From NCBI GenBank assembly GCA_947451115.1, contig CANFXV010000001.1:1-64000 (forward strand): a stretch of DNA of 64,000 bases. Reading direction: 5' to 3'. A model generated the notes under the pieces. The model did not search any database. It was given only the letters and a program-made list of their open reading frames with translations, and was not told where the DNA came from. Numbering within the stretch: the stretch's first letter is position 1; each line of letters opens with the position of its first letter. The stretch is from Bacteroidota bacterium. GTDB taxonomy: Bacteria; Bacteroidota; Bacteroidia; Chitinophagales; Chitinophagaceae. The position numbers and the translations under genes were made by a program. This document shows, piece by piece, positions 1-64,000 of this stretch.

Positions 1-141
1 AGCTTTGTTCTTACCACGTAGAACAGCTGCGATTTTTGAAGCAATACGTCCTACGGTTTGATTAGTACCATCAACAATGTACCAGCCATGTTTAACGGTA
101 GCCGCGTTGGCGTGCTTCGTGGTGAAATGTAGTTTACTCAT
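1..141 (-). CDS. rplM: 50S ribosomal protein L13 (N-terminal part, runs off window edge)
   Basis: Reverse-strand translation MSKLHFTTKHANAATVKHGWYIVDGTNQTVGRIASKIAAVLRGKNKA matches the L13 N-terminus. Confidence 0.9.
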   Translation of the reverse strand, partial: MSKLHFTTKHANAATVKHGWYIVDGTNQTVGRIASKIAAVLRGKNKA

Positions 142-453
142 AATTCTTTTGTTTTAATGAGGCCGCGCTATCCCGACAGCCATAAAAATATCCCTGTTTT
201 ATAAGGGAGGGCGAAGGTACGAGGGGATTTTGGGTTTTCCCAATATTTAGAGGACTGTTTTTGTATTGTATCTTTATAACTAATTGATTATCAATAAATA
301 TTTTGTATCGTAATATTAATCATACTAAATACCTACTGAAAATCAAGTAGTTAGGAATGGGGTAGTTGTATGTTTTTTAATAATTCAAAGCGCTTTTACA
401 TTAAATTCAGCTATTCTGACCTATTTTTAAGGCAATAGCAGCTACTTATATAT

Positions 454-1623
454 ATGTATGAAAAATTCCAAGCCACTCAAATTTTTACTGGCACCGAGCT
501 TTTAGAGGACCAACTGGTTTTAATTACCCAAAAGGATGGGACCATCGAAGCCTTGGTTGGGATAGAAGATGCGGGGGAGGAGGTGCAAAATTTCGAGGGG
601 GTGCTTACCCCTGGATTGATCAATGCACATTGCCATTTGGAATTGTCGCATATGAAAGGAATGATTCCTGCACATACCGGTTTACAAGAATTTGTAAAAC
701 AAATTGTAGCCTTAAGAAGCGTAGATTCAATTATTGTAGAAGAAGCGATTGAAGCAGCAGAAGAAGAAATGTATCAAAATGGAATTGTGGCGGTGGGAGA
801 TATTTGTAATACACTTGACACCCTCGCACAAAAAGAAAAACACAAGATTGCTTATTATAGTTTTGTTGAATTATACGATTTGGATCCCACTCGTTCCTAT
901 GATAAAATGCAAGTCGGTTTAAAAATTCAAGAAACATTTCAAGATAATTGTATACGCGCATCCTTGGTACCCCATGCCCCTTACTCGGTAAGTTTTAATT
1001 TATGGAAATTGCTGTCAAATCATTTTGGTGCACATACCATTACCATGCACAATCAAGAGACTAGTGATGAAAATGAATTCTTTGAAAAAAAATCAGGCTC
1101 CTTTTTAGGAATGTATGAAAGAACAAAGGTATCGCTTGATTTTTTTGAAGCTACTGGACTAAGTAGTTTGCAATCGGTACTACCTTATTTTAAAAAAGCA
1201 GCAAGAAGTATTTTGGTACACAATAGCTTTTCTAGTGCAGCAGATATTAAAGCCGTTCAAAAACAAATGCCCAATACCTTTTGGTGTTTGTGCCCTAATG
1301 CAAATCAGTACATTGAACAAACTATGCCGCCTATTGAATTGTTACGCACTAATGGTGCAAACATTGTTATAGGTACAGACAGTTATGCAAGCAATTGGAG
1401 TTTAAATATTTTAGATGAAATAAAAACCATTCAAAAACATCATCCTTCTATTCCACTGGCTGAAATGCTTGGCTGGGCAACACTTAATGGTGCTAAGGCT
1501 TTACAAATGGATAAAAGCTTGGGTAGTTTTGAAAAAGGAAAAAAACCAGGGGTTGTTTTAATAAAAGGTATAGATGCAGCTGGTCTTGTCACACCATCAA
1601 GCAGCCCTCAACGACTAATATAG
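454..1623 (+). CDS. amidohydrolase family protein (SsnA/deaminase-like)
   Basis: 389 aa; TPGLINAHCHLE metal-binding motif and C-terminal IGTDSYASN. Confidence 0.8.
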   Translation: MYEKFQATQIFTGTELLEDQLVLITQKDGTIEALVGIEDAGEEVQNFEGVLTPGLINAHCHLELSHMKGMIPAHTGLQEFVKQIVALRSVDSIIVEEAIEAAEEEMYQNGIVAVGDICNTLDTLAQKEKHKIAYYSFVELYDLDPTRSYDKMQVGLKIQETFQDNCIRASLVPHAPYSVSFNLWKLLSNHFGAHTITMHNQETSDENEFFEKKSGSFLGMYERTKVSLDFFEATGLSSLQSVLPYFKKAARSILVHNSFSSAADIKAVQKQMPNTFWCLCPNANQYIEQTMPPIELLRTNGANIVIGTDSYASNWSLNILDEIKTIQKHHPSIPLAEMLGWATLNGAKALQMDKSLGSFEKGKKPGVVLIKGIDAAGLVTPSSSPQRLI

Positions 1624-1626
1624 AGA

Positions 1627-2526
1627 TTAATACAAATTCGGATAGTCTGAAATGATTCCATCCACCTTTAATGCGATCAATGCATTTATTTCTGCTTGGT
1701 TATTCACTGTCCAAGGAATAATTTTCATTTGATGTTGATGACAATAGTCCACCATTTGCCTAGTAACATACTTAAACTCAGGGCTATAAATAGTAGGTAC
1801 AAATCCAAGTAAATCAATTTGATTTTGAACATCGGTACTTTGTTTTCCTTCCACTAAAAAAACTGTTTGAATAGTAGGGTATTTTTCATGTAATACACGA
1901 AGTGGTCTTAGATCAAAACTTTGTATGCTTGTTCGTTTAAGCATATTTTTCTTTTGTAAAGTAGCCACCACCAATTCTACAAATTCATCGGGACTTGGAT
2001 GTTCAATGCCATCTTTCCCATCCACCGATTTAATTTCGATATTGTAATTCATTTTTCTTCCAATACTTGCTCCTTTTAATTCCACACTATCCATTAAACT
2101 GGCAAGGGTGGGAATAGCCACCGCTAATTTTTTTTGGCTTGTAAAACCTGGATGTATTTTTAAGCCCACATCATATTTTTCTAGTGTGGCATAATCCATC
2201 TGATAAATAATATTTTTATTGATTTCATCTGCCTTAATATAAGTTCCATCGGGCTTGGTGGTAATCAAAGGATTTAAAATAGGATCATGTGAAACTACTA
2301 CCTGCTTATCCTTAGTAATGGCTAAGTCCATTTCAAGAGTAGTTACCTTTTCATTATCCATCACAGCCAACATGGCGGCAATGGTATTTTCAGGCATCAA
2401 GCCCCTGCCACCGCGGTGTGCTTGATAATCAATTATAGTTTTATTCATTCCAGTTGGTTTGATCATTGAACAACTTGCGCTTATGCCAAGAAATAGAATG
2501 GCTAGAATTTTGATGATGAATTTCAT
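1627..2526 (-). CDS. glycerophosphodiester phosphodiesterase family lipoprotein
   Basis: AHRGGRGLMPENTIAAM motif, EMDLAITKD, C-terminal DGIISDYP; N-terminal lipobox-like ISASCS. Confidence 0.9.
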   Translation of the reverse strand: MKFIIKILAILFLGISASCSMIKPTGMNKTIIDYQAHRGGRGLMPENTIAAMLAVMDNEKVTTLEMDLAITKDKQVVVSHDPILNPLITTKPDGTYIKADEINKNIIYQMDYATLEKYDVGLKIHPGFTSQKKLAVAIPTLASLMDSVELKGASIGRKMNYNIEIKSVDGKDGIEHPSPDEFVELVVATLQKKNMLKRTSIQSFDLRPLRVLHEKYPTIQTVFLVEGKQSTDVQNQIDLLGFVPTIYSPEFKYVTRQMVDYCHQHQMKIIPWTVNNQAEINALIALKVDGIISDYPNLY

Positions 2527-2584
2527 AAGCTATATTTCAATAAAGCTATCTAAATTTCGTAGCTTGTGGTATTAAATTTCTATT

Positions 2585-2668
2585 ATGACATTCCCCATAT
2601 TATTTGGAATTTTTGCCATCTTATTAATCATGTGGCGCAGGCACAGAAAAAGCAGAGACAACAATTAA
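2585..2668 (+). CDS. putative 27-aa single-TM microprotein
   Basis: ATG...TAA encodes MTFPILFGIFAILLIMWRRHRKSRDNN: hydrophobic helix plus basic tail; below the ORF-track length cutoff. Confidence 0.35.
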   Translation: MTFPILFGIFAILLIMWRRHRKSRDNN

Positions 2669-3451
2669 TTATTTTGTTGTTTCTAATAACTGAAGCAATT
2701 TTATTCCTTCTTTTTTAAGTCCTATTTGTGATATTAAACTAAGCTCCAGTCGCTCCTCTCTGTGGAACCAAAGTTTTGATAAATCTCTTATTTGATCTAT
2801 GGAAAGTTTGGTATCCTCTAGCTGTTTTCGTAATTCTTTTTCATGAAGATTGAAATTATTATTAAATCCAGGATGAACATCCATTAATACATTTCTTATA
2901 GAGGGATTACCCATTCCTCTCAAAATAAAAAAAGACGGGGGTAGTAATTTTTTTAAACCAGGTCTGAATTGATCAAAGTAATATTGGGTTTCCGTTTCCA
3001 TTGATCTCGTTTCTGCAAGACTAGCATGCTCCTCGTATTGCAAAATAGCTTTTAACGCATCTTTATTTTGAATATATCGTAAAGCTCCCGAGCTTTTCAT
3101 TTGCTCAAATATTGTTTTACGGTTTATAAAACGGTAGATCCAAAAATCCATTGTAAAAGCTAAATCAGATAAATTGATTGTATGATTAACTGTTGCATGA
3201 TTTATACTCAAGGAGTCTAAATAAGTTGAAAGTTGTTGATTTTTAAAAATAATAGAATCTAATTGTTTTTGGTTTTCTTGTACATCAATGATAAAGGCCT
3301 GAATTAATTCCTCCGACCTTTCATTTTCAACATGTTTTTCCCTAAGATTCTCTGCCACAAAACCCATACTTACTGCTAAGAATAGCATTAAGAATTCAGT
3401 AAGATATTCTTTCCATTTTTTTGGATGATGTGAATGATGATGTACTTCCAT
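2669..3451 (-). CDS. His-rich N-terminus, single-TM protein of unknown function (paralogue 1)
   Basis: MEVHHHSHHPKKWKEYLTEFLMLFLAVSMGFVAENLRE; similar N-terminus to the next ORF. Confidence 0.7.
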   Translation of the reverse strand: MEVHHHSHHPKKWKEYLTEFLMLFLAVSMGFVAENLREKHVENERSEELIQAFIIDVQENQKQLDSIIFKNQQLSTYLDSLSINHATVNHTINLSDLAFTMDFWIYRFINRKTIFEQMKSSGALRYIQNKDALKAILQYEEHASLAETRSMETETQYYFDQFRPGLKKLLPPSFFILRGMGNPSIRNVLMDVHPGFNNNFNLHEKELRKQLEDTKLSIDQIRDLSKLWFHREERLELSLISQIGLKKEGIKLLQLLETTK

Positions 3452-3457
3452 GGAATA

Positions 3458-4213
3458 TTATTTTACGTGGTATTCTTGTTTAAGCGCTGCCATTAAATCT
3501 ATGGCCACTTTTTCAGTGGAATCCAGAAGTACTATAGAAACATTATTAAGCGCATTTTTGATGTGGGTGAGTCGATTCGCAAATTCAATTAAAGTATTTT
3601 TATCGTTGGTCATTAATTTAGACCCTGGTTTTACTTTGTATTTATTATTCCCTCTTTCCTGATTTTGATAAAAATTATTATTAAAAATTGAATAGGACTT
3701 TTCTCTGGCGCGAATTTTTAGTTCTTCGGTAGATTCGCCATAAGCTTGGATATAGGAGGCATAATGCCAATAAACGGCGATTTGATCGCTAATCTTACTG
3801 TTTTCAACAAGCCTCAAACCACCTGCGTTTTTTAATTGCGCTGTCGTTCTTTCAATTAATCTAACCCCTCTGCTTCCTAGGGTGCCTAGGTTCAATTCAT
3901 ATAATTTAGCAATGGATACGGTATCATTCTTCCCTTCAAAAATATAATTTACAGTGGTGTCCAATCTCCCTATCTGCTTGATATAAGTTCTTCTTACTGC
4001 ATTCAATTCTGCTGTATCTCTTTTTAAATCTTCATAAAAACTTTGCATGTATTGATGCTCTCTTTCTCTTTCTACAAAAAATTCTCTTTTATTCTCTGCA
4101 AAGAAACCCAGGGTAACTGCCAGAAACAACATCAGAAACTCAAAAATATATTCTTTAAATTTTTTCTTTAAATGCGCTCCATTGGGGGCATGATGTGGAT
4201 GATGTACTTCCAT
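3458..4213 (-). CDS. His-rich N-terminus, single-TM protein of unknown function (paralogue 2)
   Basis: MEVHHPHHAPNGAHLKKKFKEYIFEFLMLFLAVTLGFFAENKRE; tandem with 2669..3451. Confidence 0.7.
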   Translation of the reverse strand: MEVHHPHHAPNGAHLKKKFKEYIFEFLMLFLAVTLGFFAENKREFFVEREREHQYMQSFYEDLKRDTAELNAVRRTYIKQIGRLDTTVNYIFEGKNDTVSIAKLYELNLGTLGSRGVRLIERTTAQLKNAGGLRLVENSKISDQIAVYWHYASYIQAYGESTEELKIRAREKSYSIFNNNFYQNQERGNNKYKVKPGSKLMTNDKNTLIEFANRLTHIKNALNNVSIVLLDSTEKVAIDLMAALKQEYHVK

Positions 4214-4283
4214 AGTTGTTTTTATAAATATAAATAAAAAAAAGCCTATATATAAACTAAACGATGTTATTTTATCAAGATTT

Positions 4284-5018
4284 TTACCTCAACACTTCTT
4301 GTAATATGGGCAGCGATTTAATTTCACTAAATTTTTTATAATGCCAACTTAGCGACAGCTGAAAGAGTTCCAATATTTTTTTTCTTTGCGAACCAGTTAA
4401 AATAATATTGTCTAAGTCATTGTAAAATTGAACTTGTAAAAAAGTGGAAGCCGTTTGTGCTTCGGCCCCTTCTAAAAAATAGGGATGCGTAGGTGTGCTT
4501 GCTACAAATTGTCCTTCACGCACATCTAGTACTGGACTGCTTATGCTGTATTTTCCTTGCAATCCAAAGCCCATGGTTTGACTTAAATGGATTAAAAAAT
4601 AGATAGGCAAATTGCCCACCAAATGAGGGCCCCCTTTATCTAATTGTTTGAACGTATCTTCTATTAAATAAAATAATTCTGGATGAGGTTCTGGTTGCAT
4701 AGTTTGTTGCAGGACCTCTACAATATAGGTGGCTACTGCATTACGTAAGACATCAGCATAAATATTTTGATATACAAAATCCCAGTTCACGTCTTTGATC
4801 ATTTGCAATTGCTTCATGGGCGAATGGTACACTTCCATTTGTAAAATAGCAGCGGGCTGATAAAACACGCCCTTGTTGGCCCCTTTTTTGCTAGTGACTC
4901 TTACCCCTTTGACGATGTATTGTTGCAAACCAAAAAGTTCAGTATACGCAGTTAAGATAATGCTCGTGTCCCCATATTTAGTGACACGTAAAACAATCCC
5001 CTTGGTATTGTGTAACAT
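4284..5018 (-). CDS. recO: DNA repair protein RecO
   Basis: MLHNTKGIVLRVTKYGDTSIILTAYTELFGLQQYIVKGVR N-terminal OB fold pattern. Confidence 0.9.
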   Translation of the reverse strand: MLHNTKGIVLRVTKYGDTSIILTAYTELFGLQQYIVKGVRVTSKKGANKGVFYQPAAILQMEVYHSPMKQLQMIKDVNWDFVYQNIYADVLRNAVATYIVEVLQQTMQPEPHPELFYLIEDTFKQLDKGGPHLVGNLPIYFLIHLSQTMGFGLQGKYSISSPVLDVREGQFVASTPTHPYFLEGAEAQTASTFLQVQFYNDLDNIILTGSQRKKILELFQLSLSWHYKKFSEIKSLPILQEVLR

Positions 5019-5027
5019 ATTTATTTT

Positions 5028-6065
5028 CTAGACACGCTTAAACTGTTGCAAAAAGCGCAGGTCGTTTTGAGCGTATAAACGTAAATCGTTTACTTGGTAT
5101 TTTAATTGAGTGATTCTTTCCACGCCCATACCAAAGGCAAAGCCAGTATACTTTTCAGGATCTATGCCAAAGTTTTTTAACACATTGGGATGTACCATAC
5201 CACTACCTAAAATTTCTACCCATCCTGTATGCTTACAAATATTACATCCTTTGCCGCTACATATTTGACAACTAATATCCATCTCCGCACTAGGTTCTGT
5301 AAATGGAAAATAACTTGGACGGAATCTTACTTTCACATCCTTTCCAAACATTTCTTGTACGAAAAAATAAAGGGTTTGTTTTAAATCTGCAAAGCTTACA
5401 TTTTCATCTATATACAATCCTTCTACTTGATGAAAAAAACAATGTGCTCTTGCAGATATAGTTTCATTGCGGTATACGCGGCCAGGACAAATCACTCGAA
5501 TAGGTGGCTTTTGCGTTTCCATCACTCTTGCTTGTACACTTGAAGTATGCGTTCTTAACAACCAAGCTGAATTATTATCTGTGGCTTCTTGCACATAAAA
5601 AGTATCCTGCATATCGCGTGCTGGATGATCGGCTGGTAAATTCATCGCACCGAAATTATGCCAGTCATCTTCTACCTCTGGTCCTTCTGCTACGGCAAAT
5701 CCTAATCTTTTAAAAATAGAAACCATTTGATTGCGCACTAAGTTCAAAGGATGTCTGGTACCTACAGCAACAGGATCTCCTGGTAAACTGGTGTCTATTG
5801 TAGTATTGGCTTCATCCGCATCGCCCAATGCCGCCAATAAATTTTCAAGTTTTTCCTCGGCAAGAATTTTAAAAGCATTCAAAATTTGACCAAAGTCTTT
5901 TTTCTGCGCTACTGGCACATTTTTCATTTCGCCCATGATTTGTTTGACCAAACCTTTGGTTCCCAAGTATTTAATTCGGTAGGCTTCCACGTCGGCCGAG
6001 GTGGTGGCTACCGTGGTGGCGATTTCTTTTTTAATAGATTCGATTTGTGCTAAGAGCTGCTCCAT
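5028..6065 (-). CDS. pheS: phenylalanine--tRNA ligase alpha subunit
   Basis: Class II aaRS motifs (HTSSVQARVM, GRVYRNETISARAHCFFHQVEGLYID, GFAFGMGVERI); start set at MEQLLAQIESIKKE rather than the longer ORF. Confidence 0.95.
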   Translation of the reverse strand: MEQLLAQIESIKKEIATTVATTSADVEAYRIKYLGTKGLVKQIMGEMKNVPVAQKKDFGQILNAFKILAEEKLENLLAALGDADEANTTIDTSLPGDPVAVGTRHPLNLVRNQMVSIFKRLGFAVAEGPEVEDDWHNFGAMNLPADHPARDMQDTFYVQEATDNNSAWLLRTHTSSVQARVMETQKPPIRVICPGRVYRNETISARAHCFFHQVEGLYIDENVSFADLKQTLYFFVQEMFGKDVKVRFRPSYFPFTEPSAEMDISCQICSGKGCNICKHTGWVEILGSGMVHPNVLKNFGIDPEKYTGFAFGMGVERITQLKYQVNDLRLYAQNDLRFLQQFKRV

Positions 6066-6118
6066 GGTACGAAGATAAAATAAATCCTTACATTTGTTAC
6101 TCGAGAAGTAATAATTAC

Positions 6119-6811
6119 ATGGAATACAATACAGCAAGAAGTATTATGGGGATGAGGGAGTATGGCCGTCACGTTCAAAAGATGGTGGACCATCTTATGA
6201 CCATTGAAGACCGAGACAAAAGAAAGGAACAAGCCCTGGTGGTGATTGAACTCATGGGCTTTTTAAACCCGCAACTCAAAAATATAGAGGATTATAGGCA
6301 TAAATTATGGGACCACCTGTTTTTTATGAGCAATTTTCAATTGGATGTAGATAGCCCTTATCCTATTCCTACCAAAGAAACTTACAAACAGAAGCCTGAT
6401 CCTATTCCTTATCCTAAGCGCAAAATTAAATATGCCCATTTAGGTAAAAACCTAGAATTGGTGATTGATAAAGCCATGGCGGAACAGGACCAAGAGAAAA
6501 AAGCAGGTTTTGCGCATGCCATTGCACATTATATGAAATTGGCTTATAGCAACTGGCATAAAGAATTGGTACAAGATGACACCATTAGAGGAGAGTTAAA
6601 TGCCATTACTGGTGGTCAACTTGAATTTAGCAACACCCCTTATATCAAACACCGCAATCAGAATTTTGAAAGAGACGAATACCGTCCTGCGGGTGGTCGT
6701 TGGCAAAACAACCGCAACAACAATAACCGCGGTGGACGCGGCCCTGGTGGACCAGGCGGCGGAGGCGGCGGACGCAATAACAACAACCGCAATTTTAAGA
6801 AACGTTTTTAA
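6119..6811 (+). CDS. DUF4290 family protein with Asn/Arg/Gly-rich C-terminal tail
   Basis: MEYNTARSIMGMREYGRHVQKMVDHLMTIEDRDKRKEQ; tail WQNNRNNNNRGGRGPGGPGGGGGGRNNNNRNFKKRF. Confidence 0.8.
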   Translation: MEYNTARSIMGMREYGRHVQKMVDHLMTIEDRDKRKEQALVVIELMGFLNPQLKNIEDYRHKLWDHLFFMSNFQLDVDSPYPIPTKETYKQKPDPIPYPKRKIKYAHLGKNLELVIDKAMAEQDQEKKAGFAHAIAHYMKLAYSNWHKELVQDDTIRGELNAITGGQLEFSNTPYIKHRNQNFERDEYRPAGGRWQNNRNNNNRGGRGPGGPGGGGGGRNNNNRNFKKRF

Positions 6812-6831
6812 TTTAAGTGTTGAAATAATTG

Positions 6832-6863
6832 AAATCCCATTTGGCCTTAGCGAGATGGGATTT
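6832..6863 (+). terminator. probable intrinsic terminator
   Basis: AAATCCCAT...ATGGGATTT arms followed by TATTGTTTT. Confidence 0.5.
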
Positions 6864-6927
6864 ATTGTTTTAGACCGATAGGAAAGTGCAGCGAATCATG
6901 TATTTTCGTAAAGCAAATATTTATACA

Positions 6928-8232
6928 ATGAGTTCATTTGAAGTTATAGGAGGTCATGCACTTAAAGGCAACATTACACCACAGGGTGCAAAAAATGAAG
7001 CCCTTCAAGTATTGTCTGCAGTGGTGCTGAGTGCCGAGCCCATTACAATTTCAAATGTGCCCAATATTGTGGATGTAAATTTGTTGATAGAGCTTTTAGC
7101 CGCGATGGGTGTATCAGTAGAAAAATTAGGCGAAGGGGAATATCGTTTCAAAGCAGACCAAATAGATCCTAGTTATTTAGCCTCAGATGATTTTAAAGCA
7201 AAAAGTGGAAGATTGCGTGGTAGTGTAATGTTGGCTGGACCGATCTTATCAAGATTTAAAATCGCCTACTTGCCCAAACCAGGAGGAGATAAAATTGGAA
7301 GAAGAAGATTGGATACTCATATTATTGGATTTGAAAAATTAGGTGCTAAATATGCTTATGACGAGAAGCTTGCTTGTTTCACCTTAAAAGCAGAAAATTT
7401 AATAGGCACCTATATGTTATTGGATGAGCCTTCTGTTACAGGTACAGCCAATATTTTAATGGCGGCTGTTTTAGCCGAAGGCATCACCACTATTTACAAT
7501 GCAGCTTGTGAACCTTATATACAGCAGCTTTGCTTGATGTTGAATAAGATGGGTGCAAAAATTACTGGCCTTGGAAGTAATCTTTTAAAAATTGAAGGGG
7601 TCAAAAAATTAGGCGGCACGAACCATCGTATTTTACCAGATATGATTGAAATTGGTTCCTTCATTGGTCTAGCAGCGATGACCAAAAGTGAAATCACCAT
7701 TAAAAATGCTGGCATTGAACACTTGGGTATTATTCCTGATAAATTTCGTTTACTAGGCATTGATTTTACCATCAAAGAAGATGACATCTATATTCCTGCA
7801 CAAGATATTTATGAGATACAAACCTTTATGGATGGAGGTATCTTAACCATATACGACAATCCATGGCCAGGTTTTACACCCGATTTATTAAGCATTGTAT
7901 TAGTAACGGCCATTCAAGCCAGAGGTAGTGTATTGATTCATCAAAAAATGTTTGAAAGCCGTTTGTTTTTTACAGATAAGCTAATTGATATGGGTGCACA
8001 AATTATTTTGTGTGATCCGCATCGTGCTACGGTGATTGGTTTGGGCCGTAAATATCCGCTCCGTGGTATTACCATGAGTAGCCCTGATATTCGCGCTGGA
8101 CAAGCCTTGCTGATTGCTGCTTTAAGTGCAGAGGGAAAAAGTACCATTCAAAATATTGAACAAATAGATAGAGGATATCAACACATTGATGCAAGGCTAC
8201 AAGCCTTGGGTGCGCAAATAAAGCGTATTTAA
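6928..8232 (+). CDS. murA: UDP-N-acetylglucosamine 1-carboxyvinyltransferase
   Basis: MSSFEVIGGHALKGNITPQGAKNEALQVLSAVVLSAEP; EPSP-synthase-like fold motifs; start at internal ATG. Confidence 0.95.
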   Translation: MSSFEVIGGHALKGNITPQGAKNEALQVLSAVVLSAEPITISNVPNIVDVNLLIELLAAMGVSVEKLGEGEYRFKADQIDPSYLASDDFKAKSGRLRGSVMLAGPILSRFKIAYLPKPGGDKIGRRRLDTHIIGFEKLGAKYAYDEKLACFTLKAENLIGTYMLLDEPSVTGTANILMAAVLAEGITTIYNAACEPYIQQLCLMLNKMGAKITGLGSNLLKIEGVKKLGGTNHRILPDMIEIGSFIGLAAMTKSEITIKNAGIEHLGIIPDKFRLLGIDFTIKEDDIYIPAQDIYEIQTFMDGGILTIYDNPWPGFTPDLLSIVLVTAIQARGSVLIHQKMFESRLFFTDKLIDMGAQIILCDPHRATVIGLGRKYPLRGITMSSPDIRAGQALLIAALSAEGKSTIQNIEQIDRGYQHIDARLQALGAQIKRI

Positions 8233-8282
8233 AAATCATGCTTAGGTAAGTAATTGGGTTTTTATAAGTAATCATCTTTAAA

Positions 8283-9536
8283 ATGTTTTTTATGAAAGCA
8301 ACATTAATTCGTTCGTTGAATGATCCAAAACAATTAGAAGAATTATATCGTAAGGATAAGCTAAGCTTTACACAGGCATTTAATGAATTAGATGCAAGCC
8401 AAAAAGACCAACAATATTTTATATTTTGGAATACCAGACTTAATTACAAAGAAAAAAAATCAATTATTATTGATCGAAAAGAAATTCTTTGCATCATTAT
8501 TTTGGCTATAGTTGCTGGTATTGTAGCCAATATATCCAACTTACCTGGAGTAGAGAAAGAATTATTTTTTACTAGAAATACTGCCTTTCTTATTTTTCCT
8601 TTTATCAGCGCTTATTTTATTTGGAAACAAAAACTTTCATTCAAAAAAAAAATAATTATAGGGGGTGCTATTGCAGTTTTGGCTTTGTATTTAAATTGTT
8701 TGCCGAATAATTCAAAAAGTAGCAGCATCCAACTCATCTATATTCACTTGCCAATATTGTTGTGGTCCATACTAGGTTATGCATATTTAGGCAATGATTT
8801 TTTTAACAAAGAAAAAAGAATCAACTACCTTAAATATAATGGCGATTTGTTGATTATGTCTGGGGTGCTACTACTTTCTTGTATTTTATTTACGCTTATC
8901 ACCTTTGGATTATTTGAATTGATTGGCATTAAAATTGAGCAATTTTATATGCAACATATCGCCATTTGGGCCATTGGCGCTATTCCTATTTTGGCTACCT
9001 ATTTGATTTACAACAATCCCAATTTAACCAACTGGATATCGCCATTGATTGCTAAAATTTTTACCCCATTGGTTTTTATGAATTTATTAATTTATTTGAG
9101 CGCATTAATTTATATGGGCAAATATCCTTTTAACGACAGAAACTTGCTATTGATTAATAATTTGCTTTTGGTGGCAGTTTTAGCATTAATATTTTTCTCC
9201 ATAGTTGAAAAAGGAAAAAACAAGAATCAATTTTTTACTTCTATACTTTTATTGGGTCTTTCCTTTTTAACCATTTGCATTAACATCATTGCTTTATCGG
9301 CCATTCTATTTCGTCTTTGGACTTGGGGCATAACCCCTAATAGAGTAGTTGTTCTAGGTAGTAATGTATTAGTTTTTATCAACTTAATTATTGTATTTAT
9401 AGCTTTAATAAAAGTGATTAGAAAAAAAGAAGCCCTTGTAAAAGTGCAAGATTGTATTGCAAGCTATTTGCCTATATATGCAGCCTGGGCGGGATTTGTA
9501 GTGTTGCTTTTACCTTTACTATTTGCTTGGAGATGA
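8283..9536 (+). CDS. polytopic membrane protein, DUF4153-like
   Basis: About 10 predicted hydrophobic segments after a soluble N-terminus. Confidence 0.55.
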   Translation: MFFMKATLIRSLNDPKQLEELYRKDKLSFTQAFNELDASQKDQQYFIFWNTRLNYKEKKSIIIDRKEILCIIILAIVAGIVANISNLPGVEKELFFTRNTAFLIFPFISAYFIWKQKLSFKKKIIIGGAIAVLALYLNCLPNNSKSSSIQLIYIHLPILLWSILGYAYLGNDFFNKEKRINYLKYNGDLLIMSGVLLLSCILFTLITFGLFELIGIKIEQFYMQHIAIWAIGAIPILATYLIYNNPNLTNWISPLIAKIFTPLVFMNLLIYLSALIYMGKYPFNDRNLLLINNLLLVAVLALIFFSIVEKGKNKNQFFTSILLLGLSFLTICINIIALSAILFRLWTWGITPNRVVVLGSNVLVFINLIIVFIALIKVIRKKEALVKVQDCIASYLPIYAAWAGFVVLLLPLLFAWR

Positions 9537-9546
9537 GCTAAAATAA

Positions 9547-9578
9547 AGAACCCCGTATTTTTTCAATATCGGGGTTCT
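9547..9578. terminator. bidirectional intrinsic terminator between convergent genes
   Basis: AGAACCCCG...CGGGGTTCT followed by T-rich sequence. Confidence 0.8.
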
Positions 9579-9598
9579 TCTTTTACTAATTTTTATAT

Positions 9599-11134
9599 TT
9601 AAAATTTGGCAGGTGTGCCAAATTTGGGTATACTCTTTTTAATAAAAGTTCTCAAATGATCGGTGCTGGTCGCTAAATCTTCTTTGCGCAAATACATCAT
9701 ATGTCCACTGCGGTAACCTTCCCAAAACATTCTGTCTTGAATTTTTCCAGCAGGATCCATTTGCCACATATTGTATTTAGCATTGAAATAATCGCAGGCA
9801 CCATCATAATAACCAGACTGAACCAATAAATGTAAATAAGGATTTTGCATCATGGCTTGACGCAAATCATCGCCAGTATGGTTATTGGTATTGTCCCAAG
9901 GATGGGTTGGACCAAAAATATAATACTCTAAATCTGTTTTGTAACCCAACTCATCTCTCAAATACATATTGATCGCAGGCGTGAAAGAATGTTCCCAAGA
10001 AGTAAGCTCTGCATTGTAATCAGGACTATCACCTGCATCTAATTTATCCATGCCTATGTAACGAGAATCCAAGCGACCAACTGTTTTTCCTTTGTCTCTT
10101 AACAATTCTTTCCAGAAATAATCAAAAGGAATGGTCAAACTAAGTTGTGCTACTTCTGTTTCACCAATACCTGTATAACGAGCTACTTTTTTTACAATTT
10201 CTTTTTTCTTTTCTGCATTCAATGCACCACCTTGTGCAATGGCTGGAATTAATTCATTGACAGTAAACGCTTCTACCTCTGGTAAATAAGCGGTTAAGTC
10301 TTTGGATTGTAAATCAGCGGCCAATTTTTTATGGTACCAAGCAGTAGCTGCCATATAAGGAACACGCAAAGCAGCACTGGTAGGGCCTTCACGTTTAATA
10401 CCTAAATCGGTAGGGGATACCAATATCACACCATTCAAATACATCCAATGTCTGTTTTGTAATTCTAATGACAAACCAGAAACACGGGTAGTGCCATAAC
10501 TTTCTCCAATTAAAAATTTAGGAGAAGCCCAACGCTTTTGTCTAGCAACAAAAGCATTGATCCAGTCTGCTAAATATTTAATGTCTGCATTGACGCCAAA
10601 AAATTTAGAAACAGGTACTGACTTATCTAAAATTCTAGAGAAGCCTGTATTCACTGGATCTATATACACAATATCTGCTGCATCTAAAATTGAATTAGGG
10701 TTGTCTTCGAATCCATAAGGTTGAATAGGATAACCTTCGTCATCAATTTTTAATTTCTTTGGGCTGGTATAACCTAAGTGCATCCAAACACTGGCGGTAC
10801 CTGGTCCTCCATTAAAAGAAATCACCAAGGGACGCTCGTCTTTATTCGTCACATCCGTACGTTCGTAATAAATATAAAATACACCAGCAATGGCTTTACC
10901 ATCCTCATCCCAAACAGGCATGGTACCAGAAACTACTTTATAGGGCACTTTCTGACCTTTAATAGTGATTTCACCTTTGTTTTCTGTTTTGGCTTCTAAA
11001 GAAAGCTCGCGTTTAAAATTTGGGTTTTTGTCCTCAGATTTTACTTTTGCACTTGACTCCTCTGCTCCTGGCTTTTGGGCTTGTACCACCATGGCCAAAG
11101 CAATCAACAAATAAGTAAATAGTTGTTTTTTCAT
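9599..11134 (-). CDS. S10 family serine carboxypeptidase-like protein
   Basis: NGGPGTASVWMHLG, GESYGTTRVSGL catalytic motifs; signal peptide MKKQLFTYLLIALAMVVQAQ. Confidence 0.9.
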   Translation of the reverse strand: MKKQLFTYLLIALAMVVQAQKPGAEESSAKVKSEDKNPNFKRELSLEAKTENKGEITIKGQKVPYKVVSGTMPVWDEDGKAIAGVFYIYYERTDVTNKDERPLVISFNGGPGTASVWMHLGYTSPKKLKIDDEGYPIQPYGFEDNPNSILDAADIVYIDPVNTGFSRILDKSVPVSKFFGVNADIKYLADWINAFVARQKRWASPKFLIGESYGTTRVSGLSLELQNRHWMYLNGVILVSPTDLGIKREGPTSAALRVPYMAATAWYHKKLAADLQSKDLTAYLPEVEAFTVNELIPAIAQGGALNAEKKKEIVKKVARYTGIGETEVAQLSLTIPFDYFWKELLRDKGKTVGRLDSRYIGMDKLDAGDSPDYNAELTSWEHSFTPAINMYLRDELGYKTDLEYYIFGPTHPWDNTNNHTGDDLRQAMMQNPYLHLLVQSGYYDGACDYFNAKYNMWQMDPAGKIQDRMFWEGYRSGHMMYLRKEDLATSTDHLRTFIKKSIPKFGTPAKF

Positions 11135-11277
11135 AATTCTATTTTTAGGGAATGAATTTTTGTACAGCTAAATATACATCATAATTGTAGGTTTTTTAAA
11201 CCCCTTATATAATTATTTATTTAGGCAGTATTTGTGTAATTTAGAGCGAGGAAAAATTGCCCTATAAATTTGTAAGG

Positions 11278-11850
11278 ATGTCCCAAAACCAACAGAAAGT
11301 AATTATTTTAACCGCTCCATCCGGGGCAGGTAAAACTTCTATTGCTGCTTATTTATTAAAGACAATGCCTTTGTTGTCCTTTTCGGTTTCCGCTACTACG
11401 CGCGCGCCTAGGGGCCTTGAAAAAGATGGAGTAGAATATCATTTTATTTCCTTAGCCCAATTTGAAGGATACATCTACCAAGATGAATTTTTAGAATATG
11501 AGATGGTCTATGAAGGCGTCTATTATGGTACTTTAAAATCAGAATTAACCCGCATCTGGAACCTAGGAAAAATTCCTGTTTTAGACATCGATGTCAAAGG
11601 AGCCATTAAAGTACAAAAGCAATTGGGGACCAACTGTTTGTCCATCTTTATCATGCCTCCCTCTATTGAAGTTTTAAGAGAAAGATTGGAAAATAGAAAA
11701 ACAGAAAGCGCCGAAAGCATTCAAGTTAGATTAGACAAAGCGGCCTATGAAATTAGTTTTAGTAAGGAATTTAAGGTGACTATTAAAAATGAAGTACTAG
11801 CTACTGCATGTACCGAAACTGAAAAAGTAATTTTAGATTTTTTAGTGTAA
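11278..11850 (+). CDS. gmk: guanylate kinase
   Basis: TAPSGAGKTSIAAYLL, SVSATTRAPRGLEKDGVEYHFIS. Confidence 0.95.
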   Translation: MSQNQQKVIILTAPSGAGKTSIAAYLLKTMPLLSFSVSATTRAPRGLEKDGVEYHFISLAQFEGYIYQDEFLEYEMVYEGVYYGTLKSELTRIWNLGKIPVLDIDVKGAIKVQKQLGTNCLSIFIMPPSIEVLRERLENRKTESAESIQVRLDKAAYEISFSKEFKVTIKNEVLATACTETEKVILDFLV

Positions 11851-11885
11851 ATAAATGGTGTTCTTAAAATAATAAATTTTTTAAA

Positions 11886-12704
11886 ATGTCTCTACAAGGA
11901 AAAACTGTTTTTATCACAGGTGGTAGCAGGGGAATTGGAAAAGCGATGGCTTTAAAATTAGCAGCGGCTGGTGCCAATATTGTGATTGCAGCAAAATCGG
12001 TACAAGAAGATCCACGTTTAGGAGGCACTATTTTTTCTGCCGCTGCCGAAGTAGAAGCCTTGGGGGTAAAGGCTTTGGCTGTACAAGTGGACATTAGAGA
12101 CGAAGCACAAATTACTGCGGCCATTCAACAAACGGTGGAAAAATTTGGAGGGATTGACATCGTCATTAATAATGCTAGCGCCATTCAATTGACAGATACT
12201 GCCAATACGCCTAGTAAAAGATTTGATTTAATGCACAGCATCAATGTACGTGGTACATTTTTAGTGGTACAACATGCTTTGCCTTATCTAAAAAAATCTA
12301 CCCATGCACATATTTTAACCTTATCTCCTCCCATTAATATGGCCCCCAAATGGTTGGGACCCCATGTGGCTTATACCATTTCAAAATACGATATGAGTAT
12401 GTTAACCTTGGGTTGGGCGGAAGAATTTAAAGAAGATAATATTGCTTGTAATTCCTTGTGGCCCCGCACCACCATTGATACTGCTGCCGTAAGAAATTTA
12501 TTAGGCGGCGAAATGTTGGCCAATATGAGTCGAACACCTGCGATTATCGCCGACGCCGCCTTATTTATTTTAAGTAAAGAAAAATTAGCCTACACTGGTA
12601 AAACCTTTATTGACGAAGAAGTATTGGCAGCAGAGGGTATCAGCGATTTAGCGCATTATTCAGTAGTGCCTGGTGCAAAATTATTTTACGATTTATTTTT
12701 ATAA
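11886..12704 (+). CDS. SDR family oxidoreductase (HSDL2-like)
   Basis: TGGSRGIGKAMALKLA, NNASAIQL, YTISKYDMS. Confidence 0.85.
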   Translation: MSLQGKTVFITGGSRGIGKAMALKLAAAGANIVIAAKSVQEDPRLGGTIFSAAAEVEALGVKALAVQVDIRDEAQITAAIQQTVEKFGGIDIVINNASAIQLTDTANTPSKRFDLMHSINVRGTFLVVQHALPYLKKSTHAHILTLSPPINMAPKWLGPHVAYTISKYDMSMLTLGWAEEFKEDNIACNSLWPRTTIDTAAVRNLLGGEMLANMSRTPAIIADAALFILSKEKLAYTGKTFIDEEVLAAEGISDLAHYSVVPGAKLFYDLFL

Positions 12705-12745
12705 TATTTTATAACCATTTTTTATTTCAATTTAAATAAACAAGT

Positions 12746-14209
12746 ATGAAAAGAATTTTATTAATGGCATTGGTGTTGATGAGCTTACAGGTAGTAGCGC
12801 AGAAGAAAAATAAAGTTGATCCTGCAACACAACAAGTAAATGCGAATAAAGAAGCTGCGTTACTTGCTTTGAATAATGCTTATGAAGCAGATAAAAAAAC
12901 TGCTTTGCAAATATGGGAATATGCAGAAGTGGGCTATAAAGAAAATAAAAGCGCCGCCTTGCATGTACAAAATTTAAAGGCAGCAGGCTTTTCAGTAGAA
13001 ACAGGCGTTGCTGAAATTCCAACAGCCTTTGTGGCTACTTATGGTTCTGGTGCTCCAGTGATTGGCATTTTAGCTGAGTATGATGCCCTTCCAGGTTTAG
13101 CACAAACAGCTAGTCCTGAAAAAAATCCTATCGCTGGTAAAAATGCTGGCCATGGTTGTGGTCATCATTTATTTGGAACCGCATCAGTAGGCGCTGGTAT
13201 TGCGATCAAAGAATTAATTGCTTCAGGAAAATTAAAAGGGACCATCAAGGTGTATGGCTGTCCTGCAGAAGAAGGTGGTAGCGGTAAAGTGTATATGGTG
13301 CGTGCTGGTTTATTTAATGGCGTAGATGCTGTGATACATTGGCATCCAGGCAATGTCAATGAAGTTACTTTAAGAAGTGCCTTAGCCAATAAGTCTGCAA
13401 AATTTAGATTTTATGGAATTTCTGCGCACGCAGCAGCGTCTCCAGAACAAGGTCGCTCTGCCTTAGATGCAGTAGAAGCCATGGACAATATGGTGAATAT
13501 GATGCGCGAACACATTCCTCAAGAAACACGCATTCATTATATTATTACCAATGGTGGTAAGGCACCCAATGTAGTGCCTGATTTTGCAGAAGTATATTAT
13601 TATGTGCGTCATCCTAAACGTGACCAAGCAGTAAGTATTTTTGATAGAGTGGTGAAAGCCGCAGAAGGTGCCGCAGTTGGAACTGGTACTACCATGAAAT
13701 ATGAAATTATTGGTGGCACACATGATTTATTATTGAATAGAACCCTTGCAGAAACCATGCAAGCCAATTTAGAAAAAGTGGGTGGCGTTACTTATTCGGA
13801 TCAAGAAAAAGCATTTGGTGCCAAAGTACAATCCACATTTTTTAGTCAAGCACCTCCTTTAGAAGAAGCTTCCACCATAAAACCTTTGAAAGAAGTAAGT
13901 GATGCCGGCGGTGGATCTACAGATGTAGGTGATGTTAGTTATGTATTGCCTACAGTGGGTATGAGTGCAGCTACTTGGGTACCCGGCACACCAGCACATA
14001 GTTGGCAAGCAGTGGCTTGTGGCGGAACTGAAATTGGGACCAAAGGAATGCTAGTTGCTAGCAAAACAATGGCCATGACTGCTGTAGATTTATTTAGTAG
14101 CCCCGCCTTGATCAAACAAGCATCGGATGAATTTAAAAAAGCAAAAGGAAACTATAATTATAAAGCATTGTTAGGCGATCGTAAACCTGCGTTGAATTAT
14201 AGAGATTAG
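12746..14209 (+). CDS. M20 family amidohydrolase (AbgB-like)
   Basis: GHGCGHHLFGTASVGAGIA, GCPAEEGGSGKVYM; signal peptide. Confidence 0.88.
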   Translation: MKRILLMALVLMSLQVVAQKKNKVDPATQQVNANKEAALLALNNAYEADKKTALQIWEYAEVGYKENKSAALHVQNLKAAGFSVETGVAEIPTAFVATYGSGAPVIGILAEYDALPGLAQTASPEKNPIAGKNAGHGCGHHLFGTASVGAGIAIKELIASGKLKGTIKVYGCPAEEGGSGKVYMVRAGLFNGVDAVIHWHPGNVNEVTLRSALANKSAKFRFYGISAHAAASPEQGRSALDAVEAMDNMVNMMREHIPQETRIHYIITNGGKAPNVVPDFAEVYYYVRHPKRDQAVSIFDRVVKAAEGAAVGTGTTMKYEIIGGTHDLLLNRTLAETMQANLEKVGGVTYSDQEKAFGAKVQSTFFSQAPPLEEASTIKPLKEVSDAGGGSTDVGDVSYVLPTVGMSAATWVPGTPAHSWQAVACGGTEIGTKGMLVASKTMAMTAVDLFSSPALIKQASDEFKKAKGNYNYKALLGDRKPALNYRD

Positions 14210-14211
14210 TT

Positions 14212-14251
14212 AGTAAAAGAAGCGTAATAAAAAATTTACGCTTCTTTTACT
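14212..14251 (+). terminator. perfect 16-bp inverted repeat, terminator of the M20 gene
   Basis: AGTAAAAGAAGCGTAA/TTACGCTTCTTTTACT starting 2 nt after the stop codon. Confidence 0.7.
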
Positions 14252-14285
14252 TTAACCTCTTATGATTTCTTCAAGGCAACTAAAT

Positions 14286-14315
14286 AAAAAGGAGAACCCG
14301 AGGGTTCTCCTTTTT
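14286..14315. terminator. intrinsic terminator, A/T-tract flanked
   Basis: AAAAAGGAGAACCC GA GGGTTCTCCTTTTT. Confidence 0.85.
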
Positions 14316-14334
14316 TAAAATCATAAGAGGGTAA

Positions 14335-14370
14335 CAGATTAAGTGCTATATTTCAAAAGCACTTAATCTG
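14335..14370 (-). repeat. perfect 13-bp inverted repeat overlapping the lysS stop codon
   Basis: CAGATTAAGTGCT (14335-14347) / AGCACTTAATCTG (14358-14370). Confidence 0.85.
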
Positions 14371-15886
14371 TGCCATTCTCCGGGCGCATTTGAGGGAAGA
14401 ACAACACATCTTGAATAGAAGGTTGGTTCAACATCATCATGCATAATCTATCTATACCAATGCCAATACCTGAAGTAGGTGGCATGCCGTATTCTAGTGC
14501 TCTTAAAAAATCATGATCTATAAACATGGCTTCATCATCGCCACGCTCCATTAAGCCTAATTGCTCTTCAAAACGCTTGCGTTGATCTATTGGATCGTTT
14601 AACTCTGTATAAGCGTTCGCTAATTCTTTTCCATTCACCATTAATTCAAAACGCTCTACCAGGCCTTCCTTACTACGATGCTTTTTAGTAAGCGGACTCA
14701 TTTCAATAGGGTAGTCAATAATAAAAGTGGGTTGTATGTATTTGGGTTCGCTGCTGGCTCCAAAAATTTCATCTATTAATTTACCCTTTCCAATCGTAGG
14801 GGCTACTTCGATATGTAATTTTTTACAAACCTCTCTTAAGGCAGCCTCGTCCATGCCCGTAATATCAATACCTGTATTTTCTTGGATGGCTTCAATAATA
14901 CTAATACGTCTGAATGGTGCTTTAAAATTAATGGTTTTATCCCCCACCGTTAATTCGGTTTTTCCGTGTAAGGTGAGCGCAATTTTTTCAAACAATTGCT
15001 CGGTAATTTCCATCATCCATAAATAATCTTTGTACGCTGTATACCATTCTAAAACGGTAAACTCTGGATTATGCGTACGGTCCATTCCTTCATTTCTAAA
15101 ATTTCTACTAAACTCATACACCCATTCAAATCCTCCAACGATTAATCTTTTCAAATACAATTCATTGGCGATACGTAAATAAAAAGGCACATCCAATGCA
15201 TTGTGGTGGGTAGCAAAAGGCCTTGCTGCTGCACCTCCTGGGATGGCTTGTAAAACTGGGGTATCTACTTCTAAGGCACCACGACTATTTAAAAATTCAC
15301 GAATGGTAGACACCAATAAAGTTCTTTTTACAAAAGTTTCTTTCACCGCTGGATTGATGATTAAATCGGCATAGCGTTGACGATACCTGAATTCAGGATC
15401 GGTGACTGCATCAAAGACATTGCCTTCCTCGTCTCTTTTAACTACTGGCAATGGTTTTAAAGATTTGGCCAATAAAGTAACGGTGCTTGAATGAACCGAT
15501 GTTTCTCCAGTCTTGGTAATAAATACATAACCCGTAGATCCAATAATGTCTCCAAGGTCCATCCCGTTTTTTGTAAGGGCCTCCCAATAAGACTTGTCCT
15601 CGCCTGGGCAAATTTCATCTCTCTTTATATATAGTTGTAAAATCCCCTTATCGTCTTGTATTTTAACAAAAAGCACTTTACCCTTATCATTTACACTCAT
15701 AATTCTTCCTGCTACACATACTGCAGCAAATTGCTCTTTATTTTCTTCTGTGTAGTTGGCCTTGATATCATTTGAATAATGGGTCACAGGATACAAAGGA
15801 GCTGGATAGGGGTCGATGCCCGCAGCTTCTAAATGCTGTAATTTTTCACGTCTTATTATTTCCTGTTCTGATAGCGATTGACTCAT
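14363..15886 (-). CDS. lysS: lysine--tRNA ligase (class II)
   Basis: MSQSLSEQEIIRREKLQHLEAAGIDPYP; FRNEGMDRTHNPEFTVLEWY; GIGIGIDRLCMMM; start corrected to internal ATG. Confidence 0.95.
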   Translation of the reverse strand: MSQSLSEQEIIRREKLQHLEAAGIDPYPAPLYPVTHYSNDIKANYTEENKEQFAAVCVAGRIMSVNDKGKVLFVKIQDDKGILQLYIKRDEICPGEDKSYWEALTKNGMDLGDIIGSTGYVFITKTGETSVHSSTVTLLAKSLKPLPVVKRDEEGNVFDAVTDPEFRYRQRYADLIINPAVKETFVKRTLLVSTIREFLNSRGALEVDTPVLQAIPGGAAARPFATHHNALDVPFYLRIANELYLKRLIVGGFEWVYEFSRNFRNEGMDRTHNPEFTVLEWYTAYKDYLWMMEITEQLFEKIALTLHGKTELTVGDKTINFKAPFRRISIIEAIQENTGIDITGMDEAALREVCKKLHIEVAPTIGKGKLIDEIFGASSEPKYIQPTFIIDYPIEMSPLTKKHRSKEGLVERFELMVNGKELANAYTELNDPIDQRKRFEEQLGLMERGDDEAMFIDHDFLRALEYGMPPTSGIGIGIDRLCMMMLNQPSIQDVLFFPQMRPENGTD

Positions 15887-15928
15887 TGATAGTATATTAT
15901 TAGTGCAAAAGTAAAACTTAGCTGTCAA

Positions 15929-16510
15929 TTAACGAAAGAAGCCTTCTTGTACCTCCTCTGGACTTAAACTAATAAGGTCACCTGGCATCATGCCTTGTAT
16001 CGTAAATAGGCCTATTTGCGCTCGAATTAAGCGTAATACGGGAAATTGAACCGATGCAAACATTTTTCGGACCTGTCTATTCTTTCCTTCTATTAATTCA
16101 ATTTCTACCCAAGAAGTAGGAATATTTTTTCTAAATCGAATGGGTGGATTTCTTTCAGGTACCGCTACCGGGGCTTCTAATAGGGCAAGACGCGCGGGCT
16201 TTGTTTTGAACACTACTCCATTAATATTAATAGATACTCCTTGTGTAAGCTTTGCAATGGCTTCATGGGTGATTTCCCCTTCTACTTGAACCCAATATAT
16301 TCTTGCATGTTCAAATTGTGGATGAAGTAATTGATGATTCAATTTGGAATCATTGCTTAAGAACAATAAACCCTCACTGTCATAATCTAATCTACCAATG
16401 GGATATACATCTTTAGGTACCTCTACTATATCCTTCAAGCACAACTTGCCCTCTGTAGAAGTAAATTGACTTAATACTTGAAAGGGTTTGTATATTAAAT
16501 AATGATTGAT
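15929..16510 (-). CDS. 23S/16S rRNA pseudouridine synthase (RsuA/RluB/RluE family), start codon non-canonical or missing
   Basis: PIGRLDYDSEGLLFLSND core; frame upstream of the TTG at 16444 reads FINHYLIYKPFQVLSQFTSTEGK with no ATG/GTG/TTG before the stop at 16528. Confidence 0.85.
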   Translation of the reverse strand: MNHYLIYKPFQVLSQFTSTEGKLCLKDIVEVPKDVYPIGRLDYDSEGLLFLSNDSKLNHQLLHPQFEHARIYWVQVEGEITHEAIAKLTQGVSININGVVFKTKPARLALLEAPVAVPERNPPIRFRKNIPTSWVEIELIEGKNRQVRKMFASVQFPVLRLIRAQIGLFTIQGMMPGDLISLSPEEVQEGFFR

Positions 16511-16527
16511 AAAATAAAAGTTTCTTT

Positions 16528-16560
16528 AAAAACAAAGTCCCCCTGAATGCTCAAGAGGAC
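16528..16560 (-). terminator. intrinsic terminator
   Basis: Minus strand GTCCTCTTGA-GCAT-TCAGGGGGAC (10 bp with G:U pairs) followed by TTTGTTTTT. Confidence 0.75.
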
Positions 16561-16606
16561 CTCGTATATAGATGGGTTAGTAAGTACGGGAATCAGATTC
16601 CCTTCA
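16528..16606 (-). ncRNA. candidate short ncRNA or leader/attenuator
   Basis: Promoter-like TTTG-N19-TAATATTG upstream, 5' hairpin GGGAATctgATTCCC, 3' terminator; about 80 nt. Confidence 0.45.
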
Positions 16607-16637
16607 CAATATTAATTATACTTTTTTCTAATTCAAA
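16607..16637 (-). promoter_or_regulatory. putative Bacteroidota-type promoter (-33 TTTG, -7 TAATATTG, 19-nt spacer)
   Basis: Minus strand ...TTTTTTG aattagaaaaaagtataat TAATATTG. Confidence 0.45.
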
Positions 16638-16946
16638 AAATATTTTAAACAAATTTATTGACGTTATCCACAATTGGGCAAAATTGATGATCATTTAAAA
16701 TTTAATTTATGGATGATGAACTCAAGTTATTAAAAATATTTTCATGATTAATTTTTTTTAGAATTAATTGAAACATTGATGAATAAAGCGTTTCAGAAGA
16801 TGCCTTTTTTTAATTTTATTTACTTAACTTATAAATAAAACTGTGGGCACGGTAGCCAAACTGGTCTTTTTTTATACATAAAATGGGTAAAAAGATTTTT
16901 TTACAAAAAACCCTTGTTACCTTTGATTTAGGCCAAAAACATACTT

Positions 16947-17891
16947 ATGAAGCTCCCAGCACCTATTTCGGTACAATGGTTGTCAAGTTTTACGAACGCT
17001 GAAATTATAGGAAATACGCAATTAGAAATTACTGGTGTGAATGAAATTCATCAAGTAGAAATGGGTGATATTGTTTTTGTAGATCATCCAAAATATTATG
17101 CTACTTGTTTAAATAGTGCTGCTACTTGTATCATCATCAATAATAAAGAAGTAAGCATCCCAGCGGGTAAGGCTTTATTGTTTTGTGCCGATCCATTTGA
17201 AGCCTATACTAAAATTGTGCAACATTTTAAACCTTTCATCGTATCAGATGATGCTATAAGTAAAGAAGCCATTATTGGTACGGGCACTATTGTGATGCCC
17301 CATGTTTTTATTGGTCCGGGCGTAGTGATTGGAAAAAATTGTGTGATTTATCCAAATGTAACCCTACTCCCTGATACCATTATCGGGGATGAAGTAATTA
17401 TACAAGCAGGTACAGTGATTGGTAGCGATGCTTTTTATTACAATACCAAAAAAAATCGTCCTGCCTGGTATAAAAAAATGCCTAGTTGTGGTAGAGTAAT
17501 TATTGAAGACAAAGTAGAAATTGGCGCCAATTGTACTATTGACAAAGGCGTTAGCGGAGACACTATTATAGGTATGGGCACTAAAATGGACAATATGGTG
17601 CATATTGGTCACGACACTCAAATTGAGGCCAATTGTTTGTTTGCTGCACAAGTAGGTGTAGCCGGTGGAGTTAAAATTAAAGCAGGCGTCACCATTTGGG
17701 GCCAAGCCGGGGTGGGTAAAACCTTAACCATTGGTGAGAATGCCACCTTATTGGCAAGAACTGGCGTAGTTGGAGATATCGAAGGCAATAAAGTTTACAT
17801 GGGATTCCCTGCCGAAGAAGCAAGCATCAAAAGAAGAGAATTGGTTTGGATCAAACGTATTCCACAGCTTTGGAAAAAAATGATGGAATAG
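16947..17891 (+). CDS. lpxD: UDP-3-O-acylglucosamine N-acyltransferase (LpxD)-like
   Basis: Left-handed beta-helix hexapeptide repeats; GSDAFYYN, NMVHIGHDTQI; LpxD-type N-terminal domain. Confidence 0.8.
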   Translation: MKLPAPISVQWLSSFTNAEIIGNTQLEITGVNEIHQVEMGDIVFVDHPKYYATCLNSAATCIIINNKEVSIPAGKALLFCADPFEAYTKIVQHFKPFIVSDDAISKEAIIGTGTIVMPHVFIGPGVVIGKNCVIYPNVTLLPDTIIGDEVIIQAGTVIGSDAFYYNTKKNRPAWYKKMPSCGRVIIEDKVEIGANCTIDKGVSGDTIIGMGTKMDNMVHIGHDTQIEANCLFAAQVGVAGGVKIKAGVTIWGQAGVGKTLTIGENATLLARTGVVGDIEGNKVYMGFPAEEASIKRRELVWIKRIPQLWKKMME

Positions 17892-17892
17892 C

Positions 17893-18870
17893 CTAGGCTA
17901 GATGATGGAGTTTCTTTAGCTCAGCACAAACTCTGTTGATGGTCGTATCCATCGAACGATATTTAAAATTAGGAAAGGCCTTTAAGAATTTCTCATTATT
18001 AAAATGAACTACAGCCTGAGCAGTAGCCGCTGTTTCTTTGGTCAGCAAAGGTGTTTTGCCCGTAAGCATTCCTTTTAATGCTTCTAATCTCCAAACTATG
18101 GCTGCCAATAGTGGTGTTACTTTTCTATGAGGTGGTCTTTTATTAAATGCTTGCGCAATTTTAGTAAATACAGTTTGATAGCTTAAATTTTCTGCACTAA
18201 TTACATAGCGTTGTCCAGTAATGGGACTGTCCATTAACAATTGCATCGAATCAATCACATCCAATACATCTACAAATCCACTCACCCCCTTTGTATACCA
18301 AGGAAATTGATCATAAGCAGATTTGAAAATTTCAGAAGATCCCTTGGTCCAATCACCAGCGCCAAAAATAATCACTGGATTCACAATGGCTACATTCAAA
18401 CCTTCGCCCATGCCACGCCATACTTCCATTTCTGCTAAATATTTAGATTGTCCATACACGCTATTACTGGTAGCGGCTGTCCAATTCATACTTTCATCAA
18501 TCGCAACATCTTCTCGGATTCGACCCAAGGCAGCTACAGAACTTACGAAGACCAATTTATCAATTTGTTTTTCGATGCAAAGATTCACCACATTGGCCGT
18601 GCCTTCTTGATTGGCCTTGATCATACGTGCCGCCTGGCTGGGCACAAAAGAGACAATGGCAGCACAGTGATACACTTGACGCACCCCTTCCATGGCTTGC
18701 GCTAAAGAAACAATATCTAATAAATCTCCTGCCACCCATTTTACTTTTTCTGCACCTTCAAATGCAGGTATTTCTTTTCTGTACAAGGCAGTGACTACTT
18801 TGTTCTTAGCAATTAATGATTGAATTAAATTCGATCCCACTAAACCACTCGCGCCTGTAACAAATATCAT
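17893..18870 (-). CDS. NAD-dependent epimerase/dehydratase (dihydroflavonol reductase-like)
   Basis: MIFVTGASGLVGSNLIQSL, FVSSVAALG, YGQSKYLAE. Confidence 0.88.
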   Translation of the reverse strand: MIFVTGASGLVGSNLIQSLIAKNKVVTALYRKEIPAFEGAEKVKWVAGDLLDIVSLAQAMEGVRQVYHCAAIVSFVPSQAARMIKANQEGTANVVNLCIEKQIDKLVFVSSVAALGRIREDVAIDESMNWTAATSNSVYGQSKYLAEMEVWRGMGEGLNVAIVNPVIIFGAGDWTKGSSEIFKSAYDQFPWYTKGVSGFVDVLDVIDSMQLLMDSPITGQRYVISAENLSYQTVFTKIAQAFNKRPPHRKVTPLLAAIVWRLEALKGMLTGKTPLLTKETAATAQAVVHFNNEKFLKAFPNFKYRSMDTTINRVCAELKKLHHLA

Positions 18871-18877
18871 GGAGTTT

Positions 18878-19489
18878 TTATTTATCTTTTAACAATTTAG
18901 CAATGTCTTGTTTTAATTGCTCAATTTCTAATGCTTTCAACCCGTCATAAATTTTCCCTCTCACTTTTCCTTTTCTATCTATCAATGCAAAAAATTGGGT
19001 ATGAATAAATTGATCCTCTATTTTTTCTACATTATTTTTTGGATCATCTAACAAATAGGAGCCTCTGGCCATTTGGTACAAACTATCTTTTCTACCGGTT
19101 AAAAAAACCCATTTTTTAGTGTCCACGCCTAATGAATCGGCATATCTTTTTAATACGGGAACCGAGTCTGTGCCCGGATTACATGTATGTGATACAATTT
19201 GAAAATCGGCTTGGTCTTTATAAATAGCGTAGATATCCTTCATGTTGGTATTCAACTTTGGGCAAATACCTTTACAAGTAGTAAAAAAATATTCTACCAC
19301 AGTTATCTTATTTAAAAGTTCATTATCGGTAAATTTATTCCCATCTTGATTGGTAAAGCTAAAGGGCTGCACATAACTTAAAACGGGCAATTGCACTTTC
19401 CAATTATCTGTCCCTTTAAACAAAAAATAATAGAAAGCGGCCAGCAATAGGGCAAAAAACAATACATAGGCCCCTAGTTTTTTTGACAT
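18878..19489 (-). CDS. SCO1/SenC family protein
   Basis: FFTTCKGICPKLNTNM CxxxC and later H in IHTQFFALID. Confidence 0.88.
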   Translation of the reverse strand: MSKKLGAYVLFFALLLAAFYYFLFKGTDNWKVQLPVLSYVQPFSFTNQDGNKFTDNELLNKITVVEYFFTTCKGICPKLNTNMKDIYAIYKDQADFQIVSHTCNPGTDSVPVLKRYADSLGVDTKKWVFLTGRKDSLYQMARGSYLLDDPKNNVEKIEDQFIHTQFFALIDRKGKVRGKIYDGLKALEIEQLKQDIAKLLKDK

Positions 19490-19570
19490 AAATAGAAAAA
19501 TTTAATAGACTTATTAAGATGCCCTAAAGGTAATATTAATTTTTGCTCGTATTTGAATTACCTTTAGGCT

Positions 19571-19966
19571 ATGTTTAAAAAATGGAATTGGGATGCAATT
19601 GGTATTGGGGCTTCTTTGGCCTGCGCCATTCACTGCGCTTTATTGCCACTATTTTTTAGTAGCCTGCCTTTATTGGGTATTAATATATTACACAATACTA
19701 GGTTTGAGCTTGGGATGATTCTTGTTTCTTTTGCCATTGGGACTTATTCCTTATATCATGGTTATAAAAAACATCACCATTCTTATAAACCCATGATATT
19801 TTTTACCATTGGCATTGCCATCATGTTAAGTCGTATGGTATTTAGATCCATTGAAATTTGGTTGCTATTTCCAGCTGCCTTTTTAATCATCTTTGCACAT
19901 GTAAACAATCATATGCGCTGTCGCTTACACAATCATGCGCACGAAGACGATTGTGATCATCAATAA
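19571..19966 (+). CDS. MerC domain protein
   Basis: GASLACAIHCALLPLF; His-rich C-terminus. Confidence 0.8.
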   Translation: MFKKWNWDAIGIGASLACAIHCALLPLFFSSLPLLGINILHNTRFELGMILVSFAIGTYSLYHGYKKHHHSYKPMIFFTIGIAIMLSRMVFRSIEIWLLFPAAFLIIFAHVNNHMRCRLHNHAHEDDCDHQ

Positions 19967-19986
19967 TATTTTATACTTAGCGTGGT

Positions 19987-21492
19987 TTAAGCAAAAGTAA
20001 AACTTACTTCTCCATCTTTTTCATCCTTGATTTGAATACCCATTTCCATTAATTGATTGCGTATTTTATCACTGGTCGCAAAATCTTTTTTGGCTTTGGC
20101 TTCTTTGCGTATTTCAACTAATAAATGAATGACCCCATTCAATTGTTGTCTATTGGCACCTGATTCTACACGTAGCCCCAATACTTTTTCTATATAAATA
20201 ATCAACTGGGCTTGTACCCATTGCCAGGTACTGCCTGCTATTGCATCTGCGGCAATGTGTTTATCTTTCAATGAATTAATCACAGGCACCATTTCAAATA
20301 AATTAGCCACTACTTTGGCAGTATTTAAATCATCTTCCATAAACTCAGGCAATTCATCCACCCAGGTTTTTAATTGCGCATCCAATTGGACATCTTTAGC
20401 CATTGTGTCGGCAACAAATGATTGTGCTTTTAACCATTCAAAAGCATCCATTAAACGGCGCAATGCTTTCTCAGAAGCTTGTAAGGCTTCATTACTAAAA
20501 TCTAAGGTGCCGCGGTATTGACTTTGTAAAATAAAAAATCTTACCGTCATAGGACTATAGGCCTGTGTTAAAATTGGATGACTGCCATCAAATAGTTCGC
20601 TTAGCTTCACTACATTATTATAGCTCTTGCCCATTTTGCGACCATTGATGGTAATCATATTATTATGTACCCAATAACGTGCTGGCATTTCATGATTGCA
20701 TACGGTACTTTGTGCAATCTCACATTCATGATGTGGAAATTGCAGGTCCATACCGCCTCCATGTATGTCAAATTTTTTGCCTAAATACTTTGTCGCCATA
20801 GCAGAGCATTCAATATGCCAACCCGGAAAGCCTTCCCCCCAGGGACTTTGCCAACGCATGATATGTTCTACGGGCGCTTTTTTCCACAATGCAAAATCTA
20901 CTTTATTTTTTTTCTCGTCCTGATTTTCTAATTCACGGGTAGTATCTAATTGATCTTCTAAATTGCGTCCACTTAATATACCATAGGGCTGGTTTTTTTT
21001 AGCATAGACCTCATTGTATTTGATCACATCAAAATAAACCGACCCGTTGGCCTCATAGGCATATCCATCAGCGATTATTTTTTTGATCATTTCAATTTGC
21101 TCAATAATATGTCCTGTGGCAGTGGGTTCAATGCTAGGAGGTAAATTATTGAACTGATCCATGGCCCAGTGGTACAAATGCGTATACTTTTGCACTAGTT
21201 CCATGGGTTCCAATTTTTCTAAAATGGCCTTGCTGGTAATCTTATCTTCGGCTGCTTTTCCTTCTTCCTCAAAATGGCCTGCATCCGTAATATTTCTAAC
21301 ATACCTTACTTTATAGCCTGCATGTAATAGATAGCGATACAAAACATCAAAAGTGATAAAGGGTCTAGCATGACCCAAATGACTTTCTCCACTAACTGTT
21401 GGACCACATACATACATCCCTACATAAGGTGCATTTAAAGGTTCGAAAACTTCTTTTTGTCTAGTAAGTGAATTGTATAGCTTGAGTGGCAT
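19987..21492 (-). CDS. cysS: cysteine--tRNA ligase
   Basis: [45 protein letters not shown]. Confidence 0.95.
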
Positions 21493-21535
21493 AATAGGTA
21501 TTGGCTCAAAGATATTTTATTTTAAATAAACTTGC

Positions 21536-22654
21536 TTAATTCTTCTTTAAAACTAAGTCAGCCATAATCATATGGTGGTCGCTTAAATTTTCATCGATCG
21601 ACTCCCAAGCCTTGACTTCCCAAGATGCATTGGCTAATATATAATCAATTCTTAAAGTGGGTGAAATACCCATAAATGTGGCGCCAATGCCAAAGCCTTT
21701 GGCTAAAAAAGCATCCTGCCAATCTCCCTTAATTAAATGATAGGTATAGGAACTCGGAACATCATTAAAATCACCCGTAATGATGCTTGGGTAGGGACTT
21801 TTTGATAAATAGTTGCGCACCGTTTGGGCTTGTACTGCCCTTTCTATAAAGGAATGGTGCAATTTTCTAATAACACCACGCTTGGCATTGATGTCCATTT
21901 TGTTGGTAATCCCTGGTTCATCAATCGCATTAAAATCATCCTGCAAAAACCTATAAGAAGCCAAGTGGGTAGTATACACCTGAATCGTATCATCCCCTTT
22001 TAAAATAGTAGCGGCTATTAAACTTTCTTGATTCAAAAAACCAATGCGCTCCGCATGTATGATTTTATATTTTGAAAAAATAATACAGCCTGCATAATAT
22101 TCTTTTTCGATCGTCTGAAAATCTTTTGAAAAAAAATAGTACGGTAATTTTTTTGTGAAATATAAACTATGATTGGCAATGTCATTGGGCCTTTCATTGG
22201 TATTGTATTCTTGCAAGCAAACAATGTCTGGTTCCCATTTTTGAATGGAATAGGCTATCTCTTGGGTGCGCAATTTTAAATTGGTAGCAGGGACATTGCC
22301 ATTGAACCCTTTGACATTCCAGCTAATCACTCTTAAAGTATTGTCTTTCTTTTTCTTACTAAATGGAACGCCTGGATGCCAAGCAAATAAAACTAAAATG
22401 ATTTTCCACCCAATAGCTAAACTTAAAAATGGAAATAAAGAAAGGATTGGTTTAGCAATCAGCCATAGCATCAATAAAAGAATTTCAATCGCTACCAAAT
22501 AGGGGGCCATCAATCCTAAAAAACCATTGATCCATATAAAAGAGATGGGCGAGAAAAATAAAGGATACAAAAATAAAATACTGACCAATAGATTCAATAA
22601 GAATAAGGCACGCTTCCCAAAGTTTCTTATGCTAGATTTTTTTGGCATGGTCAC
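21536..22654 (-). CDS. endonuclease/exonuclease/phosphatase family membrane protein
   Basis: N-terminal TM segments; VISWNVKGFNG, DIVCLQEYN, ITGDFNDVP, DHHMIMADL. Confidence 0.85.
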   Translation of the reverse strand: MTMPKKSSIRNFGKRALFLLNLLVSILFLYPLFFSPISFIWINGFLGLMAPYLVAIEILLLMLWLIAKPILSLFPFLSLAIGWKIILVLFAWHPGVPFSKKKKDNTLRVISWNVKGFNGNVPATNLKLRTQEIAYSIQKWEPDIVCLQEYNTNERPNDIANHSLYFTKKLPYYFFSKDFQTIEKEYYAGCIIFSKYKIIHAERIGFLNQESLIAATILKGDDTIQVYTTHLASYRFLQDDFNAIDEPGITNKMDINAKRGVIRKLHHSFIERAVQAQTVRNYLSKSPYPSIITGDFNDVPSSYTYHLIKGDWQDAFLAKGFGIGATFMGISPTLRIDYILANASWEVKAWESIDENLSDHHMIMADLVLKKN

Positions 22655-22660
22655 AAGGAA

Positions 22661-23359
22661 TTATTTTTTAGGGGCTAAGCTATTGTTCATCAAATGTAGT
22701 AGTTGATGCATCCATTTTCCTAAATCAAGTCCTTTGTTTAATAACAAAATATAGAAATAGCCTGAAGCTGCCCCCATAAGATGCGCCATTACAATAGCCA
22801 GTTCAACATGCTTGAAAGAAAAAGCTTGAAGCACTAAATAGCCTAAAACCAATACCCATAAAGGAATACCGCCACCGATATTTTTTAACAATCGATACTG
22901 TGGGCGAAGCGTCATGGCGGCAATAGCAATGGCCATTACACTGATACCTGCACCCATTAAGGGAACTTTGCCACCTAAGCAACAAAATACAATGCCCCCT
23001 AAAAGGCCGCTATAAAAATAAATAGGGAATAAATGTTTATTCGCACTTGACGCTTGCAATACAATGCCAAAGGCAGTCAACCAAATCATATGGGTCAGTA
23101 AAGTCCAAAAACCATCCTGTGCCCAATTGTAAGTAAGCAAGGTCCAGGGTTGATGAACTAAGGTTTGAATATCTGAAAACAAAATACTCGGGTGCACGAC
23201 TTGCGCATAAAACTGTTCTATTGGATAACTATTTAAATAATACACCACTCTTAAAAATCCAATGAAGGCATACACTACTAAGTTGATAGAAAGCAGGGCA
23301 ATTAAACTATTGTTATCAGCGCCAATCAATGGCTTTTCGGAAGAGCTTGTTTCTTGCAT
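22661..23359 (-). CDS. rhomboid-family membrane protein, possibly catalytically inactive
   Basis: Rhomboid topology; MGAGISVMAI at the usual GAS..VMA position; AHLMGAASG His motif retained. Confidence 0.75.
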   Translation of the reverse strand: MQETSSSEKPLIGADNNSLIALLSINLVVYAFIGFLRVVYYLNSYPIEQFYAQVVHPSILFSDIQTLVHQPWTLLTYNWAQDGFWTLLTHMIWLTAFGIVLQASSANKHLFPIYFYSGLLGGIVFCCLGGKVPLMGAGISVMAIAIAAMTLRPQYRLLKNIGGGIPLWVLVLGYLVLQAFSFKHVELAIVMAHLMGAASGYFYILLLNKGLDLGKWMHQLLHLMNNSLAPKK

Positions 23360-23376
23360 TTGTAATAATTAATGAA

Positions 23377-24210
23377 TTAGGCAAATGGATGGCGGTTACG
23401 CTTATTCCAAATATACACGAGTACAAAGCCTACCACTGCGCCTCCGACATGGGCCCATCTTGCTACATTGTCTCCGGCTGAATTTTGAATGGCCTTGTAC
23501 AATTCAAAAGCAAAATACAATATCCCCAACCATTTTGCTTTGATCGGAAAAAGAAAATAAATATAGATATAGGTATTGGGAAATAAATACACAAAGGCAA
23601 TCAAAATGCCAAAGACAGCACCACTGGCACCTAAGGTAGCGGTACTAAGCATTTTGTTGTAATAAGAACTAATCAAATCCATCAATTGTGGCGCCAAACC
23701 AGGGGTATCCAAACTTACTTTATTGTCTGATAAAATTCTAGCCAAAGGAATATCATGTGCTTTTGAAAATGCATAGACTGCATCTGTAAAACCAGGTGCG
23801 TTACTCTTGCTCAAGCTTAATAGTTGTGCATATTCAGTGGATAGCGGAATCAATTGATAAGATAGAATCAATAAATGAATCACAGCAGCGCCTACGCCGC
23901 ATAAAAAATAAAATAATAAAAATCTTTTAGGACCCCATACATTTTCTAATATTGAACCAAACATCCATAAAGCAAACATATTGCCCAATATATGTCCAAA
24001 ATCTCCATGTAAAAACATATGGGTAATTAATTGCCAGGGCTTATACAAACTACTTTGCCATGCATGCAAAGCAAAATAATCTTCAAAAGAAAAGGTACTT
24101 GTAGGGCCTGCAAAGGTGTTTTGCGCTAAAAAAACCAACCCATTGATGATTAATAAATTTTTTATTATAGTGGGTAAAACTTCAAATCGTGTAGGCCTAA
24201 ACTGAGTCAT
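23377..24210 (-). CDS. rhomboid family intramembrane serine protease
   Basis: FLHGDFGHILGNMFALWMFG, LGASGAVFGIL, AHVGGAVVGF. Confidence 0.92.
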   Translation of the reverse strand: MTQFRPTRFEVLPTIIKNLLIINGLVFLAQNTFAGPTSTFSFEDYFALHAWQSSLYKPWQLITHMFLHGDFGHILGNMFALWMFGSILENVWGPKRFLLFYFLCGVGAAVIHLLILSYQLIPLSTEYAQLLSLSKSNAPGFTDAVYAFSKAHDIPLARILSDNKVSLDTPGLAPQLMDLISSYYNKMLSTATLGASGAVFGILIAFVYLFPNTYIYIYFLFPIKAKWLGILYFAFELYKAIQNSAGDNVARWAHVGGAVVGFVLVYIWNKRNRHPFA

Positions 24211-24216
24211 TCTTTT

Positions 24217-25677
24217 TTAATTTTCTATTGAAAGTAAATCTGTTCTTTTTAATTGTACCACATTTTCAATATGTAGGGTATGCGGAAACATGTCTACTGG
24301 TTGTATTTTTGTGACGGTATACTTTTCGTTCAATAAAGATAGGTCTCTTGCTTGAGTGGCGGGGTTACAACTTACATACACAATAATCGGCGCTTCCATA
24401 GCCAATAGTTTATGTACTAATTTTTCATGCATGCCTGCTCTTGGTGGATCGGTGATGATCACATCGGGTTTGCCATGGGCTTCAAAAAATTGATCATCAC
24501 ATATTTTAATAACATCTCCTGCAAAAAAAGCAGTGTCTGTTAAATTATTTAGACTTGCATTTATTTTAGCATCTTCTATCGCCTCTTCAACTACTTCTAC
24601 CCCAATAATTTTTTTGGCATTTTTACTGCAAAAAATGCCTATGCTACCAGTTCCACAATATAAATCATACACAATTTCTTTGCCTGTTAATTCTGCGAAG
24701 TCTCTTGTGACTTGATATAATTTTTCTGCTTGCTTTGAATTGGTTTGAAAAAAAGATTTCGGACTTATCTTAAATTGGAAATTTTCTAAAAACTCTGTGA
24801 TGTAGCCGCTACCTGAATACACCTGAGGCACTAAGTCCTGCATGCTATCATTGCGCTTGGCATTGATCGTATACAATAAGGTAGTGATTTGCGGAAAGCG
24901 GGCAAGCAATAATTCAAACAATGCTTTTCTTTCTTTTTCTGCTTCATAACCCAAAATTAAATTCACCATCCACTCGCCTTTGGTGGTATTACGAATAAAC
25001 ATATTGCGCACCCAACCTGTATGCAATTTAATATTGTAAAAAGGCATGTTATTATCTATGGCAAAATCTACGACCGCTTTTCTTAAATCATTGGTAGGTT
25101 CAGCTTGTAAATAACATCGATCAATTTCTACCACTTTTTCAAAAAATCCTCTTGCATGAAAACCAGCTACCCCGGGTATTTTAGCAGGTAGTGCTACATT
25201 GGGATTTTCTTCTGCAGCTATTTTCATCGCCTTAAATTCTCCAAAAGGAATAAATTTTTCTGTCGCAAAAGTGTATTCTACTTTATTACGATAGCCCTGT
25301 GTTTGCTCAGCACCAAGAATTTCTGGAATTGGAGGTAAGGCCACTTTGGCAATACGCGTTAAATTGTCAACGACTTGTTTGCGTTTGTATATCAATTGTT
25401 GTTCATAGGGCAACATCTGCCATTGACAACCCCCACAAACACCAAAATGACTACAAAAAGGAGTCACCCTAATTTCCGAATAACTATGAAAGTGTTTGAC
25501 AAATCCCTCGCCCCAATCGGCTTTGTTTTTTTGTAATTGTATGTCCACCACATCACCAGGCACCGCCCCTTCCACAAAAATCACTTTTCCATTTACTCGA
25601 GCAAGGGCCTTTCCTTCGGCGGCATAATCCTCAATCAATACTTTTTCTAATAAAGGGGCTTGTTTAAATTTTCTCAC
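24217..25677 (-). CDS. rlmD: 23S rRNA (uracil-C5)-methyltransferase (RumA/RlmD-type)
   Basis: TRAM domain, CGGCQWQMLPYEQQL, DLYCGTGSIGIF, DPPRAGMH, YVSCNPATQARDL. Confidence 0.9.
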   Translation of the reverse strand: MRKFKQAPLLEKVLIEDYAAEGKALARVNGKVIFVEGAVPGDVVDIQLQKNKADWGEGFVKHFHSYSEIRVTPFCSHFGVCGGCQWQMLPYEQQLIYKRKQVVDNLTRIAKVALPPIPEILGAEQTQGYRNKVEYTFATEKFIPFGEFKAMKIAAEENPNVALPAKIPGVAGFHARGFFEKVVEIDRCYLQAEPTNDLRKAVVDFAIDNNMPFYNIKLHTGWVRNMFIRNTTKGEWMVNLILGYEAEKERKALFELLLARFPQITTLLYTINAKRNDSMQDLVPQVYSGSGYITEFLENFQFKISPKSFFQTNSKQAEKLYQVTRDFAELTGKEIVYDLYCGTGSIGIFCSKNAKKIIGVEVVEEAIEDAKINASLNNLTDTAFFAGDVIKICDDQFFEAHGKPDVIITDPPRAGMHEKLVHKLLAMEAPIIVYVSCNPATQARDLSLLNEKYTVTKIQPVDMFPHTLHIENVVQLKRTDLLSIEN

Positions 25678-25801
25678 TGCCTCAAAGGTACTATGCTAAG
25701 CGTAAAATTCTAATAAAAGGGGGCACTAATTGTACACTAGATTGTTATTTATATTGTTATTTTTACCCTATCAATTGAAAGATTAAAGAAACCTGAGTTT
25801 T

Positions 25802-27262
25802 ATGAGAAAATTTTTATGGCTGGCATTGTTGATTCCTTTTTGGGGTTGGGCACAAATCAAAAAAACAAGCCCTACAGCAACAGGCAATAAATTGGGGCAT
25901 AGTATTCAAATTACTATGAAACCATATCAAAACATAAAGTTATACATAGGCACCAATTATGGTAAAAACAAAGTGCTAGCCGACTCTTGTGTATTGAATG
26001 AAAAAAGCGAAGGCGTGTTTGAATCGAAACAAAAATTAACCCCCGGCATTTATTTTGTGGTGTCTCCAAAATATTCCATCCTATTTGATTTTTTAATGGA
26101 TGAAGAGCAGCACTTTAAAATGGTCGCAGACACCAATGCTTTAGACAAAGTAGTAATTACTGGTTCTGTAGACAATACTTTATTTCAAAATTATTCCAAA
26201 GAGGTGAATACACTATTTGCTCAAATGAATAATTTACAGAATCGATTTAAAGAAGCAAAAAATGCAGCAGATTCGGCACTTTTTAAAAGTGCTTATTTAG
26301 GCAAAGACAAAGAAATCAAAGACAAAAGAGAGGCCTTCATGCTTGCACATCCTAAATCCATGATGAGCTATTTATTGAATGTCATGCAAAGACCAGAAGC
26401 GCCTGCCATACCCATCGTCAATGGCAAAGCGGATTCACTGTATCCCTACTATTATGTAAAAAATCATTTTTGGGACAAGGTCATTTTTAATGACAACCGT
26501 TTAATTCGCACTCCTTTTTTCGAAGACAAATTAGATGAGTATTTTAAAAACTATGTTTCACGCGAACCTGATTCAATTATAGAAGAAGTGCAATACATGC
26601 TGACTGTTGCCAAAACAGGAAAAGAGATTTATCCTTTCCTACTTTTTAAATTTACCAACAAGTACATTGCACCAGAATTTATGGGTCAGGACAAAGTGTT
26701 TTTACATTTGTATCAAAACTTTTTTGCCAAAGGAGATACGGTACTTTTAAATCAAGAGTCTAAAAAATCAATTACTGAAAGAGCTTACAGCATGATGGCC
26801 AACCAATTGGGCTTAGCCGCACCTAGCTTGATAGTGAATACAGTTGATGATAAAAAACTTTCATTGTATGATGTAAAATCTGCTTACACTTTTGTCGCTT
26901 TCTGGGATCCTACCTGCGGTCATTGCAAAGAAGAAATTCCTAAATTAGATTCTTTGTACAAGGCGAGTTGGAAAAATTTACAAGTAAAAGTTTTTTCTGT
27001 AAATATTAATTTTAAAGAATTGGCGGCTTGGAAAAATTTTATCACTGACCATCATTTAGAAGATTGGTTCAATGTGTATCAAACCGAAGAAGATTTAAAC
27101 AAAGAAATTAAAGCCGGATTGCCCACCACTATTCGTCAACAATATGATGTTTTTAAAACACCTACTTTTTATTTATTAGATAGTAAAAAGAAAATTATTG
27201 CCAAAAATTTAAGCTTAGAGCAATTCAATGATTTCTTAGTGAATACCAATAAAAAGAAATAA
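25802..27262 (+). CDS. TlpA/thioredoxin-like protein with N-terminal DUF (DUF5106-like)
   Basis: C-terminal FVAFWDPTCGHCKEEIPKLDSLY thioredoxin motif; signal peptide. Confidence 0.8.
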   Translation: MRKFLWLALLIPFWGWAQIKKTSPTATGNKLGHSIQITMKPYQNIKLYIGTNYGKNKVLADSCVLNEKSEGVFESKQKLTPGIYFVVSPKYSILFDFLMDEEQHFKMVADTNALDKVVITGSVDNTLFQNYSKEVNTLFAQMNNLQNRFKEAKNAADSALFKSAYLGKDKEIKDKREAFMLAHPKSMMSYLLNVMQRPEAPAIPIVNGKADSLYPYYYVKNHFWDKVIFNDNRLIRTPFFEDKLDEYFKNYVSREPDSIIEEVQYMLTVAKTGKEIYPFLLFKFTNKYIAPEFMGQDKVFLHLYQNFFAKGDTVLLNQESKKSITERAYSMMANQLGLAAPSLIVNTVDDKKLSLYDVKSAYTFVAFWDPTCGHCKEEIPKLDSLYKASWKNLQVKVFSVNINFKELAAWKNFITDHHLEDWFNVYQTEEDLNKEIKAGLPTTIRQQYDVFKTPTFYLLDSKKKIIAKNLSLEQFNDFLVNTNKKK

Positions 27263-27270
27263 ATAGGGTT

Positions 27271-28224
27271 CTAAAATACGGCAGCCACTACATTTTTAAC
27301 TACCTGCGGTTTACCTAAAGTATAATAATGTAAAACCGGTACACCAGCGGCTTTCAGCTCCTTACTCTGTTGAATTAACCATTCTGTTCCAACTTGCTCA
27401 CAGGCTTCATCTGTAGTGGCGGCTAACATGGCGTTTTTTAAATCTGCAGGAATATCTACATAAAATATATTCGGTAAAATAGTTAATTGCTTTTTATTGG
27501 TAATAGGTTTGAGCCCTGGGATAATTGGCACTGTTATACCAATGCTTCTACAAGCGTCTACATAATCGAAATATTTTTTGTTGTCAAAAAACATTTGTGT
27601 CATAATGTACTCAGCACCTGCATCTACTTTTGCTTTGGCTCTTTGTAAATCTAATTCCATACTAGGTGCTTCAAAATGTTTCTCCGGATAACCTGCCACC
27701 CCCATACAAAAATTTGTTTTGCTACCATTGATGATGTCCTTGTCTAAATATTCGCCCTTATTCAATCCTACTACTTGTTCTAAGAGTTCAATGGCTTGCT
27801 TATTTCCATTGGGTTCCGGAATAAAAGTTTTTTGGTTTTTTTCTGCATCTCCTCTTAAAACCAATAAATTATCAATGCCTAAAAATTGTAAATCAATTAA
27901 AGCGTCTTCTGTTTCTCTTTTTGAAAATCCACCACAAATAATATGTGGTACTGCATCTACATTGTAGTGGTTCATGATGGCCGCACAAATACCTACTGTT
28001 CCTGGGCGCTTGCGCACATCCACTTTTTCCTCCGTACCATCTTCTTTTTTTCTTAAGATGGTCTCACTACGATGATAGGTTACATTAATCCAAGAAGGCT
28101 TAAATTCCATCAAAGGATCTAAGTGCTCATAGATATAAGCAATGGTTTTTCCTTTCAATGGGGGTAATACTTCAAATGATACCAATGTATCTTTGGCCTT
28201 GGCCAAATGTTCAATAACCTTCAT
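27271..28224 (-). CDS. metF: methylenetetrahydrofolate reductase
   Basis: SFEVLPPLKGK, NVTYHRSE, LLVLRGDAE, YIMTQMFFDNKKYFDYV. Confidence 0.93.
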   Translation of the reverse strand: MKVIEHLAKAKDTLVSFEVLPPLKGKTIAYIYEHLDPLMEFKPSWINVTYHRSETILRKKEDGTEEKVDVRKRPGTVGICAAIMNHYNVDAVPHIICGGFSKRETEDALIDLQFLGIDNLLVLRGDAEKNQKTFIPEPNGNKQAIELLEQVVGLNKGEYLDKDIINGSKTNFCMGVAGYPEKHFEAPSMELDLQRAKAKVDAGAEYIMTQMFFDNKKYFDYVDACRSIGITVPIIPGLKPITNKKQLTILPNIFYVDIPADLKNAMLAATTDEACEQVGTEWLIQQSKELKAAGVPVLHYYTLGKPQVVKNVVAAVF

Positions 28225-28280
28225 ATGCACTTTGCTTTAATAGGGCCTGGGTTGTCTCTATATAGAAACCTAACGCAATC

Positions 28281-28298
28281 CGCTATAGCGCAAAAATA
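28281..28298 (-). promoter_or_regulatory. putative metF promoter -7 element (TATTTTTG) abutting perfect palindrome CGCTATAGCG
   Basis: Direct read on minus strand; second GCTATAG at 28313-28319. Confidence 0.4.
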
Positions 28299-28364
28299 TA
28301 TAATATTATTAAGCTATAGGACGAAAAGCCTTATTTACCCTTATTTTTGTATAAAATAGATAGA

Positions 28365-29132
28365 TTGATACTTGCCATACATACAGATAAATTAATAAAG
28401 CAATACAAGGGCCGCAAAGTAGTGGATCAAGTAAGCATTTCAGTAAAGCAAGGAGAAATTGTTGGTTTGCTTGGACCCAATGGAGCAGGTAAAACCACTA
28501 CCTTCTATATGGTCGTTGGATTAATTGCGCCTGATGAAGGACGTGTATTTTTAAATGAGGAAGACATTACCAAACTTCCAATGTACAAGCGCGCCCAAAT
28601 GGGCTTGGGTTATTTACCACAGGAAGCCAGTGTATTTAGAAAGTTATCTGTAGAAGACAATATTATGGCTGTTTTAGAAATGACCAAATTGACTAAAGCA
28701 GAAAGAGATTACAAATTAGAAAGTTTATTGGATGAATTTAATTTGCATCAAGTACGTGGCAACAATGGAGATAGTTTAAGTGGTGGAGAAAGACGTCGTA
28801 CAGAAATTGCACGTGCCTTAGCCGTAGATCCAAAATTTATATTATTAGACGAACCCTTTGCAGGCGTGGATCCCATTGCAGTGGAAGATATACAGTCTGT
28901 AGTGTCTCGTTTAAAATTAAAAGACATAGGTATTTTAATTACCGATCATAATGTGAATGAAACCCTTTCTATTTGTGATAGAGCTTATTTATTGATTGAA
29001 GGGAAGATTTTCAAACATGGTACTGCCGAAGAATTGGCCGAAGACGATCAAGTACGTCGCTTATACTTGGGTACCAACTTTGAATTAAAGCGTAAAGATT
29101 GGATCATTGAGCTAGGTCAAAAAGCAAAATAA
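28365..29132 (+). CDS. lptB: LPS export ABC transporter ATP-binding protein, TTG start proposed
   Basis: [49 protein letters not shown]; no ATG near the N-terminus; TTG at 28365 gives [16 protein letters not shown]. Confidence 0.93.
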
Positions 29133-29198
29133 GTCCCCTTAATTTCTGCATTGATTACTTAATTTATACAAGCGTAAAGCTTATATTGTGAGGAGGAT

Positions 29199-30716
29199 AT
29201 GAAAATTTTTAGCCCCGCACTCTCAAGATTGGCCCGATTGCGTTATTGGCGCATTGAAAATTGGGTGAAGGACCCCATCGCGGCTCAGCGTGAAGTATTG
29301 CAAGATTTAATCACGCATGGCCAGTATACACAATTTGGTTTAAAGTATCAGTTTGCCGAAACCTTTACTATCCGAAGTTTTAAAGCCACAGTGCCTATTC
29401 ATGAATATGAAGACCTCAAACCCTATATTGAACAAATCATGAATGGGGAAGAGGCAGTATTGTGGAATACACCAGTTCAATGGTTGGCAAAAAGTAGTGG
29501 GACAACCAGCGATAAAAGCAAATTTATACCGCTGACGAAAGAAAGCATCGAAGACAATCATTTTCAAGCAGCAAAAGATGTTTTAACAAGTTATTATCAT
29601 GCCATGCCTGATAGTGATTTATTAACGGGTAAGGGTTTGGTGATTGGGGGCAGTCATCAAGTGCATCCTATTAGAGAAGACATTCAGTATGGCGACCTAA
29701 GTGCCGTCTTATTACAAAATTCTCCTTTTTGGTCTGGCTTTATTAGAACACCAGAATTATCTATTGCACTAATGGATGAATGGGAAAATAAAATTGAAAG
29801 CTTGGCACAAAGCACCATTGAAGAAGATGTTACTTCCATTGCAGGCGTACCCACTTGGACCTTGGTTTTATTAAAAAGAATTTTAGAAATTACTGGCAAG
29901 CAAAACATCAAAGAAGTATGGCCAAATTTTGAATTGTATATTCACGGAGGCGTTTCTTTCACACCTTATAAAGAACAATTTAATAAAGTCATTGGTCCTA
30001 ATTGTAATTATTTAGAAATATACAATGCCAGTGAAGGATTTTTTGCTGCACAAGATAGAGTAGGTGAAGAAGGCATGCTTTTATATTTAGAGCATGGCAT
30101 TTTTTATGAATTTATGCCCATTGAAGAATATGGAAAAGAAAAGCCAATAACTTACGGTTTAAATAAAGTAGTCATTGGAAAAAATTATGCCATAGTGATT
30201 AGTACCAATGGTGGTCTTTGGCGCTACTTGGTAGGAGATACCATTCAATTTGTAAGTCTTTCACCTTTTAGAATTAAAGTAAGTGGCCGATTAAAACAGT
30301 TCATCAATGCCTTTGGTGAAGAACTCATTGCCGATAATAGTGATAAAGCCATTAGTGAGACTTGTACTACATTAGGTTTGTCTATTAAAGAATATACGGC
30401 CGCGCCAATTTATATGTCAGATGAAAATACAGGTGCTCATGAATGGCTGATTGAATTTGATGAAAACCCAAAAGACCTAGAAGCCTTTACCCTTTTATTA
30501 GATAAAAATTTACAAGCTGCGAATAGTGACTATGAAGCCAAGAGACATAAAAATATTGCCCTGGGCCTTCCGCAAATAACAGCAGTCAAAGCTGGCTGTT
30601 TTCATGAATGGCTCAAGCAAAAAGGGAAATTAGGTGGTCAACATAAAGTACCAAGACTGTCCAATGAGCGGATTTATATAGATGAAATAAAAAAAATTCA
30701 TCAAAGCTTGAAATAA
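29199..30716 (+). CDS. GH3 (auxin-responsive promoter) family acyl-adenylate ligase
   Basis: LAKSSGTTSDKSKFIPLT, YNASEGFFAAQD, WRYLVGDTIQF; similar to 51244..52764. Confidence 0.9.
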   Translation: MKIFSPALSRLARLRYWRIENWVKDPIAAQREVLQDLITHGQYTQFGLKYQFAETFTIRSFKATVPIHEYEDLKPYIEQIMNGEEAVLWNTPVQWLAKSSGTTSDKSKFIPLTKESIEDNHFQAAKDVLTSYYHAMPDSDLLTGKGLVIGGSHQVHPIREDIQYGDLSAVLLQNSPFWSGFIRTPELSIALMDEWENKIESLAQSTIEEDVTSIAGVPTWTLVLLKRILEITGKQNIKEVWPNFELYIHGGVSFTPYKEQFNKVIGPNCNYLEIYNASEGFFAAQDRVGEEGMLLYLEHGIFYEFMPIEEYGKEKPITYGLNKVVIGKNYAIVISTNGGLWRYLVGDTIQFVSLSPFRIKVSGRLKQFINAFGEELIADNSDKAISETCTTLGLSIKEYTAAPIYMSDENTGAHEWLIEFDENPKDLEAFTLLLDKNLQAANSDYEAKRHKNIALGLPQITAVKAGCFHEWLKQKGKLGGQHKVPRLSNERIYIDEIKKIHQSLK

Positions 30717-30726
30717 ACAAACTCGT

Positions 30727-30734
30727 TATCTTTG
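30727..30734 (+). promoter_or_regulatory. -7 promoter element TATCTTTG upstream of fabG
   Basis: Matches TAnnTTTG 16 nt before the fabG ATG. Confidence 0.4.
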
Positions 30735-30749
30735 TATAAATAAATAATC

Positions 30750-31505
30750 ATGAAACTACTTACTGGGAAAGTATCTATTGTAACTGGCGCTGCGCGTGGG
30801 ATTGGAGCAGCTATTGCACTAAAATTAGCAGAACAAGGAAGTCATATAGCCTTTACCTATGTAAGTGATAGTAGTGCTGCTAAAGCCAAGGACTTGGTGA
30901 CTGAAATAGAAAAATTTGGCGTGAAAGCAAAAGCTTATCAAGCCAATGCAGCCGATTTCGCAGCCTGTGAAAGTTTTGTGAATGAGGTGGTAGCACATTT
31001 TGGTACTGTAGATATTTGTGTGAACAATGCAGGCATTTCAAAAGATAATTTATTGTTACGCATGACCCCAGAACAATGGGATGATGTCATGGATACCAAT
31101 TTGAAAAGCGTATACAATATGACCAAGCAAGTAATACGTCCTATGATGAAAGCAAAGAGCGGAAGTATAATTAATATGAGTTCTATTATTGGTATCCGCG
31201 GCAATGCGGGACAAAGTAGTTATGCGGCAAGTAAGGCAGGCATTATTGGTTTTACAAAATCTATCGCATTAGAAATAGGCAGTCGCAATATAAGATGCAA
31301 TGCCATTGCGCCTGGTTTTGTAGAAACCGATATGACACATTATTTAAATGAAGGCGATGCAGGAAAAGCTTTTTTAGCTAAAATTCCCTTAGGCCGTTTT
31401 GGTAAAGCAGAAGAAATTGCCAACACCACATTATTTTTAGCAAGTGATTTAAGTAGTTATATCACCGGACAAGTCATCAGCGCTTGTGGTGGTTTGAATA
31501 TTTAA
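30750..31505 (+). CDS. fabG: 3-oxoacyl-[ACP] reductase
   Basis: TGAARGIGAAIALKLA, NNAGISKDNLLLRM, SYAASKAGIIGFTKS. Confidence 0.93.
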   Translation: MKLLTGKVSIVTGAARGIGAAIALKLAEQGSHIAFTYVSDSSAAKAKDLVTEIEKFGVKAKAYQANAADFAACESFVNEVVAHFGTVDICVNNAGISKDNLLLRMTPEQWDDVMDTNLKSVYNMTKQVIRPMMKAKSGSIINMSSIIGIRGNAGQSSYAASKAGIIGFTKSIALEIGSRNIRCNAIAPGFVETDMTHYLNEGDAGKAFLAKIPLGRFGKAEEIANTTLFLASDLSSYITGQVISACGGLNI

Positions 31506-31514
31506 TTAATCTTT

Positions 31515-32090
31515 CTAGATTCTTGCGTCAATTTCTTTTTTCAAATCGGCATAAATACTTTCTACTGTTCCTTCTCCCGTAATGCCTACTACTTTATTAA
31601 ACTGTGCATAATAAGTAGCTACCGCAGTAGTTTTATCATGGTACTCTTTAATTCTAGCGCGTATAATGGTTTCATTGGTATCATCACTTCTTCCTGAGGT
31701 TAAACCACGACCTAATAATCTTTTCACTAATTCTTCTTCACTCACTTCTAAAGCCAATACTACATTGATCTCGTTATTTTTTTCTTTCAATAAAGCATCC
31801 AAGGCAACGCACTGTGCAGTGGTGCGCGGAAAGCCATCAAATAAAAATCCTTTCGCATCAGGTCTTGCATCCATAAAATTGCCCACCATCCCAATCACTA
31901 CGGCATCAGGTACCAATTGACCAGCGTCCATTAAACGCTTTGCTTCCATGCCTAATTCAGTTTGATTGGCAATTTCTGTTCTTAATAAATTTCCCGTACT
32001 CAGATGTTGTAGTCCAAAAGATTCAATGATATGTTCACTTTGAGTTCCCTTGCCGCTGCCCGGAGGGCCAAATAAGATTAAATTAAACAT
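31515..32090 (-). CDS. adk: adenylate kinase
   Basis: LFGPPGSGKGTQSEHI, HLSTGNLLR, DGFPRTTAQC. Confidence 0.95.
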   Translation of the reverse strand: MFNLILFGPPGSGKGTQSEHIIESFGLQHLSTGNLLRTEIANQTELGMEAKRLMDAGQLVPDAVVIGMVGNFMDARPDAKGFLFDGFPRTTAQCVALDALLKEKNNEINVVLALEVSEEELVKRLLGRGLTSGRSDDTNETIIRARIKEYHDKTTAVATYYAQFNKVVGITGEGTVESIYADLKKEIDARI

Positions 32091-32203
32091 GCTGTAGAGT
32101 TGAGCTCAAAGATACTGAACTCACTTAGATTTATAAAAATTCTCCATTTTTAAATAAAAACTAAACAAAAAAGATGAATAGTTGTTAGTATTTTTACAAT
32201 CGC

Positions 32204-32728
32204 ATGAAAATGATGAATAAATTAATTGGTTCTTTACTCTTACTTAGTTTAGGGGCTTGCGCGCAAGGACCTAGCAATACCATTTTAAATAAAGCCAGTA
32301 TGTCAGCAAATAAAAATCAGTACTATTCAACTACTAATAAGGAAAAATTGGTCTTACCAGATAGTACTTGGAAACAGGTCTTATCACCGGAAGTTTACCA
32401 AATTGCAAGAGAAAAAGGCACCGAAAGGCCTTTTAGTAGTGCCTTTGAAAACAGTAAGGAAGTAGGTACTTTTCATTGTGCAGCCTGTGGCAACCCCTTG
32501 TTTAAAAGTACTGCTAAATTTGAAAGCGGTTGTGGCTGGCCTAGTTTTTTTGAACCCATCACCAAAAGTTCCATTATCTATATTCCTGACCATAGTCATG
32601 GCATGACACGTACCGAAGTAGAATGCGGAAAATGCAAAGCCCATTTAGGACATGTTTTTGAAGATGGCCCTCCTCCCACAGGATTACGTTATTGTATCAA
32701 CGGGGTGATTCTTAGTTTAGAAAAATAA
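32204..32728 (+). CDS. msrB: peptide-methionine (R)-S-oxide reductase, lipoprotein
   Basis: [47 protein letters not shown]. Confidence 0.95.
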
Positions 32729-32791
32729 TAGGTAGGCTTTTTTCGGTAGATCAATAAGCTGCTGCTACAATATTGACTAAATTTATGGTTT

Positions 32792-33898
32792 ATGAAAAAG
32801 CCCTCTATTTGTATTTCACCCATTGATTGGGGTTTGGGACATGCCACTCGTTGCATTACCCTAATTCAAGCTTTACAAACATTGGGCTATGAAGTATACA
32901 TTGCCACCGAAGGCTATCACGAAACTATTTTAAAAGAAGCAATACCTAATGCACATTTTTTAAAGTTAAGGGGTTATCGAATTAGGTATGCTCAATGGGG
33001 TTACACACTTCCTATCTTACTTCTATTTCAGCTGCCTCAAATTATCTATAGTATCCTCTATGAATACAGGTGGCTGAAAAAAGCAGAAGCCCAATATCAA
33101 TTTGACATTATTATTTCTGATAATCGTTTTGGATTTTATCATAAATCAGTGCCCTCTGTATTTATTACCCATCAATTAAATTTACAAATGCATTTTGAAG
33201 TAGCTACGCGTTTATTTCAAAAAATACAATATGCATGGTTAAAACGTTTTACGGCTTGTTGGATTCCAGATATGGAAGGCAGCAATAATTTATCGGGCAT
33301 TTTAGCCAATCCAAACCATAAACCTAGTATTCCCTTATGGTATATGGGTTGCTTGTCTAGACTGATTCATACGCCTAGCCGTATTGCGGATCTAAATAAT
33401 GCAAGGCCAACTGTATTTTTAGGTATTGTTTCTGGACCAGAGCCACAAAGAACCTTGTTTGAAAATTTATTATGGAAAGTGGGAAATAAATTAACTATTC
33501 CATTTGTAGTGATTGCTGGTAGGCCTTCTAAAGACGAACCTAATAAAATAATTGAGGAAAATATAAGTGCAACACTATATGCACATTTAGCAGCGCCTGA
33601 ATTAGTTAAGGAAATTAAACGTGCAGAATTTATTATTTGTAGAGGGGGTTATACTACTTTGATGGAATTAATTCCATTTGGTAAAAAACTAATTTTTATT
33701 CCTACGCCCGGACAAACAGAGCAATTATATCTAGGAAAATTATGGCAAGAAAAAAAATGGGCGCTTTGTTATGCACAAGAATATTTTAATTTAAGTGTTG
33801 CTTTAAAAGAAGCAAGTACTTTTAATTTTCAAGCCCCTCCCTTTATTGATTTTTCAACAGAAGATCTTAAAACTGCCCTAAAGCAACTAACTTTATAA
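32792..33898 (+). CDS. glycosyltransferase (GT-B, MurG/UDP-GlcNAc-transferase-like)
   Basis: PIDWGLGHATRCITLIQAL; ICRGGYTTLMELIPFGKKLIFIPTPGQTEQ. Confidence 0.8.
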   Translation: MKKPSICISPIDWGLGHATRCITLIQALQTLGYEVYIATEGYHETILKEAIPNAHFLKLRGYRIRYAQWGYTLPILLLFQLPQIIYSILYEYRWLKKAEAQYQFDIIISDNRFGFYHKSVPSVFITHQLNLQMHFEVATRLFQKIQYAWLKRFTACWIPDMEGSNNLSGILANPNHKPSIPLWYMGCLSRLIHTPSRIADLNNARPTVFLGIVSGPEPQRTLFENLLWKVGNKLTIPFVVIAGRPSKDEPNKIIEENISATLYAHLAAPELVKEIKRAEFIICRGGYTTLMELIPFGKKLIFIPTPGQTEQLYLGKLWQEKKWALCYAQEYFNLSVALKEASTFNFQAPPFIDFSTEDLKTALKQLTL

Positions 33899-33900
33899 AT

Positions 33901-34956
33901 ATGGCAGTTCAAAAAATTAACATCGATGCATTTATAGATGATCCGTCTACAGCACTTATCATTGATGTAAGAAGTCCTGCAGAATTTGAACATGCACATA
34001 TTCCGACTGCATTGAACCTACCTTTATTCAACAATGAAGAACGTGCCCTTATTGGGACCACTTATAAAAAACAAAGTAGAGAAGACGCTATCAAAGCAGG
34101 TTTGCCCCTTTTTGGAAACAAGATGCTGGGTATGATTGAAACAGTAGAAAATTGGATGAAAGAAAATCAGCAAAAGAACACTAGTCACAAACCTTCTATT
34201 TATGTGCATTGCTGGAGAGGTGGTATGCGCAGTGCCGCGGTGGCTTGGTTATTGGATTTATATGGATATAAAGTAATTCAATTGACAGGCGGATACAAGG
34301 CTTACCGTAATTGGGTATTGGCTCAATTTGATTTGTCTTATCATTTGAAAGTAATAGGTGGTTATACAGGTTCCGGAAAAACAGAAATTTTACATGCGCT
34401 AGAAAATAGAAAGCATCGTGTAATTGATTTGGAAGGATTGGCGCATCATAAAGGATCGGCATTTGGTGCCATTGGACAACCCGACCAGCCCTCACAAGAA
34501 ATGTTTGAAAATTTATTAGCTCAATCATTACATGAACAAGCCAAACACAAGGAGCCTATTTGGATAGAAGATGAAAGTCAAAGAATTGGCACTGTTATGA
34601 TTCCAGCCAATTTGTTTCATTTATTAAGAAATAGTACCTGTTATTTTTTAACTATTCCATTTGAAGAAAGGCTTAATTTTATTTTGGAGGGCTATGGAAA
34701 ATTTGATAAGGAAAGTTTAATGAATGCCACTTTAAGAATTCAAAAAAGATTGGGTGGCCTGGAAACAAAAAACGCCATCAATTTTATTATTGAAGGTGCC
34801 TACAAAGAAGCCTTTGCTATTTTATTAAAATACTATGACAAATGGTATGAAAAAAATGCGAAAAATCAAACCTTACCTAAAGTAGCACTAATACCTATCA
34901 TCAGTGAAAAAGTAGATCCGCTGTTGAATGCCGCTTTAATTGAAAAAATTAAATAG
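33901..34956 (+). CDS. mnmH: tRNA 2-selenouridine synthase
   Basis: Rhodanese domain with HCWRGGMRS plus P-loop GGYTGSGKTEIL. Confidence 0.92.
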   Translation: MAVQKINIDAFIDDPSTALIIDVRSPAEFEHAHIPTALNLPLFNNEERALIGTTYKKQSREDAIKAGLPLFGNKMLGMIETVENWMKENQQKNTSHKPSIYVHCWRGGMRSAAVAWLLDLYGYKVIQLTGGYKAYRNWVLAQFDLSYHLKVIGGYTGSGKTEILHALENRKHRVIDLEGLAHHKGSAFGAIGQPDQPSQEMFENLLAQSLHEQAKHKEPIWIEDESQRIGTVMIPANLFHLLRNSTCYFLTIPFEERLNFILEGYGKFDKESLMNATLRIQKRLGGLETKNAINFIIEGAYKEAFAILLKYYDKWYEKNAKNQTLPKVALIPIISEKVDPLLNAALIEKIK

Positions 34957-35014
34957 CTGATGTGGATCATTGACAAAAATGTATCAGTTTTGATTAACTT
35001 TAGTTTTTAATACT

Positions 35015-35578
35015 ATGCAACAATTATTGGCTTGGTGGTTATTTACTGTTCGAGGTTGGAAAATTGAAGGCAAATTTCATTTTGAATTGCCTAAGTCCAT
35101 CATTATTGTAGCACCTCATACCCATAGTGTTGATTTTTTCGTGGGCCTAGGCATTCGTAAAAGGATGCATTTTGAATTTGTACACTTTTTAGGCAAGCGT
35201 GAATTATTTTGGCCTCCCTTGGGTTGGTTTTTGCGTTCCTTAGGCGCCTATCCTGTGGATAGACACCAACAGCATAATATGGTAGACCAAGTGGTAGCCA
35301 TTTTTAATAAAAAAGAGCGCTTTCATCTTGCCTTGTCGCCAGAAGGTACCCGCAAAAAGGTGACTAAACTTAGATCGGGCTTTTATCATATTGCTAAAAA
35401 AGCCAATGTCCCCATTGTCATGGTAGGACTGGATTTTGGGTCCAGAAGGGTAGTTTTTGCAGAACCCTTTTTCCTCTCTGAAGACGAAAAAGCCGATAAG
35501 CATAAAATTGTGCAATTTTTTAAGGGTTTTAAGGGATATATTCCTAATTTGGGCATTACGGAAGACTTACTAGACTAG
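35015..35578 (+). CDS. lysophospholipid acyltransferase family protein
   Basis: VAPHTHSVDFFVG (HxxxxD variant), LSPEGTRKKV. Confidence 0.85.
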   Translation: MQQLLAWWLFTVRGWKIEGKFHFELPKSIIIVAPHTHSVDFFVGLGIRKRMHFEFVHFLGKRELFWPPLGWFLRSLGAYPVDRHQQHNMVDQVVAIFNKKERFHLALSPEGTRKKVTKLRSGFYHIAKKANVPIVMVGLDFGSRRVVFAEPFFLSEDEKADKHKIVQFFKGFKGYIPNLGITEDLLD

Positions 35579-35603
35579 GGGGCTTGCTTTAACAAAATAT
35601 TGT

Positions 35604-35633
35604 TTTGCCTTATAAACTATATTAGTATTTTTG
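35604..35633 (+). promoter_or_regulatory. Bacteroidota-type promoter (-33 TTTG, -7 TATTTTTG, 18-nt spacer)
   Basis: TTTG at 35604-35607, TATTTTTG at 35626-35633, upstream of OmpA gene. Confidence 0.55.
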
Positions 35634-35677
35634 CCCTAGCCTAGTGCTATTGAAAATTAATTAAAAACAATTACAGT

Positions 35678-36568
35678 ATGAAAAGTAGAATTTATTTAGC
35701 CCTTGCCATTGTATGCTTAGGTGCTTATTCTTGTGTAAGTCCTAAAAAGCTAGAAGAAGCAGAAGCAAAATATGGTCAATTAAATGGCGCTTATGCAGAA
35801 TTACAAGGTAAATACCGTGATGCACAAGATGCCATCACTAAAAGTAAGACAGACGCTGAAAGAGCTGCTGACAAAACCAAATCATTACAAAGCACGATTG
35901 ATGATTTAAACAAACAAGTTGATTTCTTAAAATCAAATAACAATGTTGTTTTAAGTCAATTAAAAGATATGTCTGTGGTAACAGGTGCACAAGCAGAAAG
36001 CATTAAAAAATCATTGGATAATATCGGCGCTAAAGATTTATACATTCAAGGTTTACAAAGTACGATGGCACGTAAAGATTCTATCAACATGAACTTGGTG
36101 ATGAATTTGAAGGGTGCCATTGGAGATTTAAACGATGGCGACATCAATGTGAAAGTGGACAAAGGAGTAGTTTATGTAGACATTTCTGATAAATTATTGT
36201 TTAAAAGCGGCAGCTTCAACATTACTGATAAAGCTAAAGTGGTCTTAGGTAAAGTTGCTAAAGTATTGGCTGCTCAACCAGGCATTGAATTCATGGTGGA
36301 AGGACATACCGATACCAAACAATTGATTAGCGGTGGTAATTTAATGGAAGACAACTGGGATTTAAGTGTGAAAAGAGCCACTACCATTGTTCGTGTATTA
36401 CAAGAAACTTATGGTATCGATCCTAAGCGTATGACTGCAGCAGGAAGAAGTGAATATGTTCCTGTTACTGAAAACGATACACCAGAGCATAGAGCTGCAA
36501 ATCGCAGAACAAGAATTGTGATCCTTCCTCAGTTAGATCAATTCTTTAAATTATTAGAGAAGAAATAG
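35678..36568 (+). CDS. OmpA family lipoprotein with coiled-coil N-terminus
   Basis: Lipobox-like AYSCVS; C-terminal EGHTDTKQ...AAGRSEYVPV...NRRTRIVI. Confidence 0.9.
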   Translation: MKSRIYLALAIVCLGAYSCVSPKKLEEAEAKYGQLNGAYAELQGKYRDAQDAITKSKTDAERAADKTKSLQSTIDDLNKQVDFLKSNNNVVLSQLKDMSVVTGAQAESIKKSLDNIGAKDLYIQGLQSTMARKDSINMNLVMNLKGAIGDLNDGDINVKVDKGVVYVDISDKLLFKSGSFNITDKAKVVLGKVAKVLAAQPGIEFMVEGHTDTKQLISGGNLMEDNWDLSVKRATTIVRVLQETYGIDPKRMTAAGRSEYVPVTENDTPEHRAANRRTRIVILPQLDQFFKLLEKK

Positions 36569-36595
36569 TTTCTTTTCCTCTACTTTAAATTATTA

Positions 36596-36630
36596 AAAAC
36601 CCTTCCCGTTAATTCGGGAGGGGTTTTTTT
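36596..36630 (+). terminator. intrinsic terminator
   Basis: ACCCTTCCCG...CGGGAGGGGT followed by T tract. Confidence 0.85.
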
Positions 36631-36697
36631 ATAAAATTTTCTTTTTTAGTTTTCCACCTCTTAGTAGAATGAAAATTCTTGCCCGTATCTTCGTTCC

Positions 36698-39034
36698 ATG
36701 CAAGAAGCGTATTTGAATGGATTAAATGAAAAGCAAAAAGAAGCCGTTTTACATCTAAAAGGGCCGCTAATGATTATAGCTGGTGCTGGTAGTGGTAAAA
36801 CAAAGGTATTGACTACGCGGATTGCTCATTTAATGCATAGTGGTGTAGATGCTTTCAATATATTGGCACTCACCTTTACCAATAAGGCCGCTGCTGAAAT
36901 GAAAGAGCGTGTCGAAAAGGCCTTGGGCAATACCGATGCACGTAATTTATACATAGGCACTTTTCATAGTGTTTTTTCAAGAATTTTAAGAGCAGAAGCA
37001 GACAAGCTTGGCTATCCTAAAAGCTTTACCATTTATGATACAGACGATTCGCGATCAGTTATTAAAGCTGTGGTGAATGATATGGGCTTAGATGATAAAT
37101 TGTACAAGCCCAATATTGTGCATAATCGTATCTCGAGTGCAAAGAATGCCTTAGTAGGTCCTGCTGAATATTCCATGGATACTTTTTTAAAGCAAGAGGA
37201 TGCAAGATCAAACCGTCCTGCCATTGCTGAAATTTATGCAAGTTATGCGGCACGCTGTTTTAAAAACGGCGCTATGGATTTTGATGATTTACTTTTTAAA
37301 ATGCACGAGCTCTTACAAAACTTTCCAGAAGTATTGCATAAATACCAACATAAGTTTAAATATATTTTAATTGATGAGTACCAGGATACCAATCCAGTTC
37401 AATACCAGATTGCTAAATTATTAGCTGCGGTTCATGAAAACTTATGTGTGGTGGGTGATGATGCACAAAGTATTTATAGTTTCCGCGGTGCTACGATTGA
37501 AAATATTTTACAGTTTCAGAAAGACTATGATGATGTAAAGCTAGTGAAGTTGGAACAAAATTACAGAAGCAGCCAGTCCATCATTGGCGTAGCCAATCAT
37601 GTCATCAAAAATAATATTGGACAGATTCCTAAAGAATTGTGGACCGAAAATGAAGCCGGCGATAAATTAAAATTAGTCCGCACCATGACGGACAATGATG
37701 AAGGAAAATTTGTTGCCGATGCCATTCAAGAAAATAAATTAAGAAATCATTTTTACAATAAAGATTTTGCCATTTTATACCGAACCAATGCACAAAGTAG
37801 ATCCTTTGAGGAAAGCCTAAGAAGAACAGGCATTGCTTATAAGATCTATGGTGGGCTTAGCTTCTATCAAAGAAAAGAAATTAAAGATTACATCGCTTAT
37901 TTACGCATCATTGTCAATACCAAGGACGAAGAGGGTCTGAAAAGAATCATTAATTATCCTGCAAGAGGCATTGGAAAAACAACGATGGAAAAATGTTTAG
38001 TGATCGCAGGGGAACAAAATATTACTTTTTTTGAAGTACTAGAAAAAGCAAAGGCCTTTGGATTTAAAGCAGGCACCCTTACTGCTATTGAGGAGTTTGT
38101 GACGATGATTAAATATTTTCAAAATCAACTCACCAAGCACAATGCCTATGATGTAGCAGTGCAGGTGGGTAAGCACACCAATATTGTTAAAGAATTATTT
38201 ACAGACAAATCCACAGAAGGATTGGCACGTTATGAAAACATTCAAGAATTATTGAACTCTATTAAAGAATGGACCGAAAGCCCAAGCAATGAAGATGGAG
38301 AATTGGGGGACATCAGTTTAGGCGCCTACTTACAACAAATTACACTCATCACCGATGCAGACAATGATACAGGCAATGAAGACACGGTAAAATTAATGAC
38401 GGTGCATGCCGCTAAAGGTTTGGAATTTGCTTGTGTATTTTTAGTAGGCTTGGAAGAATCTTTATTTCCCAGCGGCATGAGCGTAAACACACGTGAAGAA
38501 TTAGAAGAAGAAAGAAGATTATTTTATGTAGCAGTTACTAGAGCCAAAAAACATTTATGGTTGACCTATGCCAACACGCGTTATAGATATGGACAATTGG
38601 TTCAAAACGATCCAAGCCGTTTTATCGATGAAATGCCCGAAGACCAAATTGATAAAACAAGTTCGGGTGGTGGCGCAAGAAATCAAAGTAGTGGTTGGGG
38701 ATCCACTTACGATAGAATGCATGGAGGGAACAATAGAAGCTGGAACGATCCTGATAAAACAACTGCTAAAAAAACGGAGGGCAGCAAACCCAGTTATTTG
38801 CCTGTAGTGGCCCCGCATACCTTGAACAAAAATCATATCCCTTCAGATAATTTTACCCCCTGTGATCCAACAGTCTTAGAGGCTGGCTTTAAAATTGAAC
38901 ATCAAAAATTTGGATTTGGGGTAATTAAAGAAATTGAAGGGTCGGCGCACAATCCCATTGCCATTATTCTTTTTGATAAAAATGGGGAGAAAAAGATCAT
39001 GCTGAACTACGCTAAGCTGAGTATTGTACCCTAA
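36698..39034 (+). CDS. UvrD/PcrA-type ATP-dependent DNA helicase
   Basis: GAGSGKTKVLTTRIAHL, DEYQDTNPVQY, GDDAQSIYSFRGA, LMTVHAAKGLEF, YVAVTRAKK. Confidence 0.95.
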   Translation: MQEAYLNGLNEKQKEAVLHLKGPLMIIAGAGSGKTKVLTTRIAHLMHSGVDAFNILALTFTNKAAAEMKERVEKALGNTDARNLYIGTFHSVFSRILRAEADKLGYPKSFTIYDTDDSRSVIKAVVNDMGLDDKLYKPNIVHNRISSAKNALVGPAEYSMDTFLKQEDARSNRPAIAEIYASYAARCFKNGAMDFDDLLFKMHELLQNFPEVLHKYQHKFKYILIDEYQDTNPVQYQIAKLLAAVHENLCVVGDDAQSIYSFRGATIENILQFQKDYDDVKLVKLEQNYRSSQSIIGVANHVIKNNIGQIPKELWTENEAGDKLKLVRTMTDNDEGKFVADAIQENKLRNHFYNKDFAILYRTNAQSRSFEESLRRTGIAYKIYGGLSFYQRKEIKDYIAYLRIIVNTKDEEGLKRIINYPARGIGKTTMEKCLVIAGEQNITFFEVLEKAKAFGFKAGTLTAIEEFVTMIKYFQNQLTKHNAYDVAVQVGKHTNIVKELFTDKSTEGLARYENIQELLNSIKEWTESPSNEDGELGDISLGAYLQQITLITDADNDTGNEDTVKLMTVHAAKGLEFACVFLVGLEESLFPSGMSVNTREELEEERRLFYVAVTRAKKHLWLTYANTRYRYGQLVQNDPSRFIDEMPEDQIDKTSSGGGARNQSSGWGSTYDRMHGGNNRSWNDPDKTTAKKTEGSKPSYLPVVAPHTLNKNHIPSDNFTPCDPTVLEAGFKIEHQKFGFGVIKEIEGSAHNPIAIILFDKNGEKKIMLNYAKLSIVP

Positions 39035-39138
39035 AGTCTTTCGATATCGGAAAAATAAAGGGTCAATTCAACTAAAGCAGTTCTCCTGCTGCCCTTTTTG
39101 ATTATTTTTGTAGGGCATTTGCACTAAAATTTGAAATT

Positions 39139-39738
39139 ATGATTACTACAGGCAATACCATCGTGAGTATTTATACCGAAATGACCCCAAATCCAGAAAC
39201 CATGAAGTTTGTGGCCAATAAGCTTTTGTACCCTGGAAAGAGCATCGATATTGCGGATGAAAGTTTAGCCATTGCTTCTCCTTTAGCCAAAGAGTTATTT
39301 AGTTTCCCTTTTATTAAAAGCGTTTTTATAGCAAGTAATTTTATTACCCTTACCAAGACCACTGAAAATGAAGATTGGCAGGATGTAATTCCAACCATTA
39401 AAACCTTTTTAAAAGAATTTTTAGAAGCGGGGGGCGTGGTCGTGAACGAAGAAGAAATTGCAAAAATTAAACAAGAGGCCACTAATACCGTGCACGCGGA
39501 TGATGATGATGTAGTAAAGCGTGTAAAAGAATTACTAGAAAATTATGTGAAGCCCGCAGTAGAAATGGATGGTGGTGCCATCCAATTTAAAAGTTATAAC
39601 GACGGCATTGTAAATTTAATGTTGCAAGGCTCTTGCAGCGGATGCCCTTCTAGTATGGTTACTTTAAAAGCAGGTATTGAAGGCATGATGAAGCGCATGA
39701 TACCTGAAGTCAAAGAAGTAGTAGCCGAGGCCGAGTAA
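39139..39738 (+). CDS. NfuA/NifU-like Fe-S scaffold protein
   Basis: Nfu N-terminal domain and C-terminal GSCSGCPSSMVTLKAGIEGMM. Confidence 0.92.
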   Translation: MITTGNTIVSIYTEMTPNPETMKFVANKLLYPGKSIDIADESLAIASPLAKELFSFPFIKSVFIASNFITLTKTTENEDWQDVIPTIKTFLKEFLEAGGVVVNEEEIAKIKQEATNTVHADDDDVVKRVKELLENYVKPAVEMDGGAIQFKSYNDGIVNLMLQGSCSGCPSSMVTLKAGIEGMMKRMIPEVKEVVAEAE

Positions 39739-39739
39739 G

Positions 39740-39780
39740 TTTTTATATTTTCTTTTATTAAATTAAAGAAAATATAAAAA
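39740..39780. repeat. perfect 16-bp inverted repeat after nfu gene
   Basis: TTTTTATATTTTCTTT / AAAGAAAATATAAAAA. Confidence 0.75.
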
Positions 39781-39895
39781 TCCCTCTAATGATTTATTCA
39801 AAAATTATAAATTTTTGAAATACTTATATCTTTCTTTTTTAAAATGAAAAAAGAATTTGCCTTCTAATGATTTTGTTCGAAAATGAATTATGCAT

Positions 39896-39935
39896 AAATA
39901 AAAAGGACGCAATAAATGTTGCGTCCTTTTTATTT
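39896..39935. terminator. bidirectional terminator (17-bp arms)
   Basis: AAATAAAAAGGACGCAA / TTGCGTCCTTTTTATTT. Confidence 0.85.
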
Positions 39936-41007
39936 ACAACTTTCCGTAAAGATCTCTCAATTTTTCTCTCGTAATCTTAGTTTCCCAATTAGGGCCTAAA
40001 GCGTTTTCCCATAAGGGTTTCATGCCTAATGATACATTGATCATGGTATCAAATTGTTCCTCAGTTAAGCCAGCACAAATACCAGTGGGGATTTCAATTT
40101 TATTTTTTTCTACCATGTATTTAAATTCTTCCACCCCAGCTGGATAGTATTCGGCTAAATGATTCATCACAATACAATTACCAATACCATGCTTAGTGCC
40201 TAACAAATAACTAAGGCCATAGCTTACTGCATGCGCTACACCTACTTGGCTATAGGCAATGCTCATACCGCCTGCAAAAGAAGCCATCATCAATTGATCA
40301 TCACATTCTTCATCCCATTTGTCTTTATGTACAAATATTTTTTGACATAGATCCAATGCTTTTTCTCCGTAGCTTTTACTAAACTCATTTAAAAAAGTAC
40401 CTTCCAAGCTTTCGATACAATGTATATAACAATCCATGCCGGTATAAAAACGCTGATTCACCGGAACGTTCTTTGTTAATTCAGGATCCAATACAATTTG
40501 ATTGAAGGGAGTAAAATCAGAGTTCATACCTAGTTTACGTGTAGGTCCCGTAAGCACCGTTGTACGACTTACTTCGGCACCTGTTCCACTTAAGGTAGGA
40601 ATACCTACTTTATATACCCCTGGTAATTTTACTAAGTCCCAACCTTGATAATCTGCTGAAGACCCTGGATTGGTCATCATTAAAGAAACCGCTTTAGCCA
40701 AATCTAAAGTAGAGCCGCCCCCAATACCTATAATACCACTCACTTCTCCAAACTCCTCTTTTAATTCAGCAGCCAAGGCATCTACTTGTTTGGTTTTAGG
40801 CTCCTGTGTTACATCCACATAAACTATTTTATCTTTTCCTTTTAAGGGAATTCTTCCAGCCAAGGGCTTGCCAACAAAAAAATGATCCAAGAAAAATATC
40901 ATTGGGAAATTGCCCTTACGATGAGGCGCAATAATTTCATCTAACTGATTAAAGGAGCCGCGACCATAAACCACATAGTCGACCATTTTAAAATTACGAA
41001 ACTGCAT
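39934..41007 (-). CDS. iron-containing alcohol dehydrogenase, possible Kdo 8-oxidase (KdnB-like)
   Basis: GIGGGSTLDLAKAVSL, GTGAEVSRTTVLT, HGIGNCIVMNHLAEYYP; in a minus-strand cluster with kdsB. Confidence 0.8.
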   Translation of the reverse strand: MQFRNFKMVDYVVYGRGSFNQLDEIIAPHRKGNFPMIFFLDHFFVGKPLAGRIPLKGKDKIVYVDVTQEPKTKQVDALAAELKEEFGEVSGIIGIGGGSTLDLAKAVSLMMTNPGSSADYQGWDLVKLPGVYKVGIPTLSGTGAEVSRTTVLTGPTRKLGMNSDFTPFNQIVLDPELTKNVPVNQRFYTGMDCYIHCIESLEGTFLNEFSKSYGEKALDLCQKIFVHKDKWDEECDDQLMMASFAGGMSIAYSQVGVAHAVSYGLSYLLGTKHGIGNCIVMNHLAEYYPAGVEEFKYMVEKNKIEIPTGICAGLTEEQFDTMINVSLGMKPLWENALGPNWETKITREKLRDLYGKL

Positions 41008-41059
41008 ATGCTTACAATTAATGATAAAAACTTAAGTGAACACCCTACAAAGTTAGTTA

Positions 41060-42568
41060 TTACCAAATAGATTGTAGTGGATAAATCTGTAAATTTTTAA
41101 CCGATCCAGGACTGCTTGTATTTAAGATTTTTATGTTTTTATCGCTATGCACCGGAAAGGCCTGTACAGTAAATACAGATTCCCCATCATTGACAAACAC
41201 TTCAACAATACTGTTGTCAACAAATACCCTGAATTTAATTTTATCACTATTCGTATTTAAGGGTGCGGTGAAATAACGAATGTCAGAAAAAGAAGGATCA
41301 AAAGAAGCATTGGTTTTGGATCTATTGATAAATATTTTTTTCAATTGAGGTTCATAACCTATTTCTACCCCTCTAAAATCATCATTCAACACACTGATGC
41401 CTGTTTTTTCTGTACTAGTACTAGTTATTTCAAAATCACATTCATAGACGTCGGAGAGAATGCCAATAGCAGATAGCGCAATTGTTTGGTCTTTTAATTC
41501 AACAGCTGCTTTTTGGAAGGCTATTTTTTTTCTTAAAGAATTTAAACTAGCCATTGGCTTTTGTATCAATTGCCACTGGCCATTAATATTTTGAGCCCAG
41601 CTATTTCTTGGCAAAGACATGGCACCCTTCCAAGGGCTCGTTGGAATTTTTCTTGCATAACTCCAATTGTTGGCCCAGGCAATGGTCACTGGCAAATGAT
41701 TGGCGGGCAATTGGTTATAACTAATTCCTGCATAGTAATCAGGACCTGCATCTGGCCTTAGAATGCTGTTTTGATGTGGGTCTAGCATAAATTTTTCTCC
41801 ATCAAACTCCCCCATAAAATATTGCATTTTTTCACTCATAGAAACCTGCAATAACCATTTTTTTTCTTTTGAATTCAAAACAGGAATTTGAACTAAATCG
41901 GGACATTCCCATACACCCGTGGTATCTCCCAATGGACCAAAATCACTTAAAAATTTCCATTCCAATAAATTCTTACTTGAATAAAATTGTACTTGATGTT
42001 CTAGGGGAAGATTCACACACATGACCCAGTATTTTTTTGGTGCAAACCAAAATACTTTTGGATCTCTAAAATCTTTTTTACCTAAATCTAAGATTGGGTT
42101 CTTATTGTACTTGGTCCATGTTTTTCCATCGTCTACACTATAAGCAAGATGTTGTGCTTGTTTTACATTTTCGATATGGCCAGTATAAATAGCCACCATG
42201 GGCGGTTTTTGTTTGGTACCTAGGCCAGTGCTGTTGTTTTGATCATAGATACAGGTGCCTGAAAAAATCATGGTGTCTTTTAATTCAGGAATAGCTATTG
42301 GCTGATGTTGCCAATGAATTAAATCCTTGCTTGTGGCATGGCCCCAGGTCATATGGCCCCAGGTATTTTCAAATGGATTGAATTGATAAAATAAATGGTA
42401 GACACCTTTGACATAAACCAATCCATTGGGATCATTGGTCCAATTTATTTTTGGACTAAAATGATACTGAGGCCGATATTTTTCTTGATATAGTTTTTCC
42501 TGAGCCTTTACTTGGCTATGGTTTAAACAAATAGAAATAAATAAAATAGAAAATATTTTTTTATACAT
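41060..42568 (-). CDS. glycoside hydrolase family 32 (secreted beta-fructosidase/levanase-like)
   Basis: INWTNDPNGLVYVKGVYHLFYQFNP, FRDPKVFW, WECPDLVQIP; signal peptide. Confidence 0.93.
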   Translation of the reverse strand: MYKKIFSILFISICLNHSQVKAQEKLYQEKYRPQYHFSPKINWTNDPNGLVYVKGVYHLFYQFNPFENTWGHMTWGHATSKDLIHWQHQPIAIPELKDTMIFSGTCIYDQNNSTGLGTKQKPPMVAIYTGHIENVKQAQHLAYSVDDGKTWTKYNKNPILDLGKKDFRDPKVFWFAPKKYWVMCVNLPLEHQVQFYSSKNLLEWKFLSDFGPLGDTTGVWECPDLVQIPVLNSKEKKWLLQVSMSEKMQYFMGEFDGEKFMLDPHQNSILRPDAGPDYYAGISYNQLPANHLPVTIAWANNWSYARKIPTSPWKGAMSLPRNSWAQNINGQWQLIQKPMASLNSLRKKIAFQKAAVELKDQTIALSAIGILSDVYECDFEITSTSTEKTGISVLNDDFRGVEIGYEPQLKKIFINRSKTNASFDPSFSDIRYFTAPLNTNSDKIKFRVFVDNSIVEVFVNDGESVFTVQAFPVHSDKNIKILNTSSPGSVKNLQIYPLQSIW

Positions 42569-42586
42569 TATCTTAATTTGATAAAA

Positions 42587-43933
42587 TTATTGAACTAATT
42601 TTTTTTGTAGTTCTTCTAAAGATACCCCTTTGGTTTCTGGTACTTTTAATAATATCCATACCAATTGCAAAGCCATCATGACACAAAAGAAAGCAAAGAT
42701 GGGCCAAGGATTGTCTTTGAAAATACCATGCGCACTGTCTAAAAATACAGGCGTAACCAAGGTAATCAAGGCGGCAAAAATCCAATGGATACTTGCTCCA
42801 AATGCTTGTCCCTTAGCACGAATTTGTGTAGGAAAGATTTCTGAAATCAATACCCAGATGACTGCCCCTTGTCCTATAGCATGTGCCGCTATAAATAACA
42901 ATAAGAAGCTCAACATAAATTCAGGTGCACTGTGGTGAATAAAGCCATAGGCCACCATCGCTAAACTAATGATGTAACCAAAAGAGCCAATAATTAACAA
43001 TGTTTTTCGACCAATACGGTCAATCAACCAAAGACCTACAAAAGTAAATACCAAATTCATTAAGCCTAGGGAGATAGAACTTAATAAAGAATTATTTTTT
43101 GCAAAACCCGCTTCTTCTAAAATTCTTGGTGCATAATATAAAAGAAAATTAATGCCAGATGCCTGATTAAAAAAAGCGACAAAAAAAGCAATGGATATAA
43201 TTTTGGTATGATGTTTGGTAAATAATTGAATCGCGCCTTGGGCTTTTTCTTGATCATAGGCCGTTTTAATTTCCTGAATGGTTTCATCAATATTTTCCAC
43301 ACCTACAATGGCTAAAGTTTGTCTTGCACCCGCTTCGTCGTTTTTAACAGAGAATAACCATCTTGGACTTTCAGGTAAGCCCAAGGTCATGATGGTATAA
43401 ATTCCAGAAGGAATTAACAATACGGCCAACATCCAACGCCAATCATTGGCTCCACCAAAACCTGCTAAAAAATAATTTGATAAATAAGCAATTAGAATAC
43501 CAAAGACAATATTGAACTGATACATACCTACTAGTTTGCCTCTATTATTTTTATTGGAGATTTCAGAAATATACGTTGGGGCTGCTACCGATGAAATACC
43601 TATGGCAATGCCTCCTATTAATCTAAAGAAAGAAAAGGTATATGGATCTTGTGCTAAAGCAGAACCAATGGCCGATGCAATAAACATGATCCCTAACCAG
43701 ATCAATACTTTTTTACGGCCATATTTTTCTGTAGGGGCACCTGCAAATACAGAGCCTATCACCGTTCCCCACAAGGCCATGGACATAATAAAAAATCCAT
43801 GAAACAAAGGGGTGGTATGCCAAAGCGCTTGTATAGGTTTATCGGCACCAGAAATAACTACCATGTCAAAACCAAAAATGAAACCGGCCAAGGCGGCTAC
43901 AACGGTAGATTGAAATAATTTTCCTTTGTTCAT
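42587..43933 (-). CDS. sugar porter family MFS transporter
   Basis: GFDMVVISGA, EKYGRKKVL, PESPRWLF, DRIGRKTLL, VPETKGVSLEEL. Confidence 0.93.
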   Translation of the reverse strand: MNKGKLFQSTVVAALAGFIFGFDMVVISGADKPIQALWHTTPLFHGFFIMSMALWGTVIGSVFAGAPTEKYGRKKVLIWLGIMFIASAIGSALAQDPYTFSFFRLIGGIAIGISSVAAPTYISEISNKNNRGKLVGMYQFNIVFGILIAYLSNYFLAGFGGANDWRWMLAVLLIPSGIYTIMTLGLPESPRWLFSVKNDEAGARQTLAIVGVENIDETIQEIKTAYDQEKAQGAIQLFTKHHTKIISIAFFVAFFNQASGINFLLYYAPRILEEAGFAKNNSLLSSISLGLMNLVFTFVGLWLIDRIGRKTLLIIGSFGYIISLAMVAYGFIHHSAPEFMLSFLLLFIAAHAIGQGAVIWVLISEIFPTQIRAKGQAFGASIHWIFAALITLVTPVFLDSAHGIFKDNPWPIFAFFCVMMALQLVWILLKVPETKGVSLEELQKKLVQ

Positions 43934-43973
43934 AGTTAAATATTAATATTATAAAGAAGGTTTCAGTAAATAA

Positions 43974-44696
43974 TTATTGTAAAAGTTTCGCTGCTTTTAT
44001 TAAATCTTCGGGTGTATCTATCTCTACGCCCATATAACTTGTAACCACCATTTTCATAGGAACGCCATTTTCTAAATAACGAAGGCATTCTATTTTTTCC
44101 GCAGCCTCTAGGGGTGACATAGGCCAATGGGTAAAATCAAGTAGGGCTTGTTTTTTAAAGGCATACACCCCAATATGTTCATAATAATTGATAGCAAGTT
44201 CTGTATTTCTTGCATAAGGAATAACGCTGCGTGAAAAAAACAAGGCGTTGCTATTTTTATCCACGGCTACTTTTACATAATTAGGATCAGCAATTAATTC
44301 AGTATTGGTTAATGCTTGCATAAGTGATGCTACTTGCACTATATCATCTTTAAAAACAGCAATGAGTTTTTCAAGAGGTTCTTTTTTTACAAAGGGTTCG
44401 TCTCCTTGTACATTCACCACAATATCTATAGCTAAATGTTCTATGGCTTCAGCTATTCTATCTGATCCACTTTCGTGTTCTTTTTTACTCATGATGGCCT
44501 TGCCGCCATTAGTGGTTATTTCATTAAAAATAATTTCACTATCAGTTACCACATATACTTCATCGAAGAGTCCTGTTGCCACTGTATTATCGTAGGTATG
44601 TCTAATTACTGTTTTATCACCTAAGGCCTGCATTAATTTTGCTGGAAAGCGTGTGGCCGCATAGCGGGCAGGAATAAAGGCTCCAATTTTAGTCAT
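43974..44696 (-). CDS. kdsB: 3-deoxy-manno-octulosonate cytidylyltransferase
   Basis: [48 protein letters not shown]. Confidence 0.95.
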
Positions 44697-44730
44697 TGCT
44701 TTTTATCTAATTTTTCTTTTAAAGACAGAA

Positions 44731-45552
44731 TTAATAATCTGATTTTATCGATTTATCAAAAGGTGCTTTTAATTGATAGGCCAAGGATTGATCTTTTGAA
44801 TTATCCATTACATCTAAGCCATAAATGATTTCATTCATGGGTGTATAATTATAAGTGCCTAAAAGACGGTCCCAGAAAGAAAAAATATTTCCATAATTAC
44901 TATCGGTTTGAGGTCGCTTTATATGATGATGAATTCTATGCATATTGGGAGAGACAATGATATAGCCAAAACTTTGATCAAACCATTTAGGAATTTTGAT
45001 ATTGGCATGATTGAATTGGGTAAGCACTACACTCAAGCTTTGATAAACCATGACCATCCACATGGGGCTGCCTAAAATTAATACTGCAAGAATTGCAAAA
45101 ACTGCTCTTACCACGGACTCTCCTGGATGATGTCTATTACCAGTAGTAGTGTCCACCTGTGTATCGGCGTGGTGCACCATATGAAATTTCCATAAAAATT
45201 TTACTTTATGTTCTATCATATGCACTAAATAAGCACCTATAAAATCTAATAATAATAAACCTGTAATGGCTTCTACCCATGGGCTGAGTTGAATGATATG
45301 AAGTAATCCAAAATTTTCTGCTACCGTCCAATCACTTACTTTAACCATGACCAAGGCAAATAAAAAATTAATGACAATGGTCGTGAAGGTAAAAAATAAA
45401 TTCAGGCCAGCATGTTTGAACTTATTGTACTTAAAATTAAATAAGGGTACAGCAATTTCCACCAACCAAAAAAAGGTGATACCGCCTGCTAATAATAAAG
45501 CCCTGTGTGCACTTGGTATATGTTCAAAATAGTTTTTGATGAGGTCAAGCAT
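44731..45552 (-). CDS. sterol desaturase/fatty acid hydroxylase family protein
   Basis: HMIEHKVKFLWKFHMVHH, NRHHPGE, MHRIHHHIK histidine boxes. Confidence 0.9.
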   Translation of the reverse strand: MLDLIKNYFEHIPSAHRALLLAGGITFFWLVEIAVPLFNFKYNKFKHAGLNLFFTFTTIVINFLFALVMVKVSDWTVAENFGLLHIIQLSPWVEAITGLLLLDFIGAYLVHMIEHKVKFLWKFHMVHHADTQVDTTTGNRHHPGESVVRAVFAILAVLILGSPMWMVMVYQSLSVVLTQFNHANIKIPKWFDQSFGYIIVSPNMHRIHHHIKRPQTDSNYGNIFSFWDRLLGTYNYTPMNEIIYGLDVMDNSKDQSLAYQLKAPFDKSIKSDY

Positions 45553-45585
45553 TAGATTCGTTTTATACTATAAATGTAAATAAAA

Positions 45586-45620
45586 AAACCCGATGTTCCA
45601 TTGATTAGGGCATCGGGTTT
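45586..45620 (-). terminator. intrinsic terminator downstream of dnaN
   Basis: AAACCCGATG / CATCGGGTTT with A/T tract. Confidence 0.8.
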
Positions 45621-45665
45621 CCTTGAAATCAAAGCGAATTTTATTTCACTTGTATAGGATAGGGA

Positions 45666-46781
45666 TTAACTATTTAACATTAAAGGCATCACCAACATTA
45701 ATAAGTCTTCGCCTGGCACTTGTTCAGATGGTTTAATCAAGCCTGCCTTACTTGGTGTAGAGAGTTCTAAAAATACATCATCTGTATCGGCAGCACTTAA
45801 CATCTCAATTAAAAATTTTGCATTAAAGGCAATTTGAATGTCTTCACCTTTGTATTCGCAACTCATGCGCTCATTTCCTTCAAAACTAAAATCAATGTCT
45901 TGTGCAGCCATTTGCAACTCATTACCTGTGATATTTAATGCCACTTGATTGGTGCTTTTATTACTAAATACATTCACTCTACGCAATGCATTTTGAAAGT
46001 CATGCTTGTTCACTGTTAAGCGGTAAGGATTGTCGGCAGGAATAACTACTTTATAATCTGGGAATCGCGCATCTATCAAACGACAAATCAATTGCGTTGA
46101 TCCATGATCCACAAACAAATGATTGCTGTTAAAGCTGATGGTAATTGGATCTTCATTATCTGGCAAAGCATTTTTTAATAAGTTCAGTGGTTTTTTGGGC
46201 ACTATGAAAGAAGCATTTTGTTTGGCCTTGGTATCCGTTCTTTTATAACGTACCAAACGATGTGCATCGGTGGCTACAAATTGAACTGAGTCTTTGGTTA
46301 ATTCAAAAAACACGCCAGTCATTGCAGGTCTTAGATCATCTCCACTTACCGCAAATAAAGTTTTATTGATGGCGGTTAACAAACCACTGCTGGTCATGTT
46401 AAATCCTGTGGTATCATCAGCCGTAGGTTCTTTTGGAAAATTATCTGGATTCTCCCCCATCACTTTATACTTACCATTATCGCTGGTAATTTCTACCGCA
46501 TAATTTTTATCAATATTAAAAGTAAGAGGTTGGTCTGCAATATTTTTTAAAGAGTCGATCAAGATTTTTGCTGGAATACATACACGACCATTGGCCTTGC
46601 TTTCTACATCCATTTGCACACGCATTACCGTTTCCAAATCGGTGGCTACAATGTTTAATTTTTTATCTTCTATCTCGAATAAAAAATCTTCTAAAATAGG
46701 CAATACAGTATTGGTATTGATAACACCTGATATTTGTTGAAGGTGTTTTAAAAGTGAAGAAGAAGAAACGATAAATTTCAT
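45666..46781 (-). CDS. dnaN: DNA polymerase III beta subunit (sliding clamp)
   Basis: MKFIVSSSSLLKHLQQISGVINTNTVLPILEDFLFEI; C-terminal LVMPLMLNS. Confidence 0.95.
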   Translation of the reverse strand: MKFIVSSSSLLKHLQQISGVINTNTVLPILEDFLFEIEDKKLNIVATDLETVMRVQMDVESKANGRVCIPAKILIDSLKNIADQPLTFNIDKNYAVEITSDNGKYKVMGENPDNFPKEPTADDTTGFNMTSSGLLTAINKTLFAVSGDDLRPAMTGVFFELTKDSVQFVATDAHRLVRYKRTDTKAKQNASFIVPKKPLNLLKNALPDNEDPITISFNSNHLFVDHGSTQLICRLIDARFPDYKVVIPADNPYRLTVNKHDFQNALRRVNVFSNKSTNQVALNITGNELQMAAQDIDFSFEGNERMSCEYKGEDIQIAFNAKFLIEMLSAADTDDVFLELSTPSKAGLIKPSEQVPGEDLLMLVMPLMLNS

Positions 46782-46909
46782 AATTCGCTGTAGTTTTATT
46801 GGTTGTTGGGGTCAAAATTTTAACCTGAATAACACTAACGAAACTAATGCAAAATCTTAAGATTAAAAAGCTATTTTAGCATTTCTTATTGACATTCTTA
46901 TCGACAAAA

Positions 46910-47383
46910 ATGCAAAAAATTAGAATAGGTAAAGAGCAGGCTATACAAAGGATTAGGCATTTTTGCGCTTATCAAGAAAGGGCGCAACAAGAAGTCCGAG
47001 ACAAGTTGTATGCATTGGGGATGACCAAGGATGAAGTAGAGGAAATCATCTCCGATTTAATCACAGATAATTTTTTAAACGAAGCACGTTTTGCCGAAAG
47101 TTTTGCCGGCGGTCATTTTAGAATTAAGGCTTGGGGTAAACAAAAGATAAAATATGCTTTGCAACAAAAAAGAGTGAGCCCTGTAAACATTAAAAAAGCG
47201 CTCCAAAGCATTGATGAGCAAGATTATGAAAAAACCTTATTGACCTTAGCCACTAAAAAATGGAATTCATTGAAAGGAGAAAGAGGCATGAGTCGAATGG
47301 CCAAAACCAATTCTTTTTTAAATCAACGAGGCTTTGAATCTACGCTGATCCAGCCCATTTTGCAAGCGCTAAACAAGAAATAA
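46910..47383 (+). CDS. recX: regulatory protein RecX
   Basis: RIRHFCAYQERAQQEVRDKLYALGM, FLNEARFAESFAGGHFRIKAWGKQKIKYAL. Confidence 0.9.
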   Translation: MQKIRIGKEQAIQRIRHFCAYQERAQQEVRDKLYALGMTKDEVEEIISDLITDNFLNEARFAESFAGGHFRIKAWGKQKIKYALQQKRVSPVNIKKALQSIDEQDYEKTLLTLATKKWNSLKGERGMSRMAKTNSFLNQRGFESTLIQPILQALNKK

Positions 47384-47427
47384 GTTTTTTATTTGAATAT
47401 TGTATCTTTAGTTCATAAGATTAAAGA

Positions 47428-48210
47428 ATGCCAGTAACTACCCTTAGTTTTTCACTTATACAAACAGCTTTATTTTGGGAAGATAAAGCCGCCAACTTAG
47501 CCATGTTGGCTGAAAAAATCAGGCGTATAGAGGAATATACAGAAGTGATTGTACTTCCAGAAATGTTTAGCACTGGTTTTAGCATGCAGCCAGAAAAATT
47601 TGCTGAAACGATGGATGGGCCTACCGTTGCGTGGATGCGCAGTTTATCGGCAGAGAAAAAAGCGATCCTCACAGGTTCCATAATTATTAAAGAAGATGAA
47701 AAATATTACAACAGATTAATATGGATGTTACCTAATGGCGAATTAGGCTATTATGATAAAAGACACTTGTTTGCTTTTGCAGGAGAAGATCAACATTATA
47801 GTGCAGGCAATAAAAGATTAATTGCCAGTGTAAAAGGCTGGAAAATTAATTTACAGATTTGTTATGATTTGCGTTTTCCTGTTTGGGCCCGTCAACAAGG
47901 AGAAGAATATGATGTATTACTTTATGTAGCTAACTGGCCAGAAAAAAGAAACCATGCTTGGAAAACCTTACTCACTGCAAGAGCCATAGAAAATCAATGT
48001 ATTAGCGTTGGCTTGAACCGTGTAGGTATAGATGGAAACAATATTGCCCACAGCGGTGATTCATTAATTGTTGGACCCCTTGGAGAAGTGCTCTACTACT
48101 GTGCTTACGAAGAAGATGTTTTTACCATTAGTTTACAAAAAGAAGAAATTACGAATGCGCGCGCGCTGTTTCCATTTTGGAAAGATGCCGATTTTTTCCA
48201 TATTCAATAA
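47428..48210 (+). CDS. nitrilase/omega-amidase family hydrolase
   Basis: VLPEMFSTGFSM, DKRHLFAFAGE, INLQICYDLRFPVWAR. Confidence 0.9.
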   Translation: MPVTTLSFSLIQTALFWEDKAANLAMLAEKIRRIEEYTEVIVLPEMFSTGFSMQPEKFAETMDGPTVAWMRSLSAEKKAILTGSIIIKEDEKYYNRLIWMLPNGELGYYDKRHLFAFAGEDQHYSAGNKRLIASVKGWKINLQICYDLRFPVWARQQGEEYDVLLYVANWPEKRNHAWKTLLTARAIENQCISVGLNRVGIDGNNIAHSGDSLIVGPLGEVLYYCAYEEDVFTISLQKEEITNARALFPFWKDADFFHIQ

Positions 48211-48232
48211 TGATAACTAAGTAGCAAAATTT

Positions 48233-49315
48233 ATGATCACTAGCATATCGGCAACAAAATTATTTACAGGTAGGGATTGGTTGAAGGAAGTGGTGATTGC
48301 ATTTGAAAATGGAAAAATTATAAGCATCGACAAAGAAGGATATGATCCTAATAATGCCATGCCTCTTGTTATTCCTACATTGATTGATCTTCAAATTTAT
48401 GGCGCAGAAAATAAATTATTGTCTGAATTTCCTAAAGCGGATACCATTGAAAAAATATATCAATATTCTGTGGCAGGAGGTGCTGCTTATTTTCAACCTA
48501 CCATTGCTTCACAAAGTCATGAAATTATTCTAAAGGCTATTGATGCAGTGAAGGCATACAAAGCCAGTGGTGGCAAGGGTTGTATGGGATTACACATTGA
48601 AGGCCCATGGATTAATGTAGTCAAAAAAGGAGCACATCAGGCCGATATTATTCATTCACCTACTTATCAAGAAGTGGAAGAAATTATACAATACGGTGAT
48701 GGAAATATTGGGATGATTACGATTGCGCCTGAAGTAGTAGATCAAAATATTATTAATTTAATTCAAGAAAATAATATAGTTATTTCTGCTGGACACACGA
48801 ATGCAACCTATTCCTTAGCTAACTCTTTTTTAGACAATGGAATTAATGTGGCCACCCATTTATACAATGCCATGAGTGGATTGCAACACCGTGCACCCGG
48901 CATGGTGGGCGCTTTGTTTAATCATCCAACGGCCAGCTGTAGTTTAGTGGCAGATGGATATCATGTAGATTTTGCTGCAATTAAAATTGCTAAAAAAATA
49001 ATGGGTGATCGTTTATTCTGTATTACCGATGCGGTGACCACCACTAATACCGGACTGTATCAACATGCACTGGTGGGTGATAAATATGAAAGCAAAGGCG
49101 TCTTAAGCGGTTCTGCTTTAACACAATTAAAATCGGTAAAGAACCTAGTAGAGAATGTAGGCATTGAATTAGGAGAAGCCATTAAAATGTGTAGCTTATA
49201 TCCCGCTAAGATAATGCAGCAAAATGAAATTTTAGGTACCATTGAAATGGGCGGAAAGGCAGATCTACTTTGCTTAAGCGCCGATTTGTCCATCATTAAA
49301 ATGATCTTAGCTTAA
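48233..49315 (+). CDS. nagA: N-acetylglucosamine-6-phosphate deacetylase
   Basis: GLHIEGPWINVVKKGAHQAD, AGHTNATY, HLYNAMSGLQHRAPGMVGA, CITDAV. Confidence 0.9.
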   Translation: MITSISATKLFTGRDWLKEVVIAFENGKIISIDKEGYDPNNAMPLVIPTLIDLQIYGAENKLLSEFPKADTIEKIYQYSVAGGAAYFQPTIASQSHEIILKAIDAVKAYKASGGKGCMGLHIEGPWINVVKKGAHQADIIHSPTYQEVEEIIQYGDGNIGMITIAPEVVDQNIINLIQENNIVISAGHTNATYSLANSFLDNGINVATHLYNAMSGLQHRAPGMVGALFNHPTASCSLVADGYHVDFAAIKIAKKIMGDRLFCITDAVTTTNTGLYQHALVGDKYESKGVLSGSALTQLKSVKNLVENVGIELGEAIKMCSLYPAKIMQQNEILGTIEMGGKADLLCLSADLSIIKMILA

Positions 49316-49344
49316 GTAAAAAAACAAGTTATATTTTACCAATT

Positions 49345-50379
49345 TTATTGACCAAAAGCATTCCAACCTTGCGCCGTAATGTCAAATAAATTTTTACCCT
49401 TGGTAATTAATTTAGCGCCTTCTTCCTTATCACACATATAACCAATCACACTTATTTCTTCTTGTAAAGTAATTTTATCATAGTCGGATTGCTTCATGGT
49501 AAAAATCAATTCATAATCTTCGCCACCATTCAATGCGCAGACCGTAGGGTCTAAACCAAATTTAAAAGCTGCAGCACGGCTAGATTCGTGAATGGGAATT
49601 TTTTCTTCATAAATTCTACAACCCAAATTACTTTGTTTGCACAAATGCAATACCTCACTACTTAAACCATCACTGATGTCCATCATGGAAGTGGGAAGAA
49701 TATTTTGCTTTTCTAATATTTCTAGAATGTCTTTTCTCGCTTCTGGTTTTAACAATCTTCCAACGATATAATCTTCGTTTTCTAAATTGGGTTGAATTTG
49801 TGGATTCTCTACAAATATTTTTTTCTCTCTTTCCATGAGTGTTAATCCTAAAAAAGCTGCACCTAAATCGCCTGAAACGCAGATCAGGTCTCCAGTTTCA
49901 GCGGTACTACGTTGGATGTATTTATCTGGTGCTACTTCTCCTATTGCGGTCACGGAAATGATTAATCCTTTTTGTGAAGTTGACGTGTCGCCGCCAATTA
50001 AATCCACCTCATATTTTTCACAAGCAATATTCACGCCTTCATAAAATTCTTCTAAAGCTTCTAAGCTAAAACGATTGCTAAAGGCGATGCTCATAGTAAT
50101 TTGCGTAGGCTGCGCATTCATGGCATAGATATCGCTAAGATTCACTACCACAGATTTATAACCCAAATGTTTTAAGGGCGTATACATTAAATCAAAATGC
50201 ACCCCTTCAATTAATAAATCGGTGGTGATCACTGTTTGTTTTCCAAAATGATCAATCACGGCTGCATCATCTCCTATTGATAAAATAGTAGAGGCATTAT
50301 GTGTTTCAAAATTTTCTGTGAGATGATCTATCAAACCAAACTCACCCAATTTATCAATTTCAGTTCTTTCTGTTGACAT
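49345..50379 (-). CDS. thiL: thiamine-monophosphate kinase
   Basis: SIGDDAAVID, TTDLLIEGVHFD, GGDTSTSQKG, MDISDGLSSEV, GGEDYELIFT. Confidence 0.93.
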   Translation of the reverse strand: MSTERTEIDKLGEFGLIDHLTENFETHNASTILSIGDDAAVIDHFGKQTVITTDLLIEGVHFDLMYTPLKHLGYKSVVVNLSDIYAMNAQPTQITMSIAFSNRFSLEALEEFYEGVNIACEKYEVDLIGGDTSTSQKGLIISVTAIGEVAPDKYIQRSTAETGDLICVSGDLGAAFLGLTLMEREKKIFVENPQIQPNLENEDYIVGRLLKPEARKDILEILEKQNILPTSMMDISDGLSSEVLHLCKQSNLGCRIYEEKIPIHESSRAAAFKFGLDPTVCALNGGEDYELIFTMKQSDYDKITLQEEISVIGYMCDKEEGAKLITKGKNLFDITAQGWNAFGQ

Positions 50380-50387
50380 AAAATAAT

Positions 50388-51164
50388 TTATAAAGTTCCA
50401 CCTTTAATGACTTGTAATAATTGATCATGAATTTTTCCATTAGTCGCTATAATACCCGGCTGGTAAGGACTATAGGGATGACCACTTAAGTCCGTTACTT
50501 TTCCCCCTGCTTCTTCTACCATTAAAAATCCCGCCGCACTGTCCCAGGCTTGCAGTTTATGTTCATAAAATCCATCAAACCTTCCAGCGGCTGTCCAACA
50601 TAAATCAATGGCTGCACTTCCTAATCTACGCACCGGAATGGCCTTGCGAATTAATTTTTCAAAAATTTGTAGGGGTCCATTTTCTGAATCTAAATATTGA
50701 TAAGGAAATCCGGTCACCAAACAGCTACTCAATAAATTTTCTTTTTCACTTACTTTTAATTTATGGCCATTTAAGGTGGCGCCTTTTCCGCGTTCTGCGA
50801 TAAACAATTCGTTCATCATGGGATTATAAACTGCCCCTAAAATCATTTTGCCATTTTCTTCTACCCCAATACTTACACAACAAATAGGAATACCGTTGGC
50901 GAAATTAATGGTGCCATCAATGGGATCAATGATCCATTTTATATTGGAATCTTGCTTAATTTCTCCTGTTTCTTCGCTTAAAATGAAATGACTTGGAAAG
51001 GCGTCTTGAATTACTTTGAAAATCGCCTTTTCTGAAGCGTGGTCCGCCTCTGTCACTAGATCATTCAGAGAACCCTTGCTAGCTATTGTAAAAGAACCGT
51101 TAAAAAACTGCTTCAACACTTGGCCACCCGCTTCAACAGCGGTTAATAATGTATTTTTAATCAT
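50388..51164 (-). CDS. inositol monophosphatase family protein
   Basis: WIIDPIDGTINFANGIP, WDSAAGFLMVEEAGG. Confidence 0.92.
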   Translation of the reverse strand: MIKNTLLTAVEAGGQVLKQFFNGSFTIASKGSLNDLVTEADHASEKAIFKVIQDAFPSHFILSEETGEIKQDSNIKWIIDPIDGTINFANGIPICCVSIGVEENGKMILGAVYNPMMNELFIAERGKGATLNGHKLKVSEKENLLSSCLVTGFPYQYLDSENGPLQIFEKLIRKAIPVRRLGSAAIDLCWTAAGRFDGFYEHKLQAWDSAAGFLMVEEAGGKVTDLSGHPYSPYQPGIIATNGKIHDQLLQVIKGGTL

Positions 51165-51243
51165 AAAGCAAAAGTAGGGTCGTTTGCTCGAATAACATTC
51201 CTATTTTTGTATATAATCTTTAAAATTAAACCCGATTCTGTAG

Positions 51244-52764
51244 ATGCCCCTTTTTGAGATTAACTTGCCCAAAAACATCAATAAAGCACTAGGCATTCCC
51301 CCAAGAAGTCCTAAAAGAGCTCAATTACGCGTACTTAAGAAATTATTGCGTCGGGCAAGGTATACTTCCTTTGGTCAAGCTTTTCATTTTAATGATATTT
51401 TATTAAGCAAACATCCAGCCAAAGCATTTCAAAAAAATGTACCAACCTACAATTACAATAAAATTTATAAAGACTGGTGGCATTTGACCCTTGAAGGCAA
51501 ATCCGATATTTGCTGGCCTGGTAAAATAAAATATTTTGCTTTGAGTAGCGGTACCAGTGAAGCGGCAAGTAAATACATTCCTGTAACTAATGACTTATTA
51601 AGCGGCAATAAGATCATCATGATTAAACAATTAATTAGTTTGTTTAATTATCAAGATGTGCCGCTGGCTTCTATCGGAAAAGGATGGTTAACCCTTGGGG
51701 GTAGTACCGATTTACAAAAAGGGCCTGGCTATTATGCTGGTGATTTAAGCGGAATTACTGCAAAAAAAGCCCCTTTTTGGTTTCAGCCTTTTTATAAACC
51801 AGGTAGAAAAATTGCTAAAGAAAGAGACTGGAATAAAAAATTAATTGAGATTGTAGAAAAAGCACCCGACTGGGATATTGGATTTATTGTCGGCGTACCT
51901 GCTTGGATTCAAATGTGTATAGAAATGGTGATCGAGAAATACCAATTAAATAACATACATGAAATCTGGCCCAACCTTGCTTTTTTTGTGCATGGGGGTG
52001 TAAGTTTTGAACCTTACAAACATGGTTTTGAAAAATTATTAGGAAAGCCCATCACCTATGTGGAAACATATTTAGCAAGTGAGGGTTTCTTGGCTTGGCA
52101 GGATAAGCAGGGCGCTAAAGGAATGAAGCTTTCTTTTAGTCAACATATATTTTTTGAATTTGTCCCCTTTGACGATGTCAATTTTGATGCTAATGGCGAA
52201 ATGATTGAAAACCCTGAAACCCTTTTGATTCATGAAGTGGAAGAGGGCAAAGACTATGCTGTATTGATAAGCACGCCAGCTGGGGCCTGGCGTTATTTAA
52301 TTGGAGATACCATTAAATTTATAGACAAAGCCAATGCAGAAATAATTATTACCGGCCGTACAAAACATTTTTTAAGTTTGGTGGGGGAACATTTGAGTGT
52401 AGACAATATGAATAAGGCCATTCAATTAGCAAGTGAAGAATTAAATTTATCAATTCCAGAATATTGTGTAACAGGTGAGCCTGCTGGCAGTTTTTTTGCC
52501 CATCATTGGTATGTGGCCTGTGATCAAAAGATCGATGAAAAATTATTAGCCAGTAAAATTGATGAAAAATTAATAGAATTAAATGATGATTACGCCATTG
52601 AAAGAAAATCTGCATTGAAGGATATAAGAATTACTGTTTTAAAAGAAGAAGCCTTTATGACTTTTCTTCAAAGCAAGGGGAAAATTGGTGGTCAACATAA
52701 ATTTCCAAGGGTATTGAAAGGTTCCATGTTGGAAGATTGGAAATTATTTATCTCAAAGCATTAA
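51244..52764 (+). CDS. GH3 family acyl-adenylate ligase (second copy)
   Basis: FALSSGTSEAASKYIPVT, YLASEGFLAWQD, WRYLIGDTIKF; similar to 29199..30716. Confidence 0.9.
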   Translation: MPLFEINLPKNINKALGIPPRSPKRAQLRVLKKLLRRARYTSFGQAFHFNDILLSKHPAKAFQKNVPTYNYNKIYKDWWHLTLEGKSDICWPGKIKYFALSSGTSEAASKYIPVTNDLLSGNKIIMIKQLISLFNYQDVPLASIGKGWLTLGGSTDLQKGPGYYAGDLSGITAKKAPFWFQPFYKPGRKIAKERDWNKKLIEIVEKAPDWDIGFIVGVPAWIQMCIEMVIEKYQLNNIHEIWPNLAFFVHGGVSFEPYKHGFEKLLGKPITYVETYLASEGFLAWQDKQGAKGMKLSFSQHIFFEFVPFDDVNFDANGEMIENPETLLIHEVEEGKDYAVLISTPAGAWRYLIGDTIKFIDKANAEIIITGRTKHFLSLVGEHLSVDNMNKAIQLASEELNLSIPEYCVTGEPAGSFFAHHWYVACDQKIDEKLLASKIDEKLIELNDDYAIERKSALKDIRITVLKEEAFMTFLQSKGKIGGQHKFPRVLKGSMLEDWKLFISKH

Positions 52765-52765
52765 G

Positions 52766-53410
52766 ATGATTGCTCCATTACTTAAAGGTTTATTGCTTGG
52801 GTTTATATTAAGCATCTCTATAGGGCCTGTAATTTTTGCTATTCTAAAACAAAGCTTAACCAATGGGCGAAAAGCAGGATATATTTTTGTAGCAGGCGTA
52901 TCTGCTAGTGACATTGTTCTTTTAACGATTTGCAATTTATTCACTGGCTTCTTTGCCATGGCCTTAAGCCATAAAGCTTTAATTGCTATTGTGGGTGCTG
53001 GATTTTTATTATTGATGGGTTTGTATACCCTTTTTTTAAAAAAAATAACCTTTGAACCAGGAGATCAGGACAAAGATAAAACCATGCGTAAAAGAGACCT
53101 GCTTGGGATTTTTGCTTCCGGTTTTTTTATGAATACTTTGAATCCTAATGTATTTTTATTTTGGTTTGCATGGACGGCAGCGATCAGCGCTACTGCCAAT
53201 GAATCCAACGATGCGCTTCATTATAAACTAATTGTTTTTGGTACCTGTTTATTGTTTGTATTAATTTCTGATTTGGTCAAAGTGTTACTAGCAGACAAGG
53301 TTAGATCTCGCCTTACACTAAGAAACATGGTGGTCATCAATCGACTATCGGGGGTTATTATATTAGTTTTTAGTGCTGCGCTGTTTTATGCTGCCCTAAA
53401 TTATCGTTAA
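52766..53410 (+). CDS. LysE/RhtB family exporter
   Basis: GLLLGFILSISIGPVIFAILKQSLTNGRKAGY; starts 2 nt after GH3 stop. Confidence 0.88.
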   Translation: MIAPLLKGLLLGFILSISIGPVIFAILKQSLTNGRKAGYIFVAGVSASDIVLLTICNLFTGFFAMALSHKALIAIVGAGFLLLMGLYTLFLKKITFEPGDQDKDKTMRKRDLLGIFASGFFMNTLNPNVFLFWFAWTAAISATANESNDALHYKLIVFGTCLLFVLISDLVKVLLADKVRSRLTLRNMVVINRLSGVIILVFSAALFYAALNYR

Positions 53411-53481
53411 AGTGCTTTATGCTGATTGGTTGGTTTAAAATGAACACCTATTATATTAAGTTTAAATCGTAAATTGCTTAA

Positions 53482-54048
53482 GTGAATAAAAAACTACGTT
53501 TTACCTTTTTATTATTGATTTGCTTTGCAAGTTCAAGCTTTGCTCAAGTTGATGCAAAAGCAGGTCAACTCTTATTGTTAAAAGACAAGGGGGTAGTGGT
53601 GTATTCTTATACTGCAGGTAATTATATCAATTTTCAATTTAGTAACCAACAGTGGTTGACGGGCTATATTGATTGGATAAGGAATGACTCTATTCAAATC
53701 GATCAATTTGCATTGCAATCTATTGTTTCTGTTTATGGAACCTATGGACAGGATACTTTGAAATTAGGAAAGCTTGCGGTACAGATTAAAGAGATCATTG
53801 CCTTTCCCATTGAAAGAGGGCATTACAATAGTGTATTTACCAATGGCGCTTTTTTAATGGCTGGTGGAATTGGTTATTTGGGATTGAATACCATTAATTC
53901 TTTGACTAATAAAGATCCCTTGTTTGCGGGTAACAATATTCCAAAGCTAGTGGGTGGTACTTTGGCTTGGGCTAGCGGTGTTTTATTACACAGAACACAT
54001 CCCAATTACAGACCTATTGGAAAAAGATTTACAGTAGAAACTTTATAA
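53482..54048 (+). CDS. hypothetical exported protein (GTG start)
   Basis: 188 aa with signal peptide KLRFTFLLLICFASSSFA. Confidence 0.6.
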   Translation: MNKKLRFTFLLLICFASSSFAQVDAKAGQLLLLKDKGVVVYSYTAGNYINFQFSNQQWLTGYIDWIRNDSIQIDQFALQSIVSVYGTYGQDTLKLGKLAVQIKEIIAFPIERGHYNSVFTNGAFLMAGGIGYLGLNTINSLTNKDPLFAGNNIPKLVGGTLAWASGVLLHRTHPNYRPIGKRFTVETL

Positions 54049-54058
54049 ATTTTTGTTT

Positions 54059-54751
54059 GTGCTAAAAAAAATACGACGAGTAATTTTATATTTGTTTTTT
54101 AGCTCCTTGGCCTATGTTTTAATTACTAAATTTCTGGAACCTCCCATTACCATTACACAAATGACCAATGCCTTTGGCTTGGGTTTAAATAGAGATTATG
54201 TGGCATGGAAAGACTTGTCCTACAATATTAAATTAGCGGCCATCGCCAGTGAAGATCAAACTTTTACAGACCACATGGGTTTTGATTGGGATGCCATTGA
54301 AAAAAGTTTACACCCCAAAAAGAAAAATAAAAAATCTAGGATTCCCTTAGGTGGAGGCGCTAGTACCATCACTCAACAAGCAGCTAAAAATGTTTTTTTG
54401 TGGCAGGGGGGGCATTATGACAAATACATTAGAAAGCTGCCTGAAATATATTTTACATTTTTAATCGAATGGATTTGGGGCAAGCAAAGGATTTTGGAAG
54501 TGTATTTAAACGTGATTGAAACTGGACCGGGTTGCTTTGGTATGGAAGCTGCAGCACAACATTATTTTCATAAATCTGCTAAAAAATTATCTAGGCAAGA
54601 AGCTGCCATGATTGTGGCTGGTTTACCGAATCCAAAAAAATTCACTGCCAACCCATTGACCAAAAGGGTAGCTTGGCGCTATCCACAAATTCTACGCGAG
54701 ATGAATAATATTGAAACCGATGAAGATGTGATGGCCCTCTTAAAAAAATAA
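54059..54751 (+). CDS. mtgA: monofunctional biosynthetic peptidoglycan transglycosylase (GTG start proposed)
   Basis: ASEDQTFTDHMGFDWDAIEK, GGGASTITQQAAKNVFLW; GTG at 54059 gives MLKKIRRVILYLFF. Confidence 0.9.
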   Translation: MLKKIRRVILYLFFSSLAYVLITKFLEPPITITQMTNAFGLGLNRDYVAWKDLSYNIKLAAIASEDQTFTDHMGFDWDAIEKSLHPKKKNKKSRIPLGGGASTITQQAAKNVFLWQGGHYDKYIRKLPEIYFTFLIEWIWGKQRILEVYLNVIETGPGCFGMEAAAQHYFHKSAKKLSRQEAAMIVAGLPNPKKFTANPLTKRVAWRYPQILREMNNIETDEDVMALLKK

Positions 54752-54761
54752 TAGCTAATTT

Positions 54762-55340
54762 TTACTTAAAAAACTGATCAATCAACTGGATCGCGTTTTT
54801 AGTTCTTTCTTCGCTTTGACCACTAACGATGCCCCAGGGCGTAGACTGATTAATTAAAATATCTTTATAGATGGCAAATAACTCTTGTCTTGGTTTTTCA
54901 TCAGGATATTCACGCATTTCATCTGAGGTCCAAGGTAGGTCTATATTACAGAGTAAATAAAAATCATATTTCCTGTTATTGATTTGATCTAATATATAAG
55001 GATGGCAATTGTTAAAAACATATTCAGACCAAACCTTCATCACATACATGTCGGTGTCAATAAATAGTTTATTTATATCTTCTTCTTCTAACTGTTGTTT
55101 GGCTTTTTGAATGGCCTGATCTTCTAAGTTTAATTGGCCCTTGGCAATTGTTAATAGATTGTCGAAATTGTATTTTATACCATTTTGATGCAAATATTCC
55201 CTGGCATATTCTTTACAATCCACTGCTTGATAATGTTTTGCCAAAGCCTCACAGAGCGTTGATTTTCCTGTAGATTCTGGGCCTAGGACTACAATTTTTT
55301 GAAGGCTTTTTTCTTGCCTATCTATTTTTTCTTTAAGCAT
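54762..55340 (-). CDS. NadR-like nicotinamide riboside kinase
   Basis: VVLGPESTGKSTLCEALAKHYQ, EYAREYL; ATG at 55340 overlaps the pnuC stop (ATGCTTAA). Confidence 0.85.
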   Translation of the reverse strand: MLKEKIDRQEKSLQKIVVLGPESTGKSTLCEALAKHYQAVDCKEYAREYLHQNGIKYNFDNLLTIAKGQLNLEDQAIQKAKQQLEEEDINKLFIDTDMYVMKVWSEYVFNNCHPYILDQINNRKYDFYLLCNIDLPWTSDEMREYPDEKPRQELFAIYKDILINQSTPWGIVSGQSEERTKNAIQLIDQFFK

Positions 55341-55962
55341 TTTGCCTTTGTTTAATTTTATCATTCCAAGATTTCCATCCAGCAATGGCTAATATTAATA
55401 AAATAATAAATTGAACACTTGTAAACGCATAGCCTTTTATAAAATACAAAGGAATAGAAGCTATATTGGTCACTATCCACCAAAGCCAGCTCTCCAATTT
55501 TTTCTTGGCCATTAACCACATGCCCGTATAAGCAGCCGCGCTTGCTAATGCATCTGCCCATGGTATGGCTTCAGGTGCAAAATCTTTTTTTAACAAAACC
55601 AAAGAAAAATATATCGCCAAATAAAAGCCTAAAAAAAACAAGCATTGATTGCGCCAATCCTTTAAGGTACTTTTAGTTATTTTTAAAATAGGCTTTTGTT
55701 GTTGAGGATCTATTCTTGTCCACAAATACCAACCATATAAACTCATGATGGTATAATAAATATTTACACTGGCCTCGCCTAATAAATGTCCCTTAGTACT
55801 TAGATAAATGTAGATGGTGGTGTTTAAAAGCCCTGTTGGATAAACCAAAATGTTTTCTTTTCTACTGTACCATACCGAAACAATACCAGATATTACCGCA
55901 ATGGCTTCTAACCAAGTGGTTTGAACTAAGCCTGTATAGATAGATTCGATGAGGGTTGACAT
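55333..55962 (-). CDS. pnuC: nicotinamide riboside transporter PnuC
   Basis: EAIAVISGIVSVWYSRKENILVYPTGLLNTTIYIYL, YGWYLW. Confidence 0.9.
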   Translation of the reverse strand: MSTLIESIYTGLVQTTWLEAIAVISGIVSVWYSRKENILVYPTGLLNTTIYIYLSTKGHLLGEASVNIYYTIMSLYGWYLWTRIDPQQQKPILKITKSTLKDWRNQCLFFLGFYLAIYFSLVLLKKDFAPEAIPWADALASAAAYTGMWLMAKKKLESWLWWIVTNIASIPLYFIKGYAFTSVQFIILLILAIAGWKSWNDKIKQRQNA

Positions 55963-55990
55963 TATTGGTATTAAATTAATTGAGTTCGAT

Positions 55991-58033
55991 TTAGGCGTTT
56001 TTCATTTTTTCAAGCTGTGTTTCTAATCTAAACATTTCGTCTCTTAGTTTGGCAGCTTCCATAAAATCTAGTGCTTTTGCAAATTTATCCATTTGTTTTT
56101 TAGTTTGCGTAATGGCTTTTTCTATTTGCGGGATGGTGGTATACGTATTTTCGCTATCCGCCACCATCAACATATTGTCTGTGGTTTTAATGTTGATATT
56201 ATTAAGTGTATAGCCCTTGATCTCTAATACCGCAGACTGCGCCATCACCTGTTGAATACTTTTAATAATGGTGGTGGGGGTAATCTGGTGTTCTGTGTTG
56301 TATTTAATTTGTTTGTCTCTTCTTCTGTTGGTCTCATCAATGGTGCGCTGCATACTTTGAGTCATCTTATCTGCATAAAATATGACACGTCCATTTACAT
56401 TTCTTGCGGCCCTACCGGAAGTTTGTGTTAAAGATTTTTCATTTCTTAAAAAGCCTTCTTTGTCTGCATCCAAGACCACCACCAAGGAAACTTCTGGCAA
56501 ATCAAGCCCCTCTCTTAATAGGTTGACGCCCACCAATACATCAATGATGCCCAATCGTAATTCTCTTAATATTTCTACTCTTTCCAATGCGTCTATATCG
56601 CTATGGATGTATTTTGATTTGATTTGAATGCGGCTCAAATATCGATCCATTTCTTCGGCCATTTTTTTAGTAAGGGTAGTCACAAGTACGCGATCTCCTT
56701 TTTCTACTTGCATCGCAATCTCTTCCAATAAGTCATCAATTTGATTTTTTGTTGGTCGTACTTCAATAGGCGGATCTAGCAGTCCTGTTGGTCTTACGAC
56801 TTGTTCTACAATTAAGCCACCTGTTTTTTCTAATTCATATTCTCCGGGCGTGGCACTTACAAAAATGGATTGCCCGATGATGTTTTCAAATTCATTAAAG
56901 TTTAATGGACGATTGTCCATTGCGCTGGGTAACCTAAATCCATATTCTACCAAATTCATTTTTCTACTTCTGTCGCCCCCATACATTCCGGAAATTTGTG
57001 GAATGGTGACATGGCTTTCGTCTACCACACAAATAAAATCTTTAGGGAAGTAGTCTAATAAACAAAAGGGTCTCGTGCCAGGTATGCGCCTATCAAAAAA
57101 ACGAGAATAGTTTTCAATACCAGTGCAATAGCCCAATTCGCGAATCATTTCAATATCGTATTCTACTCTTTCTTTTAATCTTTGTGCCTCTAGTTGTTTG
57201 CCCGTGCTTTTAAAGTACTCCACTTGTGCACGCATTTCATCTTGAATTTCTGCAATAATTTCTTGTACCAATTCTTTGGGCGCTAAATATAAATTTGCGG
57301 GGAAGATTGCCGCGTTTTCCATTTCCTCTATTCTTTTGCCACTTTCAATTTCTAAGCTTTCTATAGATTCTATTTCATCGCCAAAAAAAGTAATGCGGTA
57401 TCCATAATCAACATAAGGCAGTCGAATGTCCACCGTGTCCCCATTGACTCTAAAAGATCCCCTATCAAACTCTGTAACGGTTCGGCGGTACAAACTATTT
57501 ACTAGCGCATGTAAAAATGCTTGTCTGGCAACGACCATGCCTTTATGTATTCTAATAATTCCTTTTTCGTATTCAGTAGGGTTTCCCATTCCATAAATAC
57601 AACTCACACTGGCAACAATAATGATGTCTCTGCGACCGCTTAATAATTGTGCGGTAGCTTGTAGTCTTAATTTATCCAACTCTTCGTTGATACTTAAATC
57701 CTTTTCGATGTAGACTCCAGAAGTAGGTAAATAAGCTTCGGGTTGATAATAATCGTAATAAGATACAAAATAGCCCACTGCATTGTTGGGGAAGAATGAT
57801 TTAAACTCTCCATACAATTGGGCCACCAGTGTTTTATTGTGGGTTAGCACCAGGGTGGGTCGCTGAATATTTTGAATGAGGTTGGCAATGGTAAATGTTT
57901 TACCACTACCTGTAACCCCCAATAAGGTTTGAAAACGATCACCTGCTAAAACCCCTTCGGTGAGTTGTTCTATGGCCGATGGTTGATCGCCCGACGGGGT
58001 ATAGGTGGATTGTAATTGAAAAGGCATGTACAA
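55991..58033 (-). CDS. uvrB: excinuclease ABC subunit B
   Basis: YTPSGDQPSAIEQL, GVTGSGKTFTIAN, YYDYYQPEAYLP, LREGLDLPEV; C-terminal UVR motif. Confidence 0.97.
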   Translation of the reverse strand: MYMPFQLQSTYTPSGDQPSAIEQLTEGVLAGDRFQTLLGVTGSGKTFTIANLIQNIQRPTLVLTHNKTLVAQLYGEFKSFFPNNAVGYFVSYYDYYQPEAYLPTSGVYIEKDLSINEELDKLRLQATAQLLSGRRDIIIVASVSCIYGMGNPTEYEKGIIRIHKGMVVARQAFLHALVNSLYRRTVTEFDRGSFRVNGDTVDIRLPYVDYGYRITFFGDEIESIESLEIESGKRIEEMENAAIFPANLYLAPKELVQEIIAEIQDEMRAQVEYFKSTGKQLEAQRLKERVEYDIEMIRELGYCTGIENYSRFFDRRIPGTRPFCLLDYFPKDFICVVDESHVTIPQISGMYGGDRSRKMNLVEYGFRLPSAMDNRPLNFNEFENIIGQSIFVSATPGEYELEKTGGLIVEQVVRPTGLLDPPIEVRPTKNQIDDLLEEIAMQVEKGDRVLVTTLTKKMAEEMDRYLSRIQIKSKYIHSDIDALERVEILRELRLGIIDVLVGVNLLREGLDLPEVSLVVVLDADKEGFLRNEKSLTQTSGRAARNVNGRVIFYADKMTQSMQRTIDETNRRRDKQIKYNTEHQITPTTIIKSIQQVMAQSAVLEIKGYTLNNINIKTTDNMLMVADSENTYTTIPQIEKAITQTKKQMDKFAKALDFMEAAKLRDEMFRLETQLEKMKNA

Positions 58034-58042
58034 ATTTACATG

Positions 58043-60259
58043 CTATAAAGCATCTAAGTAACTAGAAAGTTTTTCAATAGCGTTGGCCACTTGATTTATT
58101 TGTTCTTTGGCTTCTGCCCAATTTTTTTGTTCTATCGCTTCTCTCACACCCGGAACCGTCTTTACTCCATAACCTGTATAAAAACCTGGCGCATAAATAG
58201 TGTGCTTAAACCATGGTCGGCGAGGAAGGCCTGTACTGCTTAAAAGCTGTTGTTCCGCAGCAAATATTTTAGCGTTTAAATTATTTATTTTATTTACATC
58301 CGCACTTGCTTTTGCTTGTTCTACATGTGCTGCAGCTTTTTCAAGATTTGATAGCGCATTTAAGATGATTGAAAAATCAATATAGGGTACCTCTTTTTCT
58401 GCAGTAGGTATTTTTAAACCCTCGGTTGGATCTGCAGCGATAAGGTAGGCCTTCTTGCTGATTAGGTCGTTTTCTACTTTTACTTTTTCTCGCATTTGAT
58501 CCACGTTTGAAATTAACTCAGTCATGTAGCCTTTGATGGTAGCGTGTAAATTTCTAAAATCAAAAGGTAAAACATCTGCCTCTGCCAAACGCAAAGCCAC
58601 ACGACCAGTGGTTTTTGCAAGTGCTACGCCATATTCAAAACCAGGATCTTTAAATCTAATATAGTTATCATAGGAATCATAAATAGAATGATATTCACCA
58701 CCACTATTTTCTCCTCCATAGCCAATATTTAATGAAGGCACGCCTAGGTGTTGAATAAATGTAGAATAGTCTGATCCTGCACCAAGGGCACCAAGTGGGT
58801 ATGCATTAGACTCAAAGGCTTCTTTTTTTGATTTAATAGTAGCTGCACTAGTGGCTCTTCTTGCTTTTGATCTTTCAAAAACAGAAACCCCTGTTTGTGG
58901 ATCAATCACGTCTTTACTAATTTCAGAAATCAAGGGTGCGAAAGCATGAGAACCCTCTGCGCCCATAAACCCACGTCCATTTCCATCTGAATTAATATAA
59001 GCCACCGCTTTTAATTGTAATTCGGCCGCATGATCTTCGGCCCACTCTGTTGAACCCAATAAGCCCGGCTCTTCACCATCCCAGGCACAATAAACCAAGG
59101 TTCTTTTTGGACGCCAGCCTTGTTTTAATAGACCCCCTATGGCAATAGCTTCTTCTAATTCGGAAGCCATACCGCTAATTGGATCTGAAGCGCCATTTAC
59201 CCATCCATCATGGTGGTTGCCTCTAATGATCCACTGATCGGGATATTCTGAGCCCTTAATGGTTGCGATAACATTTAAAGCTGGTCGAATTTTCCAATCA
59301 AAAAGAACCTTCAAGTGTACACTTGATTTACTTGGGCCAATATGATAAGTAAAGGGTAGGGAACCGGCCCATTCTTTAGGGGCCACAGGACCAGCCATAT
59401 CTTTTAACATAGGTGCTGCATCTCCATAACTTATTGGTAGTACTGGTATTTTTAATAAGTTGATTGCTTCTGTATGGTCTAGGCGTTTTACACCTTCCAC
59501 TGAACCAACGTTAGGGGTAGTAGGATCTCCAGGATAAACCACCATATCCATGATTGAACCCCTTTGTACAGTTTGGTCATTTTTATACGCCCCAAGAGGA
59601 TAAACATCTCCAGCGGTATAACCATCGTCCATTGGATCTGAATAAATCAAACAACCAATGGCGCCATGTTCTTGTGCTACTTTTGGTTTGATCCCTCTCC
59701 AACTGCGACCATATTTTGCAATCACAATTTTTCCTTTTACATCAATTCCATATTTCGCTAATGTTTCATAATCTTCTGGTAAACCATAATTTACAAAAAC
59801 CAATGGTGCATTTACATCTCCATCTGCACTCCAACAATTATAGGTAGGAAGCTGGTCTGCTTGATTAGAGGTAGCATCTTCTTTTACAGCATATTCTTTT
59901 AATTGTGCTTTGTAATTAGTGCTGCCCCTCATTTCTAAAACTCTAGTAATGGGTGTTGGAAATAAAACTTGATAGGTTTCAATTTTTGTATCCCATCCAT
60001 TTTCTCTAAAAGTCTTAGCAATTTGTTCTGCCACAAACTTGCCACCCACGGAGCTTATATGGTGTGGAACAGAAGATAAGAGCTTAATATTTTCACCCAC
60101 CCGTTTCGCACTAAGCTGCGCATCAAAATCTTTTTCAATTTTATTTTCTTTAGTTGCATTTTTAAAGCCCAGTAAACTGTTTTGTGCATTGCTTGTATTG
60201 CTTATGGCCACAATAAACAAGGCAAATGTTGTACAAAATAAAATGGATTGCTTTTTCAT
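58043..60259 (-). CDS. M28 family peptidase, glutamate carboxypeptidase II/PSMA-like
   Basis: RGNHHDGWVNGASDPISGMA, WDGEEPGLLGSTEWAE, PA domain and C-terminal dimerisation domain. Confidence 0.92.
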   Translation of the reverse strand: MKKQSILFCTTFALFIVAISNTSNAQNSLLGFKNATKENKIEKDFDAQLSAKRVGENIKLLSSVPHHISSVGGKFVAEQIAKTFRENGWDTKIETYQVLFPTPITRVLEMRGSTNYKAQLKEYAVKEDATSNQADQLPTYNCWSADGDVNAPLVFVNYGLPEDYETLAKYGIDVKGKIVIAKYGRSWRGIKPKVAQEHGAIGCLIYSDPMDDGYTAGDVYPLGAYKNDQTVQRGSIMDMVVYPGDPTTPNVGSVEGVKRLDHTEAINLLKIPVLPISYGDAAPMLKDMAGPVAPKEWAGSLPFTYHIGPSKSSVHLKVLFDWKIRPALNVIATIKGSEYPDQWIIRGNHHDGWVNGASDPISGMASELEEAIAIGGLLKQGWRPKRTLVYCAWDGEEPGLLGSTEWAEDHAAELQLKAVAYINSDGNGRGFMGAEGSHAFAPLISEISKDVIDPQTGVSVFERSKARRATSAATIKSKKEAFESNAYPLGALGAGSDYSTFIQHLGVPSLNIGYGGENSGGEYHSIYDSYDNYIRFKDPGFEYGVALAKTTGRVALRLAEADVLPFDFRNLHATIKGYMTELISNVDQMREKVKVENDLISKKAYLIAADPTEGLKIPTAEKEVPYIDFSIILNALSNLEKAAAHVEQAKASADVNKINNLNAKIFAAEQQLLSSTGLPRRPWFKHTIYAPGFYTGYGVKTVPGVREAIEQKNWAEAKEQINQVANAIEKLSSYLDAL

Positions 60260-60281
60260 ACTATTATAGTTTTAAATGATA

Positions 60282-60737
60282 TTAAATATTTCTTTTGAGG
60301 TAGTCTGTGTAGTCGGGAAGCTTGTATTCATAAACCTCTTGCATGAAACGCGAGGTCATTAAAAAATCTGCGGTGGTTCTATCACAGGCCATGGGTAAAT
60401 TCCAAGCAACCGCCAGTCTTAATAAAGCCTTCACATCACTATCATGCGGTTGTGCTTCCATGGGATCAAAAAAGAAAAAGATGACATCAATATCCCCTGT
60501 GGCAATCATAGCACCAATTTGCTGGTCTCCACCTAGCGGGCCACTTAATAATTTTTTTACGGGTTGATCAAGGGCTTCTTCTATTAATCGCCCCGTGGTG
60601 CCGGTGGCCACTAAGCTATGTTTAGAAAGCGCGGTTTTATTGTAGATGGCCCACTCTATCAAGTCCTTTTTTTTATTATCGTGCGCAATCAATGCTATTT
60701 TTTTTCTTTTTTCTAGCTTTCTCATATTGTTTGGCAT
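60282..60737 (-). CDS. mgsA: methylglyoxal synthase
   Basis: ALIAHDNKKKDLIEWA, SGPLGGDQQIGAMIATGDIDVIFFFFDPM. Confidence 0.95.
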   Translation of the reverse strand: MPNNMRKLEKRKKIALIAHDNKKKDLIEWAIYNKTALSKHSLVATGTTGRLIEEALDQPVKKLLSGPLGGDQQIGAMIATGDIDVIFFFFDPMEAQPHDSDVKALLRLAVAWNLPMACDRTTADFLMTSRFMQEVYEYKLPDYTDYLKRNI

Positions 60738-60750
60738 AATAAAAATTTAA

Positions 60751-61632
60751 CTATTCGTTAGCGTCTAGTGTTTGATTTCTGAATAAAAACAGTAGCCCCA
60801 AGGTACCAAAAATTATTGGTTGTGGAATACTTATGATTTGTAAAATGACAATTATTATGAATAAATATATAGGGTATAAGAAAAACAATACGCCAAACAA
60901 AACTGAGTCAAAAAAGACAGTGCCCTTGGTTTTATTTTGAACAAACTGGTACACCAAGTAATAAAAGGGGCGGTGAAAATAATAGAGGGCTGTTTTTTTA
61001 ATTATAGTCGTTTTGGTGTTTGGTATAATTAAATTTGAAAGCTGTTTAAAAACATGCTGATTAAACTCAACGCGGTCTTTGGCGTTAAGTATGGCTGTTT
61101 TTTGAATAAAGATAGAAAGACAAAGATTTACTTTTTTTCCTATTCCTTTAAAGTTATTATAAGCAATGCCCGCTAGGTGTATTTGTGGAAAGCTATTTTC
61201 CGCATGACAAGCTTCTAATATTCTTGCGGTTCCTTTTTTAAAGGGTTGTAGTTGGTTGGTGTTTAAACAAGTACCCTCTATAAAAATTAAAACGGCTTCC
61301 TTTTTATTCAAAAGTCTTACCGATTCTTTAAAGGCATATTCATTAAGGTGTAAAAATTCTTTTCCCTCTCTTAGTCTATAAACAGGAATCATATTTAAAA
61401 GGCTAAGTAAAAAACGATGGTGTTTTTTTGTGAACACATCACCCCTGGCTAAAAAATGGATTCTTCTATTGTATCTAGATCCAATAATAATAGCGTCTAA
61501 AAAAGAGTTGGGGTGGTTGGCAATGATTAATAAGGGGCCGTTGGTGTTTAATAAATATTTATTCTTCGTATTAATTTCTGCGCAAAAAAGCCAGAGCGCA
61601 GCTCTAATAAAAAGTTTTAAAATTCTGATCAC
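60751..61632 (-). CDS. 1-acyl-sn-glycerol-3-phosphate acyltransferase (PlsC-like)
   Basis: IANHPNSFLDAIIIG, FIEGTCLNTN. Confidence 0.82.
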   Translation of the reverse strand: MIRILKLFIRAALWLFCAEINTKNKYLLNTNGPLLIIANHPNSFLDAIIIGSRYNRRIHFLARGDVFTKKHHRFLLSLLNMIPVYRLREGKEFLHLNEYAFKESVRLLNKKEAVLIFIEGTCLNTNQLQPFKKGTARILEACHAENSFPQIHLAGIAYNNFKGIGKKVNLCLSIFIQKTAILNAKDRVEFNQHVFKQLSNLIIPNTKTTIIKKTALYYFHRPFYYLVYQFVQNKTKGTVFFDSVLFGVLFFLYPIYLFIIIVILQIISIPQPIIFGTLGLLFLFRNQTLDANE

Positions 61633-61654
61633 TCTTTTTTTTATAAATATAAAA

Positions 61655-61680
61655 AAACCGCACCATAATTGATGCGGTTT
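61655..61680 (-). terminator. recA intrinsic terminator
   Basis: AAACCGCA/TGCGGTTT with T tract on minus strand. Confidence 0.8.
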
Positions 61681-61721
61681 ATACTAACTAACCCTAAAAA
61701 ACAAAATCTTTATGGAAACAA

Positions 61722-62738
61722 TTATTTAGCGGCCTCTTCGGCTTTTATTGCCAGCTTTGCCCTGATTTTTGCTTCAATTTCATTGGCCATTTCTGGATTA
61801 TCATGCAATATTGTTTTTACAGAATCGCGTCCCTGGCCTAGCTTATTGCTGTCATAGCTAAACCAGCTTCCGCTTTTTTGTATAATTTCTAATTCAACAC
61901 CCATATCAATAATTTCTCCAATTTTACTAATTCCTTCGCCGAATATAATTTCAAATTCTGCGGCTCTAAATGGTGGTGCTACTTTATTTTTTACCACTTT
62001 TACCTTTACTCTATTTCCTATTGCCTCATCACCATCTTTTATTTGTGCCATTCTTCTAATATCTAATCTAACAGAAGCATAAAATTTTAAAGCATTTCCT
62101 CCTGTGGTGGTTTCTGGGTTTCCAAAAACAATACCTATTTTTTCTCTTAATTGATTAATAAAAATACAGATGGTGTTTGTTTTATTAATAGTAGCGGTTA
62201 ATTTTCTTAATGCTTGACTCATTAATCTTGCATGTAATCCCATTTTACTATCGCCCATTTCTCCTTCTAACTCGCTTTTTGGAACGAGCGCTGCTACTGA
62301 GTCTATCACTACTACATCAATAGCACCAGATAAAATTAAACGATCTGCTATTTCTAAAGCTTGTTCACCATAATCTGGTTGAGAGACTAATAAACTATCT
62401 ACATCAACGCCTAATTTTTTAGCATAAGCACTATCAAAAGCGTGTTCAGCATCTATAATTGCACACATGCCACCTTTTTTTTGTGCTTCTGCAATTACAT
62501 GAATTGCTACGGTTGTTTTTCCTGAAGATTCTGGTCCGTATATTTCAATAATTCTACCTTTTGGTAAACCGCCAATTCCTAATGCGGTATCTAATCCTAT
62601 TGATCCTGTGGAAATTACTTCTTGTGGTTCTTGACTTCTTTCATTCATCATCATCACACTACCCTTGCCATAATCTTTGTCAATTTTGTCAATCGTTAAT
62701 TTTAATGCTTTTAGTTTTTCTACATTTGGGTTACTCAT
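61722..62738 (-). CDS. recA: recombinase RecA
   Basis: [31 protein letters not shown]. Confidence 0.97.
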
Positions 62739-63078
62739 AGTTAGTCGTTTTATATTTTCTTTAATATTTAAGTGAAGATATGGATAATTTGTTAATAAAC
62801 TAAAATATTTAGTATTATTTTACTAATTTGATTAGTTTTTAAATATATATTGGTACAAATTCCTTTTAATTAATTGATTATCATTGTTTTATTAATTTAG
62901 TAATAAATTTAGTATTTTTTTTTATTTCTTTTTAAAGTATTTATTAATGCGATTATAGGGGTTTTTTGAGGTCTTTTTTAGCTGGTTGATCAGGCGAATT
63001 TACTTTGGTTCTTTGTTCTTGTTAAAAGTAGTTGATTTTAAAATAGTAGTTAAAATACCTAATGTGGATTTCTATTGT

Positions 63079-63420
63079 AGTATTAAGTATTAATACATTT
63101 ATATAAATAAACTAATACTATTATCCCTGTGTATATCTTAATATCTTATTTATACACTATTTCATTTTTTATTCTATAAGTATTAAAATACAATACAGTC
63201 AAGACTTACAGCGATTTTAATTTTAATAATTGTTTTATTTTTTAGGTAATACACAAGTTTAGCACTGTGAATTAACGGGTATAAATTGAGTTCTTTTTAT
63301 ACTACACAGCACTTTTTGAATAAATAAAACTTGTTTATTCTTTTCTTATGCAGGTTTATACACCCCAAAACCATAGATATCCCCGAAAATTTTATTTATC
63401 CACCCCACCTTTGTGTATTT
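63079..63420. promoter_or_regulatory. cluster of DnaA-box-like nonamers and AGTATTA heptamers (oriC candidate)
   Basis: 8/9 matches to TTATNCACA at 63128-63136(-), 63150-63158(+), 63247-63255(+), 63266-63274(-), 63356-63364(+), 63396-63404(+). Confidence 0.35.
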
Positions 63421-63519
63421 TTTATTTGCTTTTTCGTCATTTTATGCTTGTTTTTCATGGTTTTAGAGCTGTTTAGTACCAAGAAAACATTATTTTTGCT
63501 CTCCCATAATTAATTATAT

Positions 63520-64000
63520 ATGTCAATTATTCAGAACATTAGAGAAAGAGGTGCTTGGATCATCTTTGGTATTATCGCCTTAGCCTTAATCGCTTTTATT
63601 TTACAAGACGGTGTTGGTAGAAAAGGGGGCTCAACGGATACTACTACCCTAGGTAAGGTAAACGGCGAAGTAATTAATAAATTAGAGTTTGAAGAAAAAC
63701 TTGAAGCACAAGTACAAAACTATGCTTCACAAGGAGTAAAAAGAGAGCAGCTGATAGGTTATTTGTGGAGTCAAGAAGTAGATCGTCTTTTGTTTAAATC
63801 AGAAGAAAAGAAATTAGGTATTACTGTTGGAACGAAAGAGCTTTCTGATGTTTTATTTGGTAATGAATCACCATTTAAACAAGAGTTTACAGATAAAACT
63901 ACAGGAGAATTTAAAGTGAATGATGCTAAACAAGCTATTGCACAAATAAAAAAATCTAAAAATAAAGACCAGGTTAAACAAATTGAAAAATTTTATATAG
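63520..64000 (+). CDS. SurA/PpiD-type peptidylprolyl isomerase N-terminus (runs off window edge)
   Basis: MSIIQNIRERGAWIIFGIIALALIAFILQDGVGRKG...LGKVNGEVINKLEFEEKL; not in ORF track because it has no stop in the window. Confidence 0.85.
   Translation, partial: MSIIQNIRERGAWIIFGIIALALIAFILQDGVGRKGGSTDTTTLGKVNGEVINKLEFEEKLEAQVQNYASQGVKREQLIGYLWSQEVDRLLFKSEEKKLGITVGTKELSDVLFGNESPFKQEFTDKTTGEFKVNDAKQAIAQIKKSKNKDQVKQIEKFYI

Follow-up and report, generated by a model that had tools for sequence, protein, structure and literature searches.

Few sRNAs of Bacteroidota are known outside Bacteroides and Flavobacterium, and the nearest in kind to the RNA described here are GibS and FopS of Bacteroides (PMC7366714, PMC11697453). 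Like it, they are intergenic Bacteroidota RNAs with a sigma-A promoter, an extended unpaired seed and a terminator; they pair with mRNAs, the seed lying at the unstructured 5' end and targeting start-codon regions of metabolic or PUL genes. FopS has been deposited in Rfam (PMC11697453). Rfp18 and other sRNAs of Flavobacterium psychrophilum are likewise conserved Bacteroidota sRNAs, but they come from another order and are structured RNAs with predicted stem-loop pairing to protease mRNAs (PMC9723704). In the literature searched we found no work on sRNAs in Chitinophagaceae, no regulator acting post-transcriptionally on recA or radA in Bacteroidota, and no paper containing TACTTACTAACCC.

The window, by which we mean the whole 64,000 nt stretch of Chitinophagaceae DNA that was analysed, appears to encode an sRNA on the minus strand at 16528..16602 (covariance model match 16528-16605, 96.9 bits), which is single-copy in the genome concerned. 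Its putative promoter (16607..16637, minus strand) is of the Bacteroidota sigma-A type, is conserved in homologues, and consists of a -33-like TTTG at 16637-16634 and TAATATTG at 16614-16607; this spaced pair, TTTG-N19-TAATATTG, occurs twice in 64 kb against an expectation of 0.47. The TAnnTTTG consensus has been mapped in Flavobacterium to positions -12 to -5 (PMC9723704), and with the -7 box at those positions transcription probably starts at ~16602, the first G of a 5' hairpin (GGGAAT-CTG-ATTCCC, 16588..16602, minus strand) that shows paired changes across homologues, so that the RNA would begin with this hairpin and be ~75 nt long. Between hairpin and terminator is an unpaired stretch of about 22 nt, GTACTTACTAACCCATCTATATA (16587-16565, minus strand), containing the proposed pairing segment, a core TACTTACTAACCCAT (16572..16586, minus strand) that is near-invariant in 141 loci and whose mean probability of being unpaired is 0.85. 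The intrinsic terminator (16528..16564, minus strand) is made up of a 14-bp stem (16564-16533) and a tract of five T (16532-16528), which would place the 3' end of the RNA at 16528. The sRNA piece folds better than 200/200 shuffles (z -3.2). Two coding readings were rejected: a small ORF on the sense strand of the sRNA has no start codon before the core, and an antisense ORF (MLKRTSYIDGLV...) is lost, by inspection of homologues, wherever the terminator sequence changes.

All elements of the promoter-hairpin-spacer-terminator unit that the original prediction placed on the minus strand are present. That prediction had set stem conservation in homologous loci as one of its tests and had proposed a covariance model search in Chitinophagaceae. 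The model, built from the window's sRNA, matches in 123/135 sampled Chitinophagaceae genomes and in 0/264 genomes from other families of the order, with one copy per positive family genome and a weak second copy in G323. This second copy, of core and terminator (L269, G323:C1:1110543-1110606), lacks the usual promoter. Five of the 12 apparent negatives in the family do carry the core, with altered hairpins, and four of those adjoin rluE or lpxD. A sample of the phylum returned family members only, plus three matches without the core (L148-L150), which we regard as false positives. Loci of the same genus, identified via the neighbouring pseudouridine synthase, keep a block of ~140 nt at 80-99% identity; in three loci of more distant Bacteroidota (L004, L005, L008) the core is kept and the stems are altered but still paired. 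In some genera (L268, L319, L339, L352) the RNA has lost hairpin 1, and the core sits instead in the loop of a short stem, AAGGAT...ATCCTT.

Both stems covary. In an alignment of 100 homologues that was fitted to the model, and so leans towards it, 14/15 modelled pairs change on both sides; such two-sided cells number 203, compared with 64 after shuffling, and the signal collapses when the partners are slid. The 5' hairpin has two-sided changes in 5/6 pairs with ~82% of cells paired, and the terminator in 9/9 modelled pairs with 89.5% of cells paired. The core, UACUUACUAACCCAU, is nearly invariant among the homologues. No family in Rfam (release 15) scores above its gathering threshold for the sRNA, and the matches at E<=10 were dismissed as chance. 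With its own promoter and terminator, covarying stems, an invariant unpaired core, family-wide presence and no Rfam match, the locus strongly supports the proposal of a novel sRNA of ~80 nt, at a predicted ~75 nt.

The core has an exact 15-nt complement, ATGGGTTAGTAAGTA, in 44/46 genera (one genome each), typically twice per genome, once at the sRNA and once in one other place. As a control, the reversed pattern has 0 matches in these 46 genera, and the exact 15-mer is absent from 48/48 genomes of other families of the order; same-genus genomes were searched for it as well. In 48 loci the other place is the leader of radA (RadA by TIGR00416), where the layout is TTTGTAATTTAG-N5-GAATTTA-ATGGGTTAGTAAGTA-hairpin-T run, 64-480 nt before radA, and where the complement is as invariant as the core itself. 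The radA site is missing from the reduced-genome clade to which the window belongs and from genus g56. Ten genomes with deviating cores show no compensatory changes between core and radA site, only wobble-compatible ones, the site being mostly invariant; single-base core changes opposite an unchanged radA site give a tolerated G.U in G330, G332 and G420 and a mismatch in G334, G375 and G414. Within the radA leaders (e.g. L297, L346) invariance extends past the pairing part to the whole of GAATTTAATGGGTTAGTAAGTA, in which AUG GGU UAG forms an open frame of two codons.

A second group of sites lies downstream of recA. In the window, recA (61722..62738, minus strand; PF00154, E 5e-137) carries in its 3'UTR, directly before the recA terminator, the candidate pairing site GGGTTAGTTAGTA (61682..61694, minus strand), which would form 8 bp, a mismatch and 5 bp with the core and is also kept by five sister species. 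The predicted interaction is -13.0 kcal/mol, and 0/200 site shuffles are as good. In an energy-based target ranking that covered the 64-kb window, with the RNA's own antisense left out, the recA site comes about fourth on duplex energy, three places being slightly better, so the case for this site rests on conservation and not on energy. The window's genome has lost the radA site, and the GGGTTAGTNAGTA pattern was found in it at the recA 3'UTR alone. Across the family the recA 3'UTR element, exact or degenerate, occurs in 26/27 readable genomes (G123 is without it), and in 21/27 fewer than 3/300 shuffled UTRs pair as well with the core of the same genome; in the G047 clade the recA sites carry wobble-type changes that keep pairing. 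In the genus of the window there is a further site in the 3'UTR of a BrxA/B bacilliredoxin gene (TIGR04191). These sites typically lie directly 5' of a terminator. Three loci (L310, L354, L364) have extra exact complements between an hsp20-like gene and another gene, in the partly self-complementary form TACTTACGATGGGTTAGTAAGTA, and in one genome (L347, G325) the core sequence itself stands between ftsA and ftsZ, just before ftsZ.

Upstream of the sRNA promoter is a 9-mer resembling a DnaA box, TTATCCACA (16664..16672, plus strand). Exact TTATNCACA is found upstream of the sRNA in 111/136 homologous regions, compared with 1.4 in shuffles; its distance is fixed, and its usual form is TTWTCCACA-N13-TGTGAATAA. 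The same 9-mer (<=1 mismatch) occupies a fixed place at 25/48 radA-leader promoters. The element common to both sets of promoters is DnaA-box-like, with DnaA a candidate factor.

The original prediction left a choice between a free-standing sRNA and a transcription attenuator of the downstream gene, and the neighbouring genes bear on it. The divergent lpxD (16947..17891, plus strand) is present in 131/141 homologous loci. On the other side is an rluE-like pseudouridine synthase gene (15929..16510, minus strand; PF00849, TIGR00093), and the T tract does fall, as predicted, at the beginning of its frame, with an in-frame TAA there and no ATG/GTG/TTG before the conserved domain. Where relatives have their ATG, the window (at 16510-16508) and four sister species (L083-L085, L088) have an ATC in the alignment, which looks like a genuine non-canonical start; in L086, L087 and L089 the start is a TTG one codon earlier. 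Where rluE is not the next gene, that place is usually taken by yicC, on the same strand and coding for a YicC-family endoribonuclease (L124, L127, L130, L203 and about 30 more loci); the YicC protein of E. coli reportedly acts on the sRNA RyhB (PMC10715208). An rluE start 18 nt past the T tract leaves no room for a promoter of its own, so in the window transcription probably reaches rluE by reading through the sRNA terminator, and this proximity, together with rluE directly downstream in 84/141 loci, is what favours a cis attenuator whose hairpins would either end transcription or let it continue into the pseudouridine synthase gene. However, only those 84 loci have rluE in that position, and the sRNA and its terminator are kept unchanged with yicC, with lysS (four same-genus genomes), with other genes, or with a convergent gene downstream (13 loci, by a crude longest-ORF reading). 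Nor is an anti-terminator conserved: the segment GAGGTCCTC, which had been proposed to form an alternative stem competing with the terminator, is not kept outside the genus, and attenuation would leave the conservation of the core unexplained. Because the association with lpxD is kept while rluE is variable and the downstream gene sometimes convergent, we favour the free-standing sRNA; rluE attenuation as the conserved function is very improbable, and read-through into rluE is probably a secondary, local consequence at most. The upstream boxes allow quite another reading, in which the inverted pair TTWTCCACA-N13-TGTGAATAA and an AT-rich stretch are part of the chromosomal origin. There are only two boxes, however, and the conservation of promoter, hairpins and terminator follows the pattern of a transcript; an oriC at the locus was also rejected on the GC-skew of two complete relatives (G365, G010), where coarse sampling in 20-kb pieces puts the switch 100-250 kb away. 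We give an origin here almost no credence.

Two further readings accept the core and its complement as a pair of elements and differ over what they do. Roles could be reversed: the small RNAs would be the terminated leader of radA and the recA and brx mRNA 3' ends, all sharing the seed GGGUUAGUAAGUA, and the RNA encoded beside lpxD would titrate them. 3'UTR-derived sRNAs usually have such an element immediately before their terminator, the unit lying 64-480 nt before radA combines element and hairpin with a promoter of its own, and the element varies as little as the core; yet no other conserved RNA carrying the core was found as a target for such seeds, the single core-like site before ftsZ being confined to one genome, and we think this reversal unlikely. 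Alternatively, core and complement might be DNA or protein-binding elements, such as sites for a regulator or an RNA-binding protein, that do not pair with each other at all, a reading that would agree with the lack of compensatory change between the two. It fits poorly with sites that lie within transcripts and always in the same sense orientation, the core being unpaired and its complement standing before a terminator, with one strand in the sRNA and the opposite strand in all partners, and with the wobble-type changes in recA sites of the G047 clade that keep pairing. We consider it decidedly improbable.

It is probable, in our assessment, that the locus encodes a free-standing, trans-acting base-pairing sRNA of Chitinophagaceae whose core pairs with elements in the radA leader and recA 3'UTR, most likely setting the level of RecA and RadA. 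The features expected of a trans-encoded base-pairing sRNA are found, namely a promoter and terminator of its own, covarying structure, and a conserved unpaired seed complementary to RNAs encoded elsewhere; compensatory seed and target changes, a supporting feature, are absent from the 10 genomes with deviating cores. The gene, its conservation and structure, and the complementary sites next to terminators of DNA-repair genes are established at the level of sequence. Since the complementary sites are conserved and a DnaA-box-like promoter element is shared, base pairing with recA and radA RNAs is likely. Beyond this we infer that the gene is transcribed, that its RNA pairs in the cell and controls RadA and RecA output, and that there is an input from DnaA or replication. 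RNA polymerase would start at ~16602 and stop at 16528 on the minus strand, giving a ~75-nt RNA of 5' hairpin, unpaired invariant core and terminator. The core would then pair with RTGGGTTAGTAAGTA, an element that immediately precedes intrinsic terminators in the leader of radA, in the 3'UTR of recA and, for some species, in that of a BrxA/B bacilliredoxin gene. Such pairing would most likely set the level of the RecA and RadA recombination proteins, the points of action being the leader of radA and, for recA mRNA, its stability or its 3' end. Conversely, the sRNA may be titrated by the short terminated leader of radA and by recA 3' ends. The link of the circuit to replication would come from the DnaA-box-like element that both promoters carry. 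A fuller version is offered tentatively, as possible but less likely than not: DnaA, or a factor using the same box, would co-control two RNAs that are perfectly complementary over 15 nt, the sRNA and a short radA-leader RNA, and RecA/RadA output would be set jointly by their pairing beside the terminators, also at the recA 3' end. The complementarity of the core to the radA and recA tags suggests a conserved, undescribed RNA circuit controlling DNA repair.

Several known systems share parts of this arrangement. Enterobacterial 3'UTR-derived and sponge sRNAs likewise have a pairing element directly 5' of a terminator, and they act with Hfq. The CcnA ncRNA of Caulobacter, likened here by description, is also tied to the replication programme and acts on RNAs of central regulators, but it is encoded within the origin, is driven by CtrA, measures ~180 nt and targets the ctrA and gcrA 5'UTRs (PMC8959179). 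From FopS and GibS, to which it is nearest in kind, the Chitinophagaceae sRNA is set apart by their descriptions, its own search of Rfam at gathering giving no match: FopS is multicopy, whereas this RNA has one copy and belongs to another family, and its seed lies between two hairpins with candidate sites next to terminators of DNA-repair genes. It would be a core sRNA of a whole family for which likely partners are already in view, together with promoter boxes in common and a duplex of 15 bp that hardly varies. The target layout is unusual in that the proposed pairing sites immediately precede terminators, both in a 5' leader and in 3'UTRs.
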